Positions 1-43,143 of a DNA stretch of 43,143 bases are shown one piece after another. Position 1 is the first letter of the stretch. The number at the start of each line of letters is the position of its first letter. A program made the position numbers and the translations under genes. The DNA lies in NCBI GenBank assembly GCA_008633435.1, contig RKSL01000002.1:1-43143 (forward strand). Direction: 5' to 3'. The notes below the pieces were generated by a model. That model was not told the origin of the DNA, made no database searches, and was given only the letters and a program-made list of their open reading frames with translations. The DNA comes from Candidatus Desulfobulbus rimicarensis (GTDB lineage: Bacteria; Desulfobacterota; Desulfobulbia; Desulfobulbales; Desulfobulbaceae).

Positions 1-380
1 TGCGACAATATCTCTATTTTTGTCTGTTTGCTGCTCTGCTGCTTTTAAGCGGTTGTTCGGGCAAGCCTGTTCGGCATCTCGCCTCAGATGCGGCGCTTAT
101 TGAGCCGGGAACGTCCACCCGACAGGATGTGTTACGTTATCTCGGGGAGCCCGATGGCCACAGGACAGTTTCTGCCGGCGTGGAAGAGTTTGTCTATTAT
201 CAGGATAGAGAAGGCCTTTTGAGAAAGCTGCCGCTGGTCGGCTCGTGGGCGGATCCCAATGGATATGAAATGATTGTGGTCACCTTGAACGGCGACCTGG
301 TGGAAGGGTGTGCGTTTCGTCTCTTTGATGAGCGTGACCAGGCCTGGCGTAATGATTTTACCTGGGAAGAGGTGAAGTGA
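1..380 (+). CDS. BamE/SmpA-like outer-membrane lipoprotein (5' end cut by one base)
   Basis: The reading frame is open from position 3, and bases 1-2 (tg) fit an ATG whose A lies just outside the window. The protein begins RQYLYFCLFAALLLLSGCSG, a lipoprotein signal with lipobox L-S-G-C, so it should be lipidated and exported. The segment after it, GTSTRQDVLRYLGEPDG, resembles the small BamE/SmpA fold (helix, then G-x-P). The mature protein is about 105 residues and ends in the TGA at 378-380, overlapping pcm by 4 bp, so the two are probably co-translated. A role in outer-membrane assembly is only suggested by the fold resemblance. A generic small envelope lipoprotein is the alternative. Confidence 0.7.
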   Translation, partial: RQYLYFCLFAALLLLSGCSGKPVRHLASDAALIEPGTSTRQDVLRYLGEPDGHRTVSAGVEEFVYYQDREGLLRKLPLVGSWADPNGYEMIVVTLNGDLVEGCAFRLFDERDQAWRNDFTWEEVK

Positions 381-1030
381 GCAGTTCATCATCATTGGAA
401 ATTCACCGTTTGCGGATGGTGGAGGAGCAACTTGCTCCCCGTGGTATTCATCAGCAGGCAACGCTTGATGCCATGGCCACTGTCCCCAGGGAACTCTTTG
501 TCGAAGATGCCATGCAGGCTCGTGCCTATGGCGATCATCCCCTCCCCATTGGTGGTGGCCAGACCATTTCCCAGCCCTATATAGTTGCCCTTATGACCCA
601 GGCTCTGGAGCTTAAAGGCCATGAGCGGGTTCTGGAGATCGGCACCGGTTCCGGGTATCAGGCTGCGATACTCTCAAAAATTTGTGAGCGGGTCTATACC
701 ATTGAACGGCTTGATTCATTGCTGGGTAAGGCCAGGAAACTGTTTGACCGTCTCCATTATTATAATATTGTCTCAAGGATTGACGACGGCACCAGTGGCT
801 GGCCCGACGAAGCACCTTTTGATGCAATTTTGGTGACTGCGGGTGGCCCTAAGATTCCCGAGCCGCTGGTGGAGCAACTTGCCGATCCGGGCAGACTGGT
901 GATTCCGGTGGGTAATCAGGAGGTTCAGGATTTGCAGCTGGTGACAAAAATAGAGGGTGAAGTTCAGGTGAGCACCATTGAACAGGTACGTTTTGTCAGC
1001 CTGGTGGGCGAGCATGGCTGGCAGGATTAA
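377..1030 (+). CDS. pcm: Protein-L-isoaspartate O-methyltransferase
   Basis: This enzyme repairs damaged proteins by methylating L-isoaspartyl residues with S-adenosylmethionine. The 217-residue length is normal for the family. The SAM-binding loop EIGTGSGYQAAILS lies near residues 90-103, preceded by the family segment GGGQTISQPYIVALMTQ (about residues 58-74). The second half carries DAILVTAGGPKIPEPLVEQL, also typical of Pcm. The start is a GTG at 377 sharing GTGA with the stop of the upstream lipoprotein gene, indicating translational coupling. Downstream, a membrane-protein gene starts 2 bp after the stop, so the three appear to be one operon. Confidence 0.93.
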   Translation: MSSSSSLEIHRLRMVEEQLAPRGIHQQATLDAMATVPRELFVEDAMQARAYGDHPLPIGGGQTISQPYIVALMTQALELKGHERVLEIGTGSGYQAAILSKICERVYTIERLDSLLGKARKLFDRLHYYNIVSRIDDGTSGWPDEAPFDAILVTAGGPKIPEPLVEQLADPGRLVIPVGNQEVQDLQLVTKIEGEVQVSTIEQVRFVSLVGEHGWQD

Positions 1031-1031
1031 C

Positions 1032-1637
1032 ATGGAAAATGTCCGGAAAATATCTCTTTTACAGCGGCTCTACAATAGATGCATGGAATGGATTAAAACG
1101 CCGGCAGGTGTGTGGGCGTTGTTTGTCATTGCGGTGGCAGAATCGTCGTTTTTTCCGATTCCCCCTGATGTGTTCTTAATTGCTCTTTGTGTAGCCCGGC
1201 CTGCAAAATCGTTTAAGTATGCCGCAATATGTGCTGCCGGGTCGGTATTGGGCGGGGCATTGGGCTATGGCCTGGGATTTGCCTTTATGGATACTCTGGG
1301 CCAGCGGATTCTTGATCTGTATGGGCTTGAAGGTAAATATCAGGTTGTCCAGTCGCTCTACCAGCAATATGATGCCTGGGCTGTGGCTGCGGCCGGGTTT
1401 ACTCCTCTGCCGTACAAGTTGTTCACCATCTCTGCCGGTGCTTTTAAAATTCATTTTCCCACCTTCATGCTGGTTTCTCTGGCTGCCCGTTCAGCCCGTT
1501 TCTTTCTTGTTGCCGGACTTATTTATAAGTTCGGTGCACCGGTACAGGCGTTCATCGATAAATATTTTAACATCCTGAGCATCGTTTTCCTGGTGTTGCT
1601 GATTGGTGGTTTTATACTGATTAAAATGGTCTTGTAG
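1032..1637 (+). CDS. YqaA/DedA-type inner-membrane protein (VTT domain)
   Basis: This is a 201-residue integral membrane protein of the SNARE-associated/VTT type (DedA superfamily, closest in layout to YqaA). Hydrophobic segments lie near residues 25-50, 60-85 and 110-130, and at the C terminus. The family-like segment FPIPPDVFLIALCVARP is near residues 40-56. Members are thought to act in membrane lipid homeostasis or transport, but the substrate of this one cannot be read from sequence. I chose the ATG at 1032 because AGGA lies 7 bases upstream and it follows the pcm stop directly. An in-frame ATG at 978 would overlap pcm deeply. Confidence 0.8.
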   Translation: MENVRKISLLQRLYNRCMEWIKTPAGVWALFVIAVAESSFFPIPPDVFLIALCVARPAKSFKYAAICAAGSVLGGALGYGLGFAFMDTLGQRILDLYGLEGKYQVVQSLYQQYDAWAVAAAGFTPLPYKLFTISAGAFKIHFPTFMLVSLAARSARFFLVAGLIYKFGAPVQAFIDKYFNILSIVFLVLLIGGFILIKMVL

Positions 1638-1640
1638 ATC

Positions 1641-2039
1641 ATGGAAGAGCGTGTGCAGTATCCATGCCCTGATGAGCCTGTAATGAAAACAGCACGATGT
1701 CAGCTGCAAAGCTTTATTACCCGTGACGGTTCAGAAATTATAGAACTGTTTCATCCCGGGAGTAATGGTAACGCCATGCAGAGTCTTGCCGAGGCCAGGG
1801 TGGCGTGTGGCTGCGCAACACGACTGCATCGACATCACCAGTCTGAAGAACTTTATCATATTCTCTCCGGAACCGGGCGCATGACCCTTGGCCGGGAGGT
1901 CTTGAATGTGCGCCGGGGGGATACGGTCTGTATTCTACCAGGAGTTGCCCATTGTCTTGAAAATACAGGTAAAGACGAGCTTGTATTTCTCTGCTGCTGC
2001 GCGCCCCCTTACACTCACCAGGACACTGAACTGCTCTGA
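1641..2039 (+). CDS. Cupin-domain protein
   Basis: A single-domain cupin of 132 residues. Motif 1 is visible as H-R-H-H-x3-E-L-Y-H-I-L-S-G-x-G near residues 63-78, giving the His/Glu metal ligands. Motif 2 is G-D-T-V-C-I-L-P-G-V-A-H near residues 94-105. Small cupins of this kind serve as sugar isomerases, dioxygenases or ligand sensors, and nothing here fixes the reaction. The gene begins 3 bp after the preceding stop with a weak ribosome-binding site. An internal ATG at 1683 would still keep the cupin core. It is probably the last gene of the pcm operon, since a promoter-like site follows. Confidence 0.75.
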   Translation: MEERVQYPCPDEPVMKTARCQLQSFITRDGSEIIELFHPGSNGNAMQSLAEARVACGCATRLHRHHQSEELYHILSGTGRMTLGREVLNVRRGDTVCILPGVAHCLENTGKDELVFLCCCAPPYTHQDTELL

Positions 2040-2058
2040 TTTTCAGTTGTGCAATGTG

Positions 2059-2087
2059 TTGTCAAAGTCCCCCTTTTAGAGTAAGAT
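2059..2087 (+). promoter_or_regulatory. Candidate sigma-70 promoter for the pyrG-kdsA-kdsC-lptC operon
   Basis: TTGTCA at 2059-2064 and TAAGAT at 2082-2087 are separated by 17 bases, giving 5/6 and 4/6 matches to the consensus. The site lies just after the cupin stop and about 245 bases before the pyrG start, leaving a long leader in which I see no known riboswitch. No transcript data support it, so this is a sequence match only. Confidence 0.4.
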
Positions 2088-2331
2088 ATATTCCCGTCAG
2101 GAGCATGAAGGATTCCTTGGAAATTTGTCTTTTCGTTCGATCTCTTGGTTTCAGGATATTTAAGATTGGTTAAAGCAGTCTAGAATGCTGCAATTCTTAT
2201 TTTCCTGTTTCGTGGAGTCTTTCGACGGTCACTCATCTGAGCTCGAACGCATAAGTTGATTTTCCAGCCCCATGACTAAAACCGGCGGCTTTACAGCCAT
2301 TTTCTTTGATCAGCCAACAGGGATGGATACC

Positions 2332-4002
2332 ATGGACAAAAAAACGAGTAAAAAAACCAAGTTTATCTTTATCACCGGTGGAGTCCTCTCTTCCCTGGGA
2401 AAAGGGCTGGCAGCTGCTGCGATTGGCGCGCTTCTTGAAAGTCGCGGTATGACTGTTACCTTTCAAAAGCTCGATCCATATATCAATGTTGATCCAGGCA
2501 CCATGAATCCGTTTCAGCATGGTGAGGTTTTTGTCACTGACGATGGCGCTGAAACAGATCTTGATATGGGCCATTATGAGCGTTACACCAATGCGGTAAT
2601 GGCGCAGAAAAATAATTATACTTCGGGCCGGATCTATTATTCGGTCATCATGAAAGAACGACGCGGTGAATATCTGGGCGGCACCGTCCAGATGATTCCC
2701 CATATCACCGATGAAATAAAAAAAGCTGTGCTGCAGCTTGATGGCAGTGTGGATGTGGCTATCATTGAGATTGGCGGAACTGTGGGCGATATCGAGGGGC
2801 TGCCCTTTATCGAGGCCATTCGTCAGTTGCGTGGTGACCTTGGTCGTGAGTATTCCCTGTTTATTCATTTAACCCTTGTCCCCTACATTAAAACCGCAGG
2901 TGAGATCAAAACCAAGCCGACCCAGCATTCAGTTAAAGAGTTGCTTGCCTCCGGCATCCAGCCTGACATTCTGATGTGCCGTACCGAGGTGCCTCTTGAT
3001 CAGTCGTTGAAGAAAAAAATTGCCCTGTTTTGTAATGTTGAGCCACAATCAGTCATTACGGCCATTGATGTGGAGACTATTTACGAGGTGCCGCTTAAGT
3101 TGCATGAAGAGGGCGCTGATGACCGGATTCTTGAAAAACTGGGGATCTGGACAGGTGCTCCCCACATCAAACCGTGGCAGGATCTGGTGTATAAGATCAA
3201 ACATCCCCAGCACACAGTAACCATCGGTATTACCGGCAAATATGTGGAGCTCAGAGAGGCGTACAAAAGCCTGCATGAGGCGTTGGTACATGGCGGTATT
3301 TCCTGCGACACCAAGGTAAAGCTGGAATATGTCAATGCTGAAGAACTGGAAAACGGAGGTGACCCCGAAGCATTGCTGGCCGGATGTGACGGCGTGCTGG
3401 TACCCGGTGGGTTTGGCAGCCGCGGGGTGGAAGGTAAAATTCGGGCAATTACCTATGCCCGTGAGCAGAAGATTCCATTTTTTGGCATATGTCTTGGCAT
3501 GCAGCTGGCTGTTATTGAATTTGCCAGAAATATTGCCGGTCTGGCCGGGGCAAACTCCATGGAGTTTGAGGATGAACCAGCCTATCCTGTCATTTATCTG
3601 ATGAAGGAATGGTATGATTTCAGAACCGGAAAAATTGAGGTCAGAGATGAGGGCTCCGACATGGGCGGCACCTTGCGGTTGGGTGCTTATCCCTGCAAGT
3701 TAATCGATGGAACGCTTGCCAGCGCGGCCTATGGCAAGGCTGAAATAAGCGAACGCCATCGGCACCGCTATGAGTTCAACAATGCCTATCGTGAGCAGCT
3801 TGAAAAGGCCGGACTCGTGGTCAGCGGCACATCGCCCGATGACACTCTGGTCGAAATCGTCGAGTTAAAGGAGCATCCCTGGTTTCTTGGCTGCCAGTTT
3901 CATCCTGAGTTTAAATCCAAACCCATGGCCGCGCATCCTTTGTTTCGCGATTTTGTCCGGGCAACGCTGGAAAATTCTAAAAATGCAAAAGAGGGCGTAT
4001 GA
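2332..4002 (+). CDS. pyrG: CTP synthase
   Basis: Makes CTP from UTP, ATP and glutamine in the cytoplasm. The synthetase domain begins [20 protein letters not shown] (nucleotide loop) and includes [20 protein letters not shown]. The C-terminal class I glutamine amidotransferase domain has its nucleophile in GICLGMQ and the His/Glu pair in HPEF. From the ATG at 2332 the protein is 556 residues, near the family norm. I prefer 2332 (AGGG 9 bases upstream) to the in-frame starts at 2272 and 2323, which add residues without similarity to the family. It overlaps kdsA by ATGA. CTP is a co-substrate for Kdo activation, which fits the LPS genes that follow. Confidence 0.97.
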
Positions 4003-4844
4003 AGAGCGTGACCATAAATGCGCAGGATGGGGAGGCAATCAATGTCGGCCCGGGGCAGCCGCTACTGCTGCTGGCCGGCCCCTGTGTGCTGGAATCGGGT
4101 GAAATGGGCTGGGAAATTGCCAGAGAAATGAAGGCAATTACTTCGCGACTGGGCATTTCGTATGTTTTTAAAGCTTCTTTTGATAAAGCCAATCGCACTT
4201 CCCTGGATTCTTTTCGCGGCCCTGGTTTGGAAACAGGGCTGCGCCAGCTTGGTCGTATTCGTGATGAAATTGGGGTTCCTATTGTTTCCGATGTCCATGA
4301 ACCGGCCCAGGTGGAACGTGCTGCTGAGTTTCTGGATGTTATTCAAATTCCCGCTTTTCTCTGTCGGCAGACAGATCTGCTGGTGGCTGCTGCCCAGTCA
4401 GGGAAAACCGTTAATCTGAAAAAGGGGCAGTTTGTCTCTCCCTGGGATATGCAACATGCTGTAAGTAAGCTGCGTAATGCAGGATGTGAACGTATCTTGC
4501 TCACCGAACGGGGAGCAAGCTTTGGCTATAATAATCTGGTGGTGGATATGCGTTCTTTGCCGGTGATGCGTGGTCTGGACTGTCCGGTTATTTATGATGC
4601 CACCCATTCTGTACAGTTGCCCGGTGGGCTTGGAGGAAAATCAGGTGGCCAGCGTGAGTTTATCCCGCCGCTGACCCGGGCTGCCATGGCCGTCGGGGTT
4701 GACGGCTTGTTTATGGAAGTTCATCCCGATCCGGACAATGCCCTGTGTGATGGCCCAAATTCCTGGCCTCTTGACAAGGTCGAACCGCTTTTGACCCAGC
4801 TTCTGGCTGTTCGTCAAGCCGTACAAGGTGTAAGTGATGCCTGA
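3999..4844 (+). CDS. kdsA: 3-deoxy-8-phosphooctulonate synthase (Kdo-8-phosphate synthase)
   Basis: Condenses phosphoenolpyruvate with arabinose-5-phosphate to Kdo-8-phosphate, the first step to the Kdo sugar of LPS. The 281-residue length is typical. Visible motifs are [55 protein letters not shown] and FMEVHPDP. Cys in the AGPC segment, where the metal-independent E. coli type has Asn, suggests the metal-dependent class. The start overlaps the pyrG stop by 4 bp. kdsC follows in a different frame with a small overlap, so the Kdo steps are co-expressed. Confidence 0.96.
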
Positions 4845-5478
4845 GAGTTCTTGTCCAACAGTGGGAAATGGGTATTCCGACTGCAACTTAACCCAGGCGC
4901 TTCGCCAAAGAGCTATGGAACGGGAAAAACCTGTTGAACGGAGTAGGATGTGGCAGGCAACTTTAGTTCGAGCCAAGCGGGTTGAGCTGCTTCTGCTTGA
5001 TGTTGACGGTGTTCTCACCGACGGCACCTTGCTCTATTCGGCTGAATCCAGTGGCGAACTGAAGGGATTTAATACCCAGGACGGGCTTGGTTTGCGTCTG
5101 TTGCAGGATGCCGGTGTTGCTGTCGGAATCATCACCGCCCGGTTATCAGAGGCGGTTGCACGGCGGGCAACTGATCTTGGTTTTGCCCATGTCCATGTCG
5201 GACGTGATGATAAGGCCACCGCCTATTCCGAAGTTCTTACCAAAACAGGTCTCAGCTCGCAGCAGACGGCATACATGGGGGACGATCTCCTCGATTTGCC
5301 GGTATTAATGAAGGTGGGCTGTTCGTTTGCTCCTGCCAATGGTGTTGCCGAAGTCAGGCAGCGGGTTGATTATACCACCACCCGGGCTGGGGGGCATGGC
5401 GCTGTGCGTGAAGTGTGTGAGCTGCTGCTTGAAGCCCGTGGTCAGTGGTCGGAAATCCTTGCCCGGTTTACCAGATAA
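4837..5478 (+). CDS. kdsC: Kdo-8-phosphate phosphatase (HAD superfamily)
   Basis: Removes the phosphate from Kdo-8-phosphate to give free Kdo. HAD motif I is LLLLDVDGVLTDG, with the nucleophile DxD near residues 52-54. Motif II is the Thr in GIITARLS, and motif IV is AYMGDDLLDLPVL. From the ATG at 4837 the protein is 213 residues, longer than the usual 170-190, with about 37 N-terminal residues before the conserved core. The start is uncertain. 4837 has AAGGTG a few bases upstream and overlaps kdsA. The ATG at 4948 (176 residues, family-like length) is preceded by GGAG at a short 4-base spacing. The stop overlaps the lptC start (TAATG). Confidence 0.92.
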   Translation: MPESSCPTVGNGYSDCNLTQALRQRAMEREKPVERSRMWQATLVRAKRVELLLLDVDGVLTDGTLLYSAESSGELKGFNTQDGLGLRLLQDAGVAVGIITARLSEAVARRATDLGFAHVHVGRDDKATAYSEVLTKTGLSSQQTAYMGDDLLDLPVLMKVGCSFAPANGVAEVRQRVDYTTTRAGGHGAVREVCELLLEARGQWSEILARFTR

Positions 5479-6041
5479 TGAGAAACCCGCGTAATCTACT
5501 CTGGATGATTCCTCTGGGCATATTACTCACAGGTCCGCTGTGGCGTGGTTATGTCGCCGATTTTCTCAAACCCAGAGGCGGCTATGATGCTAAAGTGGCC
5601 GAGGCGTACAAGCGGCAGAGTCAGAATTTTATCATGGATAATATTTCGATTACCCTTTCCAGTAACGGACAGCTGGAGTGGCGCATCCGGGCACAACGCG
5701 CCTTTACCGGCAAGTCGGATCGGGAGATAGGGATGATTGATGTTGATGCCCGTTATACAAGCAAGGGAAAGGACCCGCTAGCGATTATCAGCGATAGGGG
5801 AACCTATCTTATGGATGATCGCCACCTGGTATTAATTGATCATGTTGTGGTAAAAAAACCGGCCAAGGGTGAGGAGCTGTTTACTGATCTGCTCCATTAT
5901 TACGATGCGACCAAGATGGTGATCTGTCCTGTGGATGTTGAAATCCAGGGGCCGCAGTTTCATCTCAGTGCCGGGAGAATGGATTATGACCTCTCAAGTG
6001 ATGCTTATGATTTTAACGAGCGTGTTATTGTCGAAATGTAA
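5478..6041 (+). CDS. lptC: LPS export periplasmic protein LptC
   Basis: LptC bridges the inner-membrane LptBFG exporter to periplasmic LptA. The 187-residue protein has one N-terminal membrane anchor (NLLWMIPLGILLTGPLW) followed by a beta-rich domain with the LptC-like pattern of repeated short strands, for example FIMDNISITLSSNGQLEWRI and DRGTYLMDDRHLVLIDHV. The ATG at 5478 shares a base with the kdsC stop, so translation is coupled. An in-frame start at 5445 would only add residues inside kdsC. The position after kdsA-kdsC is the common arrangement. LptA and LptB are not in this window before dapL, so the cluster is shorter than usual. Confidence 0.85.
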   Translation: MRNPRNLLWMIPLGILLTGPLWRGYVADFLKPRGGYDAKVAEAYKRQSQNFIMDNISITLSSNGQLEWRIRAQRAFTGKSDREIGMIDVDARYTSKGKDPLAIISDRGTYLMDDRHLVLIDHVVVKKPAKGEELFTDLLHYYDATKMVICPVDVEIQGPQFHLSAGRMDYDLSSDAYDFNERVIVEM

Positions 6042-6087
6042 CGGCTGAGAGTAGAAAGACAAATCAAACAGAGTGAGTATAGATACA

Positions 6088-7311
6088 ATGTTGCGAATTA
6101 ATGAGCATTACCTCAAATTACAGGCCTCCTACTTATTTTCTGATATTGCCAAACGGGTGGCGTCCTTTCAACAGGCCAATCCGGACAAAGATGTTATTAA
6201 ATTAGGTATTGGTGATGTAACCCGGGCGTTGCCCGAGGCATGTGTAGCTGCATTTCATCGGGCAGTTGACGAAATGGCAGCTGATGCCAGCTTTCGCGGT
6301 TACGGCCCTGAACAGGGCTACCCGTTTCTGCGGGAAGCTATTGCCATCCATGATTTTCAGGCCAGGGACGCAGAAATATCAGCTGATGAGATTTTTGTTT
6401 CAGACGGGGCAAAATGTGATACCGGCAATATTCAGGAATTATTTAGTGTGGAGGCAAAAATTGCCATCCCTGACCCGGTGTATCCGGTCTATCTTGATAC
6501 CAATGTCATGGCCGGGCGCACCGGTGATTTTGCTGATGGTCGCTACCAGGGGATTGTCTATCTGGATTCGGTGAAAGAGAATACTTATGTGCCGGCCCTG
6601 CCTGAGCAGCCGGTTGATCTTATCTATCTCTGTTTTCCCAACAATCCCACCGGGTCAACGGCTACCAGAGAACAGTTGCAGCAATGGGTGGATTATGCCC
6701 GTGAAAACAAGGCGCTTATTCTCTTTGATGCAGCCTATGAGGCCTTTATCCGTGACGAGTCCTTGCCCCATTCTATTTATGAAATTCCCGGAGCCAGAGA
6801 GGTGGCCATTGAATTCCGATCATTTTCCAAAAATGCAGGGTTCACCGGAACCAGGTGTGCGTATACAGTCGTCCCTAAAGAGTGCATGGCCTATGACGCA
6901 TCCGGAACTCCACAGCCAATTCATGCCCTGTGGAATCGTCGGCACTGTACAAAATTTAATGGTGTTTCATATCCGGTGCAACGGGCGGCTGAAGCGGTCT
7001 ATTCTGCCGATGGGCAGCAGCAGGTACAGGAACTTGTCGGCTATTATTTGAACAATGCTGATCGTATTGCCAGCGAAATAGGCAAGCTCGGCTACAGTTA
7101 TGCCGGGGCTGCCAATTCACCCTATATCTGGATCTGGGGCGATCGGGATTCCTGGGAGTTTTTTGATATGCTGCTCAATGAGGCTGGTGTTGTCTGTACA
7201 CCTGGTGCAGGATTTGGCAAATGCGGTCAAGGGTATATCCGGCTGTCAGCATTCAACTCCTCTGACAATGTGGAACGAGCCATGGTCAGGATTCGTGAGG
7301 CTCTCTCCTGA
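6088..7311 (+). CDS. dapL: LL-diaminopimelate aminotransferase
   Basis: A PLP enzyme converting tetrahydrodipicolinate directly to LL-diaminopimelate for lysine and peptidoglycan, bypassing the succinylase or acetylase branches. From the ATG at 6088 it is 407 residues, the usual DapL size. Family features include [15 protein letters not shown] at the N terminus, [15 protein letters not shown], and the PLP lysine in [15 protein letters not shown]-terminal residues YIRLSAFNS bind the substrate carboxylate in class I/II aminotransferases. An in-frame GTG at 6073 is possible, but GTGAG there looks more like the ribosome-binding site. It is convergent with the amidase gene. Confidence 0.95.
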
Positions 7312-7338
7312 GCCTGTGAGATGGGCCAGTGGTGGCGA

Positions 7339-9237
7339 TTACAATGAGGCTGTACGCCGTTGTTTGCTGAAATTGTCTACCCCGGCAGCAATCTGTTCGG
7401 CAATGGTCTGGAGGTATTTGACGTCTTTTAATCGTTTTGCCTCGGCCGGGTTGGTGATAAAAGAGATTTCTGAGAGTATTGCAGGCATTTCTGCACCAAT
7501 CAGCACGTAAAACGGGGCCTGTTTCACGCCAAGGTTTCTGGTGCTGTATTTTTTACCAAGCCCATGAATAAGAGTCTTTTGCACCGCCTCTGCTAGGCGC
7601 GAGGATTCTTTGATTTTTGCGTTCTGCATCAGGCTGGAAAGAATATCCTGAAGTTCACTGATATTATGGGTTGATGTGGCATTTTCCCGGGCAGCAACCC
7701 GCATGGCCTCGGAATTTGTGGCAAGGTTTAAATAAAAGGTTTCCACTCCTTTTGCGTTTTTTTTCGGATGGGCATTCACATGGATGGAGACAAACAGATC
7801 AGCATTGTTGGTGTTGGCAATGGCTGTGCGTTCTTCCAGGGGAATGAACACATCGGTCTTGCGGGTAAGAATGACATCGTAATGGTATTTTTCCCGTAAA
7901 ATTTTTGCTGTTCTGCGCGCCACACTGAGCACAATATCTTTTTCCTGAAGATGATTTGCCATGGCTCCCGGGTCTTTTCCGCCATGTCCCGGATCAACAA
8001 CTATTCGCCGGATGCCAAGACCAAGCTGCTGGGCAAGAGAGAGAGATTCGGACACTCTTTGCGTGTGGTGCTGTCCCGTGGAGACGGGGGAAGTCAATGA
8101 TTGTGGTCGTGTCTTCTTCCTGTCTTCAAGGGTGATGATGGTCTCTTTGTCCGGCGCAGTCTGTAGCTGTTCAGGTTGAGCTGATGTCTCATGTCCTGGC
8201 AAAGAAGAAGACTGTGCGACTGTTTTTTCAGGCGTATTCACCACCTTTGGTCTTTTCGTCCCGGGTACTTCACCGCGTTCTTTTTTTATTCCCCGAACAT
8301 CAATTATGACCCGGAATGGATCGTTGAGGTTAAAGATTTTGTAGTCTGAAACAGACTCAATATCGAGGATGAGCCGGGCTGTGGTCTCGTTGACCTGTTC
8401 TGTCTGTACCTGCTGTAACAGACCGTCTTCGATGGGTACCGGGGTTCTTGCCTCAGGGGCAATGTAACTCTGGTCAAAATCAATGATCAGTCGTCTGGGC
8501 AGCTGGTTGTTTTTTTCCAGTAATCGGGTGGAGTAATGGACAGGGCCGGAGCCTCGTATCACAATTCGGGTGTAATCTGTTGATGACCAGTGCTGAACCG
8601 GCTCCAGGGTAACAAGGTCATGGCCGATTTGTTCCTGAACAGTGTGTTCCGGCATGGCCAGGTCAAAGTCTTTGGTAATGGTCTGGAGCTGACTGTAGGC
8701 TTGATTGCGCTTGTCGCCGTTGGGATATTTTGCAATGAGCTGTTGATAATATTGTGCAGCCTGCTGTGGATTATGTTTTTGGATACGCTCTATTTCAGCT
8801 ATGGAAAAGAGGGCACCATCAGCAAGTGTACTCCCGGGGAACAGGGTGGCAACATCCTTAAAAGAGTTGATTGCCTCGTCTATATCCAGGGGCACGTGGA
8901 ACTGTTCATACATCCGCCTATACATCCTTCCCACCATATAGAGACAAGACGGAGCCAGGTTGCTTTGCTGAGCTGCCAGATAAACACGGCGGAAATTATG
9001 TATTCCTTTGAGCCATTGGGCTCGTCTGGTCGCCTCTTCCCGTTCAAGAGTGTAATAGATATCTTTTGCCTGTTTATACTGTTTTTCCAGTCTGCTGGTT
9101 GGATTGTTTACAGCCTTGTCACTGGCCGATGCCGCCATGGAAATGGGGGCTGTAGCCAGAATTGAGATGCTGAGGAGCAGGCATGCGATAACAGTCAAAA
9201 CTGATCTGTTTATGGAGAGAAAAAAGGGGAAAACCAT
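7339..9237 (-). CDS. N-acetylmuramoyl-L-alanine amidase with AMIN domain (AmiC-like)
   Basis: A 632-residue exported cell-wall hydrolase that cleaves the MurNAc-L-Ala bond. An N-terminal signal (VLTVIACLLLSISILATAPI) is followed by a helical TPR-like region (about residues 50-200, with AAQYYQQLIAKYPNGDKRNQA). An AMIN domain follows (about 205-320, ending PFRVIIDVRG), which targets septal peptidoglycan in AmiC. A low-complexity linker leads to the Amidase_3 domain from about residue 410. Zinc ligands lie in IVVDPGHGGKDPGA and SIHVNAH, and the catalytic Glu in LSEISFITNP. The gene follows mutS by 87 bp on the same strand. The start lacks a clear ribosome-binding site. Confidence 0.93.
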   Translation of the reverse strand: MVFPFFLSINRSVLTVIACLLLSISILATAPISMAASASDKAVNNPTSRLEKQYKQAKDIYYTLEREEATRRAQWLKGIHNFRRVYLAAQQSNLAPSCLYMVGRMYRRMYEQFHVPLDIDEAINSFKDVATLFPGSTLADGALFSIAEIERIQKHNPQQAAQYYQQLIAKYPNGDKRNQAYSQLQTITKDFDLAMPEHTVQEQIGHDLVTLEPVQHWSSTDYTRIVIRGSGPVHYSTRLLEKNNQLPRRLIIDFDQSYIAPEARTPVPIEDGLLQQVQTEQVNETTARLILDIESVSDYKIFNLNDPFRVIIDVRGIKKERGEVPGTKRPKVVNTPEKTVAQSSSLPGHETSAQPEQLQTAPDKETIITLEDRKKTRPQSLTSPVSTGQHHTQRVSESLSLAQQLGLGIRRIVVDPGHGGKDPGAMANHLQEKDIVLSVARRTAKILREKYHYDVILTRKTDVFIPLEERTAIANTNNADLFVSIHVNAHPKKNAKGVETFYLNLATNSEAMRVAARENATSTHNISELQDILSSLMQNAKIKESSRLAEAVQKTLIHGLGKKYSTRNLGVKQAPFYVLIGAEMPAILSEISFITNPAEAKRLKDVKYLQTIAEQIAAGVDNFSKQRRTASL

Positions 9238-9324
9238 AAGTTGTTTCGTGAGAGTATTTGCGAATAATGGATAAAATATACTCCATTGCAGGAAATTGGT
9301 AAAACAAATAGTTGGTATGCGCTT

Positions 9325-11997
9325 TCAGTGGCCATCAGTGAGGCTGTCAAGGAGTTTGTAGAGAAGTTGATGTGCCTGCCGCGGAGTGAGTTCGTCTGGA
9401 TTCACCTGTTGCAGGATTTTGCGTAGAGGATCATCTTTTGGCGGGAAGAGCGACAGCTGGCAGGGCTGCATTGTGTTCCTGTGTGTCGGTGAGGTGGCTA
9501 TGGTTGGTTCGCCGGTCGGAGAGAATTCTCCCTTTTCAATGTTGGCGAGAATTTCATGGGCACGTTTAACGACGTGGTCAGGTACCCCGGCAAGGCTTGC
9601 CACCTGGATACCGTAACTGCGGTTGGTGCCCCCTTTAACCAGCTTGTGAAGAAAAATTATTGAATCATTCCATTCGCGTACTGCAATGGAGTAGTTGCGT
9701 ATCCGTGGATTGGTTTTGGCAAGGTCGGTAAGCTCGTGGTAATGGGTGGCAAACAGGGTTTTTACACCCCGGCCGTTTTTTTCTGCCAGCTCTTCGGCCA
9801 CTGCCCAGGCAATGGCCAGTCCGTCGTAGGTCGAAGTGCCCCGGCCTATTTCGTCAAGGATGACCAGGCTGTTCTCTGTGGCATTGTTTAAAATATTTGC
9901 GGTTTCATTCATTTCGACCATAAACGTGGATTGGCCTCGTCGCAGGTCATCCATGGCTCCGACCCTGGTAAAAATACGGTCAACCAGGCAGATTTCAGCC
10001 TGGTCTGCCGGTACAAAACTGCCGATATGGGCCATGAGCACAATGAGTGCTGTCTGGCGCAGGACGGTTGATTTTCCGGCCATATTCGGCCCGGTGATTA
10101 TCAACAGCTCATTGTCTTCCTGGTTTAGCAAAACATCATTGGGTACAAAACGGCCCTGTTCCATGGAGCGTTCAATGACCGGGTGACGTCCCTCGGTGAT
10201 GGCAATGGTATTGCCCCCGGTGATTTTGGGCCGGGTGTAATGGTAACGGTGAGCTGCCTCAGCCAGGCTGACCAGAAAATCAATGCGGGCAATGCCTGCT
10301 GCTGTAGCCAGCAGGCGGTCGCTTTGGGAGGCTATCTGCTGGCGGATATCGATGAAGAGCTGATACTCAAGCTCCAGCCTGCGTTCCTGGGCTGTGGATA
10401 TTTTATTTTCCAGTTCTTTAAGTTCCGGGGTGATGAACCGTTCAGCGTTGACCAGGGTCTGTTTACGGATATAATCCTCCGGAATCCCGGCTGCCTGGGC
10501 CCGGCTTACTTCAAAATAATAGCCAAAGACCTTGTTGAATCCCACCTTGAGTTTGGCAATACCGGTGCGTTCCCGCTCCATTTGTTCCAGGTTCAGGATG
10601 AGCTGTTTGCCGTCCCGGAGCAGGATGATGAGCTCGTCGAGTTCATCGTGGAAACCTTCGCAGATCAGGTTGCCTTCCCGCAGGGTGACCGGCGCGTCCT
10701 CACGGATAGCCGCATGAATAAGTGTATACAGGTCATCGATGGGGTCAAGCTCTTGGCCAAGAGAAGACAATACCCCCGGTTCCATCCCGGTTAAGAGCTG
10801 TTTGATTGCCGGCAGCCGTCCCAGGGAGAGCTTCATGGCATCCATGTCCCTTGCGTTGCCATGGCCAAGTGCCAGCCGGCTGCATAATCGTTCCAGATCG
10901 TAAATAGAATTGAATTCTTCCTGAAGTTCGCGACGAAGTGAAGGGGAGGCCAGCAGCTGCTCTACTCCGGTAAGCCGTTCCTGTATCTGCTTTTTGTCCT
11001 GCAGGGGAAAGAGCAGACGTTGTCGGAGCAGTCTGGCTCCCATGGGGGTTGAGCTCTGGTCTAGCACAGACAGCAATGATCCTTTTCGTTTGCCGCCGAT
11101 GATGGTTTCGGTGAGTTCAAGATTGCGGCGGGAGGATTCGTCAATAATGAGAAAACCGGAATGTCCCAGCAGTTGAATTTTTTTGATGTAGGAAAGCTCT
11201 GTTTTTTGTGTCTCCTGGATATAGGCCAGTAAGGCTCCGGCCGCGCATATTCCCGTGTGTTTGTCCTGGCAGCCAAACCCGGCCAGATTACTGACCCCGA
11301 AATGTTCGGTTAAGGTGGCTTGTGCGGTGGCAGGATCAAAAAAATGATCCTGGTGGGGGGTGATGCAGAGTCCTCCTAAAAGCGTGGTCAGGGTATCGGT
11401 TAGCCCTGTAAAATCGACCACAGATTCAGCTGGCAGCAGCAATTCTGCCGGCTGCATTCGGGTGATTTCATCGATGACCGGGCCAACGTCGTTGCCCGCA
11501 AGAGGAATTTCGCTGACAAGGAAATTTCCGGTGGATACATCAAGAAAACTTAACCCGGCAGCCTGCAGTGTTTTTCCTTTGCCGGCAAAAAAGAGGGCAC
11601 AGACAAAGGTGTTGTTTTTTTCGTCAAGCAGTTGGTCGTCTGTTGTAACACCAGGTGTGACGATACGGACAACATCACGTTTGACAATCCCCTTGGCCTG
11701 CCTGGGGTCTTCCACCTGTTCACAGATCGCCACCCGGTATCCGGCCTTGACCATTTTGCCAAGATAGCCGGAAAGGGCATGATAGGGTACACCGCACATG
11801 GGAACTTTATTGGCATCATCCTTGCTGCGCGAGGTCAGGGTTATCCCCAGTACACGGGAGCAGGTGTGGGCATCCTCAAAGAACATTTCATAAAAATCAC
11901 CCATCCGGTAAAAGAGAATGGTGCCGGGGTGCTGCTCTTTAATGTCGAGGTACTGGCGCAGCATCGGGGTAATTTTAAGCGGTTTTTCTTTGCCCAT
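9325..11997 (-). CDS. mutS: DNA mismatch repair protein MutS
   Basis: Recognises mispaired bases and starts mismatch repair through its ATPase. At 890 residues it is full length. The mismatch-reading segment FYRMGDFYEMF (Phe-x-Glu) lies near residue 30. The clamp/core region covers roughly 270-570. The ATPase has Walker A GPNMAGKST, Walker B LVILDEIGRGTSTYDG and the signature DDLRRGQSTFMVEM. A C-terminal helical tail (PDELTPRQAHQLLYKLL) matches the tetramerisation segment. The ATG is 3 bp after the HIT gene stop, so it is translated in the same operon. MutL is not in the window. Confidence 0.97.
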   Translation of the reverse strand: MGKEKPLKITPMLRQYLDIKEQHPGTILFYRMGDFYEMFFEDAHTCSRVLGITLTSRSKDDANKVPMCGVPYHALSGYLGKMVKAGYRVAICEQVEDPRQAKGIVKRDVVRIVTPGVTTDDQLLDEKNNTFVCALFFAGKGKTLQAAGLSFLDVSTGNFLVSEIPLAGNDVGPVIDEITRMQPAELLLPAESVVDFTGLTDTLTTLLGGLCITPHQDHFFDPATAQATLTEHFGVSNLAGFGCQDKHTGICAAGALLAYIQETQKTELSYIKKIQLLGHSGFLIIDESSRRNLELTETIIGGKRKGSLLSVLDQSSTPMGARLLRQRLLFPLQDKKQIQERLTGVEQLLASPSLRRELQEEFNSIYDLERLCSRLALGHGNARDMDAMKLSLGRLPAIKQLLTGMEPGVLSSLGQELDPIDDLYTLIHAAIREDAPVTLREGNLICEGFHDELDELIILLRDGKQLILNLEQMERERTGIAKLKVGFNKVFGYYFEVSRAQAAGIPEDYIRKQTLVNAERFITPELKELENKISTAQERRLELEYQLFIDIRQQIASQSDRLLATAAGIARIDFLVSLAEAAHRYHYTRPKITGGNTIAITEGRHPVIERSMEQGRFVPNDVLLNQEDNELLIITGPNMAGKSTVLRQTALIVLMAHIGSFVPADQAEICLVDRIFTRVGAMDDLRRGQSTFMVEMNETANILNNATENSLVILDEIGRGTSTYDGLAIAWAVAEELAEKNGRGVKTLFATHYHELTDLAKTNPRIRNYSIAVREWNDSIIFLHKLVKGGTNRSYGIQVASLAGVPDHVVKRAHEILANIEKGEFSPTGEPTIATSPTHRNTMQPCQLSLFPPKDDPLRKILQQVNPDELTPRQAHQLLYKLLDSLTDGH

Positions 11998-12000
11998 GGT

Positions 12001-12507
12001 TCAGGACGCCTCCGGGGAAAGTTGAGCAAAATCCGGCTGGAGCAGGGCAAAAGTATGGCGTATATGTTGGGGGATTGTCCGGATATCAGCAGTTATTGTC
12101 ATGAAATTATGGTCATCCTGCCAGCGTGGAACTACATGAAAATGGAGATGATCGGCAATGCCAGCCCCGGCCACTTGACCAAGATTGAGCCCGATGTTGA
12201 ACCCGTCCGGGTTGAGGTGGCTGCGCAGGATGGCGCAGCAGCTTGAGAGCATGGCCATGAGCGCAAGGTTCTCATCCGGTGCTAATTCGGTGATATCAGC
12301 CAAGTGACGTCTGGGAGCTACAAGAAGATGGCCGTTGGCATAGGGAAAGCGGTTGAGTAGAACAATGCTGTGCCGGTCGCGGTAGAGCAAGAGATATTCG
12401 GGGTCCGACAGGGCGGTACCCGGTGGTTCAAACAGGCAGCCTTTGATTTTTTTGGCCTGGCCCAGTACATGTTCCATGCGCCATGGTGTCCATAGGTTTT
12501 TTGTCAT
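12001..12507 (-). CDS. HIT-family nucleotide hydrolase/phosphorylase
   Basis: A 168-residue histidine-triad protein. The triad is DHLHFHVVPRW near residues 122-132, and the substrate-side segment FPYANGHLLVAPRRHLADI is near 54-72. HIT proteins of this length and shape (N-terminal LWTPWRMEHV) resemble the AP4A phosphorylase/hydrolase branch, which splits dinucleoside polyphosphates or nucleoside conjugates. The exact substrate is not settled. Its start overlaps the stop of the upstream phosphoesterase gene by ATGA, and mutS follows 3 bp later. Confidence 0.88.
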   Translation of the reverse strand: MTKNLWTPWRMEHVLGQAKKIKGCLFEPPGTALSDPEYLLLYRDRHSIVLLNRFPYANGHLLVAPRRHLADITELAPDENLALMAMLSSCCAILRSHLNPDGFNIGLNLGQVAGAGIADHLHFHVVPRWQDDHNFMTITADIRTIPQHIRHTFALLQPDFAQLSPEAS

Positions 12508-13001
12508 CTTGACAGCCTGGGGACTTCGTGGATGGCAGCCTGCAGGCTATCACCTATCTCTAAAAGAGCGTAGGTGCCTGGAGCGCCATATCGTCCTGTT
12601 TGTTGAAAACTGCCAGGGTTGATAATAAGCGTGCCAGCGATTTTGTGGCAGACAGCCCTGTGGGTGTGGCCATAGATCATGCAGTCGACTTCGGGGAAAA
12701 GATCCCAGAGCTGGCTTTCAATATCAAGCCCAAGCCCTGCGCCGTGGGTGAGGCCGATGGAAAAGCTGCCAAGTTGAAAGGTTTGTTCTTTTGGCAGGGG
12801 GCCATGGCAGGACTGGTTGCACATGTTGCCGTGGACTGCAAAAATTTGTTTGTCAGCAAAGGCCTGCAGCACAGCTATGTCGGTGAGATCACCGGCATGG
12901 ATAATAACTTCACAGTCGGCAAAACAGTGTTGTGCCAGCCGGAAAAAATTGCTGTTCAATCCCATGAGATGGGTATCTGAGAGTATACCTGCTCTGAGCA
13001 T
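12504..13001 (-). CDS. YfcE/MJ0936-type metallophosphoesterase
   Basis: A 165-residue single-domain calcineurin-like phosphoesterase. Metal-binding motifs are GILSDTHL (start), HAGDLTD, VHGN and the C-terminal IYGHTHRA. The second metal motif reads HGNMCNQ rather than the commoner GNCD/GNHD, so one ligand differs. Family members hydrolyse phosphodiesters in vitro, and the natural substrate is unknown. I chose the ATG at 13001 because it places the conserved GILSDTH next to the N terminus. A TTG at 13022 would add seven residues. It is the first gene of the minus-strand operon leading to mutS. Confidence 0.82.
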   Translation of the reverse strand: MLRAGILSDTHLMGLNSNFFRLAQHCFADCEVIIHAGDLTDIAVLQAFADKQIFAVHGNMCNQSCHGPLPKEQTFQLGSFSIGLTHGAGLGLDIESQLWDLFPEVDCMIYGHTHRAVCHKIAGTLIINPGSFQQTGRYGAPGTYALLEIGDSLQAAIHEVPRLSR

Positions 13002-13208
13002 AACGGATGTGATGAATTGCAAAGGATGAGTTCAAAACCTGTGGATAATCTAAAGGAGTTGAGCTTTCTTGACAACAAAAGAAGCTCAAAAGGTTGCAAA
13101 AAACAGGTCCATTTCGTAACATGCCAGCGTGCCAGAATTTTTACAGTACTGTGGAGTTATCTTTTTGCTCGATTGCATTGGGGGCTGCACATGGCATATT
13201 TTTTGTCT

Positions 13209-13301
13209 GAAAGTCGCAACACCTGTGAGCTTGCCACGCCGCAGTGACCGACTTTCATAGCTTTTTGTGGCAGGCGATTATGGTCCAGCCATGCTGGTTT
13301 A
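13209..13301 (+). promoter_or_regulatory. Structured leader element A upstream of efp (shared with element B)
   Basis: This lies in the 326-bp gap before efp and shows three parts. (1) A perfect 8-bp stem, GAAAGTCG (13209-13216) with CGACTTTC (13249-13256), whose loop holds GCCGCAGTGA (13238-13247). (2) TTGTGGCAGGCGATTA (13265-13280), whose TGTGGC can pair back with GCCGCA of the loop, an H-type pseudoknot geometry. (3) A small hairpin CCAGC-CAT-GCTGG (13285-13297) followed by TTTATTT. The same blocks recur at 17485-17596. I cannot match it to a named riboswitch class. It ends 26 bp before the efp ATG, so control of efp expression is the natural guess. Confidence 0.5.
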
Positions 13302-13327
13302 TTTAAAAACTACATCAGGATATTATA

Positions 13328-13894
13328 ATGTTCAGTGCATCTGATTTACGCAAAGGGCTTAAAGTGCAAATTGACGGCGAGCCGTATATAATTACAGAAT
13401 TTGATTTTTCCAAACCCGGTAAAGGGCAAGCACTGTATCGCACCAAGATGCGTAATATGATCACGGGAAATCAGTTTACCCAGACCTATCGTTCAAATGA
13501 CAAGTTTGAAAAACCGGATCTTGAAGAACGCACCATGCAGTTTTTATACTCCCAGGATGACGAATTTCATTTTATGGATACATCCTCCTATGATCAGATA
13601 TTTTTGACCCGTGAACAACTGGGAGATAATATCTCTTTTCTGATGGATAACATGGAGGTTCAGGTGCTCTTTTTTGGAGGGGACCGACCTATTGACATCA
13701 GTCTGCCTATTTTTGTCAACCTGGAGGTCATCCGGGCTGATCCATGGGTAAAAGGCGATACATCAGGAACAGATACCAAGCCGGTTACGGTTGAAACCGG
13801 GTATAAGCTCCAGGTGCCTCCTTTTGTTGAAGAGGGGGATAAAATCCAGATTGATACCCGATCTGGTGAGTATATAACCAGGGTCAAAGAATAA
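13328..13894 (+). CDS. efp: Translation elongation factor P
   Basis: EF-P binds between the P and E sites of stalled ribosomes and helps form peptide bonds at consecutive prolines. The 188-residue length and three beta-barrel layout are normal. The domain I loop reads KPGKGQA, with Lys32 at the tip, the residue that EpmA beta-lysylates in the modified subfamily. The C terminus keeps GDKIQIDTRSGEYITRV, the EF-P signature. Its partner gene epmA follows 114 bp downstream, supporting lysylation of Lys32. The start has AGGA 9 bases upstream. The leader carries structured element A. Confidence 0.97.
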   Translation: MFSASDLRKGLKVQIDGEPYIITEFDFSKPGKGQALYRTKMRNMITGNQFTQTYRSNDKFEKPDLEERTMQFLYSQDDEFHFMDTSSYDQIFLTREQLGDNISFLMDNMEVQVLFFGGDRPIDISLPIFVNLEVIRADPWVKGDTSGTDTKPVTVETGYKLQVPPFVEEGDKIQIDTRSGEYITRVKE

Positions 13895-14008
13895 CAGGCA
13901 GAGTGTCATTGAAGACATTTCCGCATAATGGCTCTTTGCCCGATGGTTGTTTCCCTGATCTCGAGCGAAGAATATAATTATCCAGGCCAACCAGAGCTTT
14001 TTGTATAG

Positions 14009-15022
14009 ATGTTATCTCCACAGCGCCTGCAGCAGCGTTCAGATCTCCTGCAGGCTGTCCGGACTTTTTTTCTTTCCCGATCCTACATCGAAGTCGACAC
14101 CCCCATTCGCCAACCGGTACTCATCCCCGAGGCCGAAATCCGTCCGGTACCCGCCGGAGAGTGGTTTTTGCAGACTTCGCCCGAACTTTGTATGAAAAGG
14201 CTGCTCGCCAGTGGCTGCACTCAAATATTTCAGATTTGTCATTGTTTTCGGCAGGGCGAAACAGGGAGATTGCATCAGGAAGAGTTTACCATGTTGGAAT
14301 GGTATCATACTGGCTGGGATTATCACGATTTAATGGACGAGTGTGAGCAGCTCATTGGTGCGGTTGGCCAATGTCTAACCACGGCCACTGTTCAAAATGT
14401 CATGCCAACGCTTACCCTCTCTGATAAATCAGCCTGGCAGAACCATAATCGCCAGCCACAAAAAGCTATGAAAGTTGGCCCCCGCGGCATGGCAAGCTCA
14501 CAGGTGCTGCGATTTTCAGATAAAAAAATCTCCCTTACCCCTCCGTGGCAGCGTTTAAGCGTTGAAGAAGCTTTTCAAAAATTTTGCGGTACGTCTGCGC
14601 AACAGGCAGTTGAACAGGGACGTTTTGACGAGTTGCTGGTGGAAAGGGTTGAGCCGCATTTAGGCTGGGACAGCCCGTTGTTTCTCTATGATTATCCGGT
14701 TGCTCTGGCATCTCTTGCACAACAAAAGAAGACAGATCCGGCAGTTGCTGAACGTTTTGAACTCTATATTGGCGGCATAGAGCTTGCCAATGGTTTTACA
14801 GAATTAATCGATCGGGATGTACAGCGGCAGAGATTTTATGCTGAACTGGAAAAACAGCAGATGCACGGGCTGTCTCATCTGCTCCCGGAAAAATTTTTAC
14901 AGGATCTGGTCGATGTGCCGGAGTGTGCAGGGATTGCCCTGGGGCTGGACAGACTGCTTATGGTTTGCGTAGGCGCAACAACACTTGCTGAAGTCTTACC
15001 ATTTACTGCCCATGACCTGTAA
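14009..15022 (+). CDS. epmA: EF-P lysyltransferase (elongation factor P--(R)-beta-lysine ligase)
   Basis: A paralogue of class II lysyl-tRNA synthetase that lacks the anticodon domain and attaches (R)-beta-lysine to EF-P. The 337 residues correspond to the catalytic domain only. Motif 2 is visible as FQICHCFRQGETGRLHQEEFTMLEWY (about residues 76-101, given in two parts: FQICHCFRQGE and HQEEFTMLEWY). Motif 3 is GIALGLDRLLMV near the C terminus. A somewhat long insertion around residues 130-170 has no known role. The gene directly follows efp on the same strand. The aminomutase EpmB, which makes beta-lysine, is not in this window and must be elsewhere if the pathway works. Confidence 0.93.
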   Translation: MLSPQRLQQRSDLLQAVRTFFLSRSYIEVDTPIRQPVLIPEAEIRPVPAGEWFLQTSPELCMKRLLASGCTQIFQICHCFRQGETGRLHQEEFTMLEWYHTGWDYHDLMDECEQLIGAVGQCLTTATVQNVMPTLTLSDKSAWQNHNRQPQKAMKVGPRGMASSQVLRFSDKKISLTPPWQRLSVEEAFQKFCGTSAQQAVEQGRFDELLVERVEPHLGWDSPLFLYDYPVALASLAQQKKTDPAVAERFELYIGGIELANGFTELIDRDVQRQRFYAELEKQQMHGLSHLLPEKFLQDLVDVPECAGIALGLDRLLMVCVGATTLAEVLPFTAHDL

Positions 15023-15062
15023 ATCACTGTTTGTATTTTATAATCAGATGGTATATTCTATA

Positions 15063-15734
15063 TTATCTGTGGGGATAGGGGTGGTCTGTTTCTCCTGGTA
15101 CGGAAATAAATTCCATGTCGGGCAACAGAAGAGCGGTGAGTGACTGGCCGTAAACCGCACCAGTGTCTATGCCGATTTTGTTTTTTTGAATGAGTGGCCT
15201 GGTAAAAACCGTGTGTCCGAAAACAACAGGTTTGCCAAAGTCGTAGTCGTTGTGAATAAATTGCTGCCGTACCCAGAGACACCAGTTACGGGTCTGGCGG
15301 CTACTGTGTACACCGGGTTGTAACCCAGCATGAACGTAAAAGGCATGTGTGTCTTCCCAGAGAAGGGGGAGGTCGTAAAAGAAAGCGTAGTGCTTTACCG
15401 GAAGAGATTTTTTGAATTCAGCTGGAGAAATATCGGGTGATACTCCGTAGCTTGCCAATGTCTGCTTTCCCCCAGCTTGAAGAAAAATGCCGTCATCTCG
15501 GCCGGATAAAAAATTTTTAAGCATGTACTCGTGGTTGCCGAGTAAGGTGATGACATGGGGGTGTTCGAGTTTGAATTCTAAGATACGATTAATGACCTCT
15601 TGAGAAGCTGGTCCCCGATCTATGTAATCGCCTAAAAAAATATATGTGTCGACTTTTGTTGGAATTTGATTAAGGAGATGAACAAGTGAAGTGTAACAAC
15701 CATGGATATCTCCAATTATGCAGCATGTATGCAT
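15063..15734 (-). CDS. PPP-family metallophosphatase (ApaH/PrpA-like)
   Basis: A 223-residue calcineurin-type phosphatase. The three PPP signature blocks are all present: GDIHGCY (about residues 8-14), GDYIDRGP (35-42) and GNHEYML (66-72). Later His ligands lie in YVHAGLQPG and FGHTVF. Such proteins dephosphorylate phosphoserine/threonine or tyrosine, or hydrolyse Ap4A, and the sequence does not decide which. It is transcribed away from the exopolysaccharide module that starts 150 bp to its right. Control of the tyrosine kinase there is possible but not shown. Confidence 0.85.
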   Translation of the reverse strand: MHTCCIIGDIHGCYTSLVHLLNQIPTKVDTYIFLGDYIDRGPASQEVINRILEFKLEHPHVITLLGNHEYMLKNFLSGRDDGIFLQAGGKQTLASYGVSPDISPAEFKKSLPVKHYAFFYDLPLLWEDTHAFYVHAGLQPGVHSSRQTRNWCLWVRQQFIHNDYDFGKPVVFGHTVFTRPLIQKNKIGIDTGAVYGQSLTALLLPDMEFISVPGETDHPYPHR

Positions 15735-15756
15735 TTTATCTACTCTTTGAAGGATA

Positions 15757-15785
15757 TTGAGTTTCTCATTGTTGGAATTTATACT
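15757..15785 (+). promoter_or_regulatory. Candidate sigma-70 promoter of the exopolysaccharide module
   Basis: TTGAGT (15757-15762) and TATACT (15780-15785) are separated by 17 bases, a good consensus match, about 95 bp before the start of the chain-length gene. It lies in the gap divergent to the phosphatase gene. It is a sequence match only. Confidence 0.4.
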
Positions 15786-15881
15786 TTAAAGTAGACAAGA
15801 GGTCTGGAATTGGGAAGAAAAAAATGGGTGAAGTGTGGAGTCCTTTACCTGAATTGACAGGTTTACTGTATTAGTGGGAAA

Positions 15882-17455
15882 ATGGGAAATCAGCAGCGTC
15901 AACAACTAAAAAAATATTTTGCATTACTCCTTATTCACTGGAAGCTGTTGCTTGGCTGCCTGCTTGCCGGTTTGACAGCAGGTGTGGGGCTATATCTTTC
16001 CATGCCCAAGGTGTATCAATGTACGTCCTTATTGAGTTATGAGCGGCAACGGATAACTCCTGCACGGATGGGACCTGAATAGACTAATCGAGATGTCGAG
16101 GAAACTATTTCGACGCTACGTGATATTGTTATAAGCCGGAAGAACCTTGAAGAGATTATCCAGAAATATAATCTCTATTCCGAAATGAGGCTGAATGCAC
16201 CTCTTGGGGATATTGTTAAGTATATGCGAAGGCATATTACAATCGCTCCAGCTCATCGTGGTGATACTTTTACTGTTATGTTTGAGGGGGGCGATCCTGA
16301 AAAAGTACAACTGGTCACCAATGAGATTGCTCAAAAATTTATTGATGAGAATCTACGATATCGTGAGGACGTGCTACTGAAACCTCAAAATATACCCTGG
16401 AGGAGTTAAATAGTGCCAAAGCTGTTCTTGATGAAAAAGAACAGGCTATGCGGGATTATAAACTGAAGTATTATAATGCCATGCCAGAACAGCGAGTGAG
16501 CAATTTGAGTCGTCTTGATGCATTACACAATCAATATCAGGCTGTGCAAAATTCGATTCAAGATCTTGAACGACCTAAGGTTATGATTCAGGGGCAAATA
16601 AATTTACGAAGAAGAATTAATGATGCCAGTGTCACGACTGCGGTTGCCGGGCAGAATTCAGAAACAGCCAGTAATGCTCCTCTGTCTGGCTGGCAACGGC
16701 TTCGACAGTTACGCCGACACTTACATTCTTTACAGGGGAGATATACAGAGAAACATCCTGAAATCCGTCGAACCAGACAGTTGATTGCCCAGCTTGAGAG
16801 GGAACTCGGGGAAAAGACACCATCCTCAGGAAAGAAAGTGACACCATCACGTTTGATAATTGACCCGGAAATCGGCGGATTACAGATTCAGCTTAAAGAG
16901 CTGTCGTTGAATATTCAGAAGTTACGAGCTGATCAAAAAACGTTGAAAAAAGAGATTCCAAAGTATGAACGATGGATTAATGAAACTCCAGTGCGTGAGG
17001 CTGAATGGAACGCCTTGACCCGTGATTATAATGAGTTGCGGCGGAACTATGATTTTCTGGTTTCACAGAACCTCCAGGCTTCCTCAGTGGAAAATTTGGA
17101 GAAAAAGAAAAAAGGCGGTAAATTCAAGGTGATCGACTGGGCTCGCTTTCCAGAAAAACCGTATAAACCTAAATTTTTTATACTGATACTTGCTGCTGTT
17201 GGTGTTGGCCTTGGGCTTGGTGTAGGGTGGATTCTTGCTCTTGATTTTACTGATACCTCATTTAAAGATGTTAACGATGTTGAGTCTTATCTTGGCGTTC
17301 CGGTTGTCAGTTCTATTCCTTATTTAAAAGATCATGTAGAGGTTGGTCATGATCGTAAGAGTATTGTAATCTGGGGTGCGGTTTTTTTGCTGTATGCGGG
17401 CTTATTGCTTTTTGTCCTTTTCTTTTTATGGAGACATGGCAAAATTGTTCTGTAA
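15882..17455 (+). pseudogene. Polysaccharide chain-length determinant (Wzz/GNVR type), broken by an amber codon and a -1 frameshift
   Basis: Three pieces join into one Wzz-like inner-membrane protein of about 524 residues. The N part (15882-16079) has a membrane segment, LLLGCLLAGLTAGVGLYLS. It ends at an in-frame TAG (16080-16082), after which the same frame stays open to 16409 (TNRDVEETISTLRDIVISRK onward). Near 16380 the coding frame shifts: restoring one A in the AAA run at 16380-16382 joins ...REDVLLK to TSKYTLEELNSAKAVLDEKE. The rest is a long coiled coil and two C-terminal membrane segments. The protein would set polysaccharide chain length with the tyrosine kinase downstream. Two separate lesions suggest a recent pseudogene, though sequencing error at the A run is possible. 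Confidence 0.82.
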
Positions 17456-17484
17456 TTTTGCACATTTTAAGGTAATTTTTCTCT

Positions 17485-17596
17485 GAAAGTTGTTTTGTGA
17501 TATTTGGGTTACCGTGCCGCAGTGAGCATCTTTCATTGGTCGAAGTCTTCGCGTTCTGTTGTGGCTGGCGATTAGAGCTTAGTCAAGCTGATTTAT
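17485..17596 (+). promoter_or_regulatory. Structured leader element B upstream of the ExeA-like ATPase gene
   Basis: This is the second copy of the element before efp. A stem is formed by GAAAG-T-TG (17485-17492) and CA-T-CTTTC (17527-17534), with one mismatch. Compared with element A, the inner pair C-G has become T-A, a compensated change. The loop again holds GCCGCAGTGA (17516-17525). TTGTGGCTGGCGATTA (17559-17574) follows, differing from A at one of 16 positions. The terminal hairpin is AGCTT-AGTC-AAGCT (17576-17589), different in sequence from A but in the same place, then GATTTAT. B has about 16 extra bases between the stem and the third block. It ends 28 bp before the ATG. Confidence 0.5.
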
Positions 17597-17624
17597 CAGT
17601 ATAATGATTGTATAGAAAACTATT

Positions 17625-18635
17625 ATGTATAAGGAATATTACGGTTTTTCGTCTCCGCCATTTGATTTAACGCCTAATCCCGAACTGGTGTATATGAGTG
17701 AAACACACAAGGAGGCCATGGCTGTTCTCCGCTATGGCGTTGTTGGGAAAAAAGGCTTTTTGGTGCTGACTGGTGAAGTGGGGACGGGTAAAACAACACT
17801 TTTGCAGTCTTTGGTTCATTCTCTTGATATGGAGGCGCACCTCTGCCTGATTAATAACCCTACCCTGACAAGAGATGAATTTTTTTCGTTTGTGGCCCGA
17901 AGCTATAATCTGCCCTGGGAACAGAATAAAGCTTTTTTTCTCATTGAGTTTGCTGAGTTTTTACAGAGATGCCGACAGAACAATGAACGGGTTTTGCTTA
18001 TCATTGATGAAGCCCATGCCATGGATGAAGATCTCCTTGAAGAGGTACGTCTGTTGTCAAATCAGGATAAAATGGGACAGGATGTGCTCTCCATCTTCCT
18101 GGTTGGACAACCAGAGCTAAATCCTCTGATGGGCAGTGACCGCTTGCTTGCGCTTCGTCAACGGGTAGGAATCCGTTTTCATCTCGAACCTTTTTCTCAA
18201 GAGGAAACCAAACAGTATATTCTGTACAGGCTGCGACAAGCCGGATCTCAACATTTTAATATTTTTTCAGAAGATGCAATAGCTTTAATTTACCAGGTAA
18301 GCAAGGGAACTCCTCGATTGATAAATATTATATGTGACCATGCCTTGTTAACTGGTTTATCACAGGGAGTACCTGTGATAAAAGCGCCGATTATCCGAGA
18401 GTGTATAAAAGAACTGCAATTTCCAGGCGAAGATACGCCTTTACCGCTACCCTCCACGCTTAAGAATGTATCAGGGGCGATGTTGTTTTCCCGAAAAGCC
18501 CTTTATATTGTGTCGGCGGTGGCAATGTTTCTGATTGGAATGGAGATTATACCCGCTACGCGTTCTTTTTCACCGTTGAGTACAATTCTACCCGAAACCT
18601 GGCTGAATTTTCTTCACCAGTTATTGGGTGTTTAG
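17625..18635 (+). CDS. ExeA/GspA-like AAA ATPase of an exopolysaccharide (XrtA-type) locus
   Basis: A 336-residue ATPase resembling ExeA/GspA and the ATPases found beside exosortase exopolysaccharide clusters. The N terminus YYGFSSPPFDLTPNPELVY is diagnostic of the family. Walker A is GEVGTGKTT (about residues 50-58) and Walker B is VLLIIDEAHAM (about 125-135). A single hydrophobic segment near the C terminus (LYIVSAVAMFLIGMEIIP) implies membrane anchoring. No ribosome-binding site is visible before the ATG. The gene follows the broken chain-length gene by 169 bp and precedes the tyrosine kinase by 10 bp. No exosortase or PEP-CTERM protein is in the window. Confidence 0.85.
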   Translation: MYKEYYGFSSPPFDLTPNPELVYMSETHKEAMAVLRYGVVGKKGFLVLTGEVGTGKTTLLQSLVHSLDMEAHLCLINNPTLTRDEFFSFVARSYNLPWEQNKAFFLIEFAEFLQRCRQNNERVLLIIDEAHAMDEDLLEEVRLLSNQDKMGQDVLSIFLVGQPELNPLMGSDRLLALRQRVGIRFHLEPFSQEETKQYILYRLRQAGSQHFNIFSEDAIALIYQVSKGTPRLINIICDHALLTGLSQGVPVIKAPIIRECIKELQFPGEDTPLPLPSTLKNVSGAMLFSRKALYIVSAVAMFLIGMEIIPATRSFSPLSTILPETWLNFLHQLLGV

Positions 18636-18645
18636 GGAGGATAAC

Positions 18646-19542
18646 GTGGGAAATGTTTTTAAAGCCTTAAAAAAGGCAGGTATGTCCAGTTCATCTGTGG
18701 AAAAGCCTGACATATCGTCCTCATTAGAAAAAGAGAAGTCGCAGAATAAGGATTCTGCTGGAAGTAGAAAACCGGAACGGTCGTTTGAACAGGAACCAAC
18801 TGCTGCTGGAGTAAGGTCTTCGTTTTCTCTTGAACGAAGTGACTGGGATGAACGGTTGACTTTGGCAACAGCGATAAATAGTTCTGTGTCAGAGAGCTTC
18901 CGTTCTTTGCGAACACGAATATTGCATCCTGAATCGAACAAAAAAATACGGTCGGTACTCGTGACCTCTGCTGTTCCTGGTGAGGGAAAAAGTTTTGTCT
19001 GTGCAAATCTCGGTATGTCTTTTGCTCAGGGGATGGATCATAGAGGCTTGTTACTTAACTGTGATTTGCGTAAACCATCTCTTGAAAAAATGTTTGGCGT
19101 TACCAATGAGTATGGTTTGGTTGATGTCTTGAAAGATGAGAAGAATGCCGAGGCCTTTGTCCGGGATGTTGGGGTTGATAAACTCCAAATTTTGCCGGCA
19201 GGACGTCCGCCTGTTAACCCTGCTGAGCTGCTTGGTTCTGAGACAATGCGACAACTGATCAAGGATCTGACAGCGCAAGACGACAAAAGAGTGCTTTTGC
19301 TTGATAGCCCCCCTTTGCATTCTGCCGCTGAAACATCGATTTTGATAAAGTATGTTGATGCTGTTGTTCTTGTTGTTCGTTATGGAAAGAGCCGGAAAGA
19401 ACACGTTCGATCAGTTGTGGACCTCATTGGTAAAGACAAGATCATTGGTGTGGTGTTCAATGCCTATGAAACGTCACCACTTGAAGAAAAAATCTTTGGT
19501 GGTCACGAAGCGCAATATGGGTATTATTATGAAGAAGAGTAA
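18646..19542 (+). CDS. Exopolysaccharide tyrosine autokinase (CpsD/BY-kinase type)
   Basis: A 298-residue cytoplasmic bacterial tyrosine kinase domain. Walker A is SAVPGEGKSF, Walker A' is LLLNCDLRKPS and Walker B is VLLLDSPPLH. The C terminus YGYYYEEE is a short tyrosine cluster for autophosphorylation. About 90 N-terminal residues are Ser/Lys/Glu rich and probably disordered. BY-kinases normally need a Wzz-type membrane partner to be activated. The only candidate here is the broken gene at 15882-17455, so regulation may be lost or supplied elsewhere. The GTG at 18646 is chosen because AGGGAGG stands 5 bases upstream. Confidence 0.9.
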   Translation: MGNVFKALKKAGMSSSSVEKPDISSSLEKEKSQNKDSAGSRKPERSFEQEPTAAGVRSSFSLERSDWDERLTLATAINSSVSESFRSLRTRILHPESNKKIRSVLVTSAVPGEGKSFVCANLGMSFAQGMDHRGLLLNCDLRKPSLEKMFGVTNEYGLVDVLKDEKNAEAFVRDVGVDKLQILPAGRPPVNPAELLGSETMRQLIKDLTAQDDKRVLLLDSPPLHSAAETSILIKYVDAVVLVVRYGKSRKEHVRSVVDLIGKDKIIGVVFNAYETSPLEEKIFGGHEAQYGYYYEEE

Positions 19543-19941
19543 AAACTGCTGTCACGCTTTGATCAGTTTTCATTATTATTCGTTATGCTGTTTTTCCTCT
19601 TTTTACTTAATTTGTCGAATTTTTCTGCAAATATTCATTTAATTTCTTTATTCATTCCAAGTGAGATTCCCTGCAAGACCTTACAGCGAATCAAACATGT
19701 TTTCTTCGCATGCTATCGGGTAAAATGCCATAACGATCCACTTATTTTTCCTTTGAGAGTTGCCCTATTTATTTTTTTATTCTATTACTCTATTTTTTAA
19801 TATTGATATAACCACTCACCTCGATTTAAGAGCGTACGGACACCATGTTGTTGTCTGTGATGCGTCAGCGCATCGTCGGCATTTAGGGTTTTGTTCTATT
19901 TTCAAGAGTACTTTCCGTACTGCTTATGTAAAGGATACTGA
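19543..19941 (+). other. 399-bp AT-rich intergenic stretch with small hairpins
   Basis: No convincing gene. A weak AAAACTG...CAGTTTT inverted repeat at 19543-19570 may end the exopolysaccharide transcript. The centre is very AT rich. Near trkA there are two short hairpins: GATGCG-TCAG-CGCATC (19859-19874) and AGTAC-TTTCC-GTACT (19907-19921). I could not match these to a known potassium or c-di-AMP riboswitch. Confidence 0.5.
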
Positions 19942-21282
19942 ATGGATCTTCTGATTTATGGAGCTACAGAACTGGGCTACATGGTTGCTCAGCGGTTGTA
20001 CCAGGAACATAGTGTTACGATCATTGACGATCTTGAGCGGTTGCCTGAGCGGTTTAACAGTCTGGATTTAAGTTTTGTCAGTGGCAGCGGGGCTGATGTT
20101 GACGCTCTAGAGCAGGCAAGGCTTGATAACTGTGAGCTGTTCATTGCCTGTTCTGATCTTGATGAAGCCAACATAGTGGCCTGCTGGACAGTGAAGAAAA
20201 TTGTCGACATTGAAACGATCTGCTTTGTCAGAACCATGGAGCTTTATAATAATCTGGTCTCTCCCAAGCAGAATCGCTACCAGACCCGATATGATATTGA
20301 TACGGTCATCTGGCCCGAACAGTTACTGACCCAGGATATCTTTAGAATTATCTCAGTGCCTGATGCCATTGATGTTGAATATTTTGTCGAGGGACGAGCT
20401 AAATTGTTTGAATACCGGCTCAAGGAAGGGTCGAAGCTCTGCGACAAACGGGTAATGGATTGCTCCTTCCCCCATAATGTTCTGATTGTGGGCATTACCC
20501 GGGATCAGAACCTCTTTATTCCGGATGGATCTACGGTGATTCAACAGGAGGACAAGGTTATCTTCATGGGCACAGGGCGGGCACTCGATAAACTTGCGGC
20601 CAGTATTTTTCAGAGCGCTTCCAGCATGAGAAGTGCAGTCCTTATAGGTGGCGGAAGTGTTGGTTTTATGCTGGCCAGCCAATTGGAGCAGGCAGGGATC
20701 AGGGTGAAACTTATAGAGCAGGATAAAAACCGTTGTCTGTATCTGGCCGATAAATTACAGAACAGTTTAATTCTCCATGGTGATGGCACTGATCTGGAAC
20801 TTCTGGAAGGCGAATCGATTGGAGAAACGGATGTCATTGTCTGTGTGACCAATAATGATGAAAAGAATCTGCTTTGCTCGCTGCTGGTAAAGCAGCTGGG
20901 TACAGACAGAAGAATTATTACCCGGGTGAGTGACGCCCGTACAGCCCAGTTGTTTGAAAAAGTTGGTATCGATGTCATTGTTTCGCCTCGGGAATCGGCG
21001 TTAACAGAGTTGCTGAACCGAGTTCAGGCTCGGGATGTTGATATTTTAGCACTGGTGGAAGGCGGTCAGGGGGAGGTTCTGCGGGTGACGTTACCCGAGG
21101 ACTTTCCGGCAACTAAAGTCATGGATATCCATTTCCAGGAACAGGCAATCATTGGCATTGTTGCCAGGGGAAGACGGATCATTATTCCCTATGGTGAAAC
21201 CTTACTCAAAGCCGGAGATCAACTTAAAATTTTCACCATGGCCGAGGATGCTGAGGCCGTCAAAAACCGGTTTGCAGTATGA
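19942..21282 (+). CDS. trkA: Trk potassium uptake regulatory protein TrkA
   Basis: The cytoplasmic NAD(H)/nucleotide-binding regulator of the TrkH potassium channel. At 446 residues it holds two tandem RCK units. Rossmann 1 starts LLIYGATELGYMVAQRL (its glycine motif is altered to GATELG) and Rossmann 2 starts AVLIGGGSVGFMLASQL near residue 230. Each is followed by a TrkA_C domain, the second ending GETLLKAGDQLKIFTMAED. The stop overlaps the trkH start by 4 bp, the usual trkA-trkH pairing. Confidence 0.95.
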   Translation: MDLLIYGATELGYMVAQRLYQEHSVTIIDDLERLPERFNSLDLSFVSGSGADVDALEQARLDNCELFIACSDLDEANIVACWTVKKIVDIETICFVRTMELYNNLVSPKQNRYQTRYDIDTVIWPEQLLTQDIFRIISVPDAIDVEYFVEGRAKLFEYRLKEGSKLCDKRVMDCSFPHNVLIVGITRDQNLFIPDGSTVIQQEDKVIFMGTGRALDKLAASIFQSASSMRSAVLIGGGSVGFMLASQLEQAGIRVKLIEQDKNRCLYLADKLQNSLILHGDGTDLELLEGESIGETDVIVCVTNNDEKNLLCSLLVKQLGTDRRIITRVSDARTAQLFEKVGIDVIVSPRESALTELLNRVQARDVDILALVEGGQGEVLRVTLPEDFPATKVMDIHFQEQAIIGIVARGRRIIIPYGETLLKAGDQLKIFTMAEDAEAVKNRFAV

Positions 21283-22739
21283 GGATAATTGATATCTGTA
21301 ATGCCCTGGGGATCATTTTGGTGGCTTTTGGAGTCATCATGCTCACCCCCTTGCTGGTTGCGCTGTTTGAACAGGATTATACCAGCATTTTCCCCTTTAT
21401 AGTAGCGGCGACGACCTCCGTCTGTTGTGGTCTGCTGCTCCAGAAGTATGGTGGGTTTTCCCGTAATTTTGATAATATCAAACGGGGCGAAGGTTTTTTG
21501 ATTGTTACTCTCTCCTGGGTGGTGACCGGAGCCATGGGCGCAATTCCCTATCTTTTTTTTGGTCTCTCCCCTGTGGATGCATACTTTGAATCGGTTTCCG
21601 GGACAACAACTACCGGTTCAACTATTCTCACAGATTTTTCGCTTTACCCCGACATCTTTTTTTTCTGGCGAAGTCTGAGCCAGTGGTTGGGGGGGATGGG
21701 GATTATTGTTCTTTTTGTGGCGATTCTTCCCCAGTTTTCCGTGGCTGGACGACAGATGTTTTTTGCTGAGGCTCCCGGGCCGACAGAAGAAAAAGTCACT
21801 CCCCGCATTGCCCATACCGCAAAGGCCCTCTGGTTTATTTATGCGCTGCTGACGCTGGTGGAAATTGTGTGCTTGTCAGGGGTTGGCATGCCTGTGTTTG
21901 ATGCAGTGTGCAATTCCATGTCGACCATGGCAGCAGGTGGGTTTTCACCTAACGGGTTGTCCATCATGGGGTATGAAAATAATGCGGCAACCTGGATTAT
22001 TACGCTGTTCATGGTGCTTGCCGGTAGTAACTATGCACTGCAGTATCGAATGGTGGCCCAGCGGAAGCCCTTCGCTCTTGTCCAAAGCGAGGAGTTTCGC
22101 TTTTATTGCCTGGTGGCGGTATTGTGTTCTGCAGGGTTGGTTGTTGCCTTGATGGCTGGCCATTTTTATGGATTTGGCGATGCGGTGCGCGAGAGTTTGT
22201 TTCAGATTTTTTCAGTAATAACCACCACCGGGTTTTCTTCGGCTGATTTTGCCCTGTGGACAGTTGCAGCCCAGACGTTTTTATTTACTGTTATGTTGGT
22301 TGGTGGCTGTGCTGGCTCTGCCGGTGGCGGGGTCAAGGCGATTCGGGTGTTGTTTTGTTTTAAATATCTGAAACGGGAAATAACACAGATAATTCATCCC
22401 CAAGCCGTCTTGCCCATTAAGATTGACAAAAAGAGTGTTGATAGCGATGTTCAGCGTCAGATTCTTGGTTTTCTACTCTTCTATTTGGTGTTGCTGGTGT
22501 TTTCTTCCCTTGCTGTGACATTTATTGAAGGAGACGCTGCTGTCGGGCTGGTTGGCACCGCTGCCACCATTGGCAATATTGGCCCAGGATTTGGCGAGAT
22601 TGGTCCCATGGGGAGTTTTGGCGGCCTGTCACCGCTCACAAAAATAATTTTTATTATTAATATGATTGTTGGCCGACTGGAATTGATCCCCTTTCTGGCC
22701 ATGTTGCACCCCGATTTCTGGAGCTTTAGAAAAGCTTGA
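21279..22739 (+). CDS. trkH: Trk potassium uptake channel TrkH
   Basis: The membrane pore of the Trk system. The 486-residue protein has the four-fold membrane-pore-membrane repeat. Filter loops are visible as TTTTGSTIL, STMAAGGFSPNG, TTTGFSSADF and ATIGNIGPGFG, each with the filter glycine. It is translated with trkA through an ATGA overlap. The final pore helix is followed by NMIVGRLELIPFLAMLHP, typical of TrkH C termini. Confidence 0.96.
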   Translation: MRIIDICNALGIILVAFGVIMLTPLLVALFEQDYTSIFPFIVAATTSVCCGLLLQKYGGFSRNFDNIKRGEGFLIVTLSWVVTGAMGAIPYLFFGLSPVDAYFESVSGTTTTGSTILTDFSLYPDIFFFWRSLSQWLGGMGIIVLFVAILPQFSVAGRQMFFAEAPGPTEEKVTPRIAHTAKALWFIYALLTLVEIVCLSGVGMPVFDAVCNSMSTMAAGGFSPNGLSIMGYENNAATWIITLFMVLAGSNYALQYRMVAQRKPFALVQSEEFRFYCLVAVLCSAGLVVALMAGHFYGFGDAVRESLFQIFSVITTTGFSSADFALWTVAAQTFLFTVMLVGGCAGSAGGGVKAIRVLFCFKYLKREITQIIHPQAVLPIKIDKKSVDSDVQRQILGFLLFYLVLLVFSSLAVTFIEGDAAVGLVGTAATIGNIGPGFGEIGPMGSFGGLSPLTKIIFIINMIVGRLELIPFLAMLHPDFWSFRKA

Positions 22740-22756
22740 AACTGTGGGCTTGCGGT

Positions 22757-23671
22757 TTACTGTTGGTGCGACTCCAGGGTTTTGATCAATGCGCACAGGG
22801 TTTGGTTTATCGGTGTTTTGATACCATGAGCTCTTGCCAGCCGTACAATGTAGCCGTTAATGGCGTCAATTTCTGTTAAACGACCCGCATCAATATCCTG
22901 GCCCATGGATGAGCGGTTGGTGGCTGTTGCCCGGGCAATTGTAAAGACGTGTTCCAGGGCATCCGGTTCAACTGGAATCTGATATGCCTTTGCCACCTCC
23001 AATGCCTCTTTGACCACCAGTCTGACCAGATTCTCTGTTTCAGCCAGATCAACCAGTTCACCGTTTCTGATTCCTGTCAGGGCGGTAATGGCGTTTATAC
23101 CTACATTGGCAAAGAGTTTGCGCCAAAGCACAGGCTTGATCTCTGTTGTTATGGTGGTGTCGATTGCCGCATCGTTGAACATGGTTGCCACGTCACCAAG
23201 GAGCGGGTGTGTTGCTCCCTCCCACATGCCTATGCTGGTTTTTCCCGTACCTGAATGCTGTATTTTTCCCGGCCCAAGAAGCATTGCGCCTTGAGCTGTT
23301 GTACCGCATATTACCTGCCCTTCACCAACGGCCGTGGCCAGAATTTCAGCATTGCCCATACCGTTTTGCAGAGTGAGGATTGCCCCGTGTCGGCCAATCA
23401 GTCCGGCAGCAGTTGCGGCTGCTTTGCTGGTCTGGGCGTGTTTGACAAAAACAAGGGCAAGATCAGTGGAGCTGATCTCTGCCGGATCAATGGTGGCCTG
23501 AACCGGGATGTAACGTTGTTGGCCATTGGAGGTTATGGAAACCCCCAGTTCATTAAGTGACTTGACATGTTCTTTCCATATATCAAGCAGGTACACGTTT
23601 GCTCCAGCCTCTGCCAGCAGGCCGCCAAACAGGCAGCCCATGGCTCCTGATCCGATAACAGTAATATTCAT
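22757..23671 (-). CDS. 2-dehydropantoate 2-reductase-like protein (PanE/ApbA family)
   Basis: A 304-residue NADPH-dependent reductase of the ketopantoate reductase family. The N-terminal Rossmann motif is VIGSGAMGCLFGGLLAEAG, and the catalytic-lysine region KPVLWRKLFANVGINAITAL lies near residues 170-190. The family's C-terminal helical segment TEIDAINGYIVRLARAHG is present. I start at the ATG at 23671, since upstream in-frame starts run into the dctM gene. It lies 26 bp after dctM on the same strand, so it may reduce a 2-oxo acid imported by the TRAP system rather than serve only in pantothenate synthesis. Confidence 0.85.
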   Translation of the reverse strand: MNITVIGSGAMGCLFGGLLAEAGANVYLLDIWKEHVKSLNELGVSITSNGQQRYIPVQATIDPAEISSTDLALVFVKHAQTSKAAATAAGLIGRHGAILTLQNGMGNAEILATAVGEGQVICGTTAQGAMLLGPGKIQHSGTGKTSIGMWEGATHPLLGDVATMFNDAAIDTTITTEIKPVLWRKLFANVGINAITALTGIRNGELVDLAETENLVRLVVKEALEVAKAYQIPVEPDALEHVFTIARATATNRSSMGQDIDAGRLTEIDAINGYIVRLARAHGIKTPINQTLCALIKTLESHQQ

Positions 23672-23697
23672 GATTTTTGAGGTCTGTTTCACGTTGT

Positions 23698-24978
23698 TTA
23701 AGGAGAAACCAGCCTGGCCATCCACATGGTTAATGGCGGATAAAAGCTTATTATCAGCAAATCAACAAGAAGAATGGCCAGAAAGGGCAGTACCCGTCGG
23801 CTGACTGCGCTGATGGTGTCTCCGGAAATAGAGCAGGAAACGATCAGGCAAATCCCCATGGGTGGTGTCAGCATACCGATGGCCAGATTTGTGACCACAA
23901 TGACCCCGAGCTGGATAATATCAATATGCAGGGCCGGTACCATGGCCGTAATCATGGGAACCAGCAGGATCAGCGAGGCTGTGGTTTCAATGAATGTACC
24001 GGCAATGAGCAGTACCAGGTTGATAAGCAGGATGAGTATTGCAGGGTTATCAGTGATTGCCAGTAATCCTCCGGCAAGCTGCGCCGGGATATTTTCAATG
24101 GCGGCAATCCAGCTGAAAATCGAGGCCATGGCAATGATAAACATGACAATAGCGGAGGTCACGGCTCCTTCTCTGAACAGGGGAAAAAGGTCACTGATCT
24201 GGATGGTACGATACACACAAACGCCAAGTAAAAGGGCGTAGAATACAGCAATGGCAGCAGATTCGGTTGCCGTAAAAACACCGCTGAGAATCCCGCCTAA
24301 GATGATAATTGGTGCACCAAGAGCCAGGGTCGCCCGGGAAAATGCTGTTTTAAGTTGGCCAAAAGAAAACTGGGTAACCGCAGAGTATCCGTGCTTGAGC
24401 GAAATCAGGGTTGAGATGGTGATCAGGGATACCCCTATGAGTATGCCAGGCAGGATTCCTGCGGCAAAGAGGCGGCCAATGGAAGCACCAGTGAGAAAGC
24501 CAAAGATAATCATCGGAATAGACGGTGGGATAATAACACCAATCGAGCCACCGGAAGCCTGCACCGCCGCAGCAAAATCAGAAGCATAGCCGGTTCGTTT
24601 CATAGCCGGGATGAGCACTGTGCCCACTGCTGCTGCATCAGCTGCCGCTGATCCTGAAATACCGGCAAAAAACATCGCAGCCACAATGGTGACTGCGGCA
24701 AGGCCTCCGGGCAGCCAACCAACAAGGCTGTTGGCAAAGTCGATGAGTCGTTTGCTTATCCCCCCGGCTTCCATGAGCACTCCGGCAAACATGAACAGGG
24801 GAACAGCCATCAGGTGAAACGAATCCGTTCCTGAAAACATGCGCTGGGCAATCATCATCAGGGGAAAATCTCCCTGCAAAATCAGGGCAAGCACGGAACT
24901 TGCGCCAATGGCAATGGCTATAGGGGTGTTGATGGCAAAGAAAAAAAGGAGTGCCAGCAGGAGGATTTCCGTGGTCAT
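23698..24978 (-). CDS. TRAP transporter large permease DctM
   Basis: The sodium-coupled membrane transport subunit of a tripartite ATP-independent periplasmic transporter. Its 426 residues are nearly all hydrophobic, with about 11-12 membrane segments. Family segments include FMFAGVLMEAGGISKRLIDF, the paired inverted repeat structure, and LTPPMGICLIVSCSISGDT near the C terminus. The start overlaps the dctQ stop by 4 bp. The order P-Q-M on the minus strand is standard. The substrate is not readable, though acidic 2-oxo acids or C4-dicarboxylates are usual for this group. Confidence 0.95.
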   Translation of the reverse strand: MTTEILLLALLFFFAINTPIAIAIGASSVLALILQGDFPLMMIAQRMFSGTDSFHLMAVPLFMFAGVLMEAGGISKRLIDFANSLVGWLPGGLAAVTIVAAMFFAGISGSAAADAAAVGTVLIPAMKRTGYASDFAAAVQASGGSIGVIIPPSIPMIIFGFLTGASIGRLFAAGILPGILIGVSLITISTLISLKHGYSAVTQFSFGQLKTAFSRATLALGAPIIILGGILSGVFTATESAAIAVFYALLLGVCVYRTIQISDLFPLFREGAVTSAIVMFIIAMASIFSWIAAIENIPAQLAGGLLAITDNPAILILLINLVLLIAGTFIETTASLILLVPMITAMVPALHIDIIQLGVIVVTNLAIGMLTPPMGICLIVSCSISGDTISAVSRRVLPFLAILLVDLLIISFYPPLTMWMARLVSP

Positions 24979-25457
24979 GGCTGGTCTTCCTCTCTTGAGT
25001 TGAGAAGAAAATTAAGTGCCAGGAGAAAGAGTACAGCCCCGCACAGGGGAATTACAGCAAGAATTACCCACTTGGGGATGGAAAGTGCCGGGGTTATCTG
25101 GAACCGTATAAACCAGGCAAACCGGCTTCCTGCGATCACCATAATCAATCCCATGGTCATGGTGACACCATGGACGAGTTTTCGGGTATACTGCCTGGCG
25201 CAAGGTGTCAGGCGACTGGTTAACAGGTCAACGCCTGGGTGAAGGCTGCGGTAATAGGCGACGTTGGCCCCGATAAAACTAAGCCATACCAGCATATAAC
25301 GGGCGAGTTCTTCTGACCAGAATAGCGACGAGTTGAGCAGGTAACGGCAAAAGACCTGCATGATCACAAGCAGAGCCATGGTAATCCCCAGTACAGAGAG
25401 CAGGAATTCCTGCCCTCTGTTCAGGGATTTGCAAAGAGTTTGTAATGCCTTGGACAC
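24975..25457 (-). CDS. TRAP transporter small permease DctQ
   Basis: A 160-residue membrane protein with four predicted membrane segments (about residues 18-38, 50-70, 90-112, 130-152). The DctQ pattern VFCRYLLNSSLFWSEELARYMLVW is present (shown in part: RYLLNSSLFWSEELARY). It forms the membrane complex with DctM, whose gene it overlaps by ATGA. Confidence 0.93.
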   Translation of the reverse strand: MSKALQTLCKSLNRGQEFLLSVLGITMALLVIMQVFCRYLLNSSLFWSEELARYMLVWLSFIGANVAYYRSLHPGVDLLTSRLTPCARQYTRKLVHGVTMTMGLIMVIAGSRFAWFIRFQITPALSIPKWVILAVIPLCGAVLFLLALNFLLNSREEDQP

Positions 25458-25520
25458 GGAAGACGATGGCTGCAGGTGGTCTGCTTATACACTATTTTTA
25501 TACAACAGACAGGTCTGCAT

Positions 25521-26507
25521 TTATTTGGTAGCAGCCAGGATTTTAAGGAGCAGAGCATGAACTTTTGGTTCCTTGAAAAGCTCCATATCTTTTAAGTCGG
25601 CAACCTTTTCACGAAAGGAAGCAAGATCAGGGTGTTCTTCAATGATCATACCCTTTTCCTTGAGCAGAGCCAGTCGTGCGCCGTCTTTATCGCGGTTGTC
25701 CTTGCGCTGGTAGATGGCAGCGTCTTTCATGGCCTGCTGGATCAGCTTTTGGTCTTTGGGCGAAAGTGTTTTCCACCAGATCATTGAGGCCACATCAATA
25801 TGGGGAGAGTAGACGTGGCGGGTCATGGTCATGTATTTCTGGATTTCATAAAACTTATACACCTCCATCACCCAGAGAGGATTTTCCTGGCCATCGATGA
25901 CCCCTTGTTCAAGTTCCGTATAAATGGGCCAGGGCATCGGGGTAGGGTTGGCTCCAAGGGCTGACCAGATAGCCTTGTGCAGCGGAGAGGCCATCACCCT
26001 GATTTTTAAGCCGGAAATATCAGCGGCACTGAGCACCGCATGCTTGTTGTTGGTCAGGTTGCGAAAACCATTTTCTGAAAAGCACAGACCTTTAAAGCCA
26101 ACAGTTGCCAGATCCTCAAGAATCTCCTGGCCCAGAGGGCCGTCAAGAATTGCATCGGCCTGGGTTGAGTCTTTAAACAGAAAGGGATAATTGATAACCC
26201 TGGCTATGGGGTCAAAGGTGTCAAACGGGCCACCGGTGATAACGCCCAGCTGGATGGTGTTCATCTGAATCTGCTGGAGAATTTCTGTTTCGTTACCAAT
26301 GGATTTGGAATGATATATCTTGACGGTAAAATCCTTGTTTGACCGTTGTTCGACAAGCTCTTTAAACTTTTCAGCTACAATATTCTGGGCAGAACCGGGT
26401 TTGGTGACAACGCCAAGTTTAATGGTCTGCTCTGCCTGAACACGCGGGGGCATCCCCAAGAGAATAAGTAGGGCAGTGAGTACGGGTAAAAAGCATCTTT
26501 TCATCAT
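25521..26507 (-). CDS. TRAP transporter substrate-binding protein DctP
   Basis: The periplasmic solute receptor that feeds DctQM. The 328-residue protein has a Sec signal (FLPVLTALLILLGMPPRVQA, cleavage before EQTIKLG) followed by the DctP fold. The family arginine that binds the substrate carboxylate lies in the segment GLKIRVMASPLHKAIW, and ELEQGVIDGQENPL is the conserved hinge. The ATG at 26507, or the next ATG 3 bases later, follows GAGGAAGAG, a good ribosome-binding site. The gap to dctQ is 63 bp and to prmA upstream 116 bp, so it may have its own promoter. Confidence 0.93.
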   Translation of the reverse strand: MMKRCFLPVLTALLILLGMPPRVQAEQTIKLGVVTKPGSAQNIVAEKFKELVEQRSNKDFTVKIYHSKSIGNETEILQQIQMNTIQLGVITGGPFDTFDPIARVINYPFLFKDSTQADAILDGPLGQEILEDLATVGFKGLCFSENGFRNLTNNKHAVLSAADISGLKIRVMASPLHKAIWSALGANPTPMPWPIYTELEQGVIDGQENPLWVMEVYKFYEIQKYMTMTRHVYSPHIDVASMIWWKTLSPKDQKLIQQAMKDAAIYQRKDNRDKDGARLALLKEKGMIIEEHPDLASFREKVADLKDMELFKEPKVHALLLKILAATK

Positions 26508-26623
26508 CTCTTCCTCAAATTGTGTAGAAATATATTGGCCGTTTGCGCAAATCATGCCCGTTCCGGCTGACAGCAATGAAATATACTGTGTGAAAAAATT
26601 GGTGTAAACCTGAAAATCAACGG

Positions 26624-27538
26624 TCAGCCTACGTCAGTTGCCGGATGCTTAACAAGCAGTATTCCTGACCATTCATCTTCGTGAAGAATTTTCTGTGTGG
26701 AAAATCCTTTTTTCACAGCCAGATGCATAATGTTATCCTGTTGCTCTTCCTCTAAAATTCCGGCAAGAATCAGCTGGCCGCCGCTGTTGAGCAGGCGGTA
26801 AAAATCAGGGAGCATGGCAACCAGTACATTATAGATAATATTTGCACAGATCAGATCAAAGGTCTCGGTAATGTCTTCAAGAGCAGTTGCCGAACAGCTG
26901 ATCGTCCCGGCAAGGTCGTTGTTTGCAGTATTGGCCGTGCAGACCGTGACAGCCTCTGGGTCGTTATCTATGGCAATGACCTTGTGTGCCCCAAAAAGAC
27001 AAGCTGCCATGGCAAGAATACCGGTGCCGGTACCAACATCAAGCACCGTTTTCCCGGGTTGCTCCTGCAAGCATGAATGCAGGAGCTGTAACGCCAGCCG
27101 GGTGGAGGCATGTTTTCCTGTGCCAAAGGCCATGCCCGGGTCCATCTCAATGACCTGTTCATCCTCAGCTTGCTCGTAGTCTTCCCAGCCGGGTTTAATG
27201 ACCAGTCCGGGGATAATCGTAAAAGGTTTGAAAAATTGCTGCCACGAAGTTGCCCAGTCCTGGTCTGCCATAAATGAAGTGGTCAGTTCGGGCATTTTCA
27301 CATCATAAATAGCAAACAAAGCTGCCAGCTCCTCTTGCAGCCTGGTCAGTATGACCGTGTGATCCTCCTGGTCATTGATTGCAAAAAAACCGCTGATTCT
27401 GCTTTTGCCATTCTTGACAGGACGTTGTTCCACACCTGAGCCGCTGAGAATGCCCAGTAAATCGGTAACCGGTTCGAGCAGGGCTTCGGGGCAGTCCAGA
27501 TCTATTCGCAGCCATTTCGGGGCATTTACATCGCTCAT
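26624..27538 (-). CDS. prmA: Ribosomal protein L11 methyltransferase
   Basis: Trimethylates ribosomal protein L11 using S-adenosylmethionine. The 304-residue protein has the PrmA N-terminal L11-recognition domain (KWLRIDLDCPEALLEPVTDL). The catalytic domain follows, with DPGMAFGTGKHASTRLAL, TVLDVGTGTGILAMAA and the NPPY-like segment replaced by ICANIIYNVL. It is divergent from the ASKHA gene across an 88-bp gap, and lies upstream of the TRAP operon without obvious functional link. Confidence 0.93.
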   Translation of the reverse strand: MSDVNAPKWLRIDLDCPEALLEPVTDLLGILSGSGVEQRPVKNGKSRISGFFAINDQEDHTVILTRLQEELAALFAIYDVKMPELTTSFMADQDWATSWQQFFKPFTIIPGLVIKPGWEDYEQAEDEQVIEMDPGMAFGTGKHASTRLALQLLHSCLQEQPGKTVLDVGTGTGILAMAACLFGAHKVIAIDNDPEAVTVCTANTANNDLAGTISCSATALEDITETFDLICANIIYNVLVAMLPDFYRLLNSGGQLILAGILEEEQQDNIMHLAVKKGFSTQKILHEDEWSGILLVKHPATDVG

Positions 27539-27551
27539 AAGTGTTCCTGCG

Positions 27552-27580
27552 TTGATTTTCGGGGGGGGATATGCTATAAA
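27552..27580 (+). promoter_or_regulatory. Candidate promoter with a G8 tract in the spacer
   Basis: TTGATT (27552-27557) and TATAAA (27575-27580) are separated by 17 bases, and the spacer contains eight consecutive G (27561-27568). It points to the ASKHA/ferredoxin gene 47 bp downstream. A homopolymer between -35 and -10 can change spacer length by slippage. This is a sequence match only. Confidence 0.45.
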
Positions 27581-27626
27581 TTCCTATTTCTAAAAAAATA
27601 ATTCCTTCCTGAAAACGGAGTCTTCC

Positions 27627-29564
27627 ATGACAAAACACACAATAGAATTTCTCCCGGACAACATAACCGTTACTGTTGATAAGGGCGAGAACTTACTGAG
27701 CGCGGCAGCCGAGGCCGGGGTGTATATTCATGCCTATTGTGGCGGCGATGGCGTATGTGGCAAATGCAAGGTGGTGGTCGATGAGGGGGAGGTGCGTTCA
27801 TCCAAGAGTAATCTCAAACAGGACGACTGGGATAAGGGCTTCCGGCTGGCCTGTCTTTCCACGGTGGAATCTGATCTCAAGGTCACGATCCCCGAGATGA
27901 CCACCAAGAGTGGCAAGGCGCTTAAAAGAAAGCCCAAGACCACCCGCACAATTTCTGCCAAGGCTCTGGATACCCTGATTGGTACCTGGGAAGTAGATCC
28001 GCCTGTGAGTAAAATCTATCTTGAACTTGATCCTCCAACAATGGATGATAATATTTCGGACATGCAGCGGGTGATGCGCGGCATTAAACTGGTTTTGCCA
28101 GGAGATTCCAGAGAGCCTTCCTATGATCATCCCGAGCTGATCAAACATCTGCCCAGGGTGTTACGTGAATCAGACTGGAAAATCACACTGTTGCTCCTGC
28201 GTGGTAAGAACAAAGGCGAAACATTCAGGATTATTGATGTTGAAGCCGGTGATACCACAAAAAGGCTTTACGGCCTGGCTGTTGATATCGGCACCACAAC
28301 CTGTTCCGGTGTCCTGGTTGACCTGAATACCGGCAAGATCATCGCCGAAGCCTCCGGCTATAACGGTCAGATCAGTTTTGGCGAGGATGTCATCTCACGT
28401 ATTATTTATGCCGGGCGTCCCGGTGGCCTGAAGGCGTTGCAGGATAAAGTGGTTGAAACCATAAATACCATTATCGACGATATCTGCCGCAAGATGATTA
28501 TTTCGCCCTCAGATATCTCCTATATCATGGCTGCGGGCAACACGGTCATGTCCCATCTGTTACTGGGGCTTGATCCTAAGTATATCCGAGAGTCGCCCTA
28601 CGTGCCCAGTGTGAGCCAGTTCCCACTCACCAAGGCTGGCGGGCTTGGTATTCATGCCCATCCATCAATGCGTCTTTTTCTTTACCCCTGTATTGCTTCC
28701 TATGTTGGTGGTGATATTGTTGCCGGTGTCCATGCCTGCCAGATGGCAAAGTCTGAGGAGGTGAGCCTGTTCATTGATATTGGTACCAATGGTGAGATAG
28801 TGGTGGGCAATAAGGACTGGATGGTCTGTGCCGCCTGTTCTGCCGGGCCTGCCTTTGAAGGAGGTGGCATTCAATACGGAATGCGAGCCTCAAACGGTGC
28901 TATCGAGAATTTTCATATTCATCCTGAAACCTTTGATCCCATGATTGTCACCATCGGTCGAATCAAACCCTCCGGCATTTGTGGCTCAGGCCTTATCTCC
29001 ATAGTCTCTGAACTGCTTGAAGCCGGAGTCATTGACCAGCAGGGGAAATTCAGGCGTCATTTTGATACGCCAAGAATTCGTGACGGACGTGATGGCTGGG
29101 AGTATGTCCTTGCCTGGGCTCAGGACTCTCTTATTGGCGAGGATATTGTCATAACTGAGGTTGACCTTGATAATCTGATGCGAGCCAAGGGGGCGATGTA
29201 TGCTGGTTATCAGACCCTGCTTGAGTCAGTTGGCTTGGGGTTTGACGATCTGGATCGTGTTATCATGGCAGGAAACTTTGGCGCGTACATTGACCTGGAA
29301 CGGGCCATCTGCATTGGTTTGCTGCCCGATGTTGACCGTGAAAAGTTTTATTATCTGGGTAACGCCTCCATGCTTGGCTGCCAGATCAGTTTGTCCGATG
29401 TGGATCGGTTCCGTGAAAGGGTTGAGGCCAGACAGCTTATGACCAATATGGAACTTGCAGAAAATCCCGAATTCATGCAGCATTACATGGCTTCACTTTT
29501 TCTGCCGCACACCGATATGAGTCTGTTTCCCTCGGTGGCAAAAAAACTCGAAGACCTGGTGTGA
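27627..29564 (+). CDS. ASKHA-domain protein with N-terminal [2Fe-2S] ferredoxin (RACo/RamA-like reductive activator)
   Basis: Proteins of this layout reactivate corrinoid methyltransferases by ATP-driven reduction of the cobalt centre. The 645-residue protein starts with a plant-type ferredoxin domain, with cluster ligands Cys38, Cys44, Cys47 and Cys76 (YCGGDGVCGKC and RLACLS). A linker region (about 90-205) leads to the ASKHA ATPase: LYGLAVDIGTTTCSGVLVDL, VSLFIDIGTNGEIVVG and a C-terminal MAGNFGAYIDLERAICIGLL. The gene has GGAG before its start. No corrinoid protein or methyltransferase lies next to it, so its client is probably encoded elsewhere. Confidence 0.9.
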   Translation: MTKHTIEFLPDNITVTVDKGENLLSAAAEAGVYIHAYCGGDGVCGKCKVVVDEGEVRSSKSNLKQDDWDKGFRLACLSTVESDLKVTIPEMTTKSGKALKRKPKTTRTISAKALDTLIGTWEVDPPVSKIYLELDPPTMDDNISDMQRVMRGIKLVLPGDSREPSYDHPELIKHLPRVLRESDWKITLLLLRGKNKGETFRIIDVEAGDTTKRLYGLAVDIGTTTCSGVLVDLNTGKIIAEASGYNGQISFGEDVISRIIYAGRPGGLKALQDKVVETINTIIDDICRKMIISPSDISYIMAAGNTVMSHLLLGLDPKYIRESPYVPSVSQFPLTKAGGLGIHAHPSMRLFLYPCIASYVGGDIVAGVHACQMAKSEEVSLFIDIGTNGEIVVGNKDWMVCAACSAGPAFEGGGIQYGMRASNGAIENFHIHPETFDPMIVTIGRIKPSGICGSGLISIVSELLEAGVIDQQGKFRRHFDTPRIRDGRDGWEYVLAWAQDSLIGEDIVITEVDLDNLMRAKGAMYAGYQTLLESVGLGFDDLDRVIMAGNFGAYIDLERAICIGLLPDVDREKFYYLGNASMLGCQISLSDVDRFRERVEARQLMTNMELAENPEFMQHYMASLFLPHTDMSLFPSVAKKLEDLV

Positions 29565-29601
29565 CAACACCATAATGGATATATTTTTTTGGAGGAGACA
29601 G

Positions 29602-29847
29602 ATGAGTAATTTTCGATTTTTGATCGGGGGGTTGTGTAGCGTAATGGTTGTGGCCGGGTTGTGTACTGGTTGTTCCGGCGATAAGGAGCAGGAACCGTCC
29701 GGCGCGGTCAGGCAAATGACTGACAACATGGCAGACAAGGCAGTACAGGAGATACGACAACCACTTGAAAAAGCACAACATGCCCGGGATGTTGCCAATG
29801 CACATCTTAACGCTGTGGACGAGGGGCTCAGGCAGAGTAGCCAGTAG
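29602..29847 (+). CDS. Small predicted lipoprotein of unknown function
   Basis: An 81-residue protein beginning MSNFRFLIGGLCSVMVVAGL with lipobox L-C-T-G-C, so Cys is the likely lipidated first residue. The mature part (about 60 residues) is charged and helical, with heptad-like spacing (ADKAVQEIRQPLEKAQHARD). The ATG at 29602 is preceded by GGAGGAG, a strong ribosome-binding site, and is preferred to the in-frame ATG at 29575. It follows the ASKHA gene by 37 bp and may be co-transcribed. I do not recognise the family. Confidence 0.65.
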   Translation: MSNFRFLIGGLCSVMVVAGLCTGCSGDKEQEPSGAVRQMTDNMADKAVQEIRQPLEKAQHARDVANAHLNAVDEGLRQSSQ

Positions 29848-29877
29848 TTTCCCTGTGGGTGATTCTGTCATGTCCTG

Positions 29878-29893
29878 CATAATGTGAATTATG
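29878..29893 (+). other. Small hairpin with GTGA loop before the S26 peptidase gene
   Basis: CATAAT-GTGA-ATTATG forms a 6-bp stem with a GNRA-type loop, about 70 bp before the peptidase start, in a 112-bp gap. No U-tract follows, so it is not a standard terminator. Its role is unknown. Confidence 0.3.
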
Positions 29894-29959
29894 GCCAGCC
29901 ACGCTATGCGGTACCTTTAATGGTTGAGTTTCAGGAGTGAACTTTTCATTTTCAGCGCA

Positions 29960-30415
29960 ATGGATATAGCGGTACAGGCAAAAATTGATGATGAATTGCA
30001 GAAGATGGCAGCTCGTGAGGGCGTTTTTCTCCGGGTAACCGGCAACTGCATGAGTCCGATCCTCAATGATCAGGATCGTGTTCTGGTGCGCTGGCAGCCT
30101 GACTACAGAACAGGGGATATCCTTGTTGTTCGCCTGGGGAATGGCCATCTTGTCTGTCATCGACTTGTGGGCAAATATTTCCGTAATCGTCAAAGACATT
30201 TTCTGACAAAACCCGACAATGGTAGATGCCCTGACGCAGCAGTTGTCAGCAGGATGATTTTAGGGAAGATCTTCAACCAGGATGGGGAGTTGCCAATTGA
30301 TGCTCCATCTGTTTTCTTTCGTTTGCAACTATCTTTTTCTTTTGTTTACCATCTTAGCCGCAGGCTATTGGCAAAATTCTGCTCCCAAAAAGAGCTGAAA
30401 AAATCATCGAATTGA
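29960..30415 (+). CDS. S24/S26-family peptidase (signal-peptidase-like, Ser/His type)
   Basis: A 151-residue protein with a signal-peptidase core. The nucleophile Ser32 lies in VTGNCMSPIL, box C is TGDILVV, box D is VCHRLVG with His67 where bacterial type I peptidases have Lys, and a box-E-like TKPDNGRCPD follows. Ser/His is the arrangement of archaeal and ER signal peptidases. There is no clear membrane anchor, which suggests a cytoplasmic or loosely bound processing enzyme. Such short S24/S26 proteins often occur in peptide-maturation loci with PqqD and HPr-kinase-like genes, as here. The ATG at 29960 lacks a good ribosome-binding site, and a TTG at 29924 is the alternative. Confidence 0.75.
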   Translation: MDIAVQAKIDDELQKMAAREGVFLRVTGNCMSPILNDQDRVLVRWQPDYRTGDILVVRLGNGHLVCHRLVGKYFRNRQRHFLTKPDNGRCPDAAVVSRMILGKIFNQDGELPIDAPSVFFRLQLSFSFVYHLSRRLLAKFCSQKELKKSSN

Positions 30416-30802
30416 TTATCTCGCATTGTGTGTTATTACCCCTGTTTCGAACGGAGTGTTTGCGTGTGAAAGTAACCGGATACAGATTGGTGTAATAGCG
30501 GCTACAGCTCCCTTGGTGAACGGTTACGGTTTCGCAGTGCTCAACCAGACCTACAGTATCTGTCGACCAAGGTGGTTGCGTATGAATAATCAAGCGGGTG
30601 GTATGTGTTTGTTTTTTTCGAGAAAGCATTTTTGGAATACTGCATTTATGTGCTATCATAAACTCACGCAATAGTGCTCGACGACAACGTTAAGAGGCGT
30701 TTTGGCCTGGGGAAAGAAGAGTAGTATCTACCAGTCGCCAGGGAGTGCTCAAATTGGCAGACAATAACCCATTTTAGGGTTGTATAAAGGAAAAGAAATA
30801 CC
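30416..30802 (+). other. 387-bp gap before the C25 peptidase gene, rich in inverted repeats
   Basis: No gene with supporting signals. GTAACCG (30472-30478) can pair with CGGTTAC (30521-30527), and CAACCA (30542-30547) with TGGTTG (30573-30578). Just before the gene, TTGGCAGACAATA (30754-30766) and an AACCC-ATTTTA-GGGTT hairpin (30766-30781) resemble the third block and terminal hairpin of elements A and B. The main stem and loop of those elements are not clearly present here. AAGGA at 30787 may serve as ribosome-binding site. Confidence 0.4.
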
Positions 30803-33800
30803 ATGGAAAAAATACTGCAGGATCTCTTAAGCGTTTTGTCGTGGAACAAGAGTTCAATGGGGCTGTTCGCCCTGATCGGGTTCCGTGTTTTCTTTGTTAG
30901 TACACTCGGGTATGCGGATTATCTTGTCGATGACACGTGTAATCCGACATTCACTACCATAGTTGGTGTAGCTGGCACTGTAGGATTGAATCAGGGTGAT
31001 GACGATGCTGATAACGTGAATATACCGTTTAGTGTACCTTTTTATGATAACAGGTACACCGTTGCACGTGTTCAATCCAATGGTGCAGTCTATTTTAACC
31101 CTGCCAGTGGAACAATTCCTTACAACAATCAGAGTATACCTTATAGCAGTGTAACAGCGGCAGCATATCCTTTTTGGGACGATTTGAATCCCGCATCTGC
31201 TGGGGATGTATATTGGACGGTACGGGGGACAGCCCCTAATAGAGAGTTTGTTGTAGAATGGAATAATGTGCCGCATTATAGTAATACCGGAAGAGTGACT
31301 TTTCAAATGATCATTCATGAAAGTTCTGGTGATATTTATTTTTTCTACCCTGATGTTGATTTTGGTACTACAAGTTATAATAATGGCGCAAGTGCAACGA
31401 TTGGTTTGCAGAGCGCTTCAAACAGCGCACAACAATACTCGTATAATGCCGCTACTGTAAGTAGTGGCAGTGCAATATGTTATACTTTTCCTAAGGATTT
31501 TGGCGATGCGCCAGCGAGTTATGGCGATCCGTCACACGGAAACCAAGGGGTGAAGAGTCTTTTTTTAGGAGCTGGTGGGGATGATCCTGATATAGAAGTT
31601 GCTTCGCAGAATTCAGCGGATGGCTTGGGGGATAATACCTCTGGCTCAAATGATGAAAATGGTGTGACGTTTCGTTCACCGGCGAATTCTGGGAAGAGTA
31701 TTTTTGCCGATGTCGTTGTTAACAATGCGGCCGGCGATTCAGTTACTGTTTGTGGCTGGCTGGATGTCCCCTCTGGAGGGGGTGTCGATGGGAACTTTGA
31801 CAGCTCGGATGGTCAATGCCAGACAACAAGTGCAACTAATCCAACATTAACGTTTCAGTGGAGTGGTTTGCCTGTTGATCAACAATACACGACATATGCC
31901 AGATTTAGAGTTAGTACAGAACCCCTGGATACCTCAACATCAGATACATTTGTTATTCAAGGAGAGGTCGAGGATTACCGGTTAATTTTTGATTTTCAGC
32001 CCACCCTCGCGATTATAGATAATTTTCGAGTAGAGTTATTGTCTGCTTCTGAGGATTTTTCTGATAATCCCGATACTCATGCTCAGTTTTTTCAGTGTAC
32101 CCCTGAAACAGCCAATGTGCCTGCTGGCAATTGTCGGCTTGCCGTAGTTCGCTGGGAGACCGTGCAGGAACATGGCACAGTCGGGTTTTATATTGAACGG
32201 CAGCGTGATGATGGGCAGTGGCAGCGACTTAATGGCAAGGCGATGTTGCCGGGGCTGGTTAATTCTCCCCTTGGTGGCGAATACATGTTTCTCGATTCTG
32301 ACGTTATTCCTGATAAAACCTTTACATATCGTCTGGTTGAAGAAGATATATGGAATGTGCCTCATGTCTACGGCCCATGGACTGTTACCCTTAAACCCGA
32401 AACTGCTTTGCCCCATGCTGCGTCTATGAAGCGACTGGCGGTGCAGTCCAAAAAACCTGTTGCCAGCCCAACGCGGTTTACAGCGTGGCGTTCTCTTGCA
32501 GGCGGTTTTTCCGGTCGAGCCAGAATGGTTGCGCCAGCCCCTGAAAAAGTTGCAGCAGCTTCATTTGTGTCCCCGTTGCCTTTTAAAAAAGTCTTTGGTG
32601 CTCCAACTCATCGGGTAAGCCGGGTGCGGTTAAAAACCCGTGATACAGCAATGTATCAGGTAACTCTGGATGATCTCGCCGCAGTGACGGGGATTAATCC
32701 CAGCCGTATATCGCGAAAACTGGAGCAAAACCGCTGGTCTTTTTCCACTGGAGATGGCGGCGCAGCCTATTATTTTGATCGGGAAAACCACAACATTGTT
32801 TTTGCTGCAGATAGCTACAGGAGCATTGAAACCCTTGATAACGTCTACCGTCTGGGGAAATTCCGGCACAGACAGGGCTGGAAGATGAGCCGTGTGGCTG
32901 GTGCGGGGCCCTCATCCGGCCACCCCGGACAGTTCAGGGATACGCAGTATTTTGCCGAGGAAAATTATCTGCTCACCTGGATACACAGTGATGAAAATAG
33001 TGATTACGGGTACTGGGCAATGGTCTACGCAGCACCAGCAGGAGAGGTGGATATCTCTGTCAGCCTTCCTGATCCTGCCACATCCTCAAACCGTCCCGGT
33101 CAACTGAAGATCGTTTTGCGTGGAGCAAGTGATAAAGTCGAAGGGAATGACCATCAAGCCAGTGTCTCACTCAACGGTACCCCGCTTGATGGCTCGGTGC
33201 AGTGGAATGGTAGTGAACAGGCTGTTTTGACGGTTCCTTTTGCCCAATCATTGCTTGGCGGCACCGAAAACGGCGAATTGGCTCCAATGACGTTGACCGT
33301 ACAAGGTGATGCGCAAAATGGTGCGCAGTACAGCCTCTTTTATATTGAATCGGTTGCAATCAGTTATGATCGAAAGATGTATGCCCTGGATAATCAGCTT
33401 AGACTGCAGGAAACAGAACCTGGAACGGTTGTCACGGTGAGCGGCTTTACCAATGATGGAATTCGGGTTATTGAAGCACCAAATACAGCTCAGGCAGCCT
33501 GGCGGGAAGATCTCACTGTTACCGAGTCTGCTGACGGATATCAGGTCAGCTTTAGAGCAAATGGTGGCGTGTATCAGCTCTCTGCAAGTCCATTGCATCT
33601 CGCGCCAGAGCCGGATTATCCTTCCCGCCTGTTATCGAGAAGAAATAGAGCAGATTATCTGATTATTGCCCCTCGCAGCTTACAGCAAAGTGCAGAAGCA
33701 CTTTCAACCCTGCGTTCATCCAGCTATACAACCCAAATTATCTGGCTTCAGGATATTTATGATGTGTTTTCCGCAGGACGGGTTGATTCATCATCAATTG

Positions 33801-34741
33801 AGAAGTTTTTGCGCTATGTGCATCTCTACTGGAGTCAGGTGCCGGAATATGTGGTTCTGCTGGGGCGGGGCACCCTTGACCATCCTGACCGTCAGGGCTT
33901 AGGAGAAAGTTTGATTCCGCTACGGATGGCTGCAACCCCCTGGGGGCTTATTGGCAGTGACAACCGTTACGCCGATGTTGACGGCGATTATGTGCCGGAT
34001 TTCAGTATTGGCCGGATAAGTGTTTCCACTGATACCGATGGGCTTGCCTTTGTCGAAAAACTACGCAGTTACGAGTCTGCATCGTCTGCCGGCAGCTGGA
34101 GCAGTCACGGTGTAGTTGTGGCCGACGACCCTGATCCTGAGGCGGGTGATTTTCATGCCAACAGTGATGAAGTGGCGTCATTGTTATCTTCATTTGGTTT
34201 TTCTGTGGAAAAGCTGTATCATCCTGAACAGACGGTTCATGGTCTTCTGGTGGATCATTGGTCAGCAGGGCTGTATGGTTTGGTCAACTATGATGGCCAT
34301 GGCGGACGAACCCAGCTGGGCAAGAGTTCGGAAAATTTTTTCAAGTCAGCTGATGTTGCCGGGCTAAACAACGGCACAAACCTTCCCGTGTTTGCGGCTT
34401 TTACCTGCGCGGCCGGTGATTCGTCGTATCCGGGAGTGCTCAGTCTTGGTGATACCCTGACCCTGGACTCCACAGGTGGCTCCATTGCCTCTGTCGTGCC
34501 CACCGGGCTTTCCAGTGATGCCCCTGCACACCGGATTAACCGTTTTTTTGTGGATCAGCTTGTTGATAAAGAACAAAGTGTTGGCAGAGCCTTGCGTGCA
34601 GCATTGCAGGATGCGGCCGAAACAACTATGGTACCCTTTATGTTTGATGTCTATCATGTGGCTGGAGATCCGGCTGTGGAAATGAAGAGGCCGGTAGGCT
34701 ACAGAATTAGCGATGGAGCCGTACTGGAGGCAGGACAATGA
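30803..34741 (+). CDS. Large secreted C25-family (gingipain-like) cysteine peptidase with GEVED domain
   Basis: A 1312-residue exported protein. A hydrophobic signal (MGLFALIGFRVFFVSTLGYA, from an internal ATG at 30857) may be the true N terminus. Next is a beta-rich domain (about residues 45-230, with SVTAAAYPFWDDLNP and AGDVYWTVRG), then a GEVED domain from DFGDAPASYGDP (about 232) to VQGEVEDYRL (about 390). A middle beta-sandwich region leads to the caspase-like peptidase domain (about 940-1300). The His/Cys pair is His1166 in NYDGHGG and Cys1202 in AFTCAAGD. No PEP-CTERM or type IX sorting tail is visible. It overlaps the small peptide gene by ATGA, so the two are coupled. Confidence 0.88.
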   Translation: MEKILQDLLSVLSWNKSSMGLFALIGFRVFFVSTLGYADYLVDDTCNPTFTTIVGVAGTVGLNQGDDDADNVNIPFSVPFYDNRYTVARVQSNGAVYFNPASGTIPYNNQSIPYSSVTAAAYPFWDDLNPASAGDVYWTVRGTAPNREFVVEWNNVPHYSNTGRVTFQMIIHESSGDIYFFYPDVDFGTTSYNNGASATIGLQSASNSAQQYSYNAATVSSGSAICYTFPKDFGDAPASYGDPSHGNQGVKSLFLGAGGDDPDIEVASQNSADGLGDNTSGSNDENGVTFRSPANSGKSIFADVVVNNAAGDSVTVCGWLDVPSGGGVDGNFDSSDGQCQTTSATNPTLTFQWSGLPVDQQYTTYARFRVSTEPLDTSTSDTFVIQGEVEDYRLIFDFQPTLAIIDNFRVELLSASEDFSDNPDTHAQFFQCTPETANVPAGNCRLAVVRWETVQEHGTVGFYIERQRDDGQWQRLNGKAMLPGLVNSPLGGEYMFLDSDVIPDKTFTYRLVEEDIWNVPHVYGPWTVTLKPETALPHAASMKRLAVQSKKPVASPTRFTAWRSLAGGFSGRARMVAPAPEKVAAASFVSPLPFKKVFGAPTHRVSRVRLKTRDTAMYQVTLDDLAAVTGINPSRISRKLEQNRWSFSTGDGGAAYYFDRENHNIVFAADSYRSIETLDNVYRLGKFRHRQGWKMSRVAGAGPSSGHPGQFRDTQYFAEENYLLTWIHSDENSDYGYWAMVYAAPAGEVDISVSLPDPATSSNRPGQLKIVLRGASDKVEGNDHQASVSLNGTPLDGSVQWNGSEQAVLTVPFAQSLLGGTENGELAPMTLTVQGDAQNGAQYSLFYIESVAISYDRKMYALDNQLRLQETEPGTVVTVSGFTNDGIRVIEAPNTAQAAWREDLTVTESADGYQVSFRANGGVYQLSASPLHLAPEPDYPSRLLSRRNRADYLIIAPRSLQQSAEALSTLRSSSYTTQIIWLQDIYDVFSAGRVDSSSIEKFLRYVHLYWSQVPEYVVLLGRGTLDHPDRQGLGESLIPLRMAATPWGLIGSDNRYADVDGDYVPDFSIGRISVSTDTDGLAFVEKLRSYESASSAGSWSSHGVVVADDPDPEAGDFHANSDEVASLLSSFGFSVEKLYHPEQTVHGLLVDHWSAGLYGLVNYDGHGGRTQLGKSSENFFKSADVAGLNNGTNLPVFAAFTCAAGDSSYPGVLSLGDTLTLDSTGGSIASVVPTGLSSDAPAHRINRFFVDQLVDKEQSVGRALRAALQDAAETTMVPFMFDVYHVAGDPAVEMKRPVGYRISDGAVLEAGQ

Positions 34742-34935
34742 GTAAACAAAAAAGGGAAAAACATTATGACCCTCAGGGAGACAACACAGGGCGAAGCCGG
34801 AAAAAACATCCCGTCTGGCATAAACCTGCAATACTCAGCGTTGAACCTCTGGAGGCAGCTGCCGCCATCTGTGAACCGGCCAACGCCCCATTTGGTAAGG
34901 ATTTTCCAGGCACCTGTGGAACACTTGGTTCATAA
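34738..34935 (+). CDS. Candidate RiPP precursor peptide (65 residues)
   Basis: The peptide starts inside the last codons of the C25 gene (ATGA overlap). The first 28 residues are polar and basic (KKHPVWHKP). Then comes KPAILSVEPLEAAAAIC, similar in style to RiPP leaders that end in a hydrophobic, Leu-Glu/Ala-rich stretch before the core. The tail after Cys45 is EPANAPFGKDFPGTCGTLGS, rich in Gly, Pro and Thr with a second Cys at position 60. No signal peptide or membrane segment is present. HPr-kinase-like, PqqD-like and radical SAM genes follow, and that context supports a precursor role. I recognise no named family, and the modification cannot be predicted. Confidence 0.65.
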   Translation: MSKQKREKHYDPQGDNTGRSRKKHPVWHKPAILSVEPLEAAAAICEPANAPFGKDFPGTCGTLGS

Positions 34936-34968
34936 CGCCGGGAAATTGTTCCTGAACAGACAGAATAC

Positions 34969-35003
34969 GCAGCAACCGGTGCTGAGTGCTCCCCGGTTGC
35001 TGC
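34969..35003 (+). repeat. Perfect 11-bp inverted repeat after the precursor gene
   Basis: GCAGCAACCGG (34969-34979) and CCGGTTGCTGC (34993-35003) form an 11-bp GC-rich stem with a 13-base loop, 33 bp after the precursor stop. No T-run follows, so it is not a classical terminator. It could protect the 3' end of the precursor mRNA or reduce read-through. The GTG at 34986, the first possible start of the next gene, lies in the loop. Confidence 0.6.
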
Positions 35004-35918
35004 TGTCAGCACAACTTCACTGAGACTTCCCCTGTGCTCTCAACAGCTCCCAGACCGTGGGGATCACATACTGCCTTTCTCCGATTTGCAGGACAGCAGT
35101 ATTGTTTTTCCGGATTAACCAGATATCAGCAACAGCTACTTGCCGAGCGTTTTCCCTCTTCTCCTCCGGTGCATTCTTCTGCGACACTGTTTGCAACCGA
35201 AATGCAGTATGCCGGGATGACCCTTAAAGATCCGAACCATTATGCCGTCAATGATTTCTACACCCCCAAAAGCAGGTACCGGTCAGATGGTCTTGATGTG
35301 GACGGATATGGGTTTGCCGCAACCATTGCATTGTCGCCTGAGGTGCGTGGGCTGCTCGTTACCCCCGAGGAAAATAAAGCCGTTGATCCTTTTATCTTTG
35401 AGAATTATCTCAGGGTACTGGCCGCATACGTCACTCTGCAACAGGGTGGGCTGTTTCTCCATAGTGCGGGGATCGTAATCGATCATAAGGCGTATCTCTT
35501 TCTTGGCCGTTCCGGGGCTGGTAAAAGTACCTTGTCCCGTCTGGCTCTTGAAGATGGATATACACTGTTAAGTGATGATGCAAATATCATTTTACCCAAC
35601 AGAGAGGCGGGGTTTCAGGCTGGTCCGGTTCCGTTTGCCGGTGAACTCGGACAGGTGGCAAACCATGATGTTGAGAGCTGTCCGGTGGCCGGGTTGTTCT
35701 GGCTGGATCAGAGTCAGACTGTTGCTCTTTCTTCTCTTAATCCCTCTGTGCAGTTGGCAAAAACAATAGCCTGCTGTCCGGTTGTCAATGTTGATCCGTT
35801 TCGGCTGAATCAGGTACTTGTAAATATTGATAACCTTATTCAGGATGTGCCTCTTCAGGAACTTCACTTGCGAAGAAATCAGCCTTTTTCAGAAATTCGT
35901 CAATTGATTGAGAAATGA
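34986..35918 (+). CDS. HPr kinase-like protein of a peptide-maturation locus
   Basis: A protein of up to 310 residues with the P-loop of HPr kinase/phosphorylase-like proteins: LFLGRSGAGKSTLSRLAL (Walker A about residues 174-181), preceded by GLFLHSAGIVID and followed by LLSDDANIIL, the Asp-rich second motif. In lasso-peptide and related clusters, such proteins phosphorylate or process the precursor. The N-terminal region (to about residue 100) is not conserved in any way I recognise. The start is uncertain: GTG at 34986 sits in a hairpin loop, and GTG at 35034 is the next option. The PqqD-like gene begins 1 bp after its stop. Confidence 0.72.
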   Translation: MLPGCCCQHNFTETSPVLSTAPRPWGSHTAFLRFAGQQYCFSGLTRYQQQLLAERFPSSPPVHSSATLFATEMQYAGMTLKDPNHYAVNDFYTPKSRYRSDGLDVDGYGFAATIALSPEVRGLLVTPEENKAVDPFIFENYLRVLAAYVTLQQGGLFLHSAGIVIDHKAYLFLGRSGAGKSTLSRLALEDGYTLLSDDANIILPNREAGFQAGPVPFAGELGQVANHDVESCPVAGLFWLDQSQTVALSSLNPSVQLAKTIACCPVVNVDPFRLNQVLVNIDNLIQDVPLQELHLRRNQPFSEIRQLIEK

Positions 35919-35919
35919 T

Positions 35920-36189
35920 ATGAATGCTTCTACTGATACCTTGAGTCTGCATCCGGATATTTTGTTTAGAGCAGTTGATGATGAAGGCGTGGTGGTTGAT
36001 CAACGGCAGCCAGAAGTCATGGTCATAAACAAACAGGCCTTGGAGATACTTGAACTTATTCGTGAGACCAGATCAAAAAAAGCCGTACTGGCAGCGCTGA
36101 CAAGACAATACCAGGAGGATCAGACAACCATTACCAGAGATCTTGATGAATTTATTGAGACATTGAAGGAACGTGAAATGCTTGTGTAA
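35920..36189 (+). CDS. PqqD-like peptide-binding protein
   Basis: An 89-residue winged-helix protein of the PqqD/RRE type, which binds leader peptides and presents them to modifying enzymes. The pattern HPDILFRAVDDEGVVVDQ followed by VMVINKQALEILELI and a C-terminal ITRDLDEFIETLKERE is typical of PqqD. The ATG at 35920 follows the HPr-kinase-like stop by 1 bp, so the pair is coupled. It should recognise the leader half of the 65-residue peptide. Confidence 0.82.
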   Translation: MNASTDTLSLHPDILFRAVDDEGVVVDQRQPEVMVINKQALEILELIRETRSKKAVLAALTRQYQEDQTTITRDLDEFIETLKEREMLV

Positions 36190-36268
36190 AAAGGTAACTC
36201 CTCACAGGATTTATAACTGAGGGTTTGCACAGGCTAAAATTTTGTAATTGGTCTCAGGTGCGTCAGAT

Positions 36269-36327
36269 TCGGAGTCTGCACTTACCTGTTCAGTCATACC
36301 TTTTTCGCAGGTAAACGCAGACTCCGA
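36269..36327 (+). repeat. Long imperfect inverted repeat between pqqD-like and radical SAM genes
   Basis: The left arm is 36269-36288 and the right arm 36308-36327: 11 bp (TCGGAGTCTGC with GCAGACTCCGA), two mismatches, then 7 bp (TTACCTG with CAGGTAA), with a 19-base loop containing TTTTT. A further CAGGTAAGACC-like copy of the inner arm lies about 30 bp downstream (36344-36354), and GGTCT (36250-36254) can pair with AGACC there. It could be a repeat element, a processing site or an attenuator in the maturation transcript. Confidence 0.65.
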
Positions 36328-36391
36328 TAGCCCCTCTATGCGGACAGGTAAGACCGGACAAAGATGGCTTGCCTGTGATCAATTACGTAAA

Positions 36392-36478
36392 ATGAATGCT
36401 TTCCTGCGGGTTGCATTGTTGTTGTCAGTGGCAGGGGCGATGCTGGGAATGTCTACAAGGGTGGTGCGGTATGTATAA
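36392..36478 (+). CDS. Possible 28-residue hydrophobic peptide overlapping the radical SAM start
   Basis: The short frame MNAFLRVALLLSVAGAMLGM... ends RVVRYV and stops at 36476-36478, overlapping the radical SAM gene by 8 bp. It looks like a single membrane helix or signal peptide with a basic tail. There is no good ribosome-binding site before it. It may be a small membrane protein, a translational coupling leader, or chance. Confidence 0.25.
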   Translation: MNAFLRVALLLSVAGAMLGMSTRVVRYV

Positions 36479-37466
36479 AAAAATACTCAATACAATACGT
36501 CACCGAAACCTGCTCCATGGTGCCATGATTGAGCTGACGTATGGTTGTAATCTGGATTGCAGGTTCTGTTACAATGCAAAAAACGCCAAGGGCACGCCCC
36601 TGCACATTGACCAGTACCTTTCCCTGTTGCAGGATTTGCGTCAACTACAGGTGCTCTTTCTCTCCTTTACCGGCGGCGAACCGCTGCTCCATCCTTTTTT
36701 CTTTGAAATAGCAGGTGCTGCCAGACAGCTGGGGTTTGTGGTCCGGGTCAAGTCAAACGGGCTGCTTATTCACGGGGAAATCGCAAAACGCCTCAAAGAA
36801 GAAGTGAACCCGCTTGAAGTTGAACTGAGCCTGCATGGAGCTGTGGCAGCCACCCATGATCGGCAGACACGATCTGCCGGAAGTTTTTCCCGGCTCATTG
36901 CTCATGTGGCCGAGATGAAGCAACTCGACTTGCGCCCATCTTTTGTTTCCACCTTGACCTCCTGGAATGAAAAAGAGACAGAGGCAATGTTTGCTTTGGC
37001 TGATTCCCTGGGGATTGACCTGCGTTTTCAGGGGCCGGTGGGGCCGAAGGGGTTGATGGATGGAGGTGACTGGCAAAACATTACCCTGCAGCCATCTTCT
37101 GAGGGATGGCAGGAGCTGGCTCGTGTTGTTGCGTCCCGAAAAACCTGTTCAGATGCTGCACCCTCGTTATCAACATGCGGCAGTGATGAACCCCCTGTAC
37201 AGAGTGCTAAAGTATGGTGCGGAACAGGTAGCCAGGAAGTGTTGGTTGACCCCTTTGGCACAGTCTTTCCCTGTCTCCATCTGCGCTGGCCTGCCGGAAA
37301 TCTGCATCAGCAGTCTTTTGCTGGAATCTGGCAACAGGGGAATGGGCGTGTGTTTATTAAAGCGCGAAAACTCTCCCGTGACGTCGCCCGCACCATGGAC
37401 GCAGGTGTTGTAACGCAGCTTGGTGCCCCCCTGTTCTGTCCAGGGATTGATCAGCAGATTTCCTGA
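36471..37466 (+). CDS. Radical SAM/SPASM peptide maturase
   Basis: A 331-residue radical SAM enzyme. The cluster ligands are Cys26, Cys30 and Cys33 in LTYGCNLDCRFCYNAK, followed by the SAM-binding LSFTGGEPLLHP. A shortened SPASM/twitch domain at the C terminus contains WCGTGSQEVLVDPFGTVFPC, then PAGNLHQQSFAGIW and a last Cys in LFCPGID, for auxiliary Fe-S clusters. Such enzymes install carbon-carbon, thioether or similar crosslinks in peptides. The 65-residue peptide with two Cys is the likely substrate, with the PqqD-like protein as carrier. The ATG at 36471 is chosen because it directly precedes the conserved region. It is convergent with recD. Confidence 0.88.
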   Translation: MYKKILNTIRHRNLLHGAMIELTYGCNLDCRFCYNAKNAKGTPLHIDQYLSLLQDLRQLQVLFLSFTGGEPLLHPFFFEIAGAARQLGFVVRVKSNGLLIHGEIAKRLKEEVNPLEVELSLHGAVAATHDRQTRSAGSFSRLIAHVAEMKQLDLRPSFVSTLTSWNEKETEAMFALADSLGIDLRFQGPVGPKGLMDGGDWQNITLQPSSEGWQELARVVASRKTCSDAAPSLSTCGSDEPPVQSAKVWCGTGSQEVLVDPFGTVFPCLHLRWPAGNLHQQSFAGIWQQGNGRVFIKARKLSRDVARTMDAGVVTQLGAPLFCPGIDQQIS

Positions 37467-37473
37467 GTGTTCC

Positions 37474-39282
37474 TTACCTCTTTGCCAGAGGCGTCTTTGG
37501 CCATAATTTTTCGGCCAGTCCTGAGTAACGACGGGTTCGTTTTTTAATCGCATAGTCCAGGATTTTTCGGGTGCTGCAGAGAACCAGCTGGCTGCGGGTA
37601 CGGGTGATACCGGTGTAAATGAGTTCCCGGCTTAAGACCAGACTCTCTTCTTCGGGAAGAAGCAGCAATACCTGCTCAAATTCTGATCCCTGGGCTTTAT
37701 GAATGGTGATGGCATAGGCGGTATCATGCTCGGGGAGCCGGGCCGGGGTAACGGGGTAGAGGGTGTTGTCCGGATGTCTGAACCACGCCCTGAGCCGGCC
37801 TTTATGGTCATTAAAGAGTAACCCGGAATCACCGTTGAAAAGCTGCATGCCGTAATGATTGCGCCGTATGATGATTGGTCTTCCCGGGTATTGAGGTGCA
37901 TCCGTGGTTATCAGCCCCTGGTGGCGCAGTGTTTTTTCGACCAGGGCATTGATATTTTCGACACCTGCCGTACCTTGGCGAAGGGCACATAAAAAACGGA
38001 ACTGCTCCATGGCCGCAAAGGCATGGTCGACATCAGGTGCCTGAAATATTGGCTGAAATTGTTGAATAATCTGGATGCGCAGCCAGTTTTCCCTTTTTTT
38101 CCCTGTCGACTGTTCGTTGATGACATCTGGCAATTGACTGTCGAGTATCTGCTCAATTTTTGCAGAATCGCCATTGTTGACCGCTGTTGCCAGTTTGCCG
38201 ATACCGCTGGTTTTTTGAAATCGGTAACTGGTGCGCAGAAAAACCACAGAGTCTGCCATAACAGGAATAGACTTCTTTTTTTGCAGGCCAGGTGTGGGCG
38301 TTACTGTTTGAATAAGGTCAAACAGGGGCGGGGACACAGTGGTGCTGGTTTTGTTGCACAGATCACTGAACAGGCTTCCTGCCTCTACCGATGCCAGCTG
38401 GTTGCGGTCGCCAAGAAGTATAAGCCGGGAGGTATGGGGCAGAGCCTGGAGAAGGGCATCCATCATGGGGACATCAATCATGGATGCCTCATCCACGACC
38501 AGCAGGTCAAGGCGCAGCTGGTTTTCTCTGTCATATCGAAAACCATGTTTTCCGGGGCGGTATCCCAGTAATCTATGCAGGGTTTCTGCCTGTTCCGGGA
38601 TAGCGTGGGCAAGTTCGGAGGGGAGCTGTTGTTTGGCCTTGCGGATGGCTTCTTCCATTCGTGCTGCGGCTTTTCCCGTAGGGGCAGCCATGCGTATTTG
38701 CAGAGGAGTTTCGGCTAGGGTCGTGGCAAGGGCAAGAAGCCGGGCCATGGTATAGGTTTTTCCCGTTCCCGGCCCTCCTGAGATAACAACAAAGGATTTA
38801 AGCTGGGCAATGATTGCCGCCAGTTGTTGATCATCACCTTCCTGATCTGGAAAAAGTCGGTTTTGCAATTTTTTGAGCTGTTGAATGTCAATTGAACGTA
38901 TCTGCTTTGCCCGCTTGAGCAGGTCTTCGGCTATGTGCTGTTCATACTTGAAAAACCGATACATATAGAGGCGGTTGGTGTGATCAAGGATGAGCGGAGC
39001 GGTCTCTCCGGGCTGTCCTACAACAGGGGTGGCGAGTAGGTTGTTGCGCCAGCCTGTCATGTCTGGCAGTTGAGAAGAGGATATCTGCGGCAAGAGTTCT
39101 TGTGCTCTGCCAAGGGGGAAACAGATATGTCCTTTGCCTACGGCCATTGAGGTAAGGGTGCCGGCAAGGCGCAGTTCCGGGTGGTCTTTGTCGGCAAGCC
39201 CTTCCAGGAATAAGCCAAGATAGTGGTCAAGAGGCCGGATTTCATTATGTTCCTGTGCCTGCTGGAGTAAGCTGGATATCAT
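37474..39282 (-). CDS. recD: Exodeoxyribonuclease V alpha subunit (RecD helicase)
   Basis: A 602-residue superfamily 1 helicase, the 5'-3' motor of RecBCD for double-strand break repair. The N-terminal domain (about 1-150) is followed by Walker A ISGGPGTGKTYTMARLL, Walker B LLVVDEASMIDVPMM and the C-terminal helicase motif AITIHKAQGSEFEQVLLLLP, with YTGITRTRSQLVLCS. No recB or recC lies beside it in the window, which is unusual because these often cluster. The ATG at 39282 is preferred to a TTG at 39300. A RecD2-type helicase is an alternative, but the short N terminus fits RecD. Confidence 0.87.
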   Translation of the reverse strand: MISSLLQQAQEHNEIRPLDHYLGLFLEGLADKDHPELRLAGTLTSMAVGKGHICFPLGRAQELLPQISSSQLPDMTGWRNNLLATPVVGQPGETAPLILDHTNRLYMYRFFKYEQHIAEDLLKRAKQIRSIDIQQLKKLQNRLFPDQEGDDQQLAAIIAQLKSFVVISGGPGTGKTYTMARLLALATTLAETPLQIRMAAPTGKAAARMEEAIRKAKQQLPSELAHAIPEQAETLHRLLGYRPGKHGFRYDRENQLRLDLLVVDEASMIDVPMMDALLQALPHTSRLILLGDRNQLASVEAGSLFSDLCNKTSTTVSPPLFDLIQTVTPTPGLQKKKSIPVMADSVVFLRTSYRFQKTSGIGKLATAVNNGDSAKIEQILDSQLPDVINEQSTGKKRENWLRIQIIQQFQPIFQAPDVDHAFAAMEQFRFLCALRQGTAGVENINALVEKTLRHQGLITTDAPQYPGRPIIIRRNHYGMQLFNGDSGLLFNDHKGRLRAWFRHPDNTLYPVTPARLPEHDTAYAITIHKAQGSEFEQVLLLLPEEESLVLSRELIYTGITRTRSQLVLCSTRKILDYAIKKRTRRYSGLAEKLWPKTPLAKR

Positions 39283-39481
39283 TATTTGGGGTAATTGCAA
39301 TAAAGGGTTGTCGGCTGTTGCGAGTTGTCGGACTGGTGTTGCCGGGCATCAGGGGGCTGGACAAACGTCATTTTTGATACTCCCGCAATGCACAGGGGGG
39401 GCATGAACCTGAAGCTGATGTAAACGAGACGATCTTTACAGGGGCATGCGAGCTGCCGATTATTTTCAGGCATCCATCAAC

Positions 39482-39886
39482 TCAATGGGTGACAACACGC
39501 GGCAATGCCTTGGCCTGGGACACCCAGTCCTGGACTTGTGATGGGGTGGGCAGCTTACGGACAAGTTTTTTGGCCGTATTGACCTCACTCATTTTGGCAT
39601 GCAGGTTTTCCGGCTTCCTTTGGGCGAGTTCGGGTACAGTGTCAACACCTGCACACTCAAGAAGGTCAGCATACTGGGTGCCAACGCCTTTAATCCTGGA
39701 AAGATCAGCCCTGTTGACCCAGTTAAGGATTTGCTTTTCGCTGATACCTTTTTCCTTGGCAAGTTTTTTACGTCCCTTTTTCTGGCACCCATTGGTTAAC
39801 AGATTTTCCAGAGAGGTAATACCGGCTTTTTCAAGTTTTTGAGAAAACGTCTTGCCAATGCCTTCGATTGTGGACAGTTGTGCCAT
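39482..39886 (-). CDS. Helix-hairpin-helix protein (DUF4332-like)
   Basis: A 134-residue protein with two tandem helix-hairpin-helix units: STIEGIGKTFSQKLEKAGI near the N terminus and SRIKGVGTQYADLLECAGV in the middle. This is the pattern of DUF4332, a family of small presumed DNA-binding proteins of unknown role. AAGGAGAACAAC precedes the ATG, a strong ribosome-binding site. It lies 200 bp upstream of recD on the same strand, but no link to recombination is shown. The 181-bp gap to recD holds no feature I can name. Confidence 0.82.
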   Translation of the reverse strand: MAQLSTIEGIGKTFSQKLEKAGITSLENLLTNGCQKKGRKKLAKEKGISEKQILNWVNRADLSRIKGVGTQYADLLECAGVDTVPELAQRKPENLHAKMSEVNTAKKLVRKLPTPSQVQDWVSQAKALPRVVTH

Positions 39887-40096
39887 GTTGTTCTCCTTGT
39901 GGTATTTTTGGAAAAGACGTGCGAGGGAATCTGCTCATACTTTTTGTATAATACTGCCGTGCTGAATTGACAACAGTAATCCTCTCTTGGCCGGTTTTCT
40001 GCACCAGGGAAGGGGGCATCCCACGGGGACTATGCTGACGTGTCAAGCTTCCCGGGAAAATCATTTTTTGGTACAATCAGCGCAATTACCAACAGG

Positions 40097-40657
40097 TTAC
40101 CTGTCAAACACAGCGGTGAGCACGGCATGGTCAATCTGGTGTTGATGAAGGAAAAAACCGACCATGGCTCCTGAAGCCTGTTCATCAAGGGAGAACGTGT
40201 CAGTATCCAGTGCCCACAGGGTGAAAATATACTGATGCGGCCCGTCTTTTTCCGGTGGACAGGCACCTCCATAGCCTGGCTTACCAAAATCCGTTCGGCT
40301 TTGCACTGCCCCGGCAGGGAGCAGTCCAGTTTGAGTGTTTCCACTGTTTTTTGCCAATGAATGAACAGAGGCAGGAATGTTAAAGACAATCCAGTGCCAC
40401 CATCCACTGCCTGTGGGGGCGTCTGGATCATACACTGTCACCGCAAAACTCTTTGTGCCGTCAGGTTCCCCTGACCAGATCAGTTGGGGGGAAATGTTGT
40501 CGCCGCTGCAGCCAAAACCATTGAAAACCTGCTCCATGGCCAACATTCCTCCTCCGGAAATTTGCGGACTTGTTAACGTAAATTCACCGGCAAATCCTGT
40601 TGCGGTGATCAGGGTGGCCAATGGCAATGCCAGCATAAATACTCTTATTGTACGCAT
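40097..40657 (-). CDS. Secreted YbhB/YbcL-type (PEBP-like) protein
   Basis: A 186-residue protein of the phosphatidylethanolamine-binding protein superfamily, bacterial YbhB/YbcL branch. A signal peptide (VFMLALPLATLITATGFAG) is followed by the family pocket segments GDNISPQLIWSG, YDPDAPTGSGWWHWIVFNI and GKPGYGGACPPEKDGPHQYIF. Members bind small anionic ligands, and a clear physiological role is not established. It has an AAGGAG site before the ATG. Confidence 0.9.
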   Translation of the reverse strand: MRTIRVFMLALPLATLITATGFAGEFTLTSPQISGGGMLAMEQVFNGFGCSGDNISPQLIWSGEPDGTKSFAVTVYDPDAPTGSGWWHWIVFNIPASVHSLAKNSGNTQTGLLPAGAVQSRTDFGKPGYGGACPPEKDGPHQYIFTLWALDTDTFSLDEQASGAMVGFFLHQHQIDHAVLTAVFDR

Positions 40658-40690
40658 AATTTCTCCTTGTTCAGTTCTCTTTTATCTGTA

Positions 40691-40723
40691 ACAGAAGACA
40701 GAAACCAGAGGACAGAAGACAGA
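40691..40723 (+). repeat. Short direct repeat (ACAGAAGACAGA, two copies)
   Basis: The 12-mer occurs at 40691-40702 and 40712-40723, with start points 21 bases apart, inside purine-rich sequence (AAACCAGAGG between). It sits in the 248-bp gap upstream of the YbhB-like gene. It looks like simple-sequence expansion. A binding site is possible. Confidence 0.5.
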
Positions 40724-40905
40724 GCTAGTCTCCGCCTGCGGCTTTATCACTGCAAATCAACATTCCGGGCTTCTGTTTCATTCTTTGTTGTGTCCGGTGC
40801 GCCGGGATTGCTGGTTTATCAGTCTGTGAACACCTGTTTACAGTGACTGTCCTCGTTAATCGGAATACTCCGGGTGCGATGTCCATGGGGGAAGCTGCTC
40901 CAGCG

Positions 40906-41457
40906 TTATAGTACGTTTTTAAGAATTTCACTGGTGTTTAAAACCTTGGCATATACTGCACTCAGCGCAGCCATAAAAGAGGCATGTACCTGGTGACCAG
41001 GAATGGTCATTCCAGCAAAAGATAAATCTTTTGTGGCGCACGCATCTTCAGCGACAATACAGCGAAATCCTTTATCGAATGCAGTTCTCACAGTCGCATC
41101 TATACACATGTGGGACATCATGCCACAAAATATAACTCGTTTTACGCCATTATCATGTAAATACTTTTCAAGATTTGTATTTCTGAAACTGTTTGGATAA
41201 TTTTTGCTGAATATTTTTTCCCCCTTTTCAGGTGATACTCTCTCATGTATTTCTATCCCCTGCGTTGCCGGAAGTAAAAACGTTGCCCCTGCTCTTGTTG
41301 ACACATGCCTGATATGAATTATTACCTTATGATCAGTTCTAAACTTGTTGAGGAGTAATTGAGCCCTTTGTGCTGCATTTTCCGAGTTAATGACTTCCAT
41401 GTTCCCACCAGGAAAATAATCGTTTTGCATATCAATAATCACCAGTGCATCAGACAT
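40906..41457 (-). CDS. Isochorismatase-like cysteine hydrolase
   Basis: A 183-residue hydrolase of the isochorismatase/nicotinamidase superfamily. The catalytic Asp is in VIIDMQNDYFPGG, Lys in the segment GEKIFSKNYPNSF, and Cys in CGMMSHMCIDATVRTA (about residues 110-120). The substrate cannot be assigned. A very strong ribosome-binding site (AAGGAGGTGG) precedes the ATG. It is divergent from a LysR gene across 127 bp containing a perfect palindrome, so it is the probable target of that regulator. Confidence 0.88.
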   Translation of the reverse strand: MSDALVIIDMQNDYFPGGNMEVINSENAAQRAQLLLNKFRTDHKVIIHIRHVSTRAGATFLLPATQGIEIHERVSPEKGEKIFSKNYPNSFRNTNLEKYLHDNGVKRVIFCGMMSHMCIDATVRTAFDKGFRCIVAEDACATKDLSFAGMTIPGHQVHASFMAALSAVYAKVLNTSEILKNVL

Positions 41458-41546
41458 TGTCCACCTCCTTCAAGAGTATTTGTTCAGATGATGCGCCTAC
41501 AATAACGGTTTACGGACAGGAAAACTCATAGTAAGAATGGAATGAT

Positions 41547-41567
41547 ATCATCACAATTTGTGATGAT
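41547..41567 (+). promoter_or_regulatory. Perfect 21-bp palindromic operator, probable LysR site
   Basis: Half sites ATCATCACAA (41547-41556) and TTGTGATGAT (41558-41567) flank a single central T. The core TCACAATTTGTGA has the LysR-type T-N11-A form (41551-41563). It ends 17 bp before the LysR start and lies about 90 bp from the hydrolase start, suited to autoregulation and to control of the divergent gene. Confidence 0.75.
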
Positions 41568-41584
41568 GAGTACAGGGGACTTTT

Positions 41585-42472
41585 ATGGAGCTTTATCAAC
41601 TGCAATCTTTTGTCACTGTTGCCCGGGAAAATCATCTCACAAGGGCTGCCGAAGTTCTGCACCTCAGCCAGCCTGCCGTCAGTGCCCACATCAAGGCGTT
41701 AGAGGAAGAATTGCACCAGCCCCTGTTTGTCAGAACCCCCAGGGGAATGACACTTACCTCCAGTGGCAGACTGCTGTGTCAAAAAGCCAAAAAGATACTT
41801 GCAGACATTGATGCTCTGGCAGCTTTGGGTGAAAATCTACGGCACCAGCCATCGGGAAGTATCCGAATCGGCCTGAATAGATACTCTGAATTTCTTCGTT
41901 TAACCTCGCTCTATCAACAGTTACGCAAGACCTATCCCCATATTGAGCTTAGGCTGCATCAGGCAATTTCGGGTACCATTATCAAAATGATCCGTACAAG
42001 TGAACTGGATTGCGGTTTCATCCTGGGGGATTGCGGTGGCAATGACCTGTGTCAACTGATGTTGGCTCAGTTACAACTACGGGTTGTCGCACCGCTAAAA
42101 TTTCAAGATCAACTGGCTCACGCCAGCCAGTCAGAACTAGCGGATTTCCCCTGGATTGGTACACCTGAAGACTGCCCATATAGCCATATCATGGAGATGT
42201 TTTTTTATCGGCAGGGCATCAAGCCCCGGACGGAAATCGTTGCTGACCAGCAGTCAGCGATTAGCAGCATGGTCAAAGCCGGGGTTGGTTTGAGCTTTAT
42301 GCTTGATGAAGAGGCTGTTAAAGCAGAGAAGAATGGAGCACTTGTGATTTGGCCGGGGGGGAGCTTTCCTATTGGGCTTTCGTTTATCCATAGAGAAGCA
42401 GAGAGCCATTTGCCGAGAATTCGAGCGATTACGGAAATAATCACTGCAATATGGCAACACAATACTCCATAG
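41585..42472 (+). CDS. LysR-family transcriptional regulator
   Basis: A 295-residue LysR-type regulator. The N-terminal winged helix shows LTRAAEVLHLSQPAVSAHIK as recognition helix region (about residues 18-37), followed by the linker helix. The C-terminal effector-binding domain begins around residue 90 (GSIRIGLNRYSEFLRLTSLY) and ends QQSAISSMVKAGVGLSFMLD. The effector is unknown. AGGGG precedes the ATG. The palindrome just upstream and the divergent hydrolase gene indicate local control. Confidence 0.93.
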   Translation: MELYQLQSFVTVARENHLTRAAEVLHLSQPAVSAHIKALEEELHQPLFVRTPRGMTLTSSGRLLCQKAKKILADIDALAALGENLRHQPSGSIRIGLNRYSEFLRLTSLYQQLRKTYPHIELRLHQAISGTIIKMIRTSELDCGFILGDCGGNDLCQLMLAQLQLRVVAPLKFQDQLAHASQSELADFPWIGTPEDCPYSHIMEMFFYRQGIKPRTEIVADQQSAISSMVKAGVGLSFMLDEEAVKAEKNGALVIWPGGSFPIGLSFIHREAESHLPRIRAITEIITAIWQHNTP

Positions 42473-42521
42473 GTCGCAGGCGGGTAACTTTGGGCAACAG
42501 GTATGCCAGGACTGTTGTTGA

Positions 42522-42546
42522 TGCCGACCCAACGGCACTGTTTTTT
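42522..42546 (+). terminator. Candidate intrinsic terminator after the LysR gene
   Basis: TGCCG-ACCCAA-CGGCA (42522-42537) is followed by CTG and six T (42541-42546). The stem is only 5 bp, but placement 50 bp after the LysR stop fits. Confidence 0.45.
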
Positions 42547-42816
42547 CTTGAGTGCAAGTGTTGAGAACTTTAGGCGCCCTTTAGTTGAACTGACCTTGTC
42601 AGTTCCCATGTTACCCCCAGTAGTCATGGCAATCTCACAAGCGTAAGCCGGAGGATGGTGGTGAGATAAGCGAACCCCAATTTACGTTCTGTGCAGAATT
42701 GACAGGCATAAACGAGTGCTTAGGGTTGTTTTTTAGAGCGACATTTACAATGATTGTTTCCGCTCCATTGCAGTAGTGTTGATTTCTTTTGTAAAAATCG
42801 AAACAAGGAGAAATAT
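42547..42816 (+). other. Intergenic stretch with an 8-bp hairpin
   Basis: No gene seen. GAACTGAC-CTT-GTCAGTTC (42587-42605) is a perfect 8-bp stem without a T-run. A TTGACA at 42698 lacks a matching -10. AAGGAG at 42805-42810 is the ribosome-binding site of the next gene. Confidence 0.45.
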
Positions 42817-43143
42817 ATGAATTCATTATCCCGACCTCCCCACCTGAAACTCCAGGAGATGTGTGACTGTTACCTGGACACAGATTTCACCAAAAAACTG
42901 GCTGCAATGAAGTGGTCTTTAAAAGCGGATGTCTCGGAGGAAGCGTATAAATACCTGGCTCTTGCTCTTCTTGAAGCAACGACAGAACAGGCAAAAGAAC
43001 TCTCTTTTATAACACTTGACAATTTAACGACTGTAACCGTCGAGACTTCTGAGGAGACAATACATTTGCCAGCTCCACCCCCCACCTTTATACATTCTAT
43101 CACGACGATTATCCGTGATATTACTCATCTTGATGAGGGCAAA
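42817..43143 (+). CDS. Unknown protein, 3' end beyond the window
   Basis: An open frame of 109 codons runs off the right edge. AAGGAG stands 6 bases before the ATG. The visible protein starts MNSLSRPPHLKLQEMCDCYL. It has no signal peptide or membrane segment, and is mixed acidic and helical at first (KADVSEEAYKYLALALLEAT), then Thr/Val-rich (FITLDNLTTVTVETSEET). I do not recognise the family. Good codon continuity and the ribosome-binding site support a real gene. Confidence 0.65.
   Translation, partial: MNSLSRPPHLKLQEMCDCYLDTDFTKKLAAMKWSLKADVSEEAYKYLALALLEATTEQAKELSFITLDNLTTVTVETSEETIHLPAPPPTFIHSITTIIRDITHLDEGK

Follow-up and report, generated by a model that had tools for sequence, protein, structure and literature searches.

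What role does a large secreted C25 protease play beside the genes for a small, apparently modified peptide? We know of no study of how large secreted C25 proteases are regulated outside Bacteroidota. The locus described here places such a protease gene next to genes for a two-Cys peptide, an HprK-like protein, a PqqD-type protein, a radical SAM/SPASM protein and an S26-type peptidase. The locus is very probably of a radical SAM RiPP type to which C25 is linked in part of its range. The window, the whole stretch of DNA analyzed, is a complete contig (G000:C218; 43,143 bp), one of 295 that make up a 2.9-Mb genome, and the view ends at the contig ends.

Gene content of the locus

ORF calls and profile scans confirm the six genes claimed in a preliminary description made from the sequence alone, all on the + strand. 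A convergent recD follows the radical SAM/SPASM gene. The features are:

29960..30415, + strand: S26/S24-type signal-peptidase-like protein, Cys/His variant, probable leader peptidase (PF00717, 37.3 bits, cut-off 23.3; motif survey, alignment)
30803..34741, + strand: secreted multidomain C25 (gingipain/PorU-like) cysteine peptidase, 1312 aa (PF01364, 189.9 bits, cut-off 23; alignment to 1cvr and 6za2; dyad check; lineage tree)
34738..34935, + strand: precursor peptide, 65 aa, with leader ...WHKPAILSVEPLEAAAA, two-Cys core ICEPANAPFGKDFPGTCGTLGS and Ser as last residue (ATGA overlap, Shine-Dalgarno sequence, homologs in G004, G035 and G057, survey of C-terminal Ser)
34986..35918, + strand: HprK/PEPCK-fold kinase-like protein, predicted C-terminal Ser kinase (alignment, AlphaFold2 model, Foldseek, residues; start at GTG 34986 or a later GTG)
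35920..36189, + strand: discrete PqqD-type leader-binding protein (RRE), 89 aa (PF05402, 45.8 bits, cut-off 23.4; start most likely ATG 35920)
36270..36326, no strand: imperfect inverted repeat CGGAGTCTGC ... GCAGACTCCG (sequence, Rfam scan; at most a possible member of the system)
36471..37466, + strand: radical SAM/SPASM protein, 331 aa (PF04055, 62.7 bits; PF13186, 29.4 bits; alignment; start most likely ATG 36471, not 36396)

The S26/S24-like ORF spans 29924-30415, and the ATG at 29960 fits the alignment. This gene lies 387 bp upstream of the C25 gene and may stand outside the operon; in the related loci L040 and L041 it lies on the opposite strand. The inverted repeat sits in a 281-bp gap between the PqqD and radical SAM genes; relatives have a shorter gap there or none. 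The repeat has no second copy in the window and no Rfam match, and an Rfam scan of the whole window returned 0 matches. The window had been described as free of transporters, and neither it nor most relatives showed a peptide exporter; only in G039 does an ABC transporter directly follow C25 and S26. Upstream of the locus lies a gene for an AcsV/RACo-type corrinoid activation protein (27627-29564), which scores 686 bits with the AcsV model of NCBIfam, below the cut-off of 800 bits.

Precursor peptide

The peptide ATG overlaps the C25 stop codon as ATGA, the 4-bp overlap reported before, and is preceded by a Shine-Dalgarno GGAGG 7 nt upstream. A genome of the same genus (G004) encodes a peptide that matches the C-terminal 39 residues at 92% identity, and two genomes of another genus (G035 and G057) encode peptides of about 50% identity; each of these homologs adjoins HprK, PqqD, radical SAM and C25 genes. 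Conserved homologs beside the same genes, together with the Shine-Dalgarno sequence, argue that the 65-aa ORF is genuine and not a product of chance.

As expected of a radical SAM/SPASM RiPP locus, the short homologous precursor combines a conserved leader (KPxILSVEPLEAAAA in the window) with a variable core. Across 15 cable-type precursors, identity is 63% in the leaders versus 30% in the cores, and 14 of the 15 cores hold exactly two Cys. What the hypervariable cores keep is mainly the two Cys and the final Ser. Two tandem precursor copies are present in several cable-bacterium loci.

Last residues were counted in 35 precursors that were collected by leader similarity or HMM regardless of last residue; a first list, filtered on Ser, was left out. 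Ser ends 32 of these precursors, Thr two and Ala one (L046), counts that come from related loci and hence are not independent. The base rate in 176 longer ORFs of the loci is 6% for Ser and 3% for Thr, and a chance origin of the final Ser was rejected on this comparison, for which the binomial P, given the relatedness of the sequences, serves as a rough guide.

Predicted maturation proteins

The radical SAM/SPASM protein joins the radical SAM motif CxxxCxxC (residues 26-33; Cys 26, 30 and 33) to a SPASM domain with a reduced Cys set (conserved C250, C268 and C323).

The window S26 protein had been called a Ser/His peptidase. Its motifs are GNCMSP ... VCHRLV, and both the motif survey and the alignment put Cys at the nucleophile position, in place of the Ser of GxSMxP. 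This replacement is new here. Loci L040-L042 also have Cys there (GCCMSP, GNCMHP), and most others have GxSMxP. The protein shares the GxxMxP and HR motifs with signal peptidase I/S26 of the archaeal or SipW type, and differs in the Cys of the window's subgroup and in that no N-terminal membrane anchor is apparent in the window protein. Nearly every core locus has an S26 match and only some have C25; S26 is more likely than C25 to remove the leader. A separate observation concerns L212 (G174:C16), where at 5506-6095 an S26 gene overlaps a gene for a Ser-ending peptide with two Cys, 'YEKPRIILEEKIEGRAGICAPAPPGKVVVGLCSMLNS'. A C25 gene lies some 5 kb from this pair, and the stretch covered contains neither a PqqD nor a radical SAM gene.

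The HprK-like protein carries H150, K171, D188 and D189 (numbering from base 35013), and each of the 20 sequences in the alignment has an acidic pair where the window protein has D-D. A profile aligns its P-loop and the following acidic pair with HPr kinase, and it reaches none of the Pfam HprK cut-offs. Its AlphaFold2 model is of medium confidence (pLDDT 72.5), best in the C-terminal half, and Foldseek against the PDB matched the model to PEPCK and HprK/P (probability 1.00, E 7e-6 to 1e-4). Because PEPCK has this fold too, kinase activity does not follow from the fold by itself. In lasso peptide pathways, the kinases PadeK and ThcoK add a phosphate to the precursor's C-terminal Ser and require a His-Lys-Asp-Asp set (PMC9266682), and the window protein has this set. 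Given the Ser-ending precursors, the fold, these residues and the PadeK/ThcoK precedent, the likeliest role of the HprK-like protein is phosphorylation of the precursor's last Ser, an assignment by analogy that we consider fairly probable. The occurrence of Ser-ending, otherwise hypervariable precursors beside an HprK-like protein with the lasso-kinase residues is new here, and no link between lasso-type C-terminal Ser kinases and radical SAM peptides was found in the literature searched.

Related loci and distribution

The HprK-like protein was used to search 96 related genomes, and the neighborhoods of the matches were inspected. A profile search with a narrower HprK alignment gave six loci, all in Desulfobulbaceae. 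The full set (C25, two-Cys peptide, PqqD, radical SAM/SPASM, HprK-like and S26) occurs in six genera of three Desulfobacterota families; a search for the C25-peptide-PqqD-HprK combination in several genera had been proposed as a check, and it is present in all six. C25 is in cis in 18 loci of types A and B from six genera, and the set is kept despite rearrangement into two gene orders.

Type B (the window, L039, L040 and L041) has the order C25 - peptide - HprK - PqqD - rSAM and the precursor pattern 'P..LS.E.LEAAAA.C......GK..P..C....LGS'. Type A (L043-L048, L050, L051, L053 and L068-L070) has the order C25 - PqqD - rSAM - peptide(s) - HprK - S26 and the pattern 'YEKPxLxxVxLFADQVLxxC...C...S'. 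The C25 gene of L048 runs off its contig and probably continues on L065. Type A hosts include the cable bacteria Ca. Electrothrix aarhusensis, Ca. Electrothrix gigas and Ca. Electronema aureum. All eight genomes sampled from the Electrothrix-containing genus carry the locus, as do three of five from the Electronema-containing genus and two of five from the window's own genus. Sampling of 395 genomes of the phylum added the full set with C25 in two further families (L104 in G406, L105 in G354). The bacterium of the window is a relative of the cable bacteria; an rpoB tree that rests on limited window sequence and includes one row of poor quality (g5) places the window's genus outside the Electrothrix-Electronema clade; no 16S gene was found in the window's genome.

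Ten loci from ten Desulfobacterota genera form type C (L054, L059, L120, L121, L143-L147 and L168). Here C25 is joined to a different HprK-like gene, with S26, PqqD and radical SAM genes where the contig allows. Eight or nine of these loci showed a peptide. The type C precursors look unrelated to those of types A and B, have the pattern 'YExPxxxTYxxEEIxxxIGPAQ..' ('...GPAQxC') and do not end in Ser or Thr. Two type C precursors that were scanned matched no NCBIfam model. This second C25 lineage, linked to PqqD/radical SAM/HprK/S26 sets with 'GPAQ' peptides, is new here.

The core of PqqD, radical SAM, HprK and S26 genes also occurs without a strong C25 in about ten genomes, mostly with Ser-ending peptides. 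Nine have the core and no C25 at E <= 1e-20 (G165, G131, G139, G367, G359, G233, G190, G114 and G358), and G076 is a further case. The last residue of the G139 peptides is Thr, and for G190 and G114 the search identified no peptide. A PF14907 nucleotidyltransferase gene lies beside the C25-less core in several cases. In other Desulfobacterota families, L107-L117 encode Ser/Thr-ending precursors of the pattern 'W/YxKPxLxVL..EEAVLxxCK...C...GS' with no C25; their partners are PqqD, up to three radical SAM proteins, S26 and usually HprK, with PF14907 in some.

C25 protease

The C25 domain is C-terminal in the window protein (residues 952-1294) and is preceded by weak NIDO and GEVED domains. In alignment with gingipain R (1cvr) and PorU (6za2), its catalytic His and Cys match those of gingipain R. 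The His is present in all 49 aligned C25 domains and the Cys in 48, the remaining one being truncated at that position. Window-type C25s share the domain and the aligned His and Cys with gingipain R and PorU; they differ in lying outside Bacteroidota, in their fusion to NIDO/GEVED domains or SdrD_B/SpaA repeats, and in their linkage to a modified-peptide locus. In L040 (12185-15019) and L041 (8484-10871) a separate GEVED/F5_8 gene lies directly upstream of a shorter C25, an arrangement that is a natural split of the window's fusion.

Cable-type C25 proteins have about 1,500 to 4,000 residues. The one that was scanned (L051) has SdrD_B, SpaA and CarboxypepD_reg repeats followed by a C-terminal C25 domain, and the cable-type operon adds choice-of-anchor J and CarboxypepD_reg proteins. 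These surface-type repeats and operon proteins point to a system at the cell surface.

In a maximum-likelihood tree, a supported branch separates the C25s of A/B loci from those of type C loci. Eight C25s in the two linked lineages have no adjacent maturation genes, and each of them is a paralog in a genome with a linked locus (G000, G013, G406 twice, G167, G290, G368 and G349). The A/B lineage, with its dyad intact and its locus-free members all of this paralogous kind, is new here. It seems that a C25 of a linked lineage needs the locus; for most other C25 lineages no maturation genes were seen nearby. The window's genome itself holds a second C25 of the same lineage (L058, G000:C21:2815-3834), on a 6.3-kb contig with no maturation genes near it.

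Comparison with known systems

The clusters of the lasso kinases PadeK, ThcoK and SyanK share with the locus an HprK-like protein with His-Lys-Asp-Asp, a Ser-ending precursor and a discrete PqqD-type protein, and they share the PF14907 nucleotidyltransferase with several C25-less loci. They differ from it in that the locus has a radical SAM/SPASM protein, an S26-type peptidase and a C25 partner. The asparagine-synthetase-like cyclase and the transglutaminase-like B2 protease are absent among the locus proteins and the scanned flanking proteins.

Sactipeptide, ranthipeptide, streptide and GeoRSP systems likewise have a PqqD-type RRE, a SPASM enzyme and a short Cys-containing precursor with a conserved leader. 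The locus differs from such radical SAM/SPASM RiPPs in its added HprK-like kinase and S26 peptidase, and it falls below every curated NCBIfam cut-off. SynChlorMet (ScmA-F) also combines HprK-like, PqqD and radical SAM proteins, and ScmC is the best NCBIfam match of the window HprK-like protein; the cut-offs are missed for ScmC (48 of 125 bits), ScmF (83 of 400) and ScmE (58 of 400). The HPr-rel-A system shares the HprK-like and PqqD pairing, again below cut-off (TIGR04352, HprK_rel_A, 25.7 of 200 bits; TIGR04353, PqqD_rel_X, 29.5 of 35). Unlike the locus, neither SynChlorMet nor HPr-rel-A names a C25.

The preliminary description knew of no RiPP class with this set, and none was found in the open-access literature searched. 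Searches of that literature for C25, PqqD, HprK and radical SAM together gave no description of such a set, and an earlier one may exist elsewhere.

Proposed mechanism and alternatives

On balance, we favor a mechanism in which the locus makes a modified ribosomal peptide and pairs it with the secreted C25 protease. The 65-aa precursor would be translated coupled to the C25 gene, and PqqD would hold its conserved leader. The radical SAM/SPASM protein would modify the two-Cys core, most likely with at least one thioether or other cross-links. The HprK-like protein would phosphorylate the hydroxyl of the C-terminal Ser, and the S26-type peptidase, Cys/His here, would remove the leader. The product would then exit the cell and act with or on the secreted C25 as a dedicated ligand, regulator or substrate. 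We infer each chemical step, the order of steps, the export and the C25-peptide interaction from the observed genes, conservation, residues, kinase fold and linkage. Against the mechanism stand the lack of a peptide exporter noted above, the Ala-ending precursor of L046, and type C, which has an HprK-like gene yet precursors that do not end in Ser or Thr. The position of the window S26 gene, perhaps outside the operon, and the medium confidence of the HprK-like model also weigh against it. Nor do the hypervariable cores point to any element that would bind C25.

A single maturation system, as first described, is supported by these data; the C-terminal Ser with its kinase logic and the Cys variant of S26 had been missed. 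The earlier view of C25 as a dedicated component holds for the 18 loci with C25 in cis, all from one C25 lineage, but the C25-less cores make it optional. Homologous loci without C25 had been named as evidence against that view, and their presence in about ten genomes counts in part against it.

The main alternative is that C25 is a processing enzyme that cuts the exported modified peptide at its leader or a spacer, with S26 serving another protein. C25 enzymes are proteases, the C25 and peptide genes are tightly coupled in the window, and the C25 lineage is dedicated. Nevertheless, the C25-less genomes have this core together with precursors of a like kind, which indicates that C25 is dispensable for maturation. 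S26 is near-universal, and the extra C25 paralogs in trans exceed the need of one peptidase job. The role of leader-cutter, one of two that the preliminary description had offered, is therefore disfavored by the C25-less cores and the near-universal S26, and we regard C25 processing as unlikely. Since maturation does without C25 and the linked C25s seem to need the locus, C25 is probably a partner or target of the product rather than its leader peptidase.

Quite unlikely is an antimicrobial or signaling peptide, with C25 as a protease for immunity or self-protection or as a surface receptor. The fixed leader, hypervariable core and tandem precursors of several cable loci resemble bacteriocin clusters; in most loci no dedicated transporter or immunity gene was seen. 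Still less probable is a C25 that works as a transpeptidase (sortase) like PorU, attaching the peptide in its phosphorylated, cross-linked form to a surface protein or a glycan. PorU models are the best NCBIfam matches of the window C25 (158 and 104 bits), and the cable-type C25 is fused to SdrD_B/SpaA-like surface repeats. These scores are below cut-off (158 of 420 bits for the PorU sortase model NF033707), and PorU acts on C-terminal domains rather than on short peptides. Least probable of all is a pathway for a peptide-derived redox cofactor with the protease gene as an unrelated neighbor: PqqD with radical SAM/SPASM is the logic of PQQ and mycofactocin, and the radical SAM protein scores 98 bits to the mycofactocin model, but the equivalog cut-offs are missed (PqqD 31 of 46 bits, PqqE 65 of 381, MftC 98 of 265), hypervariable cores are hardly compatible with a cofactor, and the C25 link is lineage-wide.

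Significance

Cable bacteria conduct electricity. The idea that the system builds their conductive fibers or a Ni cofactor was rejected as unsupported, because the locus occurs in non-cable genera and other orders, its core is hypervariable, and the search did not find it in two of five genomes of the Electronema-containing genus. Cable-bacterium papers searched for such terms mention no radical SAM or C25 protein. The cell envelope of Electrothrix and Electronema is under active study, and the locus occurs in both genera.

The locus joins two questions, the regulation of C25 proteases and the pairing of Ser kinases with radical SAM peptides. Its small peptide appears to be chemically modified and is probably phosphorylated. 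A directly testable prediction is a phosphate on the last Ser, a cross-link in the core and an action on C25. Tentatively, the locus may represent a new RiPP class with a radical-SAM-modified two-Cys core and a phosphorylated C-terminal Ser, whose mature peptide would be a dedicated ligand or regulator of a secreted C25 lineage that includes the SdrD_B/SpaA-C25 giants of cable bacteria; the 'GPAQ' family may serve the second C25 lineage likewise.
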